Source: Deltaproteobacteria bacterium (GTDB lineage Bacteria; Desulfobacterota; Binatia; HRBIN30). From it: a DNA stretch of 36,209 bases. Below are positions 1 to 36,209 of the stretch, piece after piece; positions within the stretch are counted from its first letter, which is position 1, and the number at the start of each line of letters is the position of its first letter. The translations under genes and the position numbers were made by a program. The notes beneath the pieces were generated by a model. The model saw only the letters and a list, made by a program, of their open reading frames with translations, searched no databases and had not been told where the DNA came from. Where the stretch lies: contig JACQEN010000006.1 of assembly GCA_016200585.1 (NCBI GenBank), forward strand, positions 1-36,209, in the 5' to 3' direction.

Positions 1-853
1 ACGAGCAATCCATGCGAATCTTGCCGTCCCAAACGACGCACATGAAGCGGAACGATGGATCGACCGCTTCGTTTACGACAGTGATGTCGAGCCCATGCCG
101 CGCCGCGATCGGCGCCCAGTAGGCCACGCCTGCGCCACCCATCGGATCAACGCCAATGCGCACTTTCGCCGCACGAATGGCGTCGATGTCGATGATCGTT
201 GCCAAATCGTTGGCGTAGGCCGCCGTATAATCGTGGCGATGCGTTGTCGAAGCTGCGAGCGCAGGCTCGAACGGCAGGCGCTTGATCGTCTGCCAATCTC
301 CGCCGAGCAGAGCGTTCGCCTGTTCCTCGACCCACTTGGTGATGTTCGTGTCGGCGGGCCCGCCGTTCGGCGGGTTGTACTTGAAACCACCGTCTTCCGG
401 CGGATTGTGCGACGGCGTGATGACGATTCCATCGGCGAGCTGGCTGCGTCGTCCGCGGTTGTGCGTCAAAATCGCCAGCGACACGGCCGGTGTCGGCGTG
501 TAGCCGCGGGCACTGTCGATCATCACGTCGACGGAATTCGCCGCCAGCACCTCCAGCGCCGTGGCCAACGCCGGCTCCGACAGCGCGTGGGTGTCCATGC
601 CGAGGAACAGCGGTCCGTCGATGCCCTCGCTCTTTCGGTAGCGGCAGATCGCCTCGGTGATGGTGACGATGTGCGCTTCGTTGAAGGCCGACTTCAAGGA
701 CGATCCACGATGCCCGGACGTGCCGAAGGCGACGCGCTGCTCGCGCACCAGCGGATCGGGACGTTGGCTGTAGTAGGCGGTCACCAGTCGAGCGATGTTG
801 ACCAGCATCGAAGGGTGCGGCGGCTTGCCGGCGTATGGGCTGAGGTTGGACAT
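1..853 (-). CDS. pgm: Phosphoglucomutase (alpha-D-glucose), C-terminus cut by window edge
   Basis: Interconverts glucose 1-phosphate and glucose 6-phosphate in the cytoplasm, linking glycolysis with glycogen and sugar-nucleotide synthesis. It is absent from the ORF track because it has no stop inside the window; I translated the minus strand by hand and found about 284 open codons. The N-terminal region has 'FGTSGHRGSS', the phosphoserine loop is 'GIVITPSHNPPEDGG' (catalytic Ser in TPSHNPP), followed by 'NPPNGGPAD' and 'GVDPMGGAGVAYW'. These match the E. coli Pgm type rather than the PgcA/GlmM type. The start is the ATG whose complement lies at 851-853, with only a weak RBS. It diverges from gpmA across about 134 bp, which must hold both promoters. 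Roughly half of the usual ~545 residues are present. Confidence 0.95.
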   Translation of the reverse strand, partial: MSNLSPYAGKPPHPSMLVNIARLVTAYYSQRPDPLVREQRVAFGTSGHRGSSLKSAFNEAHIVTITEAICRYRKSEGIDGPLFLGMDTHALSEPALATALEVLAANSVDVMIDSARGYTPTPAVSLAILTHNRGRRSQLADGIVITPSHNPPEDGGFKYNPPNGGPADTNITKWVEEQANALLGGDWQTIKRLPFEPALAASTTHRHDYTAAYANDLATIIDIDAIRAAKVRIGVDPMGGAGVAYWAPIAARHGLDITVVNEAVDPSFRFMCVVWDGKIRMDCS

Positions 854-987
854 GAATCGGTTCTCTACCGTTCAATCGCTCTGTTTCAACCACATCCTGC
901 CTTCTTCTGTCGCTCCCGGCAATGTCGTCGAGAGGGATGGATTGCCCCCCACACCTCCTGCTACGACCGCGGCCAGAGGAGCACGAG

Positions 988-1734
988 ATGCGGCAACTGG
1001 TTCTATTGCGACACGGTGAGAGCGTATGGAACAAAGAGAATCGGTTCACCGGTTGGACCGACGTCGGTCTCAGCGAAAAAGGCGTACAGGAAGCCATCGA
1101 AGCGGGACGCGTGCTGCGCAAGGACGGGTACGGTTTCGACATCGCCTACACCTCGGTGCTCAAGCGAGCCATCAAGACCTTGTGGCTGGCGCTCGAAGAG
1201 ATGGATCTCATGTGGTTGCCGATCCAGCACAGCTGGCGCCTCAACGAACGGCACTACGGTGCGCTGCAGGGGTTGAACAAAGCCGAAACCGCCGAGCGCC
1301 ACGGCATGGAACAAACCAACATCTGGCGCCGTAGCTACGACATCCCGCCGCCGCCGCTAGCTCCTGACGACCCACGCAGCCCGGTCGGCGATTTGCGCTA
1401 CGCCCATTTGCAGGCGAATGAGCTGCCGCTGACCGAATGCCTCAAGGACACCGTCGACCGCTTTCTCCCCTACTGGCATGAAACCATCGCCCCGAGCCTA
1501 CGCGCCGGACAACGCGTGCTCATCGCCGCGCACGGCAATAGCTTGCGCGCTCTGCTGAAATACCTCGACGACATCTCCGACCAAGAAATCGTCGGCATCA
1601 ATGTCCCGACCGGTATCCCGCTGGTCTACGAGCTGACCGACGACCTCAAGCCGATTCGCCACTTCTATCTCGGCGACCCCGACGCAGTGAAAAAAGCAAC
1701 CGCGGCGGTGGCGGGTCAGCTGAAGAAGAAATAG
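988..1734 (+). CDS. gpmA: 2,3-bisphosphoglycerate-dependent phosphoglycerate mutase
   Basis: Interconverts 3- and 2-phosphoglycerate in lower glycolysis. The 248-residue product has the family's usual length. The N-terminus '[10 protein letters not shown]' carries the phospho-accepting His9; '[15 protein letters not shown]' and '[14 protein letters not shown]' are dPGM signatures, and the second active-site His is His182 in '[11 protein letters not shown]'. I chose the internal ATG at 988, not the 922 start of the ORF track, because AGAGGA lies seven bases upstream and the protein then begins directly at the first beta strand. It diverges from pgm, so two sugar-phosphate mutases share one intergenic region. 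Nothing in the protein is unusual. Confidence 0.97.
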
Positions 1735-1747
1735 GCGGGTTCAACGA

Positions 1748-1772
1748 GCTCGTCGGGCGTTGGGCGACGAGC
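1748..1772. terminator. Stem-loop between convergent gpmA and the usp gene
   Basis: GCTCGTCG and its exact complement CGACGAGC are separated by nine bases, just after the gpmA stop and before the convergent universal-stress gene. There is no clear T tract on either side, so termination is inferred from position and symmetry only. Confidence 0.4.
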
Positions 1773-1826
1773 GCAGGGCGTCGAGAACTGGCGCGCCGGC
1801 AACGCGACACGAGCCAAGTCGCGGTC

Positions 1827-2267
1827 TTACTTGGCGCGGACCGTCAGCACCGGCACCGGGCTCTTGCGCACCACCTTTTCGGCAACCGAGCCGATCACCA
1901 AGTGGGCGATGCCGGTGCGGCCATGGGTACCCATGACGATCAGATCGCTATCCAGCTCGCACGCGGCTGCCATGATTTCGCTCGACGTGTATCCGTCACG
2001 AACGTACGCGCGAACCCGGCCGCAGCCCGAAAAACCGTCAACCGCAAACTTCTCCACGCGACGGCGCGCATCCTCACGAATCTCAGCGGCGCGCTCTTTG
2101 CGGTAAGAAGCGTCCCCGTACGCCTCGACCAGAGGTAAGGTATCGACCACGGTCACGACGTCCACCGAGGCCTTGAGGCGACGCGCCCACTCCGCCGCCA
2201 ACCGCGCCGCAGCATTCGCCCCCTTCGAAAAGTCAGTCGCGATCAAGATTCGTCGGATCGATTTCAT
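1827..2267 (-). CDS. UspA-family universal stress protein
   Basis: Single-domain universal stress protein of 146 residues, the standard family length. It begins with 'MKSIRRILIATDFS', the typical first strand and loop. Near the C-terminus 'MGTHGRTG' followed by 'IGSVAEKVV' fits the G-2X-G-9X-G(S/T) ATP-binding signature, so it probably binds ATP. The ORF-track start at 2363 is too far upstream; the ATG ending at 2267 has a strong GGAGAAGG about five bases before it. The gene is monocistronic and diverges from an hsp20 gene, so the 238-bp gap probably holds stress-inducible promoters for both. The ligand and physiological role cannot be told from sequence. Confidence 0.93.
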   Translation of the reverse strand: MKSIRRILIATDFSKGANAAARLAAEWARRLKASVDVVTVVDTLPLVEAYGDASYRKERAAEIREDARRRVEKFAVDGFSGCGRVRAYVRDGYTSSEIMAAACELDSDLIVMGTHGRTGIAHLVIGSVAEKVVRKSPVPVLTVRAK

Positions 2268-2505
2268 AGCCTTCTCCTCGACCAAATGAAGTAGCGAATG
2301 CTGCGCCAGCCGGCGTGGCAAGACACCGCGGACACTCACCCCCCTTATGACTGAAACTAACACGCAATGTCTCCCAGTTTTGCAAACCTACGAAAGGTTC
2401 CCGAGGGGCAGCACCGCCCTCCGGCTACGGCTCGTGGCAGGCGGTTTGCAGAATTCACAAAGTGGATAGTTTCGCCAAATTCCTACGAAAGGAGGAGAAG
2501 TCACT

Positions 2506-3012
2506 ATGGCAACCTCAGAAGCCCTGAAGGCAAAGGAGGCGAAGCCGGCCGCTCCGGTGCGTGCGCTCGCACCGATGTCGGCCTGGGAGCGGGAGATGGA
2601 TCGCTTGTTCGACGACTTCCGCCACTTCGCATGGCCGAGATTCTTCAAACCCGAACGTTGGTTGGCGCCCAAGGAGGATTTCGTTCGGCCACCTGCGATC
2701 GAAATCAGCGACGAAAAGGATCACGTCGTCGTCAAGGCCGAGCTACCGGGGATGTCGAAGGACGACATCGAAGTGAACCTGACCGACTCGACGCTGACGA
2801 TCAAGGGCGAGAAGAAGCGCGAGAAGGAGGTCAAGGAAGAAAACCGCTACTGGAGTGAACGCGAGTACGGTTCGATCTTCCGCTCGATCGATTTACCGGC
2901 GGAGGTCAAACTCGACGACGTCAAGGCGACCTTCAAAGACGGAGTCCTTGAGATCCGGCTCGCCAAAACGGAACACGCGAAGCGCAAAGCGGTAAAGGTA
3001 CAGGTGCAGTAG
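2506..3012 (+). CDS. Hsp20/alpha-crystallin small heat-shock protein
   Basis: ATP-independent holdase chaperone of 168 residues. A basic, disordered N-terminal stretch leads into 'MSAWEREMDRLFDDF', the usual pre-domain helix. The alpha-crystallin domain follows at about residues 63-160, with 'VKAELPGMSKDDIEV' and 'FKDGVLEIRLAK' (G-V-L motif) clearly visible. The C-terminal I-X-I oligomer motif is replaced by a weak V-X-V in 'VKVQVQ'. The RBS AAAGGAGGAG is very strong and fixes the start. It diverges from the usp gene. I looked upstream for a CIRCE element (TTAGCACTC-N9-GAGTGCTAA) and found none, so regulation is unclear; the words CCTACGAAAGG occur twice there, about 95 bp apart. Confidence 0.95.
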   Translation: MATSEALKAKEAKPAAPVRALAPMSAWEREMDRLFDDFRHFAWPRFFKPERWLAPKEDFVRPPAIEISDEKDHVVVKAELPGMSKDDIEVNLTDSTLTIKGEKKREKEVKEENRYWSEREYGSIFRSIDLPAEVKLDDVKATFKDGVLEIRLAKTEHAKRKAVKVQVQ

Positions 3013-3079
3013 CGCTGCCGCCAACGCTCGTCGAATCCGCAGCATCGATTCGAAGCGATCGTTGCGGTAGTTTGCGCTG

Positions 3080-3838
3080 ATGCACTCGCCGCAGAGCTGG
3101 GATCCTGAGCGTTACGCGCGCAATGCGCGTTTTGTGTCCGACCTCGGAATGCCGGTGGTCGAATTACTGGCGCCGCAACCGGGTGAGCGCGTTCTCGATC
3201 TCGGCTGCGGCGACGGCGTGCTTACCGAAAAGCTTGCAGCTTTGGGCTGCGATGTCGTAGGCATCGACGGTAGCGCCGCACAAATCGAAGCGGTGCGGGC
3301 GCGCGGCATCGACGCCCGCGTCATGGACGGCCAAGAACTCACGTTCGGCCCCGAGTTCGATGCCGTGTTCAGCAACGCTGCCATGCACTGGATGCGACGC
3401 GGTGAAGCGGTTGTGCGCGGCGTCCACAATGCGCTCAAGCCCGGTGGTCGCTTTGTGGCGGAATTCGGCGGGGCCGGATGCGTCGAAGTCATCCGCAGTA
3501 CGTTGATCGCCGCACTCGACCGTCGTGGAGTCGACGGCAAGGCCGCCGATCCGTGGTATTTTCCAACCGACCAGGAATATCGTCAACTGCTCGAAGCAAA
3601 CGGCTTCGACGTTTCGTACATCGCCCTCATCCCGCGACCGACGCCGCTTCCGGGCGACGTCGGCGGCTGGCTCGAGACGTTCGCCGAGAGCTTCATCTCG
3701 AAACTGCCGCGCGAAGACCGTCCGGTCTTCGTCGACGAAGTACGCGAAACCTTGCGACCCAAGCTCTGCAACGCCGCGGGTCAATGGACCGCTGACTACG
3801 TCCGCTTGCGTTTCAACGCCCGCAAGACGGCCGTATAG
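3080..3838 (+). CDS. Class I SAM-dependent methyltransferase
   Basis: 252-residue Rossmann-fold methyltransferase. Motif I is 'VLDLGCGDGVLTEKL' (residues ~39-53), followed by an acidic end of strand 2, 'VVGIDGSAAQIEAVR', and 'FDAVFSNAAMHWM', a motif IV/post-motif typical of the trans-aconitate methyltransferase/UbiE-like group. The N-terminus 'SWDPERYARNARFVSDLG' is usual for this family and supports the ATG at 3080 despite a poor RBS. Substrate cannot be assigned; small carboxylic acids are one possibility by family resemblance. It follows hsp20 by 67 bp on the same strand, and its stop is next to the degraded luciferase-like fragment. Confidence 0.9.
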   Translation: MHSPQSWDPERYARNARFVSDLGMPVVELLAPQPGERVLDLGCGDGVLTEKLAALGCDVVGIDGSAAQIEAVRARGIDARVMDGQELTFGPEFDAVFSNAAMHWMRRGEAVVRGVHNALKPGGRFVAEFGGAGCVEVIRSTLIAALDRRGVDGKAADPWYFPTDQEYRQLLEANGFDVSYIALIPRPTPLPGDVGGWLETFAESFISKLPREDRPVFVDEVRETLRPKLCNAAGQWTADYVRLRFNARKTAV

Positions 3839-3839
3839 G

Positions 3840-4037
3840 CTTGCCCCGCGCCGTCCTTACGACCCTCGTCAGCTTGGCGCGCGGGCCCTCACCGGCACAG
3901 CCGAAAAGCTTCGACAAGACGTCGAAGCGCTCGCCGCCGCCGGCGCCAACTATCCGGTTCTCAACCTGCGCCAAGGCAAGACCATTGAAGAGGTCATCAG
4001 CCAACTCGACCAGCTCCCCGCCATCCTGCAGGGCTAG
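3840..4037 (+). pseudogene. C-terminal remnant of a luciferase-like (LLM) monooxygenase
   Basis: In one frame, directly after the methyltransferase stop, the translation contains 'TGTAEKLRQDVEALAAAG' and 'LNLRQGKTIEEVISQLDQL', then a stop. This resembles the last helix-strand-helix of LLM-class flavin-dependent oxidoreductases, which end with a TGTPE-type helix, an A-G turn and a final 'T.EE....L..L' helix. No start codon, RBS or upstream barrel is present in this frame; further upstream the frame is only an overlap shadow of the methyltransferase. I therefore call it the tail of a deleted gene. The family assignment comes from memory of the pattern, not a search. Confidence 0.5.
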
Positions 4038-4054
4038 GCCAAGACACCTACGTT

Positions 4055-4540
4055 TCACGCCACGATCTCATCCAGCCCGGCGCGGAAGACCGACACCGCC
4101 TCTTCGTGACCCAGCAGCCGTGTCCGCCGATGCGTAATCAACCATTGACCAGCGCGGCGCTCCAGGGCCCAGCGGTTGTAGCTGACTCGATATATCTCGA
4201 TTCCTTCGTCGTTGCGCAGATAGACGCGTGAGTAGCCAACCGCGACCGCCCGATCGCCGTCGAGCTTCACCACCGCCGGCCCGATCTGATGCGCGCACCG
4301 ACCCACCATCTGTTGGTGGCGCGGCGAGCTCACCATGTCGCGCACCGCGACTCTGCCGCGCATGATACGTACGTCGGCATCATAAATGCCGTCTTCCGCA
4401 AAGACCTCGGCCGTGCGCTCCACGTCGCCGATGTCCACCGCCAGCCCGTAGCGCGTGATGAGCTTGTGGATGGCCAGCTCGTCCTCGACCGCCTGCAGGC
4501 GCTGCCCCAATTGCTCGACCCGTTGCTCGAGATCCGTCAT
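4055..4540 (-). CDS. SnoaL-like / NTF2-fold protein
   Basis: 161-residue protein of the SnoaL_4-like group. A coiled N-terminal helix 'LEQRVEQLGQRLQAVEDE' leads into 'LAIHKLITRYGLAVDIGD', the typical first helix of SnoaL-like folds, then 'FAEDGIYDADVRIMRG' and a curved beta sheet ending 'RRAGQWLITHRRTRLL'. Family members include dehydratases, isomerases and ring-hydroxylation partners acting on hydrophobic substrates, but no substrate can be read here. The gene lies 65 bp downstream of the CoA transferase on the same strand, suggesting a shared catabolic unit. The start ATG has AAGGGATGACGCG upstream, a modest RBS. Confidence 0.8.
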   Translation of the reverse strand: MTDLEQRVEQLGQRLQAVEDELAIHKLITRYGLAVDIGDVERTAEVFAEDGIYDADVRIMRGRVAVRDMVSSPRHQQMVGRCAHQIGPAVVKLDGDRAVAVGYSRVYLRNDEGIEIYRVSYNRWALERRAGQWLITHRRTRLLGHEEAVSVFRAGLDEIVA

Positions 4541-4605
4541 CGCGTCATCCCTTCTGCGCGCCGATGGCCCGCACGTGTTCCTTGAGCCCGCACTCGGTCA
4601 GACCC

Positions 4606-5799
4606 TCAAATCACCTGGTCGCGCCGCAGCTCGGCGATCTGTGTATCGGTCAATCCGAGCTTCTGCCGCAACACCTCGTCCGTATGCTCGCCAATCGACG
4701 GCGGCGGCGTCGGCGCTACGGCGCTGCTCTCGCCCATGTGGATCGGCGTACCAATGGTCTTGACCCGTCCGCGCGGTACGCAGTCGACCTCGCGCACGAC
4801 GCCGCGTTCAAAGAGATGCGGGTCGCGCCCTACTTCCGGCAAGCTGCGCACCGGAGCGCTAGGAATGCCGGCCTCGGCAACCAAGCGCGCAACATCGTCA
4901 CGTTGGCGCGTCGACGTCCAGCGTTCGACCGCGGACTCGATCTGCTCCCAGTCGCGGGCCCGCTCAGGGACATTGTGCCAGTCCTGTTTCGCGGCCAGGT
5001 CGGGGCGCTGCATGACCTCACAAAGATCGAGCCAGTGTTGGTTGGAAACGCACATGATGGCGACGTAGCCGTCGACGCAGCGAAAGTTGTTGTACGGTGT
5101 CGATCCACCCACCACATGCCGATTGCCGCTGCGTGAGATTTCCTGATTCAGCTCGTAGAATGGCGCCAGATAGCTCAGCAGTGCCGGCACGGCGGCATCG
5201 AACATCGCTACCTCAACCTGTTGCCCACGGCCGCTGGTTTCGCGCTGGCGCAAGGCGAGAAGGATTCCACCGAACAGGTGGGCTGCACCGAGCATGTCGA
5301 TGAACGTCGGGCCGCACTTCACCGGCGGCCGATCGGGATAGCCGGTGATCGACATCGCCCCGACCAGCGCCTGAATCGTGAAGTCCATTGCCGGATACCC
5401 GACGTACGGACCAGTGCTGCCGAAGCCACTGCCCGACGCATAGATGATGCTTGCGTTGCGCGCGCTCAAGACATCGTAGCCGAGCCCCAGGCGTTGCATG
5501 ACGCCGGTCGCGTAATTCTCCAGCAGCACGTCCGCCTTCTCTGCCAGCTGCAACAGAAGCTCGCGGCCGCGCGGCTGCTTGAGATCGATGCGCACGCCGC
5601 GTTTGTTGGTGTTGAGCATGAGAAAGGGATAGCTGGCCCCGCCCGGCGAGCGGTCCATGCGGCGCAGCACGTCGCCCTGTGGCGGCTCGATCTTGATCAC
5701 GTCGGCGCCGTGCTGCGCCAGCAGGAGGGCACAGTACGGACCGTTGTAGACGTGGCCGAGCTCGAGGACGGTAAGTCCCTGAAGGGGCTGTGGGCTCAT
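4606..5799 (-). CDS. CaiB/BaiF (family III) CoA transferase
   Basis: Moves CoA between acyl-CoA and a free carboxylic acid through aspartyl anhydride intermediates. About 397 residues. Family landmarks are 'VLELGHVYNGPYCALLLAQ', 'GADVIKIEPP', 'NTNKRGVRIDL', 'LLENYATGVMQRLGLGYD' and 'TSGRGQQVEVAMFDA'. The Asp in 'FIDMLGA' sits where formyl-CoA transferase has its catalytic Asp169. I use the ATG ending at 5799 (MSPQPLQGL); the ORF track's GTG seven codons upstream is possible, and neither has a clear RBS. With the SnoaL-like gene behind it and a GST and crotonase nearby, activation of an imported acid for beta-oxidation-like degradation is a reasonable inference; the actual acid is unknown. Confidence 0.92.
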   Translation of the reverse strand: MSPQPLQGLTVLELGHVYNGPYCALLLAQHGADVIKIEPPQGDVLRRMDRSPGGASYPFLMLNTNKRGVRIDLKQPRGRELLLQLAEKADVLLENYATGVMQRLGLGYDVLSARNASIIYASGSGFGSTGPYVGYPAMDFTIQALVGAMSITGYPDRPPVKCGPTFIDMLGAAHLFGGILLALRQRETSGRGQQVEVAMFDAAVPALLSYLAPFYELNQEISRSGNRHVVGGSTPYNNFRCVDGYVAIMCVSNQHWLDLCEVMQRPDLAAKQDWHNVPERARDWEQIESAVERWTSTRQRDDVARLVAEAGIPSAPVRSLPEVGRDPHLFERGVVREVDCVPRGRVKTIGTPIHMGESSAVAPTPPPSIGEHTDEVLRQKLGLTDTQIAELRRDQVI

Positions 5800-5832
5800 G
5801 AGTGGGTGGTGTAGCAACACCCTTCTCGAACC

Positions 5833-5936
5833 GAAATGGAAAATCAGGAACCGGGAATCAGGAATGCAGAATGAAGGACAATCGAAGCCCCACTGGTTCG
5901 CCGGTGCTCCGTTTTCGCTTCCCGATTTTCAATTTC
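5833..5936. repeat. Intergenic imperfect stem-loop with reiterated words
   Basis: GAAATGGAAAATC at 5833-5845 is nearly complementary to GATTTTCAATTTC at 5924-5936 (12 of 13 pairs). Inside, words such as GGAATCAGGAA and AATCAGGAACC recur. The element fills most of the 200-bp gap between the CoA transferase start and the GST gene. It looks like a non-coding extragenic palindrome rather than a simple terminator, because the loop is long. Confidence 0.5.
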
Positions 5937-6000
5937 CCTTCTCCTTGCGGTAGCGCGTGTCCTCGCCGATACTCGCGCAGCAACACCAGGGAGGGAAGCA

Positions 6001-6651
6001 ATGAAGCTGTACAACACCAATCTCAGTAACTTTGCCTCAAAGTGCCGGCTGGCGATCTACGAGAAGCAGGCGCCGGTGGAAATCGTTCCCATTCCGGGCG
6101 GCGACCTCAAGTCGCCCGAGTACCTGAAGATCTACCCCCTCGGAAAGACGCCGGCCCTCGAGGTCAACGGCCAGATCATCGGCGAGTCGGAAGTCATCAA
6201 CGAATACTTCGAAGACAAGTTCCCGGAAAAGCCGTTGCTGCCCAAGGATGCGGAAGGTCGGGCTCGTTCGCGCGAGATCGGCCGCTTCCACGACCTCTAT
6301 CTCGAGCCACCGCTGCGTGCGCTGTTTCCACAGGTCGCGGCTAAGGAGAAGGACCAGAAGCTCATTGCCGAGAAGCTGCAAGAAGTCTCGTCGCGACTCG
6401 ATCAACTCGAAACCATGATGTCGTCCGGACCCTACGCGCTCGGAGCCCAGTTCACCTTCGCCGACTGCGCGCTGGTCCCGACATTTTTCTTCCTCAACCT
6501 GCTGGCGCCCATGCTGGGCGGCGAACCGTTTTCGGAGGGCCGTCCAAAGCTGGCAGCATGGTGGGCGAAGGTTCAGGAACGGCCGACGGTGCAGAAGATC
6601 CTCGAAGAACAACAGTCGGCGTTGATGCAAAGGATGCAAGCGGGGAATTGA
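6001..6651 (+). CDS. Glutathione S-transferase family protein
   Basis: 216-residue cytosolic GST. The thioredoxin-fold N-terminal domain (about 1-80) opens with 'MKLYNTNLSNFASKCRLAI', carrying Ser/Cys candidates for thiol activation, has the cis-proline region 'YPLGKTPALEVNG', and the glutathione gamma-glutamyl contact 'GESEVINEYFEDKF'. The all-helical C-terminal domain includes the N-capping box motif 'FTFADCALVPTFFF'. The strong RBS GGGAGGGAAGCA fixes the start. Substrate is unknown; GSTs of this type serve detoxification, dehalogenation or ring isomerisation. It is followed at 110 bp by a crotonase gene, but a repeated stem-loop lies between, so cotranscription is uncertain. Confidence 0.93.
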   Translation: MKLYNTNLSNFASKCRLAIYEKQAPVEIVPIPGGDLKSPEYLKIYPLGKTPALEVNGQIIGESEVINEYFEDKFPEKPLLPKDAEGRARSREIGRFHDLYLEPPLRALFPQVAAKEKDQKLIAEKLQEVSSRLDQLETMMSSGPYALGAQFTFADCALVPTFFFLNLLAPMLGGEPFSEGRPKLAAWWAKVQERPTVQKILEEQQSALMQRMQAGN

Positions 6652-6670
6652 GGCTGATCTGAGGTCCAGT

Positions 6671-6731
6671 GAGTCGACAGTCAACCGTCGAGGGTTCAAA
6701 ATCCAGGCAAGAAGCTCTCGACTGTCGACTC
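6671..6731. repeat. Perfect 12-bp inverted repeat, iterated GTCGACTC words
   Basis: GAGTCGACAGTC (6671-6682) is exactly complementary to GACTGTCGACTC (6720-6731). The right arm is followed by further near copies, CCGACTC and TTGACTC, before the crotonase RBS. The element is non-coding and sits between the GST stop and the crotonase start. It could act as an attenuator or processing hairpin, or be a member of a dispersed extragenic repeat family. Confidence 0.65.
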
Positions 6732-6761
6732 CCGACTCTTGACTCAAAAGAGGAGAAACCG

Positions 6762-7538
6762 ATGAGCTACGAATTCATCAAGTACGAGAAGCAGGGGCGC
6801 TTGGCGCGCATCGTCATCAATCGACCCGACGTCATGAACGCACTGCATCCACCGGCCAATCAAGAGCTGTCGAAGGCGTTCGACGACTTCGACGCCGACC
6901 CGGAATGCTGGGTCGCGATCATCAGCGGCGCCGGTGAGAAAGCCTTCTCCGCCGGCAACGATCTCAAGTACTCGGCGCAACATGGGATGGCCGGCGAGAT
7001 GGGCAAGGGAGGTTTCGGCGGCATCACGGCGCGCTTCGACCTCTTCAAGCCGGTGATCGCCGCGGTCAACGGCTTGGCGTTGGGCGGTGGTTTTGAAATC
7101 GCCCTCGCCTGCGACATCATCGTCGCCGCCGATTCGGCGCGTTTCGGTCTACCCGAACCAAAAGTGGGTCTAGCTGCCCTGGCGGGCGGCATGCAGCGCC
7201 TGCCGCGCACCGTTCCGCCCAAGATCGCCATGGGCATGATGCTCACCGGCAAGCCGTTGACCGCTGCGGAAGCTGCCCAGTGGGGCATCGTCAACGAAGT
7301 CGTGCCGCTCGACCATCTACAAGCGACGGCTGAACGCTGGGCCAACGAAATCCTGGCGTGCTCGCCGTCCTCGGTTCGCGCCACCAAGCAAGTGGCGTTG
7401 CAGAGCCAAGGCCTGGAGCTCGAAGAGTCGATGAAGAAATCATACCCGCTCGTCGGCAAGCTGTTCGGATCGGAAGACATGATGGAAGGCGTCATGGCCT
7501 TCGCGCAAAAGCGCAAGCCGGAGTGGAAGGGAAAGTAA
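6762..7538 (+). CDS. Enoyl-CoA hydratase/isomerase (crotonase) family protein
   Basis: 259-residue crotonase-fold enzyme acting on an acyl-CoA. The oxyanion-hole segments are 'AFSAGNDLKYSA' (~61-72) and 'LALGGGFEIALACD' (~105-118). In 'GLPEPKVG' Glu132 matches Glu144 of rat enoyl-CoA hydratase, but the position of the second catalytic Glu164 is a glycine (Gly158 in 'KIAMGMMLTG'). The reaction is therefore probably not simple hydration; isomerase, racemase, CoA-ester cleavage or dehydratase roles known in the superfamily fit better. The ATG at 6762 follows AGAGGAGAAA; the track's upstream extension runs through the repeat and is not coding. A dihydropteroate synthase-like gene overlaps its 3' end. 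Confidence 0.92.
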   Translation: MSYEFIKYEKQGRLARIVINRPDVMNALHPPANQELSKAFDDFDADPECWVAIISGAGEKAFSAGNDLKYSAQHGMAGEMGKGGFGGITARFDLFKPVIAAVNGLALGGGFEIALACDIIVAADSARFGLPEPKVGLAALAGGMQRLPRTVPPKIAMGMMLTGKPLTAAEAAQWGIVNEVVPLDHLQATAERWANEILACSPSSVRATKQVALQSQGLELEESMKKSYPLVGKLFGSEDMMEGVMAFAQKRKPEWKGK

Positions 7539-8368
7539 AAGTCTACGCCAACCTCGCGGGCGTGGAAGTCGGCGACGGCTTCCCCGTCCGCATCGTCGGC
7601 GCCATCAACGTCAGCCCCGAGTCGTTCTTCGCCGGTTCGGTTGCCCGTGATCGCCGTGCCCTGGGCAAGCTGGCCCAGCGTATGGCCGACGAAGGCGCCG
7701 CACTGCTCGATATCGGCGCCATGTCGACCGCACCGTACGTACGCGGCGCCATCGACGAAGACGAAGAGCGCAAGCGCATGCTGGCGGCGGTGCGGATCGT
7801 ACGCGCTGCCGTCGGCATCCCGCTGTCGATCGACACGCAACGCGCCAGCGTCGCCGCCGCCGCGCTCGAAGCGGGAGCCGACGTCATCAACGACATCAGC
7901 GGCCTGCGCCGCGACGCGGGTATGGGTCCAGTGGCACGCCACGCCCGTGGTGCAATTCTCATGGCACTCGAATACGGCCCAAGCCGCGCGGCGCCGCTGT
8001 CACTCATTGCCGGTCTCTTGCGCCAGTGCCTGCAGCGCGCCGCCGCGGCGCGAATCCCGCGGCAGCAGATCGTTCTCGACCCCGGAATCGGCTTCTTCCG
8101 CCAAAGCAAGGTTTCCTGGCACGAGCTCGATTGCGAAGTACTGCGCCACCTCGGCCGGCTGCGCCGCCTCGGACAGCCGCTGCTCGTCGGCGTCTCACGC
8201 AAGTCATTCATCGGCCACCTCACCGGCCACAAGACGCCGGCGGATCGCCTCTACGGCTCGCTTGCCGCCGCCGCCATTGCGGTTGCCAACGGCGCCAGCC
8301 TGGTGCGGGCGCATGATGTCCGGGCGACCGTGGATGTGGTACGGGTGGCAGAATCCCTGCGCCGTTGA
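7523..8368 (+). CDS. Dihydropteroate synthase-like pterin-binding protein
   Basis: About 281 residues with a DHPS TIM barrel. Pterin-site motifs are visible: 'SIDTQRASVAAAALEAGA', 'VINDISGLR', 'IVLDPGIGFF' and 'PLLVGVSRKSFIGHLTG'. The first loop reads 'VGAINVSPESFF' (SPESF at residues 31-35) instead of the canonical bacterial N-V-T-P-D-S-F-S-D-G-G. That variant recalls DHPS-like proteins of archaea and of organisms making tetrahydromethanopterin, so an alternative C1-carrier pathway is possible, but canonical folate synthesis cannot be excluded. I chose the GTG at 7523, overlapping the crotonase stop by 16 bases and implying translational coupling; a GTG at 7562 is an alternative. The ORF track starts inside the crotonase gene and is too long. 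Confidence 0.8.
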   Translation: MEGKVKVYANLAGVEVGDGFPVRIVGAINVSPESFFAGSVARDRRALGKLAQRMADEGAALLDIGAMSTAPYVRGAIDEDEERKRMLAAVRIVRAAVGIPLSIDTQRASVAAAALEAGADVINDISGLRRDAGMGPVARHARGAILMALEYGPSRAAPLSLIAGLLRQCLQRAAAARIPRQQIVLDPGIGFFRQSKVSWHELDCEVLRHLGRLRRLGQPLLVGVSRKSFIGHLTGHKTPADRLYGSLAAAAIAVANGASLVRAHDVRATVDVVRVAESLRR

Positions 8369-8578
8369 GAGATGCGGTCTCACGTTGACTTAGCCGAGCC
8401 CGAGCGTCTAATTTGCCCTGATGCGTACTCTCTGGTTCAGCGCGGCCTTGATGCGGCGGTCATCGGTAGGATCCCGCCGCCGGGGCAGACGCTCGTCATG
8501 ACGGTGAGATCTGCGCGCGCCTTGCGGGCCACGGGCAAGGCGCCTCCGGCCGCAGCACACGAGCACCGCAGCTCGATC

Positions 8579-9031
8579 ATGAACGTCGGAAGGCGCGTCG
8601 ACTATGCCGTTCGCGCCCTTTGCTATCTTGCGGCGCAGCCACACGCTCGACTGGTGCCGCGCGCTGAAATTCAAACGCGGCAAGGCATCCCACCACACTT
8701 CCTTTCGAAGATTTTGCGCAACTTGGTCAGTGCCGGTTTTCTGGAGTCGGTACCCGGAGCGCGCGGCGGATTCCGGCTCGGGCGCCGGCCGAGCGATATT
8801 TCGGTGCGGGCGATCTATGAAAGCGTCGAGGGGCCCCTTGCATTGATCGAGTGCGTTGACCATCGTGAGGGCTTCTGCTGTTTTGCGACGGTATGCACCC
8901 AAATCGACATATGGAGCGGCGCTCAGCACCTGCTGGCGGCGTATCTGGAAAAAATCACCATCGGCGATATAGCCGACCGGCACGGGCTGGTGCCGCGTCT
9001 GCGGGATAGATCGCCGGCCGTCGGGATGTGA
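8579..9031 (+). CDS. Rrf2-family transcriptional regulator, likely Fe-S
   Basis: 150-residue Rrf2/IscR-type regulator. The winged helix begins '[18 protein letters not shown]' and continues '[19 protein letters not shown]' (recognition helix) and '[11 protein letters not shown]' (wing). Cys92, Cys100, Cys101 and Cys106 in '[16 protein letters not shown]' give C-X7-C-X5-C, close to the three-cysteine cluster site of IscR (C-X5-C-X5-C), so a redox- or NO-sensing Fe-S cluster is likely. I chose the ATG at 8579 because the family always starts there; the track extends 69 codons upstream without support. Only 26 bp separate it from a 7Fe ferredoxin gene, its most probable operon partner and possible target. 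Confidence 0.9.
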
Positions 9032-9057
9032 CCCGAGGCAATCTGAAGGAGGAGAGA

Positions 9058-9408
9058 ATGGCGTACATCATCACCCGTTTGTGCAGAGACTGCGTCGACA
9101 CAGCCTGTGTCGCGGTTTGTCCGGTGGACTGCATTTACGAGTACAAAGGATCGGACACGGCTGCATTTCCGAACCAGCTCTACATCCACCCCGACGAATG
9201 TATCGACTGCGGCGCTTGCGAACCCGAGTGCCCCTGGCAAGCAATCTTCGAAGAGGCGGCGGTACCGGACATCTTCAAGGACGACACACCGCTGAACTAT
9301 AAGATGATGGAACTCACTTCCGATTTCCACGTGAAGAAGCACGAGCAAAAGCCGAAGCCCACCGCGGAAGAGATCGAAGCCAACAAGAAGAAGTGGAGCT
9401 GGAGCTGA
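9058..9408 (+). CDS. 7Fe ([3Fe-4S][4Fe-4S]) ferredoxin, FdxA type
   Basis: 116-residue low-potential electron carrier. The cysteines reproduce the Azotobacter ferredoxin I layout: Cys9, Cys12, Cys17, Cys21 and Cys25 in '[17 protein letters not shown]', then '[13 protein letters not shown]', giving ligands for one [3Fe-4S] and one [4Fe-4S] cluster, followed by '[11 protein letters not shown]' and a family-typical C-terminal extension ending in Lys-rich helix. The RBS AAGGAGGAG at 9046-9054 fixes the start at 9058, ten codons inside the track ORF. It sits directly behind the Rrf2 gene. The redox partner is not identifiable in the window. Confidence 0.95.
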
Positions 9409-9419
9409 AAAGCACCGGA

Positions 9420-9471
9420 GTTAGGGGTTGAGGGGCTACGCCGTCTCGGGAAGATGTCCCCAACCCCTAAC
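9420..9471. terminator. Inverted repeat between convergent ferredoxin and ecfT genes
   Basis: GTTAGGGGTTG (9420-9430) is exactly complementary to CAACCCCTAAC (9461-9471), and the right arm continues with a second CCCTAACCCC. It lies between two convergent genes, so a bidirectional terminator is likely. The repeated CCCCTAA words resemble the reiterated-word style of the other extragenic elements in this window. No T tract follows. Confidence 0.5.
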
Positions 9472-9506
9472 CCCTAACCCCGAAACCTCATCGCCACCTG
9501 CTTTGC

Positions 9507-10286
9507 TCAGCCCACCCTGGTCCAGCCGGCCTGCCACAACCACAGGTACAAGGCTGCGACCGACAGGCTCGATGCCATCACAGCCGCATCGCGCCAAGTG
9601 AACTCATAGCGCTCGAACGTCGTTCTCGGCTTTGGCGACTGGAAGCCGCGCGCCTCGAGCGCCATCGCCATGCCGTCGGCGCGTCGCAACGCGCCCATGA
9701 ACACCGGTACGATCACCGGCACATAGCGCCGCATGCGCTGCAACAGATTGCCCTGGTCGAAGTCGAAACCGCGACAGCGCTGCGCTTGCACGACCGTTGC
9801 GGCGGCGTCGATGAACACCGGCACGAGGCGGAACGCCAGAGTCATCGTGAAGCCGAGCTTGTAGGGCATGCCGACGCGCGTCAGCGCGTAGGCAAATTCC
9901 TCGATCTTGGTGGTCGACAGGAACACGACGCCGACGCCGAGAAAGGTCACCAGCTTGAAGGCCATGCCGAGGGCGAAACGCATGCTGGTCGGGCTGATTG
10001 CGGCCGGCCCAAATCGTACCCAGGGCTCACCGCCCCGGTAGAAAAGCGTCCACACCGCGAAGGTCATCACGAAGACCAACATGAAGATGATCCGCAAACG
10101 CCGCACGTTCGGCCAGGCCCCGGCACTGTGGATCAATGCTGCAATCCCCAGTGCCAGCGGCAACGACGCCGCCGGTTGCTCGCTGACGAATGCCGCCACA
10201 AAGAAGCAAGCCATCGAAAAAACTTTCACCGTCGGGTGCAACCGGTGCAGCAGCGAACGGCGCTCGATGTAAAGGAAGAGAGGCAT
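9507..10286 (-). CDS. ecfT: ECF transporter transmembrane component EcfT
   Basis: 259-residue integral membrane protein that couples the ATPases to the substrate-binding S component of an energy-coupling-factor importer. Several hydrophobic segments are evident (about residues 22-52, 66-84, 104-125 and 237-253). The two cytoplasmic coupling-helix motifs expected of EcfT/CbiQ are present: 'AQRCRGFD' (~168-175) and 'ALEARGFQ' (~209-216). It is last in the S-A-T operon, starting four bases after the ATPase stop. All three components are contiguous, so this is a dedicated (group I type) importer. The substrate must be inferred from the S component. Confidence 0.92.
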   Translation of the reverse strand: MPLFLYIERRSLLHRLHPTVKVFSMACFFVAAFVSEQPAASLPLALGIAALIHSAGAWPNVRRLRIIFMLVFVMTFAVWTLFYRGGEPWVRFGPAAISPTSMRFALGMAFKLVTFLGVGVVFLSTTKIEEFAYALTRVGMPYKLGFTMTLAFRLVPVFIDAAATVVQAQRCRGFDFDQGNLLQRMRRYVPVIVPVFMGALRRADGMAMALEARGFQSPKPRTTFERYEFTWRDAAVMASSLSVAALYLWLWQAGWTRVG

Positions 10287-10290
10287 CGCT

Positions 10291-12024
10291 TCACTTCCCC
10301 GGAATCAACTTCGCCACCTCGGCTGCCAAATCGTCCACGCATCCAACCGCCAGCCCCAGACGTTTGCCAAGCCGTGTGACTTCGGGCGAACGGAAGTGAG
10401 CGCTGGCGAGCAGATCTTCCTGCAGCAGCAGATCGAGCAACGGCCCGTCGAACAACACGCGCCCTTCGCGCATCAACACGCCACGCTCGGCATACTCGGC
10501 GACGACCCAGGGGCTATGCGTAATCATCAGAATCGCCATGCCTTGCGCATGCAGCCGTGCGATCAAATCCATCATCCGCCGCTGCTCGAAGTAGTCGAGG
10601 CCCGTCGTCGGCTCGTCGAGGATCAGTAGCTGCGGCCGTTGTGCCAACAGCGAAGCAACCGCGAGTCGTTGCCGATGCCCTTTGCTCAAGAGGAAAGGGT
10701 CCTCGCCTTCCAGCCCGACGAGCCCAACCGCATCGAGCGCCTCAGCCACCCGTTGCGCTACCTCGCCGCTAACGAAGCCGAGATTGCGCGGACCGAACGC
10801 CACCTCGTCAAGGACCGTTGCCGCGAAGATTTGATGGTCGGGGTTCTGAAACACGTAGCCGATGTCGTGCGCCACGCGGTTGAGCGGCAACTCCCGAACG
10901 TCCTCACCCGCAAGCCTCACCTGCCCCGCCAGCGGCCGCAAGAGCCCATTCAGATGCTTGGCCAACGTCGTCTTGCCGGAACCGTTTTGACCGATCAACG
11001 CGATGAACTCTCCCGCCCGGATCGTCAGCGAAACGCCCCGCAGCGCTTGTTGTCCCGAGTCGTAGTAAAAGTCCAACCCCGCGGCTTCGATGAGCGGCTC
11101 GCTCTTCGCTTGCGCACCGGGAACGCCGAGGCTGCCCGTTGAGATGGCCGCAGAAGAAGCGACCTTCTCAGCGCGAGCGGGAAACGCATACCGTGCCCGC
11201 AGCCTTGCCTCGGCATCCTCGATCGAGGTCAGCGGCGCGGACAGCTCAAAGCGCCGGGCTACGCGGCTCAAGTCGGGAGGGCGCACACCGTACTTTTCAA
11301 GAAACTCGACATCGGCAAGCAAGCGCGCCGGCTCATCGTCGGCAACCACGCGGCCATCGCTCAAGATGATCAGCCGATCGGCAAGCTCGGCTGCCGCCGT
11401 CTCATGCTCGATCACCACCAGTGTATCTCCCTGTCGGCGCATCGCGGCCAGCACAGCGAAGATTTCCAACTTGCCGAGTGGATCGAGATCGGTCGTCGGC
11501 TCATCGAACACCAGGAGCTGCGGCCGCAGCGCCACGGTTGCGGCAATCGCCAGACGTTGTTTCTCTCCACCCGAGAGCGTCGAAGGGTCGCGTCCATCGA
11601 AACCTTCGAGACCGACGGCCGCCAGCGCGGCCGGAATACGCCGCCGCATGTCATCGGAGGTAACACCCAGCTGTTCCATGCCGAAGGCGATCTCCTGGAC
11701 GACGTTCGTTGCGAAGAGCTGGGCTTCGAAGTCTTGCGAAACCAACCCGACCTTCCCTGCCAGGTCGGCAACCCCCTGCCCCAACATGACTTCACCGAGG
11801 ATTTCAATCTCGCCTGTCAGCTCGCCGGCTTGGAACGCCGGGACCGTGCGATTGAGGCATTTCGCGAGTGTCGACTTGCCGGCACCGGTGGCGCCCATGA
11901 CGACAACCATCTCGCCGGGTCGGACGGAAAATGAAACTTCGCGAAGAGCCGGCGCCGCCTGCTCCTGGTAGCGGAAGCTCACACGCGAGAAGCGAACCGC
12001 AGCGTCGGTAGATGGAGTTGTCAC
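10291..12024 (-). CDS. ecfA: ECF transporter ATPase, two fused ABC domains (EcfA1-EcfA2)
   Basis: 577-residue fusion of two ABC ATPase domains powering the ECF importer. Domain 1 (about 8-250) has Walker A 'GATGAGKST' (44-52), Q-loop 'LVSQDFEAQ', signature 'LSGGEKQRL', Walker B 'LLVFDEPTTDLDP' and switch His in 'VIEHET'. Domain 2 (about 310-577) has Walker A 'GQNGSGKTT' (345-353), Q-loop 'VFQNPDHQIF', Walker B 'LLILDEPTTGLD' and 'MITHSPW', but its signature is the degenerate 'LSKGHRQRL'. One ATP site may thus be weakened. The start is a GTG one base after the ecfS stop. Fused duplicated ATPases are common in single-locus ECF systems. Confidence 0.95.
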   Translation of the reverse strand: MTTPSTDAAVRFSRVSFRYQEQAAPALREVSFSVRPGEMVVVMGATGAGKSTLAKCLNRTVPAFQAGELTGEIEILGEVMLGQGVADLAGKVGLVSQDFEAQLFATNVVQEIAFGMEQLGVTSDDMRRRIPAALAAVGLEGFDGRDPSTLSGGEKQRLAIAATVALRPQLLVFDEPTTDLDPLGKLEIFAVLAAMRRQGDTLVVIEHETAAAELADRLIILSDGRVVADDEPARLLADVEFLEKYGVRPPDLSRVARRFELSAPLTSIEDAEARLRARYAFPARAEKVASSAAISTGSLGVPGAQAKSEPLIEAAGLDFYYDSGQQALRGVSLTIRAGEFIALIGQNGSGKTTLAKHLNGLLRPLAGQVRLAGEDVRELPLNRVAHDIGYVFQNPDHQIFAATVLDEVAFGPRNLGFVSGEVAQRVAEALDAVGLVGLEGEDPFLLSKGHRQRLAVASLLAQRPQLLILDEPTTGLDYFEQRRMMDLIARLHAQGMAILMITHSPWVVAEYAERGVLMREGRVLFDGPLLDLLLQEDLLASAHFRSPEVTRLGKRLGLAVGCVDDLAAEVAKLIPGK

Positions 12025-12025
12025 G

Positions 12026-12805
12026 CTAAATGAGCACGATCCCTAAGGCCAGCAGGACCATCACCGGCAACAGTCCAAATCCGACCGCCGCGGCGCCGGT
12101 ACCACCCTCCGACGGCGGCACGAACGGCGGATGCCAGGACCCGCTCGAGAGCAAATTGCCGACGACGATGCCGCCGATCGCCGCTACCGCGACGACCAGC
12201 AAACCGGCGCGCCGACTGGTGCGACGCCCTCTTTGCCTCTGCGGCATGACGTCGCGGTACAAGAGGCGACCGCGTTTGGCGCGCGGGTAGATCACCGAAA
12301 GCAGGAAGGGGCCGAGGAGCAAGCTTGCCGCGACGTTGTTGAACAGGACGATGTTGCCGAGCACTCGAAACGGAATGAAACCCAGGAGATTCAGTCCCCA
12401 CCCGATGGTCATCGCGCAAGCGCTGCTGGCAATCGAAACCACGAAGACGAACTTGATCCACGCGCCGGCGCTGCGCGGCACCGGATCTTCGTCTGAGAGC
12501 AACTCCCAGGCGCGGTAGGGAATGAAGCCGTAGAGAAAATTTCCGACGAAGCCGAACATGTCACCGGGCCCGATACCGCCGAAAAAATCGCCGATGATGT
12601 TGCCGATCGCCGCACCCCAAGCCGCCGCCGGCCCGAACAAGAACGAGCAAACCACCGGCACCGCGTTGGCTGGCCGCAGCTCGGTGACCCCAGGAATGAT
12701 CGGCAGAACTTTGAAGGGAATGAGAATCGCAGCGTAGAGCGACGCACTCATCGCCGTCAGCACCACCATGCGAGTGTTACGCCACATGTCGATGAGATCG
12801 CGCAT
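12026..12805 (-). CDS. ECF transporter substrate-binding (S) component, QueT-like
   Basis: 259-residue membrane protein heading the ECF operon. The first part, 'LTAMSASLYAAILIPF' then 'LRPANAVPVVCSFLFG' and 'AAIGNIIGDFFGGIGPGD', has the six-helix S-component pattern with the small-residue first helix that packs on EcfT. After residue ~185 a basic loop ('QRQRGRRTSRR') leads to two extra C-terminal helices, making it longer than usual S components of ~180-200 residues. The fold resembles QueT-type members, but I cannot assign queuosine, cobalamin, folate or another vitamin. I use the ATG ending at 12805; the track begins two codons earlier at a TTG. I see no recognisable riboswitch in the 120 bp upstream. 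Confidence 0.8.
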   Translation of the reverse strand: MRDLIDMWRNTRMVVLTAMSASLYAAILIPFKVLPIIPGVTELRPANAVPVVCSFLFGPAAAWGAAIGNIIGDFFGGIGPGDMFGFVGNFLYGFIPYRAWELLSDEDPVPRSAGAWIKFVFVVSIASSACAMTIGWGLNLLGFIPFRVLGNIVLFNNVAASLLLGPFLLSVIYPRAKRGRLLYRDVMPQRQRGRRTSRRAGLLVVAVAAIGGIVVGNLLSSGSWHPPFVPPSEGGTGAAAVGFGLLPVMVLLALGIVLI

Positions 12806-12933
12806 CGACAACGTTCTAGGGTCCGGACAATCGCAGGGTCAAGAGAACGCAGGCGGGAATGTTGGGTCTCGGCCGCGGTCGAGCTTCATTGGGCACCGAT
12901 CACCGGAGGGTGGTGGCCCCCGTCGCCGACAAA

Positions 12934-13095
12934 TCACAGATGGCGCTTGGCCGGTGGCGAACCTTCGGACTCACCGTGCGGATCGCTTTGACGCGTTTCA
13001 TTCTCCGTGACCAGGGGCGCATCGCAGTGCGAGCAGATCCCACTCGGCGGCTTCACTTCGAATCGTTCTTCACACTTCGGACAGATGTAGCGCAT
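12934..13095 (-). CDS. Small zinc-ribbon protein
   Basis: 53-residue protein starting 'MRYICPKCEERFE', with paired cysteines Cys5/Cys8 and Cys21/Cys24 ('CPKC' and 'CSHC') forming one zinc ribbon, followed by a polar, probably disordered tail rich in Glu, Ser and Pro. The RBS AAAGGAGC precedes the ATG ending at 13095, so I reject the longer track start at 13131. Similar small zinc ribbons resemble the FmdB-like/rubrerythrin-type ribbons, but no function can be assigned. It sits alone between the ECF operon and the broken CoA-transferase gene, on the same strand as both. Confidence 0.7.
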   Translation of the reverse strand: MRYICPKCEERFEVKPPSGICSHCDAPLVTENETRQSDPHGESEGSPPAKRHL

Positions 13096-13146
13096 GTTGC
13101 GCTCCTTTTGACGACACCGCCACGCTACCACAACTACCGATGCGCG

Positions 13147-14333
13147 CTACGTCCTTTCGCGCGCTGCCGCCAGCAACTCCTCACGGAAATCGGGATGCGC
13201 AATGCCCGCCAATGCCACGGCACGTTCGCTGTCCGTGAGCATACCCAGATTTGCCGCGCCGTGCTCGGTGACGATGTACTGCACGTGGTGTCGCGGCGTC
13301 GAAACCGGCGTACCAGACGGCAGCTGCGGCACGATCGTCGAGACCAACTTCCCGTCGACCCGCGCCGTCGAGTGCAAACAGATCGTGCTCTTGCCGCCCG
13401 GGCTGTCGTGCGCGCCGATGACGAAGAGCTCGTGCCCGCCGACGCCCGAGTACTGCCGCGGGCCCACGGTGTCGGCCATGATCTGTCCGCTGAGATCGAC
13501 CGCCAACGCGCCGTTGATGCTCACCATGTTGCGGTTCAAGCGGATGATCGCCGGGTCGTTGACCTGTGCCACCGGCAACATGCGGACTTCGGGATTGCGG
13601 TCCATCCAGCGGTACAGCTCGCGGCTGCCGGCGCCGAACGTCGCAATCGAAAAGCCGTCGTAGACTCCCTTGTGGTTGGAGATTTTGCCGGCCTGGTGCA
13701 GGTGCATGATGCCGTCGACCATCATCTCGGTGTGAATCCCGAAGTCGCCCTTCTTCCCCTCCGCCAGGAGTTGAGCAATCAGGTTCGGAATTCCGCCGAT
13801 GCCGATTTGCAGAGTCGCGCCGTTCTCGATGAGATGTTCGACGTGCGCGGCAATCGCCCGGTCGTCATCGACAACCTCCTGCGGCGGCAACTCGAAGATC
13901 GAGCGCTCGGATTCGATGATGCAGTCGACTTCCGAAACGTGGATGCGATTTCCGCCAAAGCGTCCGAGCCCGAGCACGTGCGGCATTTCGCGATTGACCT
14001 CGGCGATCGCCAAACGGGGAAGTCGGCAGGCAGATACTGAACCCGTGCGCCCATCGCCTTCATCATGCGTTCGATCGGCCCGTAAAAGCCGCTGACCAGG
14101 CGCACCCCCGGCTGCTGCAAGACCGAGTAGGGCTCGATCAGCAGGCCGGAGAACAGCAGCAGATCGGTGAAGTCATTGCGTTCACCCAGGGCGCTCAGGA
14201 ACATCGACGGCTGCCCCGTCGCAATCGGCGCCGCGAGGGTATCCTGCCGCTCAATCAGGCTGACGGCGTCGGCGACGCTGCGCCGCTTGCGGTCGTAGAT
14301 CATCTGCGCGTCGCCGTGTGTCGCTCGTGCCAT
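13147..14333 (-). pseudogene. Acetyl-CoA hydrolase / 4-hydroxybutyrate CoA-transferase family, frameshifted with internal deletion
   Basis: Two track ORFs in different frames are halves of one gene. The N-terminal half (start ATG at 14333, GGAG eight bases upstream) reads 'MIYDRKRRSVADAV' to 'GARVQYLPADF'. The C-terminal half continues in another frame from about 14017 with 'LAIAEVNREMPHVLG', includes the catalytic Glu in 'FGIHTEMMVDG', and runs to 'LGMLTDSERAVALAGIAHP'. In intact relatives about 45-60 residues lie between the 'YLPADF' strand and the 'IAEVN' strand, including the 'QVSPPDEHGY'-type segment; here they are missing and the frame changes at the junction. The product is most likely inactive unless the lesion is an assembly error. 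The reading of the deletion rests on remembered family structure. Confidence 0.8.
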
Positions 14334-14477
14334 GTCGCAGTCTCCGCTCTTCGGTAAGAAGCCGATACTATGCCACGTAATCGTTGCGGGGTAGACCCGC
14401 AGAGCGCTGCGCAGTACTCCTAAGGGCGCGAATCGACACGCACGCAGCTTCTTACAAGTAGGCAGGGAGCACGATCG

Positions 14478-14549
14478 ATGACGACGACACGGGTACGCTT
14501 CAGCATCCAGACACCGCTCGAAGGCGACAGGCGGCTTGACGAACCTTGA
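14478..14549 (+). pseudogene. Possible N-terminal stub of a luciferase-like monooxygenase
   Basis: A 23-codon ORF begins 'MTTTRVRFSIQTPLEG', which resembles the first strand of LLM-class flavin monooxygenases ('RFGVQTPxEG'), has CAGGGAGC upstream as a possible RBS, and stops after 'DEP'. No barrel follows; tRNA-Asn begins 62 bp downstream. It may be a truncated gene end, but such a short match could be chance. Confidence 0.3.
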
Positions 14550-14611
14550 AGCCCACGACGCGCTGTGTTAGCGGAACGGCTTCGTCAGCGGCGCCCAACG
14601 TCGCAAAATGG

Positions 14612-14684
14612 TCCCCGGTAGCTCAGTCGGTAGAGCGTTCGGCTGTTAACCGAATTGTCGCTGGTTCGAGCCCGGCCCGGGGAG
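14612..14684 (+). tRNA. tRNA-Asn (anticodon GTT)
   Basis: A full cloverleaf can be drawn. Acceptor TCCCCGG pairs with CCGGGGA and is followed by discriminator G. The D arm is 'AGCTCAGTCGGTAGAGC'. The anticodon stem TTCGG/CCGAA encloses loop CTGTTAA with anticodon GTT at 14645-14647. The T arm GCTGG/CCGGC encloses TTCGAGC with one G-T pair. Length is 73 nt and CCA is not encoded. A long hairpin follows directly. Confidence 0.97.
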
Positions 14685-14691
14685 CTTTGAA

Positions 14692-14729
14692 ACCGAGGGG
14701 TTGGTTCCAAGAGGAACCAGCCCCTCGGT
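14692..14729 (+). terminator. Strong hairpin downstream of tRNA-Asn
   Basis: ACCGAGGGGTTGGTTCC and GGAACCAGCCCCTCGGT form a 17-bp stem (one G-T pair) with an AAGA loop, eight bases after the tRNA end, followed by GTTTG. Position and stability make it the tRNA transcript terminator, though the T tract is short. Confidence 0.8.
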
Positions 14730-14951
14730 GTTTGGGCCGATTTCTTGGCGAATCGGCGGCGCAAATCGTCGTCGGCCGGCAGGATCGCTCCGATCAGGCT
14801 TCACATGACAGGATGACGGGCGAGCGGGAGCCGAGTCATTTGCGCTTCGCATGGGTCGACTTCGCATCGGCCGACTTGACGTCGTCCGCCGACGTATCGT
14901 AGCTAGATTCTCTCTAGCTTCCCGTGCGGCTTCCGCCTCTCGAGGACGACC

Positions 14952-15596
14952 ATGATCATGATTGCGATCACGCCCTGCGCGCATCGAAAGACGTCCAACT
15001 GCCAGGACTGCAACGATGAAGAGAAGTACGGCAAGGTGTGGAGTGAATACTCTCACCTTGTCTCAGGTAGGTTGTACGAATCGGAGCTCGGCGACTTGCC
15101 GAAGCTCTTCCCTTGTCAGGGGTGCGGCGGGAGCGGTTGGGTTGCGATCGTCGAGCCTCGGGTCTACTCAAAGAGTTACGGCTATTCGCCCGTGGTCGAG
15201 CACGACGAGATGTGTTCAGCATGTGGGGGAAGGAGAACGGACGCCGTACTCGTCCGTTCCCAATGGATTCCGTGCGATGACTGTCAAAGGGTGCGCAAGT
15301 CTGCTGCAGGTGGTACGCCGTGCAGGGACTGCCGTGGTCGAGGTCGGTTAGGGCTACTACGACGGCAAAAGTGCAACCGCTGCGACGGACTTGGGCGGGT
15401 CCACGAGTACTGCTTCAGCTGCCATGGGAAGGGCGGATACGAGTTGAGTGAGTATACGCTCAAGCCTGAGTATCTCCCCACGAGAATGAATCAGGCCATT
15501 GACTTTCTGCGCTCCCTGCCGCCGCAGCACCAAGCATACTTGCAACGCAAGATCGCAGAGTCCGCGGCAACGGACCCAAACCCCGGTCAGACGTAG
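14952..15596 (+). CDS. DnaJ-type cysteine-rich (CxxCxGxG) protein without J domain
   Basis: 214-residue protein with seven CXXC pairs: CQDC (17-20), CQGC (55-58), CSAC (88-91), CDDC (108-111), CRDC (124-127), CNRC (141-144) and CFSC (154-157). Several continue as the DnaJ zinc-finger repeat, e.g. 'CQGCGGSG', 'CRDCRGRG' and 'CFSCHGKGG'. There is no J domain, no G/F region and no signal peptide, so it is a soluble zinc-binding scaffold, chaperone-like or nucleic-acid-binding; the exact role is unknown. The start is one of three ATGs near 14952, preceded by GAGGACGACC. It heads a tight three-gene strand (gaps of 45 and 5 bp) just downstream of tRNA-Asn, suggesting acquisition and shared function. 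Confidence 0.75.
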   Translation: MIMIAITPCAHRKTSNCQDCNDEEKYGKVWSEYSHLVSGRLYESELGDLPKLFPCQGCGGSGWVAIVEPRVYSKSYGYSPVVEHDEMCSACGGRRTDAVLVRSQWIPCDDCQRVRKSAAGGTPCRDCRGRGRLGLLRRQKCNRCDGLGRVHEYCFSCHGKGGYELSEYTLKPEYLPTRMNQAIDFLRSLPPQHQAYLQRKIAESAATDPNPGQT

Positions 15597-15641
15597 TCGA
15601 ATCAACATCGAGGTCGTCGGAAACCTTAGATAGGGAATTTT

Positions 15642-16775
15642 ATGCCGTCCGTGAATCAATCAACCGTTCATGCTCATCGAGATCTGGTTCTCCGACTGTT
15701 GACAGACAACCCACTGACGGAGGCGGCCCTCGCTCTACTCCCCGAAGACGCGCGTGATACAGAGGTTTGGCAACAGTATTTCCTTGCGGAGGGAACAGCG
15801 GCCATCGAACAACTGCATCAGGCTGCTTCTCGTCGATTCGCCGCCCGTACCGCGACGACCACCGTCTTGGACAGATCGGCAGGCGGCCCAACAGCAGTGC
15901 ATTTCGTAGAGGTCAACACGTGCCTGGATCTCCAAGACGACGGGGGCATCGCCGTGCGCATCTTCGCACGGGGGAAGTCCGTCGGGCCCGTCGGGTGGGG
16001 TACTTCGGACATCCGGGAAGCCGGCCCCGGATACGCCCTCGTCGAGATCGAGGGCGAGTGCGGTACGGTGGACAACGAGTACTATGTCTGGGGTTCGCTG
16101 TTAGAAGACTGGCTCGAAGAACCCGACTGCCTCGAGAGGAGAAGATGGTGTCTGTTGCTGCGGGACGGTGCGTTGCTTGGTTTCTGCGAACGAACCGTCT
16201 CTTATCCTGCGCTAGAAATCCGCGAGGCCGTTCTTTGCACACGCGAAGGTCATCCGATTCCAACGAGTTTCTTACCACGTGATCTGCCGGCCGACATCGA
16301 AACGTTTCGCGAGGCTTTCGTCACCGGGGCTACTACCGCTCCCGTGTATCCGAGCCCAAGACGGCTATGCGGATCCTCCAAGAGCCATCACCACGATGGA
16401 GATGTGATTGCCTCCTTCTCATCCGGCGAGGCGGAGATACGCTTTGTTGTGAGGGAAGACGGCAGAAGCGTCCGACTAGAGGGTGATGGGGGATTCTCAA
16501 GGTACATCTGCAAAGTTGGTGGCTTTCGTCACGACGGCCGGGCAAACGACGAGAGAGGAACCCATCACATCCGCCTTCTGAACGTCAGGGAATCCGCCGG
16601 GGACACCTTTCTGGAGGGTGTGGCTCACTGTGTAGACCCCGACCGAACGGTCGCCAGGCGATTAATCATCGTCTTGAGGCACGGTCGGTTGATTGCGGTG
16701 TTCCCGATTGACGACCCGAACCTCACGATAGTCGCTGATGCAGTTTTGAGGACCGGATTCGTAGGAATGAGATAG
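15642..16775 (+). CDS. Hypothetical protein, 377 residues, possible internal duplication
   Basis: I do not recognise a family. It has no signal peptide or membrane segment. A helical N-terminal part (about 1-70, 'AHRDLVLRLLTDNPLTEAAL') precedes beta-rich sequence. Two stretches look like copies of each other: 'RRRWCLLLRDGALLGFCER' (~166-184) and 'ARRLIIVLRHGRLIAVFPI' (~343-361), each after a section with alternating hydrophobics and an acidic loop, hinting at two ~100-residue repeats. 'SKSHHHDGD' near residue 249 is a possible metal-binding loop. The ATG at 15642 follows AGGGAATTTT. It lies between the DnaJ-zinc-finger gene and the nucleotidyltransferase, only five bases before the latter, so the three are probably cotranscribed. 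Confidence 0.7.
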   Translation: MPSVNQSTVHAHRDLVLRLLTDNPLTEAALALLPEDARDTEVWQQYFLAEGTAAIEQLHQAASRRFAARTATTTVLDRSAGGPTAVHFVEVNTCLDLQDDGGIAVRIFARGKSVGPVGWGTSDIREAGPGYALVEIEGECGTVDNEYYVWGSLLEDWLEEPDCLERRRWCLLLRDGALLGFCERTVSYPALEIREAVLCTREGHPIPTSFLPRDLPADIETFREAFVTGATTAPVYPSPRRLCGSSKSHHHDGDVIASFSSGEAEIRFVVREDGRSVRLEGDGGFSRYICKVGGFRHDGRANDERGTHHIRLLNVRESAGDTFLEGVAHCVDPDRTVARRLIIVLRHGRLIAVFPIDDPNLTIVADAVLRTGFVGMR

Positions 16776-16780
16776 CCGGC

Positions 16781-17695
16781 ATGAAGGCGATTATTGCCGC
16801 CGGCGGCGACGCGACACGCGTCCGTCCAGCCCAGGACAAGTCTCAACAGATCGTCTACGACAAGCCTGTCCTGTACTATCTATTGACGAATGCGATGAAG
16901 GCACAGATCCGTGATGTGATGATCGTGTGCAACGAACGCAACGTTGCCGCCGCCGAGGCGCTTTTCCGCGATGCGGAATGGGAGTTCGGGGTAAACGTGA
17001 AGTTTGCGACGATAGCCGTGCCGAACGGCCCGGCTGGAGTATTCCGGCTGCCACAGGTGAGGCGGCACATAGGTACCGAGCCGGTTTGCCTGATTCTCGA
17101 CGGCATCTATCACGGCGGCAACTTCGATGAGGTTGTCCGCAGCTGTGCCAAGATCACTTCCGGTGCAACCGTGTTGGCAGCGCGCACTTCCGACCCACGG
17201 CCATATGGCTGGATCAACACCGACGCCAACGGGGATGCAATCGAAATCGTCGAGAAGCCGGGATTTGTACCAGAACCTGATCGCAGCTATCTGGTACAGA
17301 CACACATGTACTTCTACGGCCCCGAGGTGATCTACTTGGCGAGTCAGCTACTACCGTCAGACCGTAATCAATATGAGGTAACCGATCTTCATACTCGCTT
17401 CCTGAGTCAGCAATCGCTCGACATCAAGATTCTAGAGGACCGAGGCTGCCCTCTGCTTTGGGACGATGCGGGGACCGCAAGGAAACTGCTGGCCCTGGCC
17501 ATTGCGGTTAGGGGCATACAGGAAGATGGAAATGCAAGGACGTTGGTGGGATCGCCGCATCTTCAAGCGCTTCGAAATGGGTGGGTAACGAGTCGACAGA
17601 TTCGCGAGTTGTGTTCCCCATTCCTGAAGAGGGGGATCGAGTACTACGACGCGCTGAGCGCAGAGGTGACGAAGATCGGCGGGGAGATAGGCTAA
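16781..17695 (+). CDS. Divergent RmlA-like sugar-nucleotide nucleotidyltransferase
   Basis: 304-residue NTP_transferase-fold protein. It starts at the nucleotide loop 'MKAIIAAGGDATRVRP' (canonical GG-SGTRL-P) and continues 'DKSQQIVYDKPVLYYLLT', which resembles the RmlA 'SKQLLPVYDKPMIYYPL' segment but is about three residues shorter upstream and lacks L-P. The metal-site Asp survives in 'VCLILDGIYHGGNF', without the usual G-D-N-I; 'EIVEKPGFVPEPD' holds the sugar-binding EKP; 'LLWDDAGTARKLL' matches the W-x-D-T-G-T region. So the fold is RmlA, but the altered nucleotide and metal loops make dTDP-glucose synthesis uncertain. No other nucleotide-sugar gene is adjacent. Its stop codon overlaps the convergent GMC oxidoreductase stop in CTAA. 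Confidence 0.8.
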   Translation: MKAIIAAGGDATRVRPAQDKSQQIVYDKPVLYYLLTNAMKAQIRDVMIVCNERNVAAAEALFRDAEWEFGVNVKFATIAVPNGPAGVFRLPQVRRHIGTEPVCLILDGIYHGGNFDEVVRSCAKITSGATVLAARTSDPRPYGWINTDANGDAIEIVEKPGFVPEPDRSYLVQTHMYFYGPEVIYLASQLLPSDRNQYEVTDLHTRFLSQQSLDIKILEDRGCPLLWDDAGTARKLLALAIAVRGIQEDGNARTLVGSPHLQALRNGWVTSRQIRELCSPFLKRGIEYYDALSAEVTKIGGEIG

Positions 17696-19374
17696 CCCTG
17701 TGCGCTGAGGCGCCCGATGAGTCGATCCGCAGTGCGGACCGCCAGGGCCATGATGGTCAGCGATGGCGCGTCGCCGCTGCCGCTCGAGGGCACAACCGCT
17801 CCACCGGCGAAGGCGAGATTGGGCACCTCGTGACTGATGCCGTCACCATCGGCTACGGCCGTCTGCCGATCAGTTCCCATGCGGCAGGTGCCGAGCACAT
17901 GCGCCGCGGAGAAGCGGTCGAGCGCCGACGTCTCCTCTACGATCTCAGCGCCCGGTACGGCCCCAAACACCGCTCGCGTCGTGTCGGCCATGTGCCGCAG
18001 CAACTGGCGCTCGTTGTCACCGAGCTGCGAGTGAATGCGCGCCACGGGAAGGCCGGTAGCGTCGCGCAGCGATGGATCCAGGTCGACGTAGGTTTCCTGG
18101 TTCGGCAGCCACTCGCCCATGGCGATGAGGCCGACGGCGTGCCCGAACTGCGCCGCCATGCGCTCTTGATGGGCCCGCCCGAACCCAGCGATGAACCGCT
18201 GTGCATACGCCGCGGGACCTCGCAACCCCAGCGCGCCATGCGCCGTCGACAGTCGAAAGCCGCCGACATAGCCGCGTGGCGACTCGTTCGGCACAGCAAA
18301 CCGCCACGCCGTTCCGTCGATCGGTTGTCCGCGATGTGCATCGACACGCTCCGGCAACATTGCCACGGCCGACCAATGGAGGTGCTCGGTAAGATGCAAA
18401 CCGACCTGCCCGCTGTTGTTGGCAAGTCCGTGCGGGAATCGTTTCGATTTGGACAGCAGCAGCAAGCGCGGCGTTTCAATTGCCCCACACGCGACAATCA
18501 CGGCATTGCAAGATAAACGCTCTCGCGTACCGTCCGGCTTGGCGTAGGCGACAGCGTTGACGCGGCCAGCGCCGTCCACCTCCAACTCGACCACCTGGAC
18601 ATCGGCATATAGATCGAGGCGCTTCGTACCAGCGGCGGGTGGAAGGAAGACCACGTCGGCGCTTGCCTTGTCTCCCAATGGACAACCTTGCGTGCACGAA
18701 TTGCAGTAGTTGCACGGCGGACGACCGTTGTGCGGCTGCGACAAGATCGCCAACGAGTTGGCCACGAGCGGAGCTCCGATAGCCTCGAACGCAGCAGATA
18801 GCCGACGACTTGCGTACGACAGCCCGTGCGGCGGCAGCGGTGGCGCTTTGCTGCGAGGCCGCCATTCGTTCCCAGAAGGTGCGGCTACGCCGATGTGCTC
18901 TTCGATGATCTCGTAGTAGCGCTCGAGCTCGCTGTAGGAGAGCGGCCAATCGGTGCCCTCGCCGAAGCGCGAACGCATCTCCAGCGCGTACGGATGGAAT
19001 CGGTGCGCTTCACCTTGGAAGTGCAGCGTGCTGCCACCAACGCCACGTACGTGTTCGTAACGCACGAAGTCGCGACGATCGCCGTTCACGTACCGCCCGA
19101 AGACTCGATCGAACGAACGATAGGCTTCCCACTCGGGTCCAATCTCCTGCCCTACTCCAAAACCGTAACGTGGACGTCCCTCTGCATCGCGCTCCGGGTC
19201 GTATGGAAAATCGTGCCGCTCAAAATCGTCTTGCGTTTGCGGATAGTCGACCGCTGGTGAGAAGCGCCGTCCGCTCTCGAGCAGCGCGACGCGGACGCCA
19301 CGGCTCGTCAGCCGCCAGGCCGCTGCCAGCCCGCCCGGGCCGCCGCCGATGATCACAATCTCTGTGTCACCCAT
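17692..19374 (-). CDS. GMC-family FAD oxidoreductase (gluconate/sugar dehydrogenase large subunit type)
   Basis: 560-residue flavoprotein. The FAD-binding motif is 'IVIIGGGPGGLAAAWRL' (6-22), followed by 'EHVRGVGGSTLHFQGEAHR' for FAD attachment and a cysteine cluster 'CNYCNSCTQGCPLGD' (C-X2-C-X2-C-X3-C) that could bind an Fe-S cluster, as in some GMC dehydrogenases. The C-terminal substrate domain has 'AAHVLGTCRMG' with the catalytic His and 'FAGGAVVPSSGSGDAPSLT'. The protein has no signal peptide, so export by hitch-hiking with the Tat-type small subunit is likely. Start ATG at 19374 overlaps the subunit-3 stop by eight bases; the track's 129-codon extension is a shadow. Substrate unknown, probably a polyol, sugar acid or alcohol. 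Confidence 0.92.
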   Translation of the reverse strand: MGDTEIVIIGGGPGGLAAAWRLTSRGVRVALLESGRRFSPAVDYPQTQDDFERHDFPYDPERDAEGRPRYGFGVGQEIGPEWEAYRSFDRVFGRYVNGDRRDFVRYEHVRGVGGSTLHFQGEAHRFHPYALEMRSRFGEGTDWPLSYSELERYYEIIEEHIGVAAPSGNEWRPRSKAPPLPPHGLSYASRRLSAAFEAIGAPLVANSLAILSQPHNGRPPCNYCNSCTQGCPLGDKASADVVFLPPAAGTKRLDLYADVQVVELEVDGAGRVNAVAYAKPDGTRERLSCNAVIVACGAIETPRLLLLSKSKRFPHGLANNSGQVGLHLTEHLHWSAVAMLPERVDAHRGQPIDGTAWRFAVPNESPRGYVGGFRLSTAHGALGLRGPAAYAQRFIAGFGRAHQERMAAQFGHAVGLIAMGEWLPNQETYVDLDPSLRDATGLPVARIHSQLGDNERQLLRHMADTTRAVFGAVPGAEIVEETSALDRFSAAHVLGTCRMGTDRQTAVADGDGISHEVPNLAFAGGAVVPSSGSGDAPSLTIMALAVRTADRLIGRLSAQG

Positions 19375-19885
19375 GCGGCGCCTGTTCGTAGTCCGGATAG
19401 CCTCCCGGTTGCGGTCCGTGCGACATACCGACCGATTTCCACGCCAGCGGGTGGGTATAGTGCAAGCGCATCGCCCGATCGCGAACCGTACGGAAGAAGA
19501 ACCAAGGCAGCGACTCGTTCTCCGCTGCCGCGCATTCCGCCAGCACCGCCTCACGCTCGGAGATGGGGAGAGCTTCAAAAGACAGCGCGGCCCGGCGCCG
19601 GGCCGCGCGTTCGACGAGCGCAACACCCTCGACCAGCGCGCGTCGCGTTTGCCGCGTCGCTTCGCACTCATCCACCAGACGGTCGAGAACGCCGGTCTGC
19701 CGTGCACCAGGCACGTAACCGTCAGGAATGAGCGTATCGAGCACCACTTCCAGCGTCGCACGTTCGCGACTGCCGATGCGGGACGGAAGAAAAATGCGGC
19801 GCAAGATGTCGGCGCCGGTCAGGAGCAATATCGCTCCAATGGCGCGGCGTAGGAAGACACGCCTGTTCCAACGCAGCCAGTGCAC
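19367..19885 (-). CDS. Gluconate 2-dehydrogenase subunit 3-like protein with Tat-type signal
   Basis: 172-residue small partner of the GMC flavoprotein. The N-terminus 'NRRVFLRRAIGAILLLTG' (7-24) is a twin-arginine-type signal or anchor (R8-R9-x-F-L). The body has 'SRERATLEVVLDTLIPDG' and 'LPWFFFRTVRDRAMRLHYTHP', where the last part matches the conserved end of the subunit 3 family, including the 'W..VG...GPQPGGYPDY' tail. In characterised enzymes this subunit carries the complex through Tat and stabilises the flavoprotein. The start is a GTG at 19885 with a weak RBS. It overlaps the GMC gene, so translation is coupled. Confidence 0.9.
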   Translation of the reverse strand: MHWLRWNRRVFLRRAIGAILLLTGADILRRIFLPSRIGSRERATLEVVLDTLIPDGYVPGARQTGVLDRLVDECEATRQTRRALVEGVALVERAARRRAALSFEALPISEREAVLAECAAAENESLPWFFFRTVRDRAMRLHYTHPLAWKSVGMSHGPQPGGYPDYEQAPHG

Positions 19886-19957
19886 CTGCTATCGGTTCCC
19901 GACGGGGCTACGAAGGAGCAGCAACACGCTACCCAGGTACAGCACGCCGCGAAGGTT

Positions 19958-19985
19958 GCATACCTCGATATCGCCTCAGGTATGC
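19958..19985. terminator. Small stem-loop downstream of the tiny gene pair
   Basis: GCATACCT and AGGTATGC form a perfect 8-bp stem with a 12-base loop. An overlapping alternative stem, TCGCCTC/GAGGCGA, also exists. It lies about 20-50 bases after the stop of the second tiny gene and before the subunit-3 gene, and could attenuate transcription between the cytochrome and dehydrogenase parts of the operon. Confidence 0.35.
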
Positions 19986-20008
19986 AGAGGTCTCAAGCCG
20001 AGGCGAGA

Positions 20009-20170
20009 TCAGCGATTGCGCAGGGAGAGGAGACCGGCCCCAAACAACCCCACACCAACCCCGATCAGCCCTGCGTCACCCAGCGCTGGGGCCTGCGACC
20101 GCACTGCGAGACCGGCAAAGGCCGAAGCGGGAATCAGCAGCGTCAGTAGAACGAGTATCGATGCTTTCAT
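20009..20170 (-). CDS. Tiny secreted/membrane protein B (paralogue of neighbour), 53 residues
   Basis: Too short for the ORF track; found by hand translation. The sequence is a signal peptide, 'MKASILVLLTLLIPASAFA', then 'GLAVRSQ', then 'APALGDAGLIGVGVGLFGAG', and a basic end 'RNR'. The second half has the shape of a C-terminal sorting/anchor signal: a short P-A-L-G-D motif, a glycine-rich hydrophobic helix and terminal arginines. Its neighbour 12 bp upstream has the same plan and 'APALGDGGLI'. Both lie between cytochrome c' and the subunit-3 gene on the same strand. It may be a small membrane subunit of the dehydrogenase/cytochrome chain. RBS is weak (GGGGCT). Confidence 0.65.
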   Translation of the reverse strand: MKASILVLLTLLIPASAFAGLAVRSQAPALGDAGLIGVGVGLFGAGLLSLRNR

Positions 20171-20182
20171 AGCCCCGAAATT

Positions 20183-20350
20183 TCAGCGCCTACCGATGAA
20201 CGCAGCACCTGCACTCACAAGGGCGACACCAAATACGATCAGGCCTCCGTCCCCGAGCGCCGGAGCCACTGCCGGTACCCGCTCTCCCGCAGTCGCTATC
20301 CATGGAGTCACCAAGCCCATCGCCGTACCGAGCAATAGAATCCGCACCAT
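20183..20350 (-). CDS. Tiny secreted/membrane protein A (paralogue of neighbour), 55 residues
   Basis: Also absent from the ORF track. The strong RBS GGGAGGAGG precedes ATG at 20350, which supports real translation. The product starts 'MVRILLLGTAMGLVTPWIATA', a signal peptide, continues 'GERVPAVAPALGDGGLIVFG' and ends in a hydrophobic helix plus 'IGRR'. It shares A-P-A-L-G-D-x-G-L-I-x-x-G-V with the next gene, so the two arose by duplication. The layout recalls PEP-CTERM/IPTL-CTERM-like tails attached to almost nothing. No exosortase or other sorting peptidase is in the window. Function unknown. Confidence 0.7.
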   Translation of the reverse strand: MVRILLLGTAMGLVTPWIATAGERVPAVAPALGDGGLIVFGVALVSAGAAFIGRR

Positions 20351-20450
20351 CGAGCGTCCTCCTCCCAGCGCCGTAGCTACCTCTTACGCAACGCACGGTC
20401 AAGGCAGACTCGACCCAGCCAAACGGCACCTGCACCAATGTATTCGCCGA

Positions 20451-20906
20451 TTATTTCTTCTCTGGCACCCGGAACTTCTCGTGACAGCCTTTGCAGTTGT
20501 CGAACATTTTGTCGGCCGCGGCCGATACATCACCGCCACTCTTCGCAGTTGCGGCTAGATCTCCCGACGTCTTTTCGAGGTCCTTGGCGCCAGCTTCGAA
20601 GGTCTTCCAGTCAGTCCAGATTTCCGGCTTGGCGCGCGACTCGGCATGCGTGCTTCCTGGCGGGAACAGCGGGAGGATCTTGGCCGCGTCCTTCTTAATC
20701 GCCGACGCCGCCTCCGGTACCGCCTTGAGGTCGCCCGACTTCAACGCGTTGCCAATGGCCTTGGCGTTCTTGCCAATGCCTTCCATGAGCTCGTGGCGGT
20801 CGTGAATCGGACCCGGCGGCAGATTCTTCGCATCATGAGCCCGTACCTGCGCTTGACCTGCCACAACTCCTGCGACGACCACGATACCCATCCACTGCTT
20901 ACGCAT
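20451..20906 (-). CDS. Cytochrome c'-type monoheme protein
   Basis: 151-residue periplasmic four-helix cytochrome. A signal peptide covers about residues 1-23 ('MRKQWMGIVVVAGVVAGQAQ', cleavage near VRA-H). The mature part is helical and Lys/Ala-rich, beginning 'RHELMEGIGKNAKAIGNAL'. The single heme site CKGCH is at residues 138-142, near the C-terminus as in the cytochrome c' family. RBS AAGGAGGCGAG fixes the start. It lies between the diheme cytochrome and the tiny paralogue genes, and probably takes part in electron transfer from the GMC dehydrogenase or in binding NO, both roles known for the family. Confidence 0.92.
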   Translation of the reverse strand: MRKQWMGIVVVAGVVAGQAQVRAHDAKNLPPGPIHDRHELMEGIGKNAKAIGNALKSGDLKAVPEAASAIKKDAAKILPLFPPGSTHAESRAKPEIWTDWKTFEAGAKDLEKTSGDLAATAKSGGDVSAAADKMFDNCKGCHEKFRVPEKK

Positions 20907-20974
20907 CTCGCCTCCTTGTTCAGCACTCGCAATTTTCGATGTGTGGGGCGCGCAACCTCCAACCCCTGGCCCCG

Positions 20975-21859
20975 CTACTTGGCCGTCACTGTATTGTCAA
21001 TCGGCTGAATGCTCTTCAAGTACGCGGCGACGGCTCGCAAGTCGGCTTCCGGCGCGTCCTTGTAACCTGGACCGCCACCATGCCCATCGACGACGTCGGC
21101 CATCAAGCCCTGGACATTGTCGAAATCCGGCGTCCTCCCTTTCTGCAACAGATTGACAATGTCGGCCTCGTCCCAATCACCGATGCCGCTCGCGTGCGGG
21201 GTGATGTTCGGAACACTCTTGCCGTTCGGCCCCTGCCGCGTCCCCGCCAAATACATCGATGCCAGCGGCTCGCCGAAGCGTGAGCGCGGCGTGTGACAGT
21301 CGCCACAGATCGCCACATGGTCGACCAGGTAACGTCCGCGCTCGACGCCGCCCTTTGGGCCTTCCCGTCCACGCCGTGCGCTGGATCCGAAGAGCAAGCG
21401 CCAGCCGCGATATGCCAGGCGCGCCAGCGGCAGCTCATCGCGATGCGCCTGGTTCGCCTTGTCGACCGGCGACAGAGAGCGCAAGTAGGCAATCAGATCG
21501 GCAACGTCGACGTCGCTCATTCCGGCGTATCGATAGTACGGCATGACCGGCGCCTCGATGCCGTGAGCGCGCGTCTCACCGTCGCGTACGGCCGAAGCGA
21601 TCTCTTCGTCACTCCAAGACCCAACCCCGGTTTGCGCGTGCGGGGTGATGTTGGGTGCGTAGAACGTGCCGAACGGAGTTTTCACCTCGCCACCGCCGGC
21701 CCCGATTGGTCCGCTCTCGGGCGTGTGGCAGCCACAACCGGCGGCCAGCGCGAAAAGGATCTTGCCATGCGCCGCGTCGCCCGCGGCAAACAACGGCGAT
21801 GGCGACACAAGAAGCGCCATCAGAAGCGCGAACGACGAGCCGAGCACGTGCGCCAGCAT
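20975..21859 (-). CDS. Diheme cytochrome c with one atypical heme motif
   Basis: About 294 residues: signal peptide to roughly residue 26 ('SPSPLFAAG'), then two cytochrome c domains. The first domain has 'TPFGTFYAPNITPH' and 'GSWSDEEIASAVRDGE', the second 'GRYLVDHVAICGDCHTPRS' and 'SVPNITPHASGIGDWDE', as in the cytochrome subunits of alcohol, sorbose and gluconate dehydrogenases. The second heme motif is canonical CGDCH; the first is CGCH (residues 42-45), with one residue between cysteines instead of two. I use the ATG at 21859. A TTG at 21925 overlaps the permease stop (TTGA) and would add a basic n-region, so the start is uncertain. Likely electron acceptor of the GMC enzyme. Confidence 0.88.
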   Translation of the reverse strand: MLAHVLGSSFALLMALLVSPSPLFAAGDAAHGKILFALAAGCGCHTPESGPIGAGGGEVKTPFGTFYAPNITPHAQTGVGSWSDEEIASAVRDGETRAHGIEAPVMPYYRYAGMSDVDVADLIAYLRSLSPVDKANQAHRDELPLARLAYRGWRLLFGSSARRGREGPKGGVERGRYLVDHVAICGDCHTPRSRFGEPLASMYLAGTRQGPNGKSVPNITPHASGIGDWDEADIVNLLQKGRTPDFDNVQGLMADVVDGHGGGPGYKDAPEADLRAVAAYLKSIQPIDNTVTAK

Positions 21860-21921
21860 CCCCGCAGAATAGAGAGTACGGAGGATGGGAGGAAGGGCTT
21901 GGCGCTTCGCGCCCGCAGCGG

Positions 21922-23946
21922 TCAAATCGTGAAGCGCAGGTCCTCGCGTTCCGAAACGACGCGCACGACGATCTCGCGACGCCCGTCCGGTTCTACTTGC
22001 CCCCAGCGCAAAGCAAACGACTCGGCTTGAAAGTCGGGTGGAAACTTGGCCGAGCGCCCGAGAACGACCTGCTGCGCGTCGAGCTCTTGGGCTGTGCGCG
22101 CCACGGCAAACATGGCGTCGTTTGACGTCACGACAATCGGAATCACCGTCTTGCCGTGGGCCTCGGCCAGGTTCACCACGGCGGTGAAGATGTTCTGCTC
22201 GTCGGTGGTGAAATGCGGGTTGTCGTCGTTGGCTGCCAAACCGCTTTCGACCTTTACGGTCGGCACCACCAAATCGACGTCTTCGTGCTCCGCCTCCTTG
22301 AGGGCCCGGTCGAGGTGGTACAGGTTCTTCGGATCACGCACCGGAATGATGCGACACGGGCGTGTTCCGAGGCCGAGCCTCGCCGCATCGAGCTCGGGGC
22401 GATAGTCGAGATTGAACTTCTCGAGGTGATGCGTCGCATGACCGCGATGGCTCCAAAAGCGCTCCGTCAGCGCAAAGATGACGAAGAAGATGGCCGTGAA
22501 CGTGATGCCCCATTCCGTCGCTACGGTCTTGGTCACCAGATTGATCAATGCCACCGCCAACAGGACGAGGAAGATCAGCGACAACCCGATCGGCAGCTCG
22601 ATCGCGCCGACCCGAATGTTCAAAGGCACCTTCCAGGCGCGTGGCTGCTTGTCCTTGAAGCGCAGCACGACCATCGAGAGCGACTTGAACACGAAACTCC
22701 ATACCACGCCGAACGCATAGGCCTCGCCCAGGGCATAGACGTCACCACGGCTGGCGATGATCGTAAAGATCTGTAGCCCGACCACGAGGTTGATCAGGCG
22801 GTAGGACGTCCCGTAGCGCCGATGCGGGTGACGAAACCAGTCGGGAAGCACCCCGTCCTCCGCAACCCGATTGAGTACGCCGTTCGAACCGACGATTGCC
22901 GTGTTCACCGCGCCGGCGAGAATCAGGAACCCGACAAAGACCACGAAGGCGCGCAACGCCAAGCGCACCGACAATGGTCCGACAACGTACATCGCCAGAC
23001 CACCGATGAGATTGTCGCTGTAGTTGCTCAAACGCACCTCGTCGGGAATGATCAGCACGGCAAAGAACGAGATCACGCCGGTTACCAGCATGCTGTAGAG
23101 GAAGATGATGAAGCCGGCGCGCGTCAGGTTCTTCACCTTCGGATAGGCGATCTCGCGGTTGACTTGCGCCAGCGACTCCTCGCCGCTCATCGCCAGGATG
23201 GAATGTCCGAAGGCAATCGCGATCCCCAGAGCACCGATCCGTCTCGGCCACTCCGAGCCGGCCAGCCAGCCGAGCGAGTCGTCGTTGAACTGTAGCGCAA
23301 AGGGCGGCAACGTGGCGCCGCGCATCCACACCGTCAGGCCGCACCACACCATCATCACCACGACCATCACGGTCGTCACCGCCATGATCTTCAGGGCTTT
23401 GTCGCTCGACTCCGGGATACCCATGATGTTCTGGTGCCAGAAGTAGAGCGTGATGCCGACGGCGATGGCCGCCGACCCCGGGCCGGAAGGGATGCTTGCC
23501 GGTGCATGCATCACGTTCAACAGCTCGTTCAGCAGGCCGACGATGTACTGGCCCGCCGACACACCGCTGATCGGCCCGGTCAGGACGTAATCGAACATCA
23601 GCGCCGACACCGACAGCTTCGCCAGGGTGCTGCCCATCGCCTCTTTGACGACGCGATAGACGCCGCCGCGCACGAACATGGCGCACGATTCGATGTAGAC
23701 GCCGCGCACCGCGTAGGCGAACAGCATGACTGCCCCGATATACCAAGGTGCGGCCTTACCAATGGCGTGCTCGACGATACCGCCGATGTAGTAGACGGTC
23801 GACGCCATGTCGCACAGCACGATGGCCGCGGCGCGCCAGTAGGAGATGAACACCAGCATAGCGCTGGTCAGGACGATGATCTGGGGACGCCCACCAGCAG
23901 TTCGTCCACCCGTTTGTTCTTTGATGATCGGTTGAGCCAGTGCCAC
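21922..23946 (-). CDS. APC-superfamily permease with C-terminal Usp-like domain
   Basis: 674 residues. Residues ~20-500 hold about 12 transmembrane segments of the amino acid-polyamine-organocation type, with 'YYIGGIVEHAIG', the helix-break region 'VLTGPISGVSAGQYIVG' and 'AFGHSILAMSGEESLAQVNRE', a conserved APC helix-6 region. After 'ERFWSHRGHATHHLEKF' a soluble tail of ~150 residues with 'DVDLVVPTVKVES', 'VIPIVVTSNDAMFAVARTAQ' and 'VVLGRSAKFPPDFQ' looks like a universal-stress-protein domain. The GTG at 23946 has GGAGG eight bases upstream, so I prefer it to the track's TTG, which is inside that RBS. Substrate unknown. It lies between the PtsN gene and the cytochrome gene. Confidence 0.88.
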   Translation of the reverse strand: MALAQPIIKEQTGGRTAGGRPQIIVLTSAMLVFISYWRAAAIVLCDMASTVYYIGGIVEHAIGKAAPWYIGAVMLFAYAVRGVYIESCAMFVRGGVYRVVKEAMGSTLAKLSVSALMFDYVLTGPISGVSAGQYIVGLLNELLNVMHAPASIPSGPGSAAIAVGITLYFWHQNIMGIPESSDKALKIMAVTTVMVVVMMVWCGLTVWMRGATLPPFALQFNDDSLGWLAGSEWPRRIGALGIAIAFGHSILAMSGEESLAQVNREIAYPKVKNLTRAGFIIFLYSMLVTGVISFFAVLIIPDEVRLSNYSDNLIGGLAMYVVGPLSVRLALRAFVVFVGFLILAGAVNTAIVGSNGVLNRVAEDGVLPDWFRHPHRRYGTSYRLINLVVGLQIFTIIASRGDVYALGEAYAFGVVWSFVFKSLSMVVLRFKDKQPRAWKVPLNIRVGAIELPIGLSLIFLVLLAVALINLVTKTVATEWGITFTAIFFVIFALTERFWSHRGHATHHLEKFNLDYRPELDAARLGLGTRPCRIIPVRDPKNLYHLDRALKEAEHEDVDLVVPTVKVESGLAANDDNPHFTTDEQNIFTAVVNLAEAHGKTVIPIVVTSNDAMFAVARTAQELDAQQVVLGRSAKFPPDFQAESFALRWGQVEPDGRREIVVRVVSEREDLRFTI

Positions 23947-24073
23947 GGTTGGAACCTCCAAAAGCGGATAGATCAGCCCCTGTTGCGTCCCGTCCGTCGA
24001 AAAAGCGGCAACGCCGACAGATCTCCCGAAAACGCCTGTACTGCGAGTTACGCGGGTGTGTGGCCCACAGGAG

Positions 24074-24535
24074 CTACGACTTCGAATCGTGCTCGATCAG
24101 GCGTCTGTAAATCTCCGAGCGGTCGTGCGCCTGCATCAAACTGTTGCGCAGGCCGGCATCCTTCATCAGCCGCGATACGCGCGCCAGGACCTTCAGATGC
24201 TCGCCCGTCGATTCCTGCGGCACGACCAGCAGGAAGAACAGCCGCGTCGGCTGCCCGTCGAGCGATTCGAAATCGACTCCCTGCGGATGGCGGCCGAACA
24301 CCGCGGCAAACTTGGATACACCTGGAAGCCTGGCATGAGGGATGGCAATTCCTTCACCGATCGCCGTGCTGCCGAGTCGCTCGCGTTCCTGCAGCGAGCT
24401 CAACAACCCTTGAGAATCGATCTCGAGGTTCTTCGCCGCCGCCGAGTCGGCCAGCTCCTGGAGCACACCCACCTTCGTCTGCCCCGCCAACACCGGAATG
24501 ACCACCTGCTCCGACAAAAAGTCTGCGATCTGCAT
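24074..24535 (-). CDS. PTS EIIA-type (PtsN/EIIA-Ntr-like) protein
   Basis: 153-residue fructose/mannitol-type EIIA domain. The phosphorylatable His67 lies in 'GIAIPHARLPGV', preceded by 'ERERLGSTAIGEG', both family hallmarks. No transporter EIIB/EIIC is nearby, so this is a regulatory EIIA-Ntr type rather than sugar uptake. The ATG at 24535 follows AGGGGGAAC; the track start 15 codons upstream lacks an RBS. It is transcribed ahead of the APC permease (about 130 bp gap), and may adjust it, since EIIA-Ntr proteins are known to control transporters; that link is inference. It diverges from the large STAND regulator gene. Confidence 0.9.
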   Translation of the reverse strand: MQIADFLSEQVVIPVLAGQTKVGVLQELADSAAAKNLEIDSQGLLSSLQERERLGSTAIGEGIAIPHARLPGVSKFAAVFGRHPQGVDFESLDGQPTRLFFLLVVPQESTGEHLKVLARVSRLMKDAGLRNSLMQAHDRSEIYRRLIEHDSKS

Positions 24536-24613
24536 AGTTCCCCCTGCAATCCGCAAGGGCCGTGCCGAATGCAGTGACATCGGCCCTCTTTGCGACTCAC
24601 AGGCGAGGTCGGC

Positions 24614-24647
24614 GTTGCATCATGCAACCTACACGGCACCGCGGTGC
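24614..24647. promoter_or_regulatory. Two palindromes in the divergent ptsN-like / regulator gap
   Basis: GTTGCAT-C-ATGCAAC (24614-24628) is a perfect 7+7 palindrome, and GCACCGCGGTGC (24636-24647) is a perfect 12-bp palindrome eight bases on. Both sit about 60-90 bases before the regulator ATG. A TTGACC at 24669 with TTTTAG 17 bases later is a weak promoter candidate. They may be operators for either divergent gene. Confidence 0.45.
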
Positions 24648-24706
24648 ATTTTGCAAGCTCTGCTCATCTTGACCTGCCGCCGAGCCTTGTGTTTTAGGAC
24701 AGCCCC

Positions 24707-27700
24707 ATGCGGGCGGACCCGAGCCCAACGACCCCCGACGCGTTCGTCGGACGGACGCGCGAGCTCGGCGAGCTGCGAGCCGGATTGCGCGGCGTTCTCG
24801 GCGGCAGCGGACGCATGTTTTTGCTGGCCGGCGATCCCGGCGTCGGCAAGACGCGACTCAGCGATGAAATCAGCCGCGATGCGCAGGCGGCCGGCGCCCA
24901 AGTTGTGTGGGGACGCTGCTGGGAAGGGGGGGCGGCCCCTCCCTATTGGCCGTGGATGCAGATCTTCCGGCGCATGGCTCGCGAAGGGCTTCTACCCGAC
25001 TCGGCACGATCCCTGATGACCGACAGCGCCCTCGTCCACTTGATGCATGAGGGCCCAGACGATGCGCTTCTGCCAGTGCATCCCCCTTCCACAGATCTGG
25101 CCGACCAACGCTTTCGATTATTTGACGCCGCCACCACCTTGCTCGAGCGTGCCGCCGAAGCCCGTCCGCTGGTCCTGATCCTCGACGATCTTCACGCCGC
25201 CGATCAAACGTCGCTGCTGTTGCTTCGCTTCACCGCCCGGGCGCTGCGCGGCAACGCTTTGCTCATCGTCGCCACCTATCGCGAAATGGAGTTGCGGCGC
25301 GTGCCCGCTCTGGGGCAGGCCGTAGCCGAGCTGGCGCGCGACGGCCGCGTCCTTACGCTGCGCGGGCTGAGCCAGCCGGAAACCGCGCAACTCATCGAGA
25401 CCATTCTCGGTCGTCTGCCGGATGAATCTCTGGTGGGCGCCCTGCATGGCGCAACCGCCGGCAATCCGTTCTTCTTGAGCGAGATCGTACGGCTGATGCA
25501 GGCCGAGGGGCGCTTCGACACGACGGACGGCAAGGCCCTGACCGCCTTTACGTTGCCCAGTCAGCTGCGTGAAGCCGTGCGCCGCCAACTTGATCTGCTA
25601 TCCCCAGCCACCGCCGAGCTCATGTCCAAAGCTTCGGTCATCGGCCAGCAGTTCTCCGTTCCCGTCCTCGCTCGGGTCGCGGCTGACAACGAAGGGGAAG
25701 CACCGGCTGCCGAAGTCGATCACAGCCGACTGATCGATCTCTTGGACGATGCTATCCACGGACGGGTGATCCGCTGCATTTCGGTGGCCGGAGCGCGTTA
25801 CGAGTTTGTCCACCAGCTGATTCGCGAAGCGCTGTATGACGCCATCGCACCTTCGATGTTGCTTACGCTGCACGGCCGCGTCGGCACGGCCCTGGAGGCA
25901 CTGTACGGCGACGCCGCGGAGCGGCCGCTGGCTGAGCTGGCGCATCACTACTTGCATTCGGGATCCATCAAAGGTCTCGAATACGCCGACCGCACCGGAG
26001 ATGATGCCCTGCAACGTCTCGCCTACGAGGAAGCGGCACGCTGGTATGAAATGGCCCTCGCGGCGCTCGATCGACTGGCGCCGGACGACACGCAGCGGAT
26101 GCTGGCTCTGCGGCTCGGCCTCGGAGACGCAAGCAAGGGTGCAGCCGACTTCGAAGGCTCGCAACGCGAGTACCGGCGTGCTGCCGAGCTGGCGCGTTCG
26201 CTGCGTCTACCGGTGGAGTTTGCCCGCGCCGTGATCGGCCTGTCGCGTCCCTGGATGCAATGGCAGCCGGACCATGTTCTCGACTCTCTCCAGGAAGAAG
26301 CTCTGCGCGGTCTCGCTCAGAAGGACAGCCGACTGCGTGTTCAACTCATGGCCTTGCGGGGAGCCAACCTGTACGCCGGCGATCGGTGTCAAGCCGTTGC
26401 GCTGATTACCGACTCCGTCGCCATGGCGCGACGCCTGCAAAACGCCCCCGGCCTCAGCCTGGCTCTGCTGCTCGAGCGTTTCCGTTTGGGCGACGAAGGA
26501 CGAATCCACGAAGCGCTGGCGATCGCCGCCGAGGCCGTGACCGCGGCGGAGCGCGCCGGTGATCGAGAGATTGCCTTCAATTTGCAAATGGAGGAGGTCA
26601 AGAATTACCTGTGGCGTGGCGACACGGTTGGCGTCGATGCCGCGACCACCCGCTGTCGCGGCCTGGCCACCCTTCTGCGCCAACCGTTCTGCTTGGGGCA
26701 AGTGTTTTGGATGGACGCCATGCGTGCGGCGCTGGAGGGGCATTTCGACGAGGCCGAGCGCTGCGCCGATCGCGCCAATGCGGAGGAGAACCGCGCCGGT
26801 GTTTCGTCGCCGGTGCTGACGATCTTCCGGACTCTGTTGCGTCGCGAAACCGGTTCCAATGATGTGCTCGATGTCGAAGCGAAGATTCCCGAAGAGATGA
26901 TCGACGTGCCGCAGGTGCGTGCCATGCTGGCGGTGCTGGCTTGCGATCGCGGCGACGCGCCGACGGCGCGTTTCCATCTCGACCGCGCTGCCGGCCGCGG
27001 CTTCGCGAGCTTGGCAAACGACTGGAACGGGTCGTGCGCCGTGGCGCAACTGGCGGAAGTCGCCGCCAGGCTGGGCGCGTCGGAACACGCCCGCAGCCTG
27101 TATGATGCGTTGAAGACGCACGCCGGCCTGGCGGTTTCGTTCAGCTACCAATTCTGCCTGGGCGCGGCCGGACGCTACTTCGGGCTGCTGGCGGCGACCT
27201 TCGGGGACTGGAACCTGGCGGCCCGACATTTCGAGGCGGCACTGGCGATGAATGCCGCGATGGGTGCAAGGCCGTGGCTGGCTCACACGCAACACGAATA
27301 CGCAGCGGCCATGGCGCGTGCGTGGGAAGCGAATCCAGCCGGCGACACGCCGCAAAGCCGAGCCAAGGCAGTCGCCCTGGCGCGAGAAGCAAACGCCACC
27401 GCGCAAACCCTGGGCATGCGGCCCCTGCTGAGCCAGACAACGGCGCTTCTCGAGCAGCTCGCCACCGTGCCGCCGCGCCGGGCGGTACAGCCCCGTGCAG
27501 TTGCAGAGTCGGGCGGTGCATTCCAACGACAAGGCGACGTCTGGAAGATCACCTACGGCGGCACGACATGCCAGCTCAAAGATATGCGCGGTCTCGCTTT
27601 CATCGTGCACCTGCTGCGCCACCCCGGCGAAGACATCCACAGTACTGCCCTGGTACGGCTGGGCGATGGCGCCGACACCCAGGCGCAAGCTGGAGCGGCG

Positions 27701-28096
27701 GCAGCGACGACAGAGATACGCACCGACCTCGGCGACGCCGGCGAAGTCCTCGATCATCAGGCACGCACGGCGTACCGCCAGCGTCTCATCGAGCTGCGCG
27801 GCGAGCTCGAACAAGCCGAGGCGTACAACGACCCTGGCCGCAGCGCCGGGCTGCGCGCCGAAATCGCCTCGCTGACCGAAGAGCTGCAGCGCGCCGTCGG
27901 CCTGGGCGGACGCCAGCGCCGCTCCGGATCGCACACCGAACGCGCCCGCGTCAACGCCACCCGGGCCATCGCCGTCGCCATCCAACGCATCGCCGAACAC
28001 AACCCGGCCCTCGCTCGCCATCTCAGCGAGCGCATCAAGACCGGTACGTTTTGCAGCTATCGCGCCAACGATGAACGCATGGACTGGAACCTGTGA
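24707..28096 (+). CDS. Large STAND-type AAA ATPase regulator with unusual C-terminal domain
   Basis: 1129-residue cytoplasmic signalling ATPase. The N-terminal AAA_16-like NTPase has 'FVGRTRELGELRAGL', Walker A 'GDPGVGKT' (42-49), Walker B 'PLVLILDDLHAAD' (~154-166) and sensor 'LLIVATYREMELRR', as in MalT/LuxR-family and adenylate-cyclase-linked ATPases. Then a helical, TPR-like middle (about 400-920). No LuxR HTH is seen at the end; instead residues ~939-1129 form a two-part domain: 'VWKITYGGTTCQLKDMRGLA' and 'ERARVNATRAIAVAIQRIAE', separated by a ~75-residue coiled coil ('RQRLIELRGELEQAEAYND'). The same domain occurs alone in the small protein at 30599. A TonB receptor gene starts 63 bp downstream, suggesting control of or response to uptake. 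Confidence 0.9.
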   Translation: MRADPSPTTPDAFVGRTRELGELRAGLRGVLGGSGRMFLLAGDPGVGKTRLSDEISRDAQAAGAQVVWGRCWEGGAAPPYWPWMQIFRRMAREGLLPDSARSLMTDSALVHLMHEGPDDALLPVHPPSTDLADQRFRLFDAATTLLERAAEARPLVLILDDLHAADQTSLLLLRFTARALRGNALLIVATYREMELRRVPALGQAVAELARDGRVLTLRGLSQPETAQLIETILGRLPDESLVGALHGATAGNPFFLSEIVRLMQAEGRFDTTDGKALTAFTLPSQLREAVRRQLDLLSPATAELMSKASVIGQQFSVPVLARVAADNEGEAPAAEVDHSRLIDLLDDAIHGRVIRCISVAGARYEFVHQLIREALYDAIAPSMLLTLHGRVGTALEALYGDAAERPLAELAHHYLHSGSIKGLEYADRTGDDALQRLAYEEAARWYEMALAALDRLAPDDTQRMLALRLGLGDASKGAADFEGSQREYRRAAELARSLRLPVEFARAVIGLSRPWMQWQPDHVLDSLQEEALRGLAQKDSRLRVQLMALRGANLYAGDRCQAVALITDSVAMARRLQNAPGLSLALLLERFRLGDEGRIHEALAIAAEAVTAAERAGDREIAFNLQMEEVKNYLWRGDTVGVDAATTRCRGLATLLRQPFCLGQVFWMDAMRAALEGHFDEAERCADRANAEENRAGVSSPVLTIFRTLLRRETGSNDVLDVEAKIPEEMIDVPQVRAMLAVLACDRGDAPTARFHLDRAAGRGFASLANDWNGSCAVAQLAEVAARLGASEHARSLYDALKTHAGLAVSFSYQFCLGAAGRYFGLLAATFGDWNLAARHFEAALAMNAAMGARPWLAHTQHEYAAAMARAWEANPAGDTPQSRAKAVALAREANATAQTLGMRPLLSQTTALLEQLATVPPRRAVQPRAVAESGGAFQRQGDVWKITYGGTTCQLKDMRGLAFIVHLLRHPGEDIHSTALVRLGDGADTQAQAGAAAATTEIRTDLGDAGEVLDHQARTAYRQRLIELRGELEQAEAYNDPGRSAGLRAEIASLTEELQRAVGLGGRQRRSGSHTERARVNATRAIAVAIQRIAEHNPALARHLSERIKTGTFCSYRANDERMDWNL

Positions 28097-28159
28097 AGAA
28101 GGAGCGGCTGGCATTCTTGCTGACGAACGCGACCTAGGCTCGTAAAAAAGGGGGTTTGC

Positions 28160-30391
28160 ATGGGGTGGTACAAGAGAACGCAAATCGCAACGGCAGCCGT
28201 GGTGATCTTGACGATGCTGCTTCCCGCTGCCGTTGTGGCTGACGACGACGAACCGGACTCCGGCGAGGCAACCAAGAAGGAACGCAGAGAACAGGCCTCG
28301 AAGGACAAGCCAGCGCTGCTCCTCGAGCCGATCGTGGTCGTAGGCAAGCGCGACAACTCATACCTCTTCAGCGCTCCCACCTCGGCGTCGCGAATTCCCC
28401 TCGACGTCATGGACACGCCGCGCTCCGTGCAGGTCGTTCCGCGCGCCGTGATCGACGATCAGCAGGCGATCACGCCCAACGAGATCACACGTTCCGTGAG
28501 CTCCGTTCGCCCGTCCGGCGCCTGGTACGGCAACGACGAGGCGTTCATCACGCGCGGCTTCTTGCAGCAGAACGTGTACAAGGATGGTCTGCGCGGTGCG
28601 GCCATCGTCGGCTTCATCGATCAACCCGCCGCCGGCGACGTCGCTGAGCTCGACCGCGTCGAGGTCATCAAGGGCCCGGCCTCGTTTCTTTTCGGACGCG
28701 TCGAGCCTGGCGGCATCGTCAACTACATCACCAAGCAACCCTCCTTCAGCCCGGCCTACTCGCTGATGCAACGCTTCGGAAGCTACGACCTCTATCGCAC
28801 CGAAGCCGATCTCACCGGACCGGTCACCGACAATCTGGCGTATCGCCTCATCGGTTCCTACCAGCGCGGCGGCCTCTTCGAACGCTTCACCGAGGAAGAG
28901 CGTGGCTTCGGATCGGCGAGTGCGCTGTGGCGGCCGAACGACTCGACCCAGGTGCGGCTGCGTACCAGCTTTGCGTACGACGATTCCGTCTTCGCTGCGG
29001 GCTTGCCGATCGTCGATGGACGGCTTCTCGATGGCGTCGCCTACAACCAGTTTCTCGGCGAGCCATCGGTGAACAAGCGCATCTCGAGAGCGTTGGAGAC
29101 CTACGTGGAAGCCGTCCACCGGGTCAACGAATCGTTGCAACTCACGCTTCTCGGCGGCTACCAACCGGCCTGGCTGATCAACCGCGACCTCGAGCTCGGC
29201 GAGTTTCTGGTACCGGATCAAATCCCGTACTACGACCCCGACAGTCGAACCTTGGCGCGAACGCTGTACGACAGCAACTTCAAAACCCAGGACGCGCAGC
29301 TGGAGCTCGGGGCAAACCTCTCCTACGCGCCGGCGGATCTCGGTCTCGGCTGGCTGCGCGATGTACGTGGCAACCTCGTCGCCACAGCCGGCTGGGAAAG
29401 AAATGAGGCTCACGGTCCGCTGACCTTCGGTACGTCGAGCCGCGTCAACCCATTCACTCCGGTCTACCAGGGCTACTTTCTGAGCGAGGATATCCATGTG
29501 CACCAGGACCTCCACGGTGCGGCGAACGAAGTCAGCGGCGGGATCGAGAATAGCTTGCGCTGGCGCGACCGCGTCGAGCTGCTGGCCGGCGTGCGCGTCA
29601 GCTACGTCGACAGTCACGCCGCCTTCGATCTCGTGCCGGCTGAATTCTCGGAGCACGGCGGGTTTCACGAAACACGGCCGGTACCGTTCGTCGGCGCCTT
29701 GGTCCGGCCGCTGCGGCCGCTTTCTCTCTACACCAGCTACAGCGAGTCGTACTTGCCCTACCGGTTTCCTCGGCTCACGGCGCACGGCGGGCCGCTGCAG
29801 CCGGAGACCGGCTCGCAGATCGAGGGTGGGGTGCGTTGGGAGTCGTTCGATAGCCGTCTCCTGGCGACGGCCGCGATCTACCAGATCGACAAGGACCATC
29901 TCATCGCACCGGACCCGCAGGACCCGATCCATCTCGCCAACATCGGATCGGCGCGCAGCCGCGGCTTCGAGCTCGACGTCGCAGGAAGCCCGCTCCCTGG
30001 TTGGGATCTCATCGGCAGTTACGCCTACACCGACGCACGCATCACCGACTCGCCGGACGGCACGCAGGGCAACCGTCTGTTCGCCGTGCCCTACAACAGC
30101 GGCAGCCTATGGACGACCTACGAGCTGCAAACCGAGCCGCTGCGCGGCCTGGGCGCCGGCATCGGCGTGTTCTTCTCCGACTCCGTCGAGAACGACACAC
30201 TCAACAGCGCCAAGCTGCCGAGCTGGGTGCAAGCCGATGCGGCGCTCTTCTACGCGCACGAAAAGTTCGAGGCGCGCTTGAACTTGAAGAACTTCACCGA
30301 CGAGAAGGTGTTCCTGTCGCAGAACGATAGCTTCAGAGCTATCCCCGCGCCGCCGCTGACCGTGCTCGGCAGCATTTCCGTACACTTCTAA
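28160..30391 (+). CDS. TonB-dependent siderophore-type outer-membrane receptor
   Basis: 743-residue outer-membrane receptor. Signal peptide about 1-27 (ends 'AAVVADD'), then a charged linker and a TonB box 'EPIVVVGKR' (56-64). The plug domain has 'DTPRSVQVVPRAVIDDQQA', 'AFITRGFLQQNVYKDGLR' and 'LDRVEVIKGPASFLFGRVEP', which is the siderophore-receptor subtype (FhuA/FecA-like TIGR01783 style). The barrel ends in 'PPLTVLGSISVHF' with the required terminal Phe. AAGGGGG precedes the ATG. No TonB/ExbBD or inner-membrane ABC genes are nearby, so the substrate is unknown; iron chelates or another large ligand are plausible. The gene follows the STAND regulator directly. Confidence 0.94.
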   Translation: MGWYKRTQIATAAVVILTMLLPAAVVADDDEPDSGEATKKERREQASKDKPALLLEPIVVVGKRDNSYLFSAPTSASRIPLDVMDTPRSVQVVPRAVIDDQQAITPNEITRSVSSVRPSGAWYGNDEAFITRGFLQQNVYKDGLRGAAIVGFIDQPAAGDVAELDRVEVIKGPASFLFGRVEPGGIVNYITKQPSFSPAYSLMQRFGSYDLYRTEADLTGPVTDNLAYRLIGSYQRGGLFERFTEEERGFGSASALWRPNDSTQVRLRTSFAYDDSVFAAGLPIVDGRLLDGVAYNQFLGEPSVNKRISRALETYVEAVHRVNESLQLTLLGGYQPAWLINRDLELGEFLVPDQIPYYDPDSRTLARTLYDSNFKTQDAQLELGANLSYAPADLGLGWLRDVRGNLVATAGWERNEAHGPLTFGTSSRVNPFTPVYQGYFLSEDIHVHQDLHGAANEVSGGIENSLRWRDRVELLAGVRVSYVDSHAAFDLVPAEFSEHGGFHETRPVPFVGALVRPLRPLSLYTSYSESYLPYRFPRLTAHGGPLQPETGSQIEGGVRWESFDSRLLATAAIYQIDKDHLIAPDPQDPIHLANIGSARSRGFELDVAGSPLPGWDLIGSYAYTDARITDSPDGTQGNRLFAVPYNSGSLWTTYELQTEPLRGLGAGIGVFFSDSVENDTLNSAKLPSWVQADAALFYAHEKFEARLNLKNFTDEKVFLSQNDSFRAIPAPPLTVLGSISVHF

Positions 30392-30473
30392 GCGCCGGAC
30401 GCGACTTGGCGGTACATCCGGCGTGCCGGATTCGGCCGCCGAGCAGCCAAAACTCACACACCAACCATCCGTA

Positions 30474-30503
30474 CTGAACAACTGTTCAGCGCCGGGTTAC
30501 GCC
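30474..30503. repeat. 30-bp repeat copy 1 with GAACA-N2-TGTTC core
   Basis: CTGAACAACTGTTC followed eight bases later by GTTACGCC. It matches copy 2 at 31041 in 26 of 30 positions. GAACA and TGTTC are exact complements around AC, giving an operator-like inverted repeat. It lies about 95 bases before the likely start of the stand-alone domain gene. Confidence 0.75.
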
Positions 30504-30598
30504 TCTCGATAAAGGCGCGCCGGGGGCATGGGCGATGTCGCTGGCCCTGTTGGTCGGCGATGTTGCCCGGCGCAGCCGAATCCCAAGAGGAGGCACAG

Positions 30599-31021
30599 TT
30601 GACTGCCAGTATTTGCGCCGCATCCACGCCCGCTCCACGTGCCGAGTCGATGGCCGCCCTTACTCCAGCTCCTCGTTCCAAGCAAATCTTCCGCCGCGAG
30701 GGCGAGTACTGGACCGTCGCCTTCGACGGCGCCCTCTGCCGCCTCAAGCATACGCGCGGCATGCAACACATGGCGAGATTGCTCAGCCGGCCCGGCGAAC
30801 GCATCGCCGCCGTGGCGCTTGTCTCGCAAGGTACATCGCCTGACGACGAAGCCGCTGCGGAACGGGCTCGGGTCAACGTCACGCGGCAGATCAGCGCGGT
30901 CTTGAAACGTATCGCCGCCTACCACCCGGCCCTCGCCGAACACCTCGCGTCGACCGTGCACACCGGCTTGTCCTGCTCCTACACGCCGGACTCGCGCCTG
31001 CCGACGCGCTGGGAGATCTGA
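30599..31021 (+). CDS. Stand-alone copy of the STAND regulator's C-terminal domain
   Basis: 140 residues if started at the TTG at 30599, which has AGAGGAGG five bases upstream; the track's ATG at 30560 and an ATG at 30650 are alternatives. From 'FRREGEYWTVAFDGALCRLK' onward it aligns with residues ~939-985 of the 1129-residue ATPase, and 'ERARVNVTRQISAVLKRIAA' plus 'HPALAEHL' and 'TGLSCSY' align with that protein's last ~60 residues. The ATPase's ~75-residue coiled-coil insert is missing. No DNA-binding helix-turn-helix is obvious. It may compete with, or act downstream of, the large regulator, and it is flanked by the two repeat copies. Function is unknown. Confidence 0.8.
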   Translation: MTASICAASTPAPRAESMAALTPAPRSKQIFRREGEYWTVAFDGALCRLKHTRGMQHMARLLSRPGERIAAVALVSQGTSPDDEAAAERARVNVTRQISAVLKRIAAYHPALAEHLASTVHTGLSCSYTPDSRLPTRWEI

Positions 31022-31040
31022 GGGCAAAGGCAGGCGGCGA

Positions 31041-31070
31041 CTGAACAACTGTTCCACGCAGAGTTACGCC
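31041..31070. repeat. 30-bp repeat copy 2 with GAACA-N2-TGTTC core
   Basis: CTGAACAACTGTTC then CACGCAGA and GTTACGCC; differs from copy 1 only within the middle eight bases. It lies 19 bases after the stand-alone domain gene and about 100 bases before the DUF1566 gene, a suitable place for an operator of that gene. Confidence 0.75.
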
Positions 31071-31167
31071 AAGGGTTCGAAGCGGAAGTCGCTCAGCGAG
31101 CACCGGGGTCGGCAAGTGAAAATGCGGATGGGCACTTTCTGAGCTTCTCAAAAAAAGGAGGGGCATC

Positions 31168-31896
31168 ATGAGAAGATCAAGTCTCAGTGTGGCGGCGGGA
31201 GTCACTCTGCTGTGGGCGGGGACGGCTCTGGGGACGCCAACGCCGCAGCAGAGCTGCGACTACGCCCGCATCACGGCGTGGAAGGTGTACCAGTCGTGCG
31301 TCGATGCGGTCGTCGCGAAGGACGCCAAAGGAATCGCTTTCGATTCATGGAAGGCCTTTTGGAAGTGCCGGCATGCCTATTTCAAGAAGTGGACGGCATT
31401 CCAGTCCAAAGCGTCACTCGCCGGCAGCACGTGCGTCGGCGCCCGATTCTCTGACGCCAGTTTTGTCGTCATCGACAATCTGACCGGGCTCTATTGGGAA
31501 AAGAAGTCGGACGACAGCTCTGTGTCGGACAAGGACAATCAATACAGCTGGGGCAGCGGCGGGTTTTCCACCGGAGGTGCCTTCACGACGTTTGTACATT
31601 TCCTGAACAATGGCAACCCCTTGGTCAACGATTGGCGGCTGCCGACCCTCGCCGAGTTGCAAACCCTCCTGCTCGACTACCCGTGTACGGGCGGCGGCGG
31701 CGGCACGGGATGTGAGTGCACAGGACCGTGCGTCGATCCTTTGTTCAACAACACGCAGTCTAGCTACTACTGGTCGGATACGCGGTACGTTCCCGACGGA
31801 GGCCGCGCTTGGGTCGTGTCTTTCGGCACTGGTCTCGTCATTCCTTTCATCCAGACCGACACCGACTACGTGCGGGCCGTCACCGCCGGCTTTTGA
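31168..31896 (+). CDS. Secreted DUF1566 / Lcl C-terminal-like domain protein
   Basis: 242 residues with a signal peptide ending near 'WAGTALGTPTPQ'. After a Cys-containing helical section ('YARITAWKVYQSCVDAV'), the DUF1566/Lcl domain appears: 'VIDNLTGLYWEKK', 'NDWRLPTLAELQTLLLDYP', 'SYYWSDTRY' and 'AWVVSFGTG' then 'YVRAVTAGF'. This fold is found at the end of Legionella collagen-like adhesin and in many exported proteins of environmental bacteria. A Gly- and Cys-rich loop ('CTGGGGGTGCECTGPC') interrupts it. AAAAGGAGGGGC is a very strong RBS. It precedes a surface S74 protein by 58 bp; they may act together outside the cell. Confidence 0.88.
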   Translation: MRRSSLSVAAGVTLLWAGTALGTPTPQQSCDYARITAWKVYQSCVDAVVAKDAKGIAFDSWKAFWKCRHAYFKKWTAFQSKASLAGSTCVGARFSDASFVVIDNLTGLYWEKKSDDSSVSDKDNQYSWGSGGFSTGGAFTTFVHFLNNGNPLVNDWRLPTLAELQTLLLDYPCTGGGGGTGCECTGPCVDPLFNNTQSSYYWSDTRYVPDGGRAWVVSFGTGLVIPFIQTDTDYVRAVTAGF

Positions 31897-31954
31897 TCGA
31901 ACATTTGTCCCCCAGTTTGGTGGTTTCCGCGACAAGGGAGGGAAAGGAGATCTC

Positions 31955-33847
31955 ATGAAATCGTTGACATCGATCGCAATTGCCAGCCTCCTGGCTGGTG
32001 CACTGGTTCCGCGAAACGCCGATGCAGTGACCGCCACATTGGTCGGCGACACCTTCACCATCTACTCGAGCCCGAATGCGAACAAGGGTAAGGTCGCCAC
32101 ACTCGAGGTCGCCGGCCCGCCGGCGCTGAGGAATACATACGTCAAGTTTGACCTCAATCCCTTGCCCGCCGGCATCACGGGAAGCGACGTGGCGAAAGCC
32201 ACGCTGACGCTGTTCGCCAACAAGGTGATTACAGGCGGGTCGTTCGACGTGCTGCAGCTGACCAGCGGCTGGGACGAGCTCTTGGTGACGTGGGACAACG
32301 GTCCGCTCTTGGGCACGACTGTGAGCTCGGTCGCCATCGACCTCGCCGACAAGAACACATTCAAGGCCTTCGACGTGACCGCTGCCGTCAAGGCCTGGGT
32401 CGACGCTCCGCTGACTAACAACGGCTTGTTACTGGTGGATTTGTTTGATGGCCTGAATGTCAAGTTTGATAGCAAGGAGAACGGTTCAAAGAGCCATCCG
32501 CCGCAGTTGGAAATCACCCTGGCGGCAACCTCGGCGACGATCGTCGATGGGTCGGTGGGCAATGCCGACCTGGCGAACAATGCTGTGACCAGCGCCAAGA
32601 TCGCCGATGCCTCGGTGGGCAATGCTGATCTCGGCGGGGACGCGGTCACCAGCAACAAGATCCTCGACGGCTCGATCACCGGCGCTGACGTCGCCGACGG
32701 CTCGTTGCGCAACGCGGACATCAACTTCAGCCCGCTCACCGCAGGCCAATACAACACCGGCGTTGGCGAGTCTGCCCTTCAATCTATAGGGAGTGGCATC
32801 GGATCGTCCAACACGGCCACGGGCTACCACGCGCTGACCTCCACCATAAACGGCTTTTTCAATACAGCCACGGGAGCCAGAGCACTGGCTTCCAACATTT
32901 ATGGCACTTCTAACACAGCCACAGGCGCTGATGCACTTGGTCTCAATGACGGGGGCGACGACAACACGGCCGTAGGAAACGCGGCGTTGGGAGGTAATGT
33001 TGTAGGCTCCGCCAACACGGCCATTGGTCGCAGTGCGCTGGAGAATAATAGCACCTCCTACAACACCGCGGTCGGTTTCAACGCACTAACTTCAAGTACA
33101 TCCGGCGGCGAGAATATTGCCGTCGGTGCGAACGCTACCGATGCCCTCACCACCGGCTCCAACAATACGGCTATCGGCACAGGGGCCTTTGGCAATCTCA
33201 CGGCCGGCACGGGCAACATCGCCGTCGGTTGGCATGGCGGGCTGTCGGCGACCACCAACGACAACGACATCTACATCGGCAGCACGGGCGCTGCCGCGGA
33301 GAACAACACGATTCGCATAGGCAACACCTCGCACACCAAGACCTTCATCCGCGGTATCTACGGCCAGACCACCGCGAACACCGCCATTCCTGTGCTTGTC
33401 GATAGTTTCACCGGCCAGCTCGGCACCGTCTCTTCGTCGCGCCGCTTCAAGATCGATATCCACGACATGAAACAGGCCAGCAGCGCGCTGCTGAAGCTGC
33501 GACCGGTGACCTTCAAGTACAAGCCCAACCTCGACCCGTCCGGCACCACGCAATACGGGCTCATCGCCGAGGAGGTCGAGCAAGTCATGCCCGACCTCGT
33601 GGTCTACGACAAGGACGGCAAGCCGGAGACCGTGAAGTATCACATCCTCGCCTCGCTGCTGCTCAACGAGCTGCAGAAGCAGTACCGCACGCAGCAAGCG
33701 CAGCAGAAGACTTTGGCCGCGCAGCAAGCAGAGCTGCGCTCGGTGCACGCCGAGAACACAGCTTTGCGTGCAGCGGTCGACGAGATCCAGGTCTTGAAAG
33801 CTCGCCTGGCGGCCTTGGAGGCGGGATCGGTGGTGGCGGCGAAGTAG
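31955..33847 (+). CDS. Surface protein: DNRLRE domain, YadA-head-like repeats, peptidase S74 chaperone
   Basis: 630 residues. Signal peptide 1-24 ('LVPRNADA'). Residues ~25-195 resemble a DNRLRE/CBM96 beta-sandwich ('DVTAAVKAWVDAP', 'NNGLLLV'). Then come short 'VGNADL'/'VTSAKI' repeats (~197-260), about ten YadA-head-like 'NTAIGTGAF'-type repeats (~265-435), and a peptidase S74 intramolecular chaperone (~490-585): 'SSSRRFKIDIHDM' with the Ser/Lys dyad, 'LRPVTFKYKP' and 'YGLIAEEVEQVMPDLV'. A coiled coil ends the protein. Such chaperones trimerise fibres and then cut themselves off. I chose ATG 31955 with AAAGGAGA; the track starts 115 codons too early. Architecture suggests a trimeric secreted fibre, not a phage tail, as no phage genes are near. 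Confidence 0.88.
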   Translation: MKSLTSIAIASLLAGALVPRNADAVTATLVGDTFTIYSSPNANKGKVATLEVAGPPALRNTYVKFDLNPLPAGITGSDVAKATLTLFANKVITGGSFDVLQLTSGWDELLVTWDNGPLLGTTVSSVAIDLADKNTFKAFDVTAAVKAWVDAPLTNNGLLLVDLFDGLNVKFDSKENGSKSHPPQLEITLAATSATIVDGSVGNADLANNAVTSAKIADASVGNADLGGDAVTSNKILDGSITGADVADGSLRNADINFSPLTAGQYNTGVGESALQSIGSGIGSSNTATGYHALTSTINGFFNTATGARALASNIYGTSNTATGADALGLNDGGDDNTAVGNAALGGNVVGSANTAIGRSALENNSTSYNTAVGFNALTSSTSGGENIAVGANATDALTTGSNNTAIGTGAFGNLTAGTGNIAVGWHGGLSATTNDNDIYIGSTGAAAENNTIRIGNTSHTKTFIRGIYGQTTANTAIPVLVDSFTGQLGTVSSSRRFKIDIHDMKQASSALLKLRPVTFKYKPNLDPSGTTQYGLIAEEVEQVMPDLVVYDKDGKPETVKYHILASLLLNELQKQYRTQQAQQKTLAAQQAELRSVHAENTALRAAVDEIQVLKARLAALEAGSVVAAK

Positions 33848-33865
33848 GACAAGACAATGGGGACG

Positions 33866-33903
33866 GCAGGGACACCAGCTGGATGCTCAGCTGGTGTCCC
33901 TGC
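33866..33903. terminator. Perfect 16-bp hairpin between convergent genes
   Basis: GCAGGGACACCAGCTG and CAGCTGGTGTCCCTGC are exact complements with a 6-base loop. It follows the S74 gene stop by 18 bases and overlaps the last codons of the convergent four-helix-bundle gene. A bidirectional terminator is likely, though no T tract is present. Confidence 0.7.
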
Positions 33904-34444
33904 GTTCTGCCAGACGGGCGCGGGTCATGCGCTCGCGCAGGCCGCCTTCTCGTACGAAGGCTTGCTCGAGTTGGCGGATCTGTTGATCCAGGAGGTAGCT
34001 GGCGACGCGAATCAGGCCGACAATTACGTTGGCGCAAATCGCCGAATCGCTGTGCTCGATGCCCTTCCGGAAGGTAGCGTAGCTGGCATTCGGCGTGCGG
34101 TTCAGCTCGCGCAGCCGACGCGCGTATGCATGCTCCTTGGACCATTCCACGATGCCATGCAGGCGTAAGAAGTCGCGGTAGTCGGCGAGCAGCTCTTCCA
34201 GGCTCGCACGCGCCACATTGGTCAGTTTGATCTCCATTTCCTTCGAGGTCGCCGAGGCCATGCTGCCCTCGATGATGTTCTGCTTGCCCGAACGCGCCGC
34301 CTGAATCATCTGGTCGTGGGTGCGGCTGCGCTTGTCGATGAAGCGATTGCAGAAATAGACGGTGGCGTCGTAGACGATCTCGGCTTTCTGATAGGAGAGC
34401 AGGTTCTTGTAGCCACCGTGTCTTGGAATGAAGGGGCGGTGCAT
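33887..34444 (-). CDS. Four-helix-bundle (S23/IVP-like) protein with suffix domain
   Basis: 185 residues. 'GGYKNLLSYQKAEIVYDATV', 'SRTHDQMIQAARSGKQNIIE' and 'LTNVARASLEELLADYRDFL' are the conserved segments of the four-helix-bundle family related to the 23S rRNA intervening-sequence protein. The C-terminal 'ANVIVGLIRVASYLLDQQIR' and basic tail fit the suffix-type subgroup. These proteins form pentamers of unknown function and are frequent orphan genes in environmental genomes. I use the ATG at 34444 rather than the track's start 15 codons upstream, which has no family support; AGAGGC is upstream. There is a hairpin at its 3' end. Confidence 0.88.
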   Translation of the reverse strand: MHRPFIPRHGGYKNLLSYQKAEIVYDATVYFCNRFIDKRSRTHDQMIQAARSGKQNIIEGSMASATSKEMEIKLTNVARASLEELLADYRDFLRLHGIVEWSKEHAYARRLRELNRTPNASYATFRKGIEHSDSAICANVIVGLIRVASYLLDQQIRQLEQAFVREGGLRERMTRARLAERRDTS

Positions 34445-34576
34445 GGGAAGCCTCTGGAAAGGCGACATAAGCGACAACAGAGCCAACAACGACTGCTGTC
34501 CTTGGAGTCCTTGGCGTCGCCTTGGTCGTCAAATCTTCAGAGACTCTACAGACACTCGCGTCACAGTCAACACAGC

Positions 34577-36209
34577 TTAGCCGATCTGCGCTAACTCCAG
34601 CCTTCCGGCCCAGCGGTGTTTCAAGACCACGCGCAACAGCTTTGATTCTGCCGTTTCCAGATTCGGGTCGCGCTGCAGCCAGCGATCGGCGGCGCGTTTG
34701 GCTTCCTCCATCAATCCACGATCGCGGATGAGATTGGCGACCCGGAAGTCCGGCAGGCCCGATTGCCGCGTCCCGAGCATCTCGCCGGGTCCGCGGATTT
34801 CCAGATCGACTTCCGCGATCTTGAAGCCGTCGTTGGAGGCCGCCAGAGCTTCGAGGCGGCGGCGCGTGTCGTCGCCGCGATGATACGGCGTCAGGAGGAT
34901 ACACAACGACGAATCGCTGCCGCGGCCGACACGCCCGCGCAGCTGGTGCAGCTGCGATAGACCGAAGCGTTCGGCGTGATCGACGACCATGATCGTCGCG
35001 TTGGGCACGTCGATGCCGACCTCGATGACCGTGGTGCTCACCAACAGCTGCACGTCGCCGGCTTTGAAGCGCCGCATCACTGCATCCTTCTCCGCCGGCT
35101 TCATCTTGCCGTGTACAAGTCCGACGCGGTAGCCGTGGAACAGCGTACGCGCCAGCTCCTGTGCCATTGTGGTGGCGTCGCGCAGGTCGCTGTCCTCCGA
35201 GCTCTCGACCAGCGGGTAGACGACGTAGCCTTGATGGCCGCGGTCGAGCTCGCGCTTCACCAGGTCGTAAACCTTCCCCTGCTCGCCCTCGTTTCGCAGC
35301 AGCGTACGCACCGGCTGCCGGCCCGGCGGCAACTCATCGAGCACCGACACGTCGAGGTCGCCGTATACCGTCATCGCCAGCGTGCGCGGGATCGGCGTCG
35401 CCGTCATCAACAAAATATCCGGCGCCGCCGCTTGCTCGCCGGCCATGCGCCGCAAAGCGCCGCGCTGCAGCACGCCGAAACGGTGCTGCTCGTCGATGAC
35501 GCCCAGACCCAAGGCTTTGAAGCGCACCCCCTCCTGAATCAAGGCATGCGTACCGACGACGAGCTGCGTTTCACCGCTGGCGATGCGCACATACAACGGC
35601 TTGCGCTGCGCCTTGGTGCGTGTTCCCGTCAGCAGCGATGCCTCGATTCCCAGAGCGCTCGTCAGCCCTTGAATGGTCGCGTAGTGCTGCTCGGCCAAAA
35701 GCTCGGTGGGAGCCATGAACGCGACCTGGTAGCCGTTCTCGATCGCCACCAACGCCGCCAACAGCGCGACGATCGTCTTGCCGCTGCCGACGTCACCCTG
35801 CACCAGACGATGCAACGGATGCGGTTGTGCCATGTCGGCAAGAATCTCGCCCACCACGCGCTGCTGGGCGCGCGTCAGCTGGAACGGCAGCGCGGCGCGC
35901 AGACGCTTGGTGAGCGTGCCGTTCTCGGGGAGCGCCAGGCCGCTCTCGCGTTCCACCGATCGCCGTCGCAATGCCATGCCGAGTTGCAGAAAGAACAACT
36001 CGTCGAACACCAGCGAACGATGCGCCGCCGAGCGGCAGGCGTTGAGCTGCTCGATGTCCGCCTCGCGTTCGGGAAAGTGCAAGAGCTGCATAGCGTGCCG
36101 CAGGTCGGTGACGCCGGCAACGCGCACCACTTCTTCGGGCAGGACACTCGGCAGCCGGTCGCCGAAGTCGCGCACCGTTTGATGCACGATCGAGCGCATG
36201 ACCGCGACG
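34577..36209 (-). CDS. recG: ATP-dependent DNA helicase RecG, N-terminus cut by window edge
   Basis: Branch-migrating helicase that regresses stalled replication forks. The frame stays open past the track's internal Met at 36199 to the right edge, so the N-terminal wedge domain is only partly inside. Visible helicase motifs: 'RLVQGDVGSGKTIVALLAAL' (motif I), 'APTELLAEQH' (Ia), 'VIDEQHRFGV' (II, DEQH), 'LLMTATPIPRTLA' (III), 'LVSTTVIEVGIDVPNA' (V) and 'QLRGRVGRG' (VI), followed by the RecG-specific 'GFKIAEVDLEIRGPGEMLG' and 'QSGLPDFRVANLIRD' region. About 544 residues are present of a usual 680-800. Nothing indicates inactivation. Confidence 0.96.
   Translation of the reverse strand, partial: VAVMRSIVHQTVRDFGDRLPSVLPEEVVRVAGVTDLRHAMQLLHFPEREADIEQLNACRSAAHRSLVFDELFFLQLGMALRRRSVERESGLALPENGTLTKRLRAALPFQLTRAQQRVVGEILADMAQPHPLHRLVQGDVGSGKTIVALLAALVAIENGYQVAFMAPTELLAEQHYATIQGLTSALGIEASLLTGTRTKAQRKPLYVRIASGETQLVVGTHALIQEGVRFKALGLGVIDEQHRFGVLQRGALRRMAGEQAAAPDILLMTATPIPRTLAMTVYGDLDVSVLDELPPGRQPVRTLLRNEGEQGKVYDLVKRELDRGHQGYVVYPLVESSEDSDLRDATTMAQELARTLFHGYRVGLVHGKMKPAEKDAVMRRFKAGDVQLLVSTTVIEVGIDVPNATIMVVDHAERFGLSQLHQLRGRVGRGSDSSLCILLTPYHRGDDTRRRLEALAASNDGFKIAEVDLEIRGPGEMLGTRQSGLPDFRVANLIRDRGLMEEAKRAADRWLQRDPNLETAESKLLRVVLKHRWAGRLELAQIG

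Follow-up and report, generated by a model that had tools for sequence, protein, structure and literature searches.

A lineage-specific three-gene block with a strongly diverged RmlA-type nucleotidyltransferase 3' of tRNA-Asn in a Binatia genome

We found that three consecutive genes on the same strand, 3' of a tRNA-Asn gene and its hairpin, form a block with the appearance of an accessory insertion specific to this lineage; sister genomes with conserved flanks lack it. The block lies in a deltaproteobacterial contig of the class Binatia, in the window of 36,209 nucleotides that constitutes the whole stretch analysed (Table 1). It is known from this single locus, with no second copy in the collections searched, and was most likely acquired horizontally, although composition alone is no proof of transfer. 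As a lineage-specific insertion of orphan genes the block is of an ordinary kind; its interesting component is a heavily re-worked paralogue of RmlA. The reading that we prefer, and hold tentatively, is that of an accessory operon in which a re-specialised RmlA-type nucleotidyltransferase is joined by a zinc-finger helper and by an orphan, beta-rich partner protein, and which acts by a mechanism that we infer.

Table 1. Features of the window and related loci in other contigs and genomes
Feature	Position	Strand	Remarks
Acetyl-CoA hydrolase/transferase flank	13147..14333	-	Pfam; broken
tRNA-Asn (GTT), intact	14612..14685	+	ARAGORN; Rfam RF00005, 66.9 bits
Terminator-type hairpin of tRNA-Asn	14692..14729	+	17-bp arms, 94% complementary
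Gene 1	14952..15596	+	214 aa; zinc-finger-type, DnaJ-type protein, seven CXXC, without J domain
Gene 2	15642..16775	+	377 aa; orphan
Gene 3	16781..17695	+	304 aa; strongly diverged RmlA-type sugar-1-phosphate nucleotidyltransferase
GMC oxidoreductase flank	17692..19299	-	Pfam; convergent with gene 3, 4-bp overlap
Gluconate dehydrogenase subunit 3, paired with GMC oxidoreductase	19367..19885
Paralogue of the GMC oxidoreductase; of the pair (same genome)	G000:C282:2517-4112; L107:1946-4112		74%; another contig
Canonical RmlA, same genome	G000:C231:38996-39808
Avs2 in G008	L100:6859-11544	-	1561 aa; PADLOC E = 0
DUF433/DUF5615 pair in G004	L101:2150-3346		between two tRNA-Asn copies
Group I intron in tRNA-Asn	L124:4929-5174	+	Rfam RF00028
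Group I intron in tRNA-Asn	L125:10427-10673	-	Rfam RF00028
Group I intron in tRNA-Asn	L123:10710-10969	-	Rfam RF00028
Group I intron in tRNA-Asn	L110:6126-6386	+	Rfam RF00028

The three open reading frames have exactly the coordinates, and the intergenic gaps of 45 and 5 bp, given for them in an earlier note made from the sequence alone. We consider them to be real genes rather than chance frames because they are long, consecutive and on the same strand, and because one of them has clear homology. Their shared strand and short gaps suggest that they are co-transcribed; a consensus promoter for the block was not found. As the source assembly is a fragmented genome, 85% complete, a local assembly artefact at the block is possible.

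A search with the 377-residue product of gene 2, which the earlier note had called for, found this protein in its own genome only, across class, phylum, viral, phage and plasmid sets. It is absent from the other 147 of 148 class genomes and from the phylum genomes searched (about 380-395), and no credible relative was found among 98 relatives, in which three short matches (E = 0.005-0.009) were taken as chance. Exact-peptide scans, whose reach is limited to close relatives, returned only the own genome from about 85,000 species and from viral contigs, as tblastn confirmed, and nothing from the phage and plasmid collections. For gene 3, the closest protein found is only about 38% identical, and peptide scans gave no close relative. 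Gene 1 is just as private to this genome: 145 relatives and 390 genomes of the phylum yielded only short similarity confined to CXXC motifs. None of the three genes turned up separately at another locus, and the block does not belong to the core genome; the reading that it consists of ordinary core genes was rejected, as the block is absent from class relatives. A literature search found no text linking such a trio.

The block also differs from its surroundings in composition. Its GC content is 57-59%, whereas most of the window has about 62-65% and a few other segments fall to 59%. The GC3 of genes 1, 2 and 3 is 0.69, 0.63 and 0.67, respectively, against 0.77 +/- 0.04, and the corresponding codon-usage scores relative to local genes are z = -2.5, -4.2 and -2.7. 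That these departures (low GC, low GC3, atypical codons) occur where synteny is otherwise conserved is the basis for reading the block as a lineage-specific insertion.

This synteny is seen most fully in genomes G003 and G005, where RecG and cytochrome c are followed by a small conserved protein, which in the window is cytochrome c', and then by tRNA-Asn, variable genes, CoA hydrolase, QueT, ABC and CbiQ. G006 keeps the RecG-cytochrome c-tRNA part of this arrangement, and G001 the tRNA-QueT-ABC-CbiQ part, with the tRNA oriented as in the window. Gene content on the 3' side of tRNA-Asn varies among sister genomes; between G003 and G005, nucleotide similarity ends at the 3' end of the tRNA gene and returns 1.2-1.8 kb further on, which indicates that this side is a variable spot. 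The operon that we propose would occupy the variable segment that separates tRNA-Asn from the conserved cytochrome c', cytochrome c and RecG genes, most likely as a horizontally acquired, lineage-specific unit. Relative to its conserved neighbours, tRNA-Asn is inverted in G003, G005 and G006 (L102, L103 and L104) compared with the window and G001 (L098). Because of this inversion, and because G001 differs beyond the hairpin, the exact empty junction is not definable; the comparison with sister genomes, which had been suggested as a search for an empty site, established that the block is absent and the 3' side variable, but yielded no clean junction.

Other changes are found next to the block. 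The GMC oxidoreductase/gluconate dehydrogenase subunit 3 pair is another insertion by comparison with sister genomes, as tblastn found no such pair between the cytochrome and the tRNA in G003, G005 and G006; this pair (17692-19885 as a whole) has a paralogue elsewhere in the same genome (Table 1). On the other side, the acetyl-CoA hydrolase/transferase gene has an internal deletion (about 140 bp relative to G002) and a frame change near 14010, and is either broken or misassembled.

The tRNA-Asn gene itself is conserved in 26 of the 29 genomes searched. A similar hairpin lies 3' of it in G001, G008 and G010, so that the hairpin is ancestral and sits before the insert. What had been taken for a partial copy of tRNA-Asn in G010 was rejected, as it proved to be tRNA-Lys. 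We found no second copy of the 26-nt tRNA-Asn 3' end (attR) with up to three mismatches, no direct repeat of at least 11 bp across the block and no integrase among the window proteins scanned, in agreement with the earlier note, which had seen neither an integrase nor a duplicated tRNA end. That note had nevertheless guessed at insertion into the tRNA 3' end. An insertion-like, non-core and lineage-restricted block is what we observe, but the proposed point of entry is not supported: the native terminator is kept between tRNA-Asn and the block, and with neither attR, target duplication nor integrase we rejected classical tRNA-end integration. Unlike a tRNA-integrated genomic island, the block does not start at the tRNA end and has not displaced the native terminator.

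By family score, the product of gene 3 is assigned to the sugar-nucleotidyltransferase superfamily (PF00483, NTP_transferase; E = 6e-30, 105 bits over residues 2-239, above the gathering threshold of 21.2). It is RmlA-like over its full length, C-terminal region included, with 33-38% identity to RmlA/RfbA, glucose-1-phosphate thymidylyltransferase (TIGR01207; PDB 6n0u and 1fxo). It differs from that enzyme in scoring below the curated equivalog cutoff (E = 3e-49, 167.5 bits against 360.65 bits), in having Gly for the base-contacting Gln and in not lying beside rmlBCD; rmlB, rmlC and rmlD, which are usual but not obligatory neighbours of RmlA, have no representatives of their families among the window proteins scanned. 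The earlier note had described this enzyme as aberrant, and the departure can be quantified: when compared with 31 RmlA proteins from genomes of the same phylum, gene 3 is off-pattern at 60 of 115 near-invariant alignment columns, whereas each of the canonical RmlAs is off-pattern at five or fewer (leave-one-out count). Among the changed motifs are GSGTR (GDATR in gene 3), SKQLLP (KSQQI), LGDN (LDG, with a residue lost) and WLDTGTH (WDDAGT). The nucleotide loop is shortened by a three-residue gap relative to RmlA, and G86 stands at the thymine-contact position, aligned with Q82, the base-contacting Gln of P. aeruginosa RmlA.

Several catalytic-site residues of gene 3, namely T12-R13, D107, the E158-K159 region (the EKP lysine), the Arg of SDRNQYEVTD and D229, fall in the alignment on positions that are conserved in RmlA, which makes activity plausible. 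K20 corresponds to the lysine of the RmlA SKQ loop in one alignment, but not in another; as this match is alignment-dependent and LGDN has lost a residue, gene 3 could also be inactive. On balance, catalysis with altered specificity is plausible from these alignments. The genome also encodes a canonical RmlA at another locus (Table 1), which would have left the gene 3 copy free to diverge. In the operon that we favour, gene 3 would be the enzymatic core, probably still activating a sugar-1-phosphate (or a related phosphate) with an altered choice of nucleotide. Activity with a different specificity would make it an RmlA paralogue recruited outside sugar-nucleotide pathways. The retention of full-length RmlA homology, C-terminal region included, could also be accommodated if these were surface-glycan or secondary-metabolite genes, with gene 3 an NDP-sugar synthase for an unusual sugar that has become separated from the usual pathway genes. 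We regard this as unlikely, since neither gene 1 nor gene 2 is a glycan gene and no glycosyltransferase, epimerase or dehydratase family is represented among the window proteins scanned.

Gene 1 was described in the earlier note as a DnaJ-type zinc protein with seven CXXC motifs and no J domain, and both the sequence and a Pfam scan agree. The CXXC motifs are spread over about 140 residues and four of them are, by eye, full CXXCXGXG, as in the DnaJ central zinc domain (PF00684). This domain gives the sole family signal, which is sub-threshold (E = 1e-4, 22.7 bits, against a cutoff of 32.7). Gene 1 differs from DnaJ/Hsp40 in this score and in having neither the J domain (PF00226, absent in the Pfam scan) nor the C-terminal substrate domain. 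Two distant matches at E = 1e-6, to a full DnaJ (L128) and to a small zinc protein adjoining an AAA ATPase (L129), were rejected as counterparts because the similarity is confined to CXXC motifs and the context differs from that of the block. A DnaJ-like zinc motif is likewise found in the phage antitermination protein Q (PDB 7ubj; phrog_127), but the matches of gene 1 to this protein are weak and not significant (E = 0.97 and 0.029), and other features of Q are missing from gene 1. Within the proposed operon, gene 1 would most likely act as a scaffold or holding helper.

Searches of Pfam, NCBIfam, PADLOC and PHROGs assign gene 2 to no family, and PDB sequences gave nothing credible, so that it is, as first described, a protein of no recognised family. 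Its codon signal is weak, as the score given above indicates, but it is likely to be coding because its 377-codon frame is open and a purine-rich AGGGAA lies just 5' of the ATG. A helical N-terminus is followed by two beta-rich halves, which may, weakly, represent a duplicated domain. The alignment is suggestive (36% identity between the halves as aligned by MAFFT); a duplication was not credited, however, given that BLASTP gave no match and that a shuffle test gave fractions of 0.008-0.2, depending on scoring. A profile built from both halves found no relative, its lone match at E = 0.007 being taken as chance, and its match to agmatine deiminase in the PDB (E = 0.013) was not credited. AlphaFold models were poor (pLDDT 38 for the whole protein and 51 for the C-terminal half), and Foldseek searching yielded nothing below E = 0.2. 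The part that we tentatively ascribe to gene 2 in the operon is that of an orphan beta-rich partner or target.

The weak codon signal of gene 2 also bears on whether the block is decaying or neutral cargo, that is, fast-evolving ORFans and a pseudo-enzyme with no present function. The residue changes of gene 3 at the Q82-, GSGTR- and LGDN-type positions would fit such decay, as would the broken CoA hydrolase gene that adjoins the block. Stops are usual in a decaying block, however, and here none of the three frames is interrupted over a total of 895 codons, and their spacing is tight; we therefore think decay improbable.

The earlier note had also guessed at a modification or defence module. 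In an anti-phage or toxin-antitoxin-like system, infection would prompt the nucleotidyltransferase to modify a molecule of the host or the phage, and the zinc protein and the orphan would serve as sensor or partner. In favour of this are the accessory nature and atypical composition of the block, and the defence-type genes that lie 3' of tRNA-Asn in some relatives (G008, G003, G004 and G024). None of the three block proteins, however, has a PADLOC match up to E = 1, and a known defence family was rejected for them on this basis. RmlA-type enzymes are normally metabolic, and ordinary genes are found 3' of tRNA-Asn in most of 24 loci. Matched PADLOC models number 17 on the 3' side of tRNA-Asn (86 ORFs) and 14 on the 5' control side (90 ORFs), and many of the matches, on both sides, are housekeeping look-alikes. 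We thus consider a defence role distinctly unlikely, and make no claim that tRNA-Asn is a defence hotspot, as the individual cases are real but show no excess over the 5' side. Were the block to prove a defence system, its source would be a bacterial class that has been poorly sampled; at present it is a well-delimited orphan insertion and a candidate system only. It is highly improbable that the trio represents a novel module, confined to one lineage, whose re-specialised RmlA-type enzyme transfers a nucleotidyl or glycosyl group to a non-carbohydrate target, such as gene 2 or a molecule of a phage, and has the J-domain-less zinc protein as co-factor.

The defence-type genes of class relatives, Avs2 and toxin-antitoxin pairs among them, lie on the same side of the same tRNA gene as the block, but their proteins are unrelated to those of the block and their chromosomal contexts are different. 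In G008, a full-length Avs2 is convergent with tRNA-Asn and ends 242 bp 3' of it. A BrxA-like remnant lies 3' of tRNA-Asn in G003, and a MazE-like/PIN pair in the same position in G024. In G004, two complete copies of tRNA-Asn, 1.1 kb from each other and each with its own hairpin-like sequence downstream, enclose a DUF433/DUF5615 toxin-antitoxin-like pair. A literature search found no bacterial report of a group I intron splitting tRNA-Asn(GUU); in four class relatives (G021, G027, G020 and G026) this gene is split by such an intron (64-83 bits; Table 1).

Follow-up and report, generated by a model that had tools for sequence, protein, structure and literature searches.

A predicted surface-fibre operon ending in an S74 protein, and a candidate winged-helix regulator with its own operator-like repeats

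Phage tails, together with one animal transcription factor, are where the S74 domain is most familiar. A bacterial gene whose product joins such a domain to a signal peptide raises two questions: what the protein is, and whether anything nearby controls it. We analysed "the window", the whole 36,209-nucleotide stretch in which this gene lies. It comes from the 5.6 Mb genome of a probably uncultured bacterium, whose assembly is fragmented into 369 contigs and 85% complete. Genes and signal peptides were called with simple scripts, the signal-peptide rule being a home-made heuristic. The explanation that we favour, with moderate confidence when DNA binding, cleavage and trimer formation are all counted as parts of it, is that of a surface-fibre operon with a dedicated regulator encoded close by. 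The genes and sites concerned are as follows.

24707-28096, + strand: STAND-type ATPase, 1129 aa, with AAA_16 and a C-terminal winged helix (Pfam; winged-helix profile)
28160-30391, + strand: TonB-dependent siderophore-type receptor, 743 aa (TIGR01783 above cut-off; Pfam plug and barrel)
30473-30503, + strand: operator-like repeat copy 1, ACTGAACAACTGTTCAGCGCCGGGTTACGCC (direct repeat, 27/31; ends 96 bp before the winged-helix gene)
30599-31021, + strand: standalone winged-helix regulator, 140 aa (TTG start behind GAGGAG)
31040-31070, + strand: operator-like repeat copy 2, ACTGAACAACTGTTCCACGCAGAGTTACGCC (direct repeat, 27/31; ends 98 bp before the Lcl_C gene)
31168-31896, + strand: exported Lcl_C/DUF1566 protein, 242 aa (Pfam Lcl_C)
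31955-33847, + strand: exported fibre, 630 aa (own ribosome-binding site; 58 bp downstream of the Lcl_C gene)

The receptor gene lies 64 bp downstream of the STAND gene. By inspection, the remaining genes of the window belong to ordinary chromosomal metabolism, with a recG-like gene at the end, and a plasmid search gave no match. In our explanation the operon would yield two exported proteins, a small lectin-type Lcl_C protein and a trimeric fibre. The 140-aa protein would bind the 31-bp sequence before its own gene and the copy before the operon, and binding to both would couple its own level with that of the Lcl_C and fibre genes. We infer both DNA binding by this protein and co-transcription of the two exported-protein genes.

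The regulator that matters is most likely the 140-aa protein and not the distant STAND gene. It is a standalone version of the STAND protein's C-terminal domain, which in the STAND protein itself is interrupted by a coiled-coil-like insertion. Its AlphaFold model (pLDDT 81) has the strand and helix order of an OmpR-type winged helix; the top Foldseek hits were mostly OmpR/PhoB effector domains (E 0.1-1, TMt up to 0.56), and a weak profile match was to response regulators (E 0.43). No receiver domain was found in the protein, which is 140 aa in all and has no Pfam match, and the regulator domain matched no family in Pfam, NCBIfam, PHROGs or PADLOC.

The winged-helix domain is present in 60 of the 148 genomes of the class. 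The standalone form is a small sample, about ten in the class: the order, with 15 genomes, has seven copies, and the rest of the class about three. Apart from the two copies of the window's own genome, none was found in 395 genomes sampled across the phylum. Six homologues in the order are 34-49% identical to the window protein in the alignment, and the closest, at G004:C50, scored 51% in the search. Of the order's seven standalone genes, six are followed by a gene for an exported protein, against a background of 26% (p = 0.002). Because the background sample includes some loci that were fetched for their S74 fibres, it is biased upward and the test is conservative. The exported neighbours are two S74 fibres (one after an Lcl_C gene), a stalk-type protein, a beta-propeller and two beta-helix proteins; at G000:C258 the first exported gene lies several hundred bases from the regulator. 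No exported-protein gene adjoins the copies from the rest of the class.

The 31-bp repeat is probably, to judge from its sequence and position, a shared operator of the winged-helix gene and the Lcl_C-fibre operon. Its two copies agree at 27 of 31 positions, compared with 20 of 31 for the best pair after the two intergenic stretches were shuffled. A search of the whole genome with up to three mismatches returned exactly two matches, and the reversed control returned none. The core of copy 1, TGAACAACTGTTCA, is a near-perfect inverted repeat that is followed by a third half-site, GTTACGCC.

An arrangement of this form recurs across the class. The box CGTCAC-N3-GTGAC-N7-GTCACGC was first spotted by eye upstream of the standalone regulators at loci L020, L055 and L053. 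With two or fewer mismatches it has 63 hits in the class, against 21 for the reversed pattern. Genomes with the winged-helix domain account for 49 hits (9 in the control), and the 88 genomes without it for 14 (12 in the control; Fisher p = 0.005). Box and half-site counts were tallied by hand from search tables. A matrix was built from 14 sites, and three boxes beside regulator genes that had no part in either the matrix or the choice of pattern (L052, L124 and L169) score 20-23 bits on it, while the maximum among 41 reversed controls is 5.7. When intergenic boxes with no more than one mismatch are taken together with regulator-adjacent boxes with two, most lie either directly before a standalone regulator or, at a distance of 10-154 bp, before a signal-peptide gene; at least nine boxes are of the latter kind. 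Two exceptions are the second site at L256, where the next intact gene is non-exported, and L263, where the exported gene is 640 bp away. The + strand between boxes and genes gave no match to a sigma-70-type promoter. We suggest that the winged-helix family, standalone or fused to STAND proteins, would pair with this three-half-site box upstream of exported-protein genes. The box would then predict the targets of the family, providing a testable handle on the control of surface proteins in little-studied bacteria.

The window repeats have half-sites at the box offsets 2, 10 and 22 but read GAAC, GTTC and GTTAC. Their scores on the canonical matrix are -23 and -19, no site in the window exceeds 0.5 bits, and we rejected the idea that they are canonical boxes. 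The genome with the closest regulator homologue carries two GAAC-type boxes within 9 kb of the regulator, with one and two mismatches. Across the order, the GAAC-type pattern has 27 listed hits with a control of similar size, and it is informative only at G004:C50. The recognition-helix region reads VTRQISAVLKRI and VSRSVSAVLRRL in the window and at G004:C50, and is VTKRIKA-like in the others. Kinship with the canonical box rests on the spacing, the shared GTYACGC end and the G004 copies, and it is suggestive of a diverged box belonging to a subfamily with a changed half-site. The difference in half-sites would then be a case of a regulator and its operator changing together.

These observations bear on a plainer account, in which the Lcl_C and fibre genes form a two-gene surface operon of an ordinary kind and the winged-helix gene and the repeat are unrelated neighbours, or the repeat a chance promoter duplication. 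Most S74-fibre loci in the class are indeed solitary, with neither Lcl_C nor regulator genes nearby, and both the failure of the window repeats to score as canonical boxes and their restriction to two copies in the genome would suit such an account. It does not anticipate, however, that the repeats should stand at nearly the same distance ahead of both genes and possess an inverted-repeat core, nor that the G004 homologue should have two similar boxes and five further standalone regulators a box directly upstream. We consider it unlikely, though it deserves to be kept in mind. Our preferred explanation, a dedicated local regulator, can be extended to the class, and we judge it slightly favoured that the class possesses an undescribed system with three properties. 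A winged-helix protein, standalone or STAND-fused, would recognise a box, composed of an inverted pair and a further half-site, in front of genes for surface proteins that are exported and for the most part built of repeats; the half-sites of its subfamilies would have co-evolved with it (GTCAC/GTGAC in general, GAAC/GTTC in the window and its closest relative); and the fibres under its control would exchange S74 and Lcl_C at one fixed joint.

Control of a surface-fibre locus had already been proposed in the preliminary description, which assigned it to the upstream STAND and receptor genes. The idea of control survives, by way of the 140-aa winged-helix gene and the 31-bp repeat, which had both been overlooked; the STAND gene is the less likely candidate, and the analysis gave no indication for or against a part for the TonB receptor. 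Could the STAND ATPase nonetheless be the real regulator of the operon, with the small protein an accessory or a degraded copy? The STAND protein (AAA_16, Pfam E 5e-26) does end in the same winged helix (profile E 7e-32), STAND and standalone genes are adjacent at G014:C48 and G014:C69, and STAND genes of the family adjoin boxes at other loci. The window's STAND gene, however, is 2.5 kb away with the receptor gene in between, whereas the standalone gene has an intact, conserved reading frame with a copy of the repeat on either side. Moreover, at G000:C258 and G013:C16 a standalone regulator has been kept beside exported genes with a box upstream. We regard regulation by the STAND protein itself as improbable; it may add a signal input to a system run by the small protein, as its relatives adjoin boxes elsewhere.

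Co-occurrence of the fibre with the STAND regulator, which had been put forward as a check, was found at G014:C48 and in the window, and most S74 fibres of the class have no regulator beside them. Among the class loci examined, these two are also the only ones with a member of the winged-helix family next to an S74 fibre, and in both the fibre operon is immediately preceded by the gene for a small standalone protein that has the C-terminal domain of the STAND protein. STAND-like genes at two other S74 loci, L129 and L143, lack the winged-helix domain. The idea that S74 fibres generally have a STAND partner was rejected, since the form bearing the winged helix occurs only at G014:C48 and in the window.

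The nearest parallels to the regulator are the SARP-LAL proteins, such as PimR, and AfsR. There too an OmpR-like winged helix is linked to ATP-binding regulators and to operators with several half-sites; that of PimR consists of three direct heptamers (PMC5930380). The window family differs in that its winged helix is C-terminal or standalone and has no BTAD match: BTAD was not matched in the STAND protein, and the small ORF matched nothing in Pfam. The class box differs in being an inverted pair with a third half-site, and its targets in being exported proteins. The fibre belongs to a known kind, while the regulator, the box and the module of targets are apparently undescribed; for the regulator, the box and this fibre type we found no description in the open-access literature.

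The fibre protein is divided into the following parts, all on the + strand.

31955-32026, + strand: signal peptide, about residues 1-24 (sequence; heuristic rule)
32027-32518, + strand: CBM96/DNRLRE beta-sandwich, residues 25-188 (Pfam, NCBIfam, Foldseek)
32531-32740, + strand: stalk with D-G-S-V / N-A-V type repeats, about residues 193-262 (sequence; 60-nt DNA repeat)
32801-33274, + strand: head-type beta repeats of about 17 residues each, about residues 283-440 (motif count; short regular strands in the model)
33434-33601, + strand: S74 intramolecular chaperone domain, residues 494-549 (Pfam; dyad S494/K499)
33638-33841, + strand: C-terminal coiled coil after S74, residues 562-629 (single unbroken helix in the model)

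Most of the domains that had been read from the sequence were recovered. The signal peptide is apparent by eye and by our heuristic rule, as it is on the 242-aa protein, and both are Sec-type. The DNRLRE-like sandwich is a CBM96 domain in Pfam (E 1.8e-18) and a DNRLRE_dom in NCBIfam (E 4.9e-23). Peptidase_S74 matches above its cut-off (Pfam E 1.2e-12) with its dyad intact, and the protein encoded beside the fibre is, as stated, an exported DUF1566 protein (Lcl_C, Pfam E 1.8e-17, above cut-off). The "YadA-head-like" repeats fared less evenly. The repeats themselves are clear, with nine N[TI]A[x]G motifs spaced 16-17 residues apart over residues 286-421, and their form is similar, but Pfam reports no YadA_head in the fibre at E ≤ 0.1 and the term is an analogy only. 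Like the YadA trimeric autotransporters, the protein is a fibre that is exported and has a head of short, repeated beta motifs. It differs from them in having neither a YadA_head match nor an anchor barrel (no Pfam match at E ≤ 0.1); its C-terminus consists of S74 and the coiled coil, and trimerisation is assigned to S74.

The model of the full-length monomer (pLDDT 60, pTM 0.35) is usable locally only, and pLDDT falls below 50 in the stalk. A Foldseek search with this model found TGF-beta prodomains, which have the same type of sandwich, and among them two CBMs: 8wab (TMt 0.60, 22% identity), which binds chondroitin sulfate, and 7vbo, which binds alginate. The CBM matches fit the assignment of the N-terminus to CBM96, and they hint at an acidic polysaccharide as a candidate ligand. 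In the explanation that we favour, the CBM96 domain would likely bind such a polysaccharide, the stalk and head repeats would build the shaft of the fibre, and S74 with the coiled coil would align and fold three chains before cutting itself off ahead of S494.

Cleavage is predicted from the dyad. S494, R497 and K499 are without variation in 17 aligned sequences, and the serine and lysine of the dyad are five residues apart. The same interval separates S587 and K592 in MyRF, which is cut before the serine, and S911 and K916 in endosialidase NF (PMC8326128). By this correspondence S494 would be the nucleophile and scission would fall between S493 and S494 (nt 33433/33434), ahead of S-S-R-R-F-K. 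The analogy with MyRF and endosialidase thus moves the predicted site one residue upstream of that in the preliminary description, which had placed it before S-R-R-F-K. In MyRF, cleavage requires the trimer, and a coiled coil behind the ICA domain drives trimerisation (PMC8326128). From conserved residues and homology only, we infer that the fibre would both trimerise and cleave itself. A domain that has ceased to cut and merely trimerises the chains would be compatible with the helix and the dyad, and the replacement of S74 by Lcl_C in two related genomes implies that a working fibre may not need cleavage. The invariance of all three residues is nevertheless what selection for catalysis would be expected to produce, and we think the loss of cleavage quite improbable. 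The MyRF ICA domain is likewise a non-phage use of a self-cleaving trimerisation domain (PMC8326128), but MyRF is a eukaryotic transcription factor and the window protein a predicted extracellular fibre.

The two genomes just mentioned, G010 and G011, are of the same family, and in them the stalk and head continue into Lcl_C rather than S74. The point of exchange is the S74 joint: the window protein reads ...FTGQLGTVS|SSRRFK and that of G010 ...GSGQLGTTAS|HTARFRDNGDGTVTD. A single type of fibre thus ends in either S74 or Lcl_C. The Lcl_C region of Legionella Lcl is trimeric and binds glycosaminoglycans (PMC11162425), and a trimerising role common to both end modules is the natural reading, by analogy. 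The presence of the glycan-binding-type Lcl_C at the same joint as S74 would also tell us where the fibre ends after cleavage. Legionella Lcl likewise has Lcl_C/DUF1566 in an exported protein (PMC11162425), but the window protein is without its collagen repeats, having no Gly-X-Y run and no Pfam collagen match, and has a different N-terminal domain, which contains cysteines and lies in a region common to paralogues of the same genome. Fusion of Lcl_C to a fibre head in related genomes is a further difference. The pairing of an Lcl_C gene with an S74 gene was rejected as a conserved feature, as it was not found elsewhere in the class, the head-Lcl_C fusions excepted.

Phage S74 spikes and fibres (endosialidase NF, the S16 long tail fibre 6f45 and SPO1 gp2.52) share the dyad spacing and a repeat shaft before S74, and differ from the window fibre, which has a signal peptide, an N-terminal CBM96 domain and no virion genes. 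Phage tail proteins normally carry no signal peptide. The fibre had been described as having no phage genes around it, and PHROGs and NCBIfam searches of its neighbours agree, the only PHROG matches at the locus being to the fibre's own domains and an uninformative one to the TonB receptor. That the fibre is the leftover of a prophage or phage-like particle, with S74 marking a tail protein, can be set aside as very improbable: PHROG tail-spike and tail-fibre families match its repeats and S74, and 71 phage records align to about half of it, but among the matches listed phage identity is at most about 33%, with less than 80% of the query covered in every case, versus 42-54% over the head-S74 part in bacteria of the class, and an exported protein without further phage genes beside it is poorly explained in this way.

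S74 here caps exported fibres, which are numerous in some bacteria. The architecture of the window protein, CBM96 followed by head and S74, was found twice more, both times in genome G014. Matches to the fibre at E ≤ 1e-10 occur in 24 of the 148 class genomes, and some genomes contain many loci, with many copies in G033 and G035.

The box CGTCAC-N3-GTGAC-N7-GTCACGC lies upstream of genes for exported proteins throughout the class (for example at loci L273, L257, L266, L269, L250 and L251), and across the class it occurs in excess only where the genome has the winged-helix domain. A box of the GAAC/GTTC half-site form precedes an apparent FixJ/LuxR-type response regulator gene (L051, contig G004:C50, 7520-8750), itself located 5' of a standalone regulator gene. 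In the window's own genome, the winged-helix domain ends a protein with predicted membrane segments, and the gene for this protein (L055, contig G000:C258, 7685-9292) is divergent from a standalone copy of the domain.

The fibre gene is followed in the window by a gene on the opposite strand.

33887-34489, minus strand: four-helix-bundle suffix protein (TIGR04258), encoded after the fibre gene and before the recG-like one

S74 fibre genes are numerous in each of two genomes of one genus, G033 and G035, mostly at separate loci (for example L126, L128-L133 and L135-L137), and on a TM6 bacterium contig (L028, CAMDFF010000020.1) four or more genes of the S74 fibre type form a single cluster.

An exported N-terminal domain with the sequence FTYQGQL recurs in the class at the front of surface proteins, those with S74 or Lcl_C among them; in L053, the case searched, it had no Pfam match.

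L053, 2715-4922: FTYQGQL N-terminal domain
L026, 5271-7919: the same domain
L111: the same domain
L330: the same domain

Lcl_C substitutes for S74 in two stalk-head fibres (L330, G010:C283, 178-2019; L111, G011:C103, 916-2823), the junction falling in both at the point where S74 would start. Paralogues of the window's Lcl_C protein, 49-55% identical over almost the full length, are found at other places in the window's own genome, on contigs G000:C226, where two Lcl_C matches lie near each other, and G000:C212.
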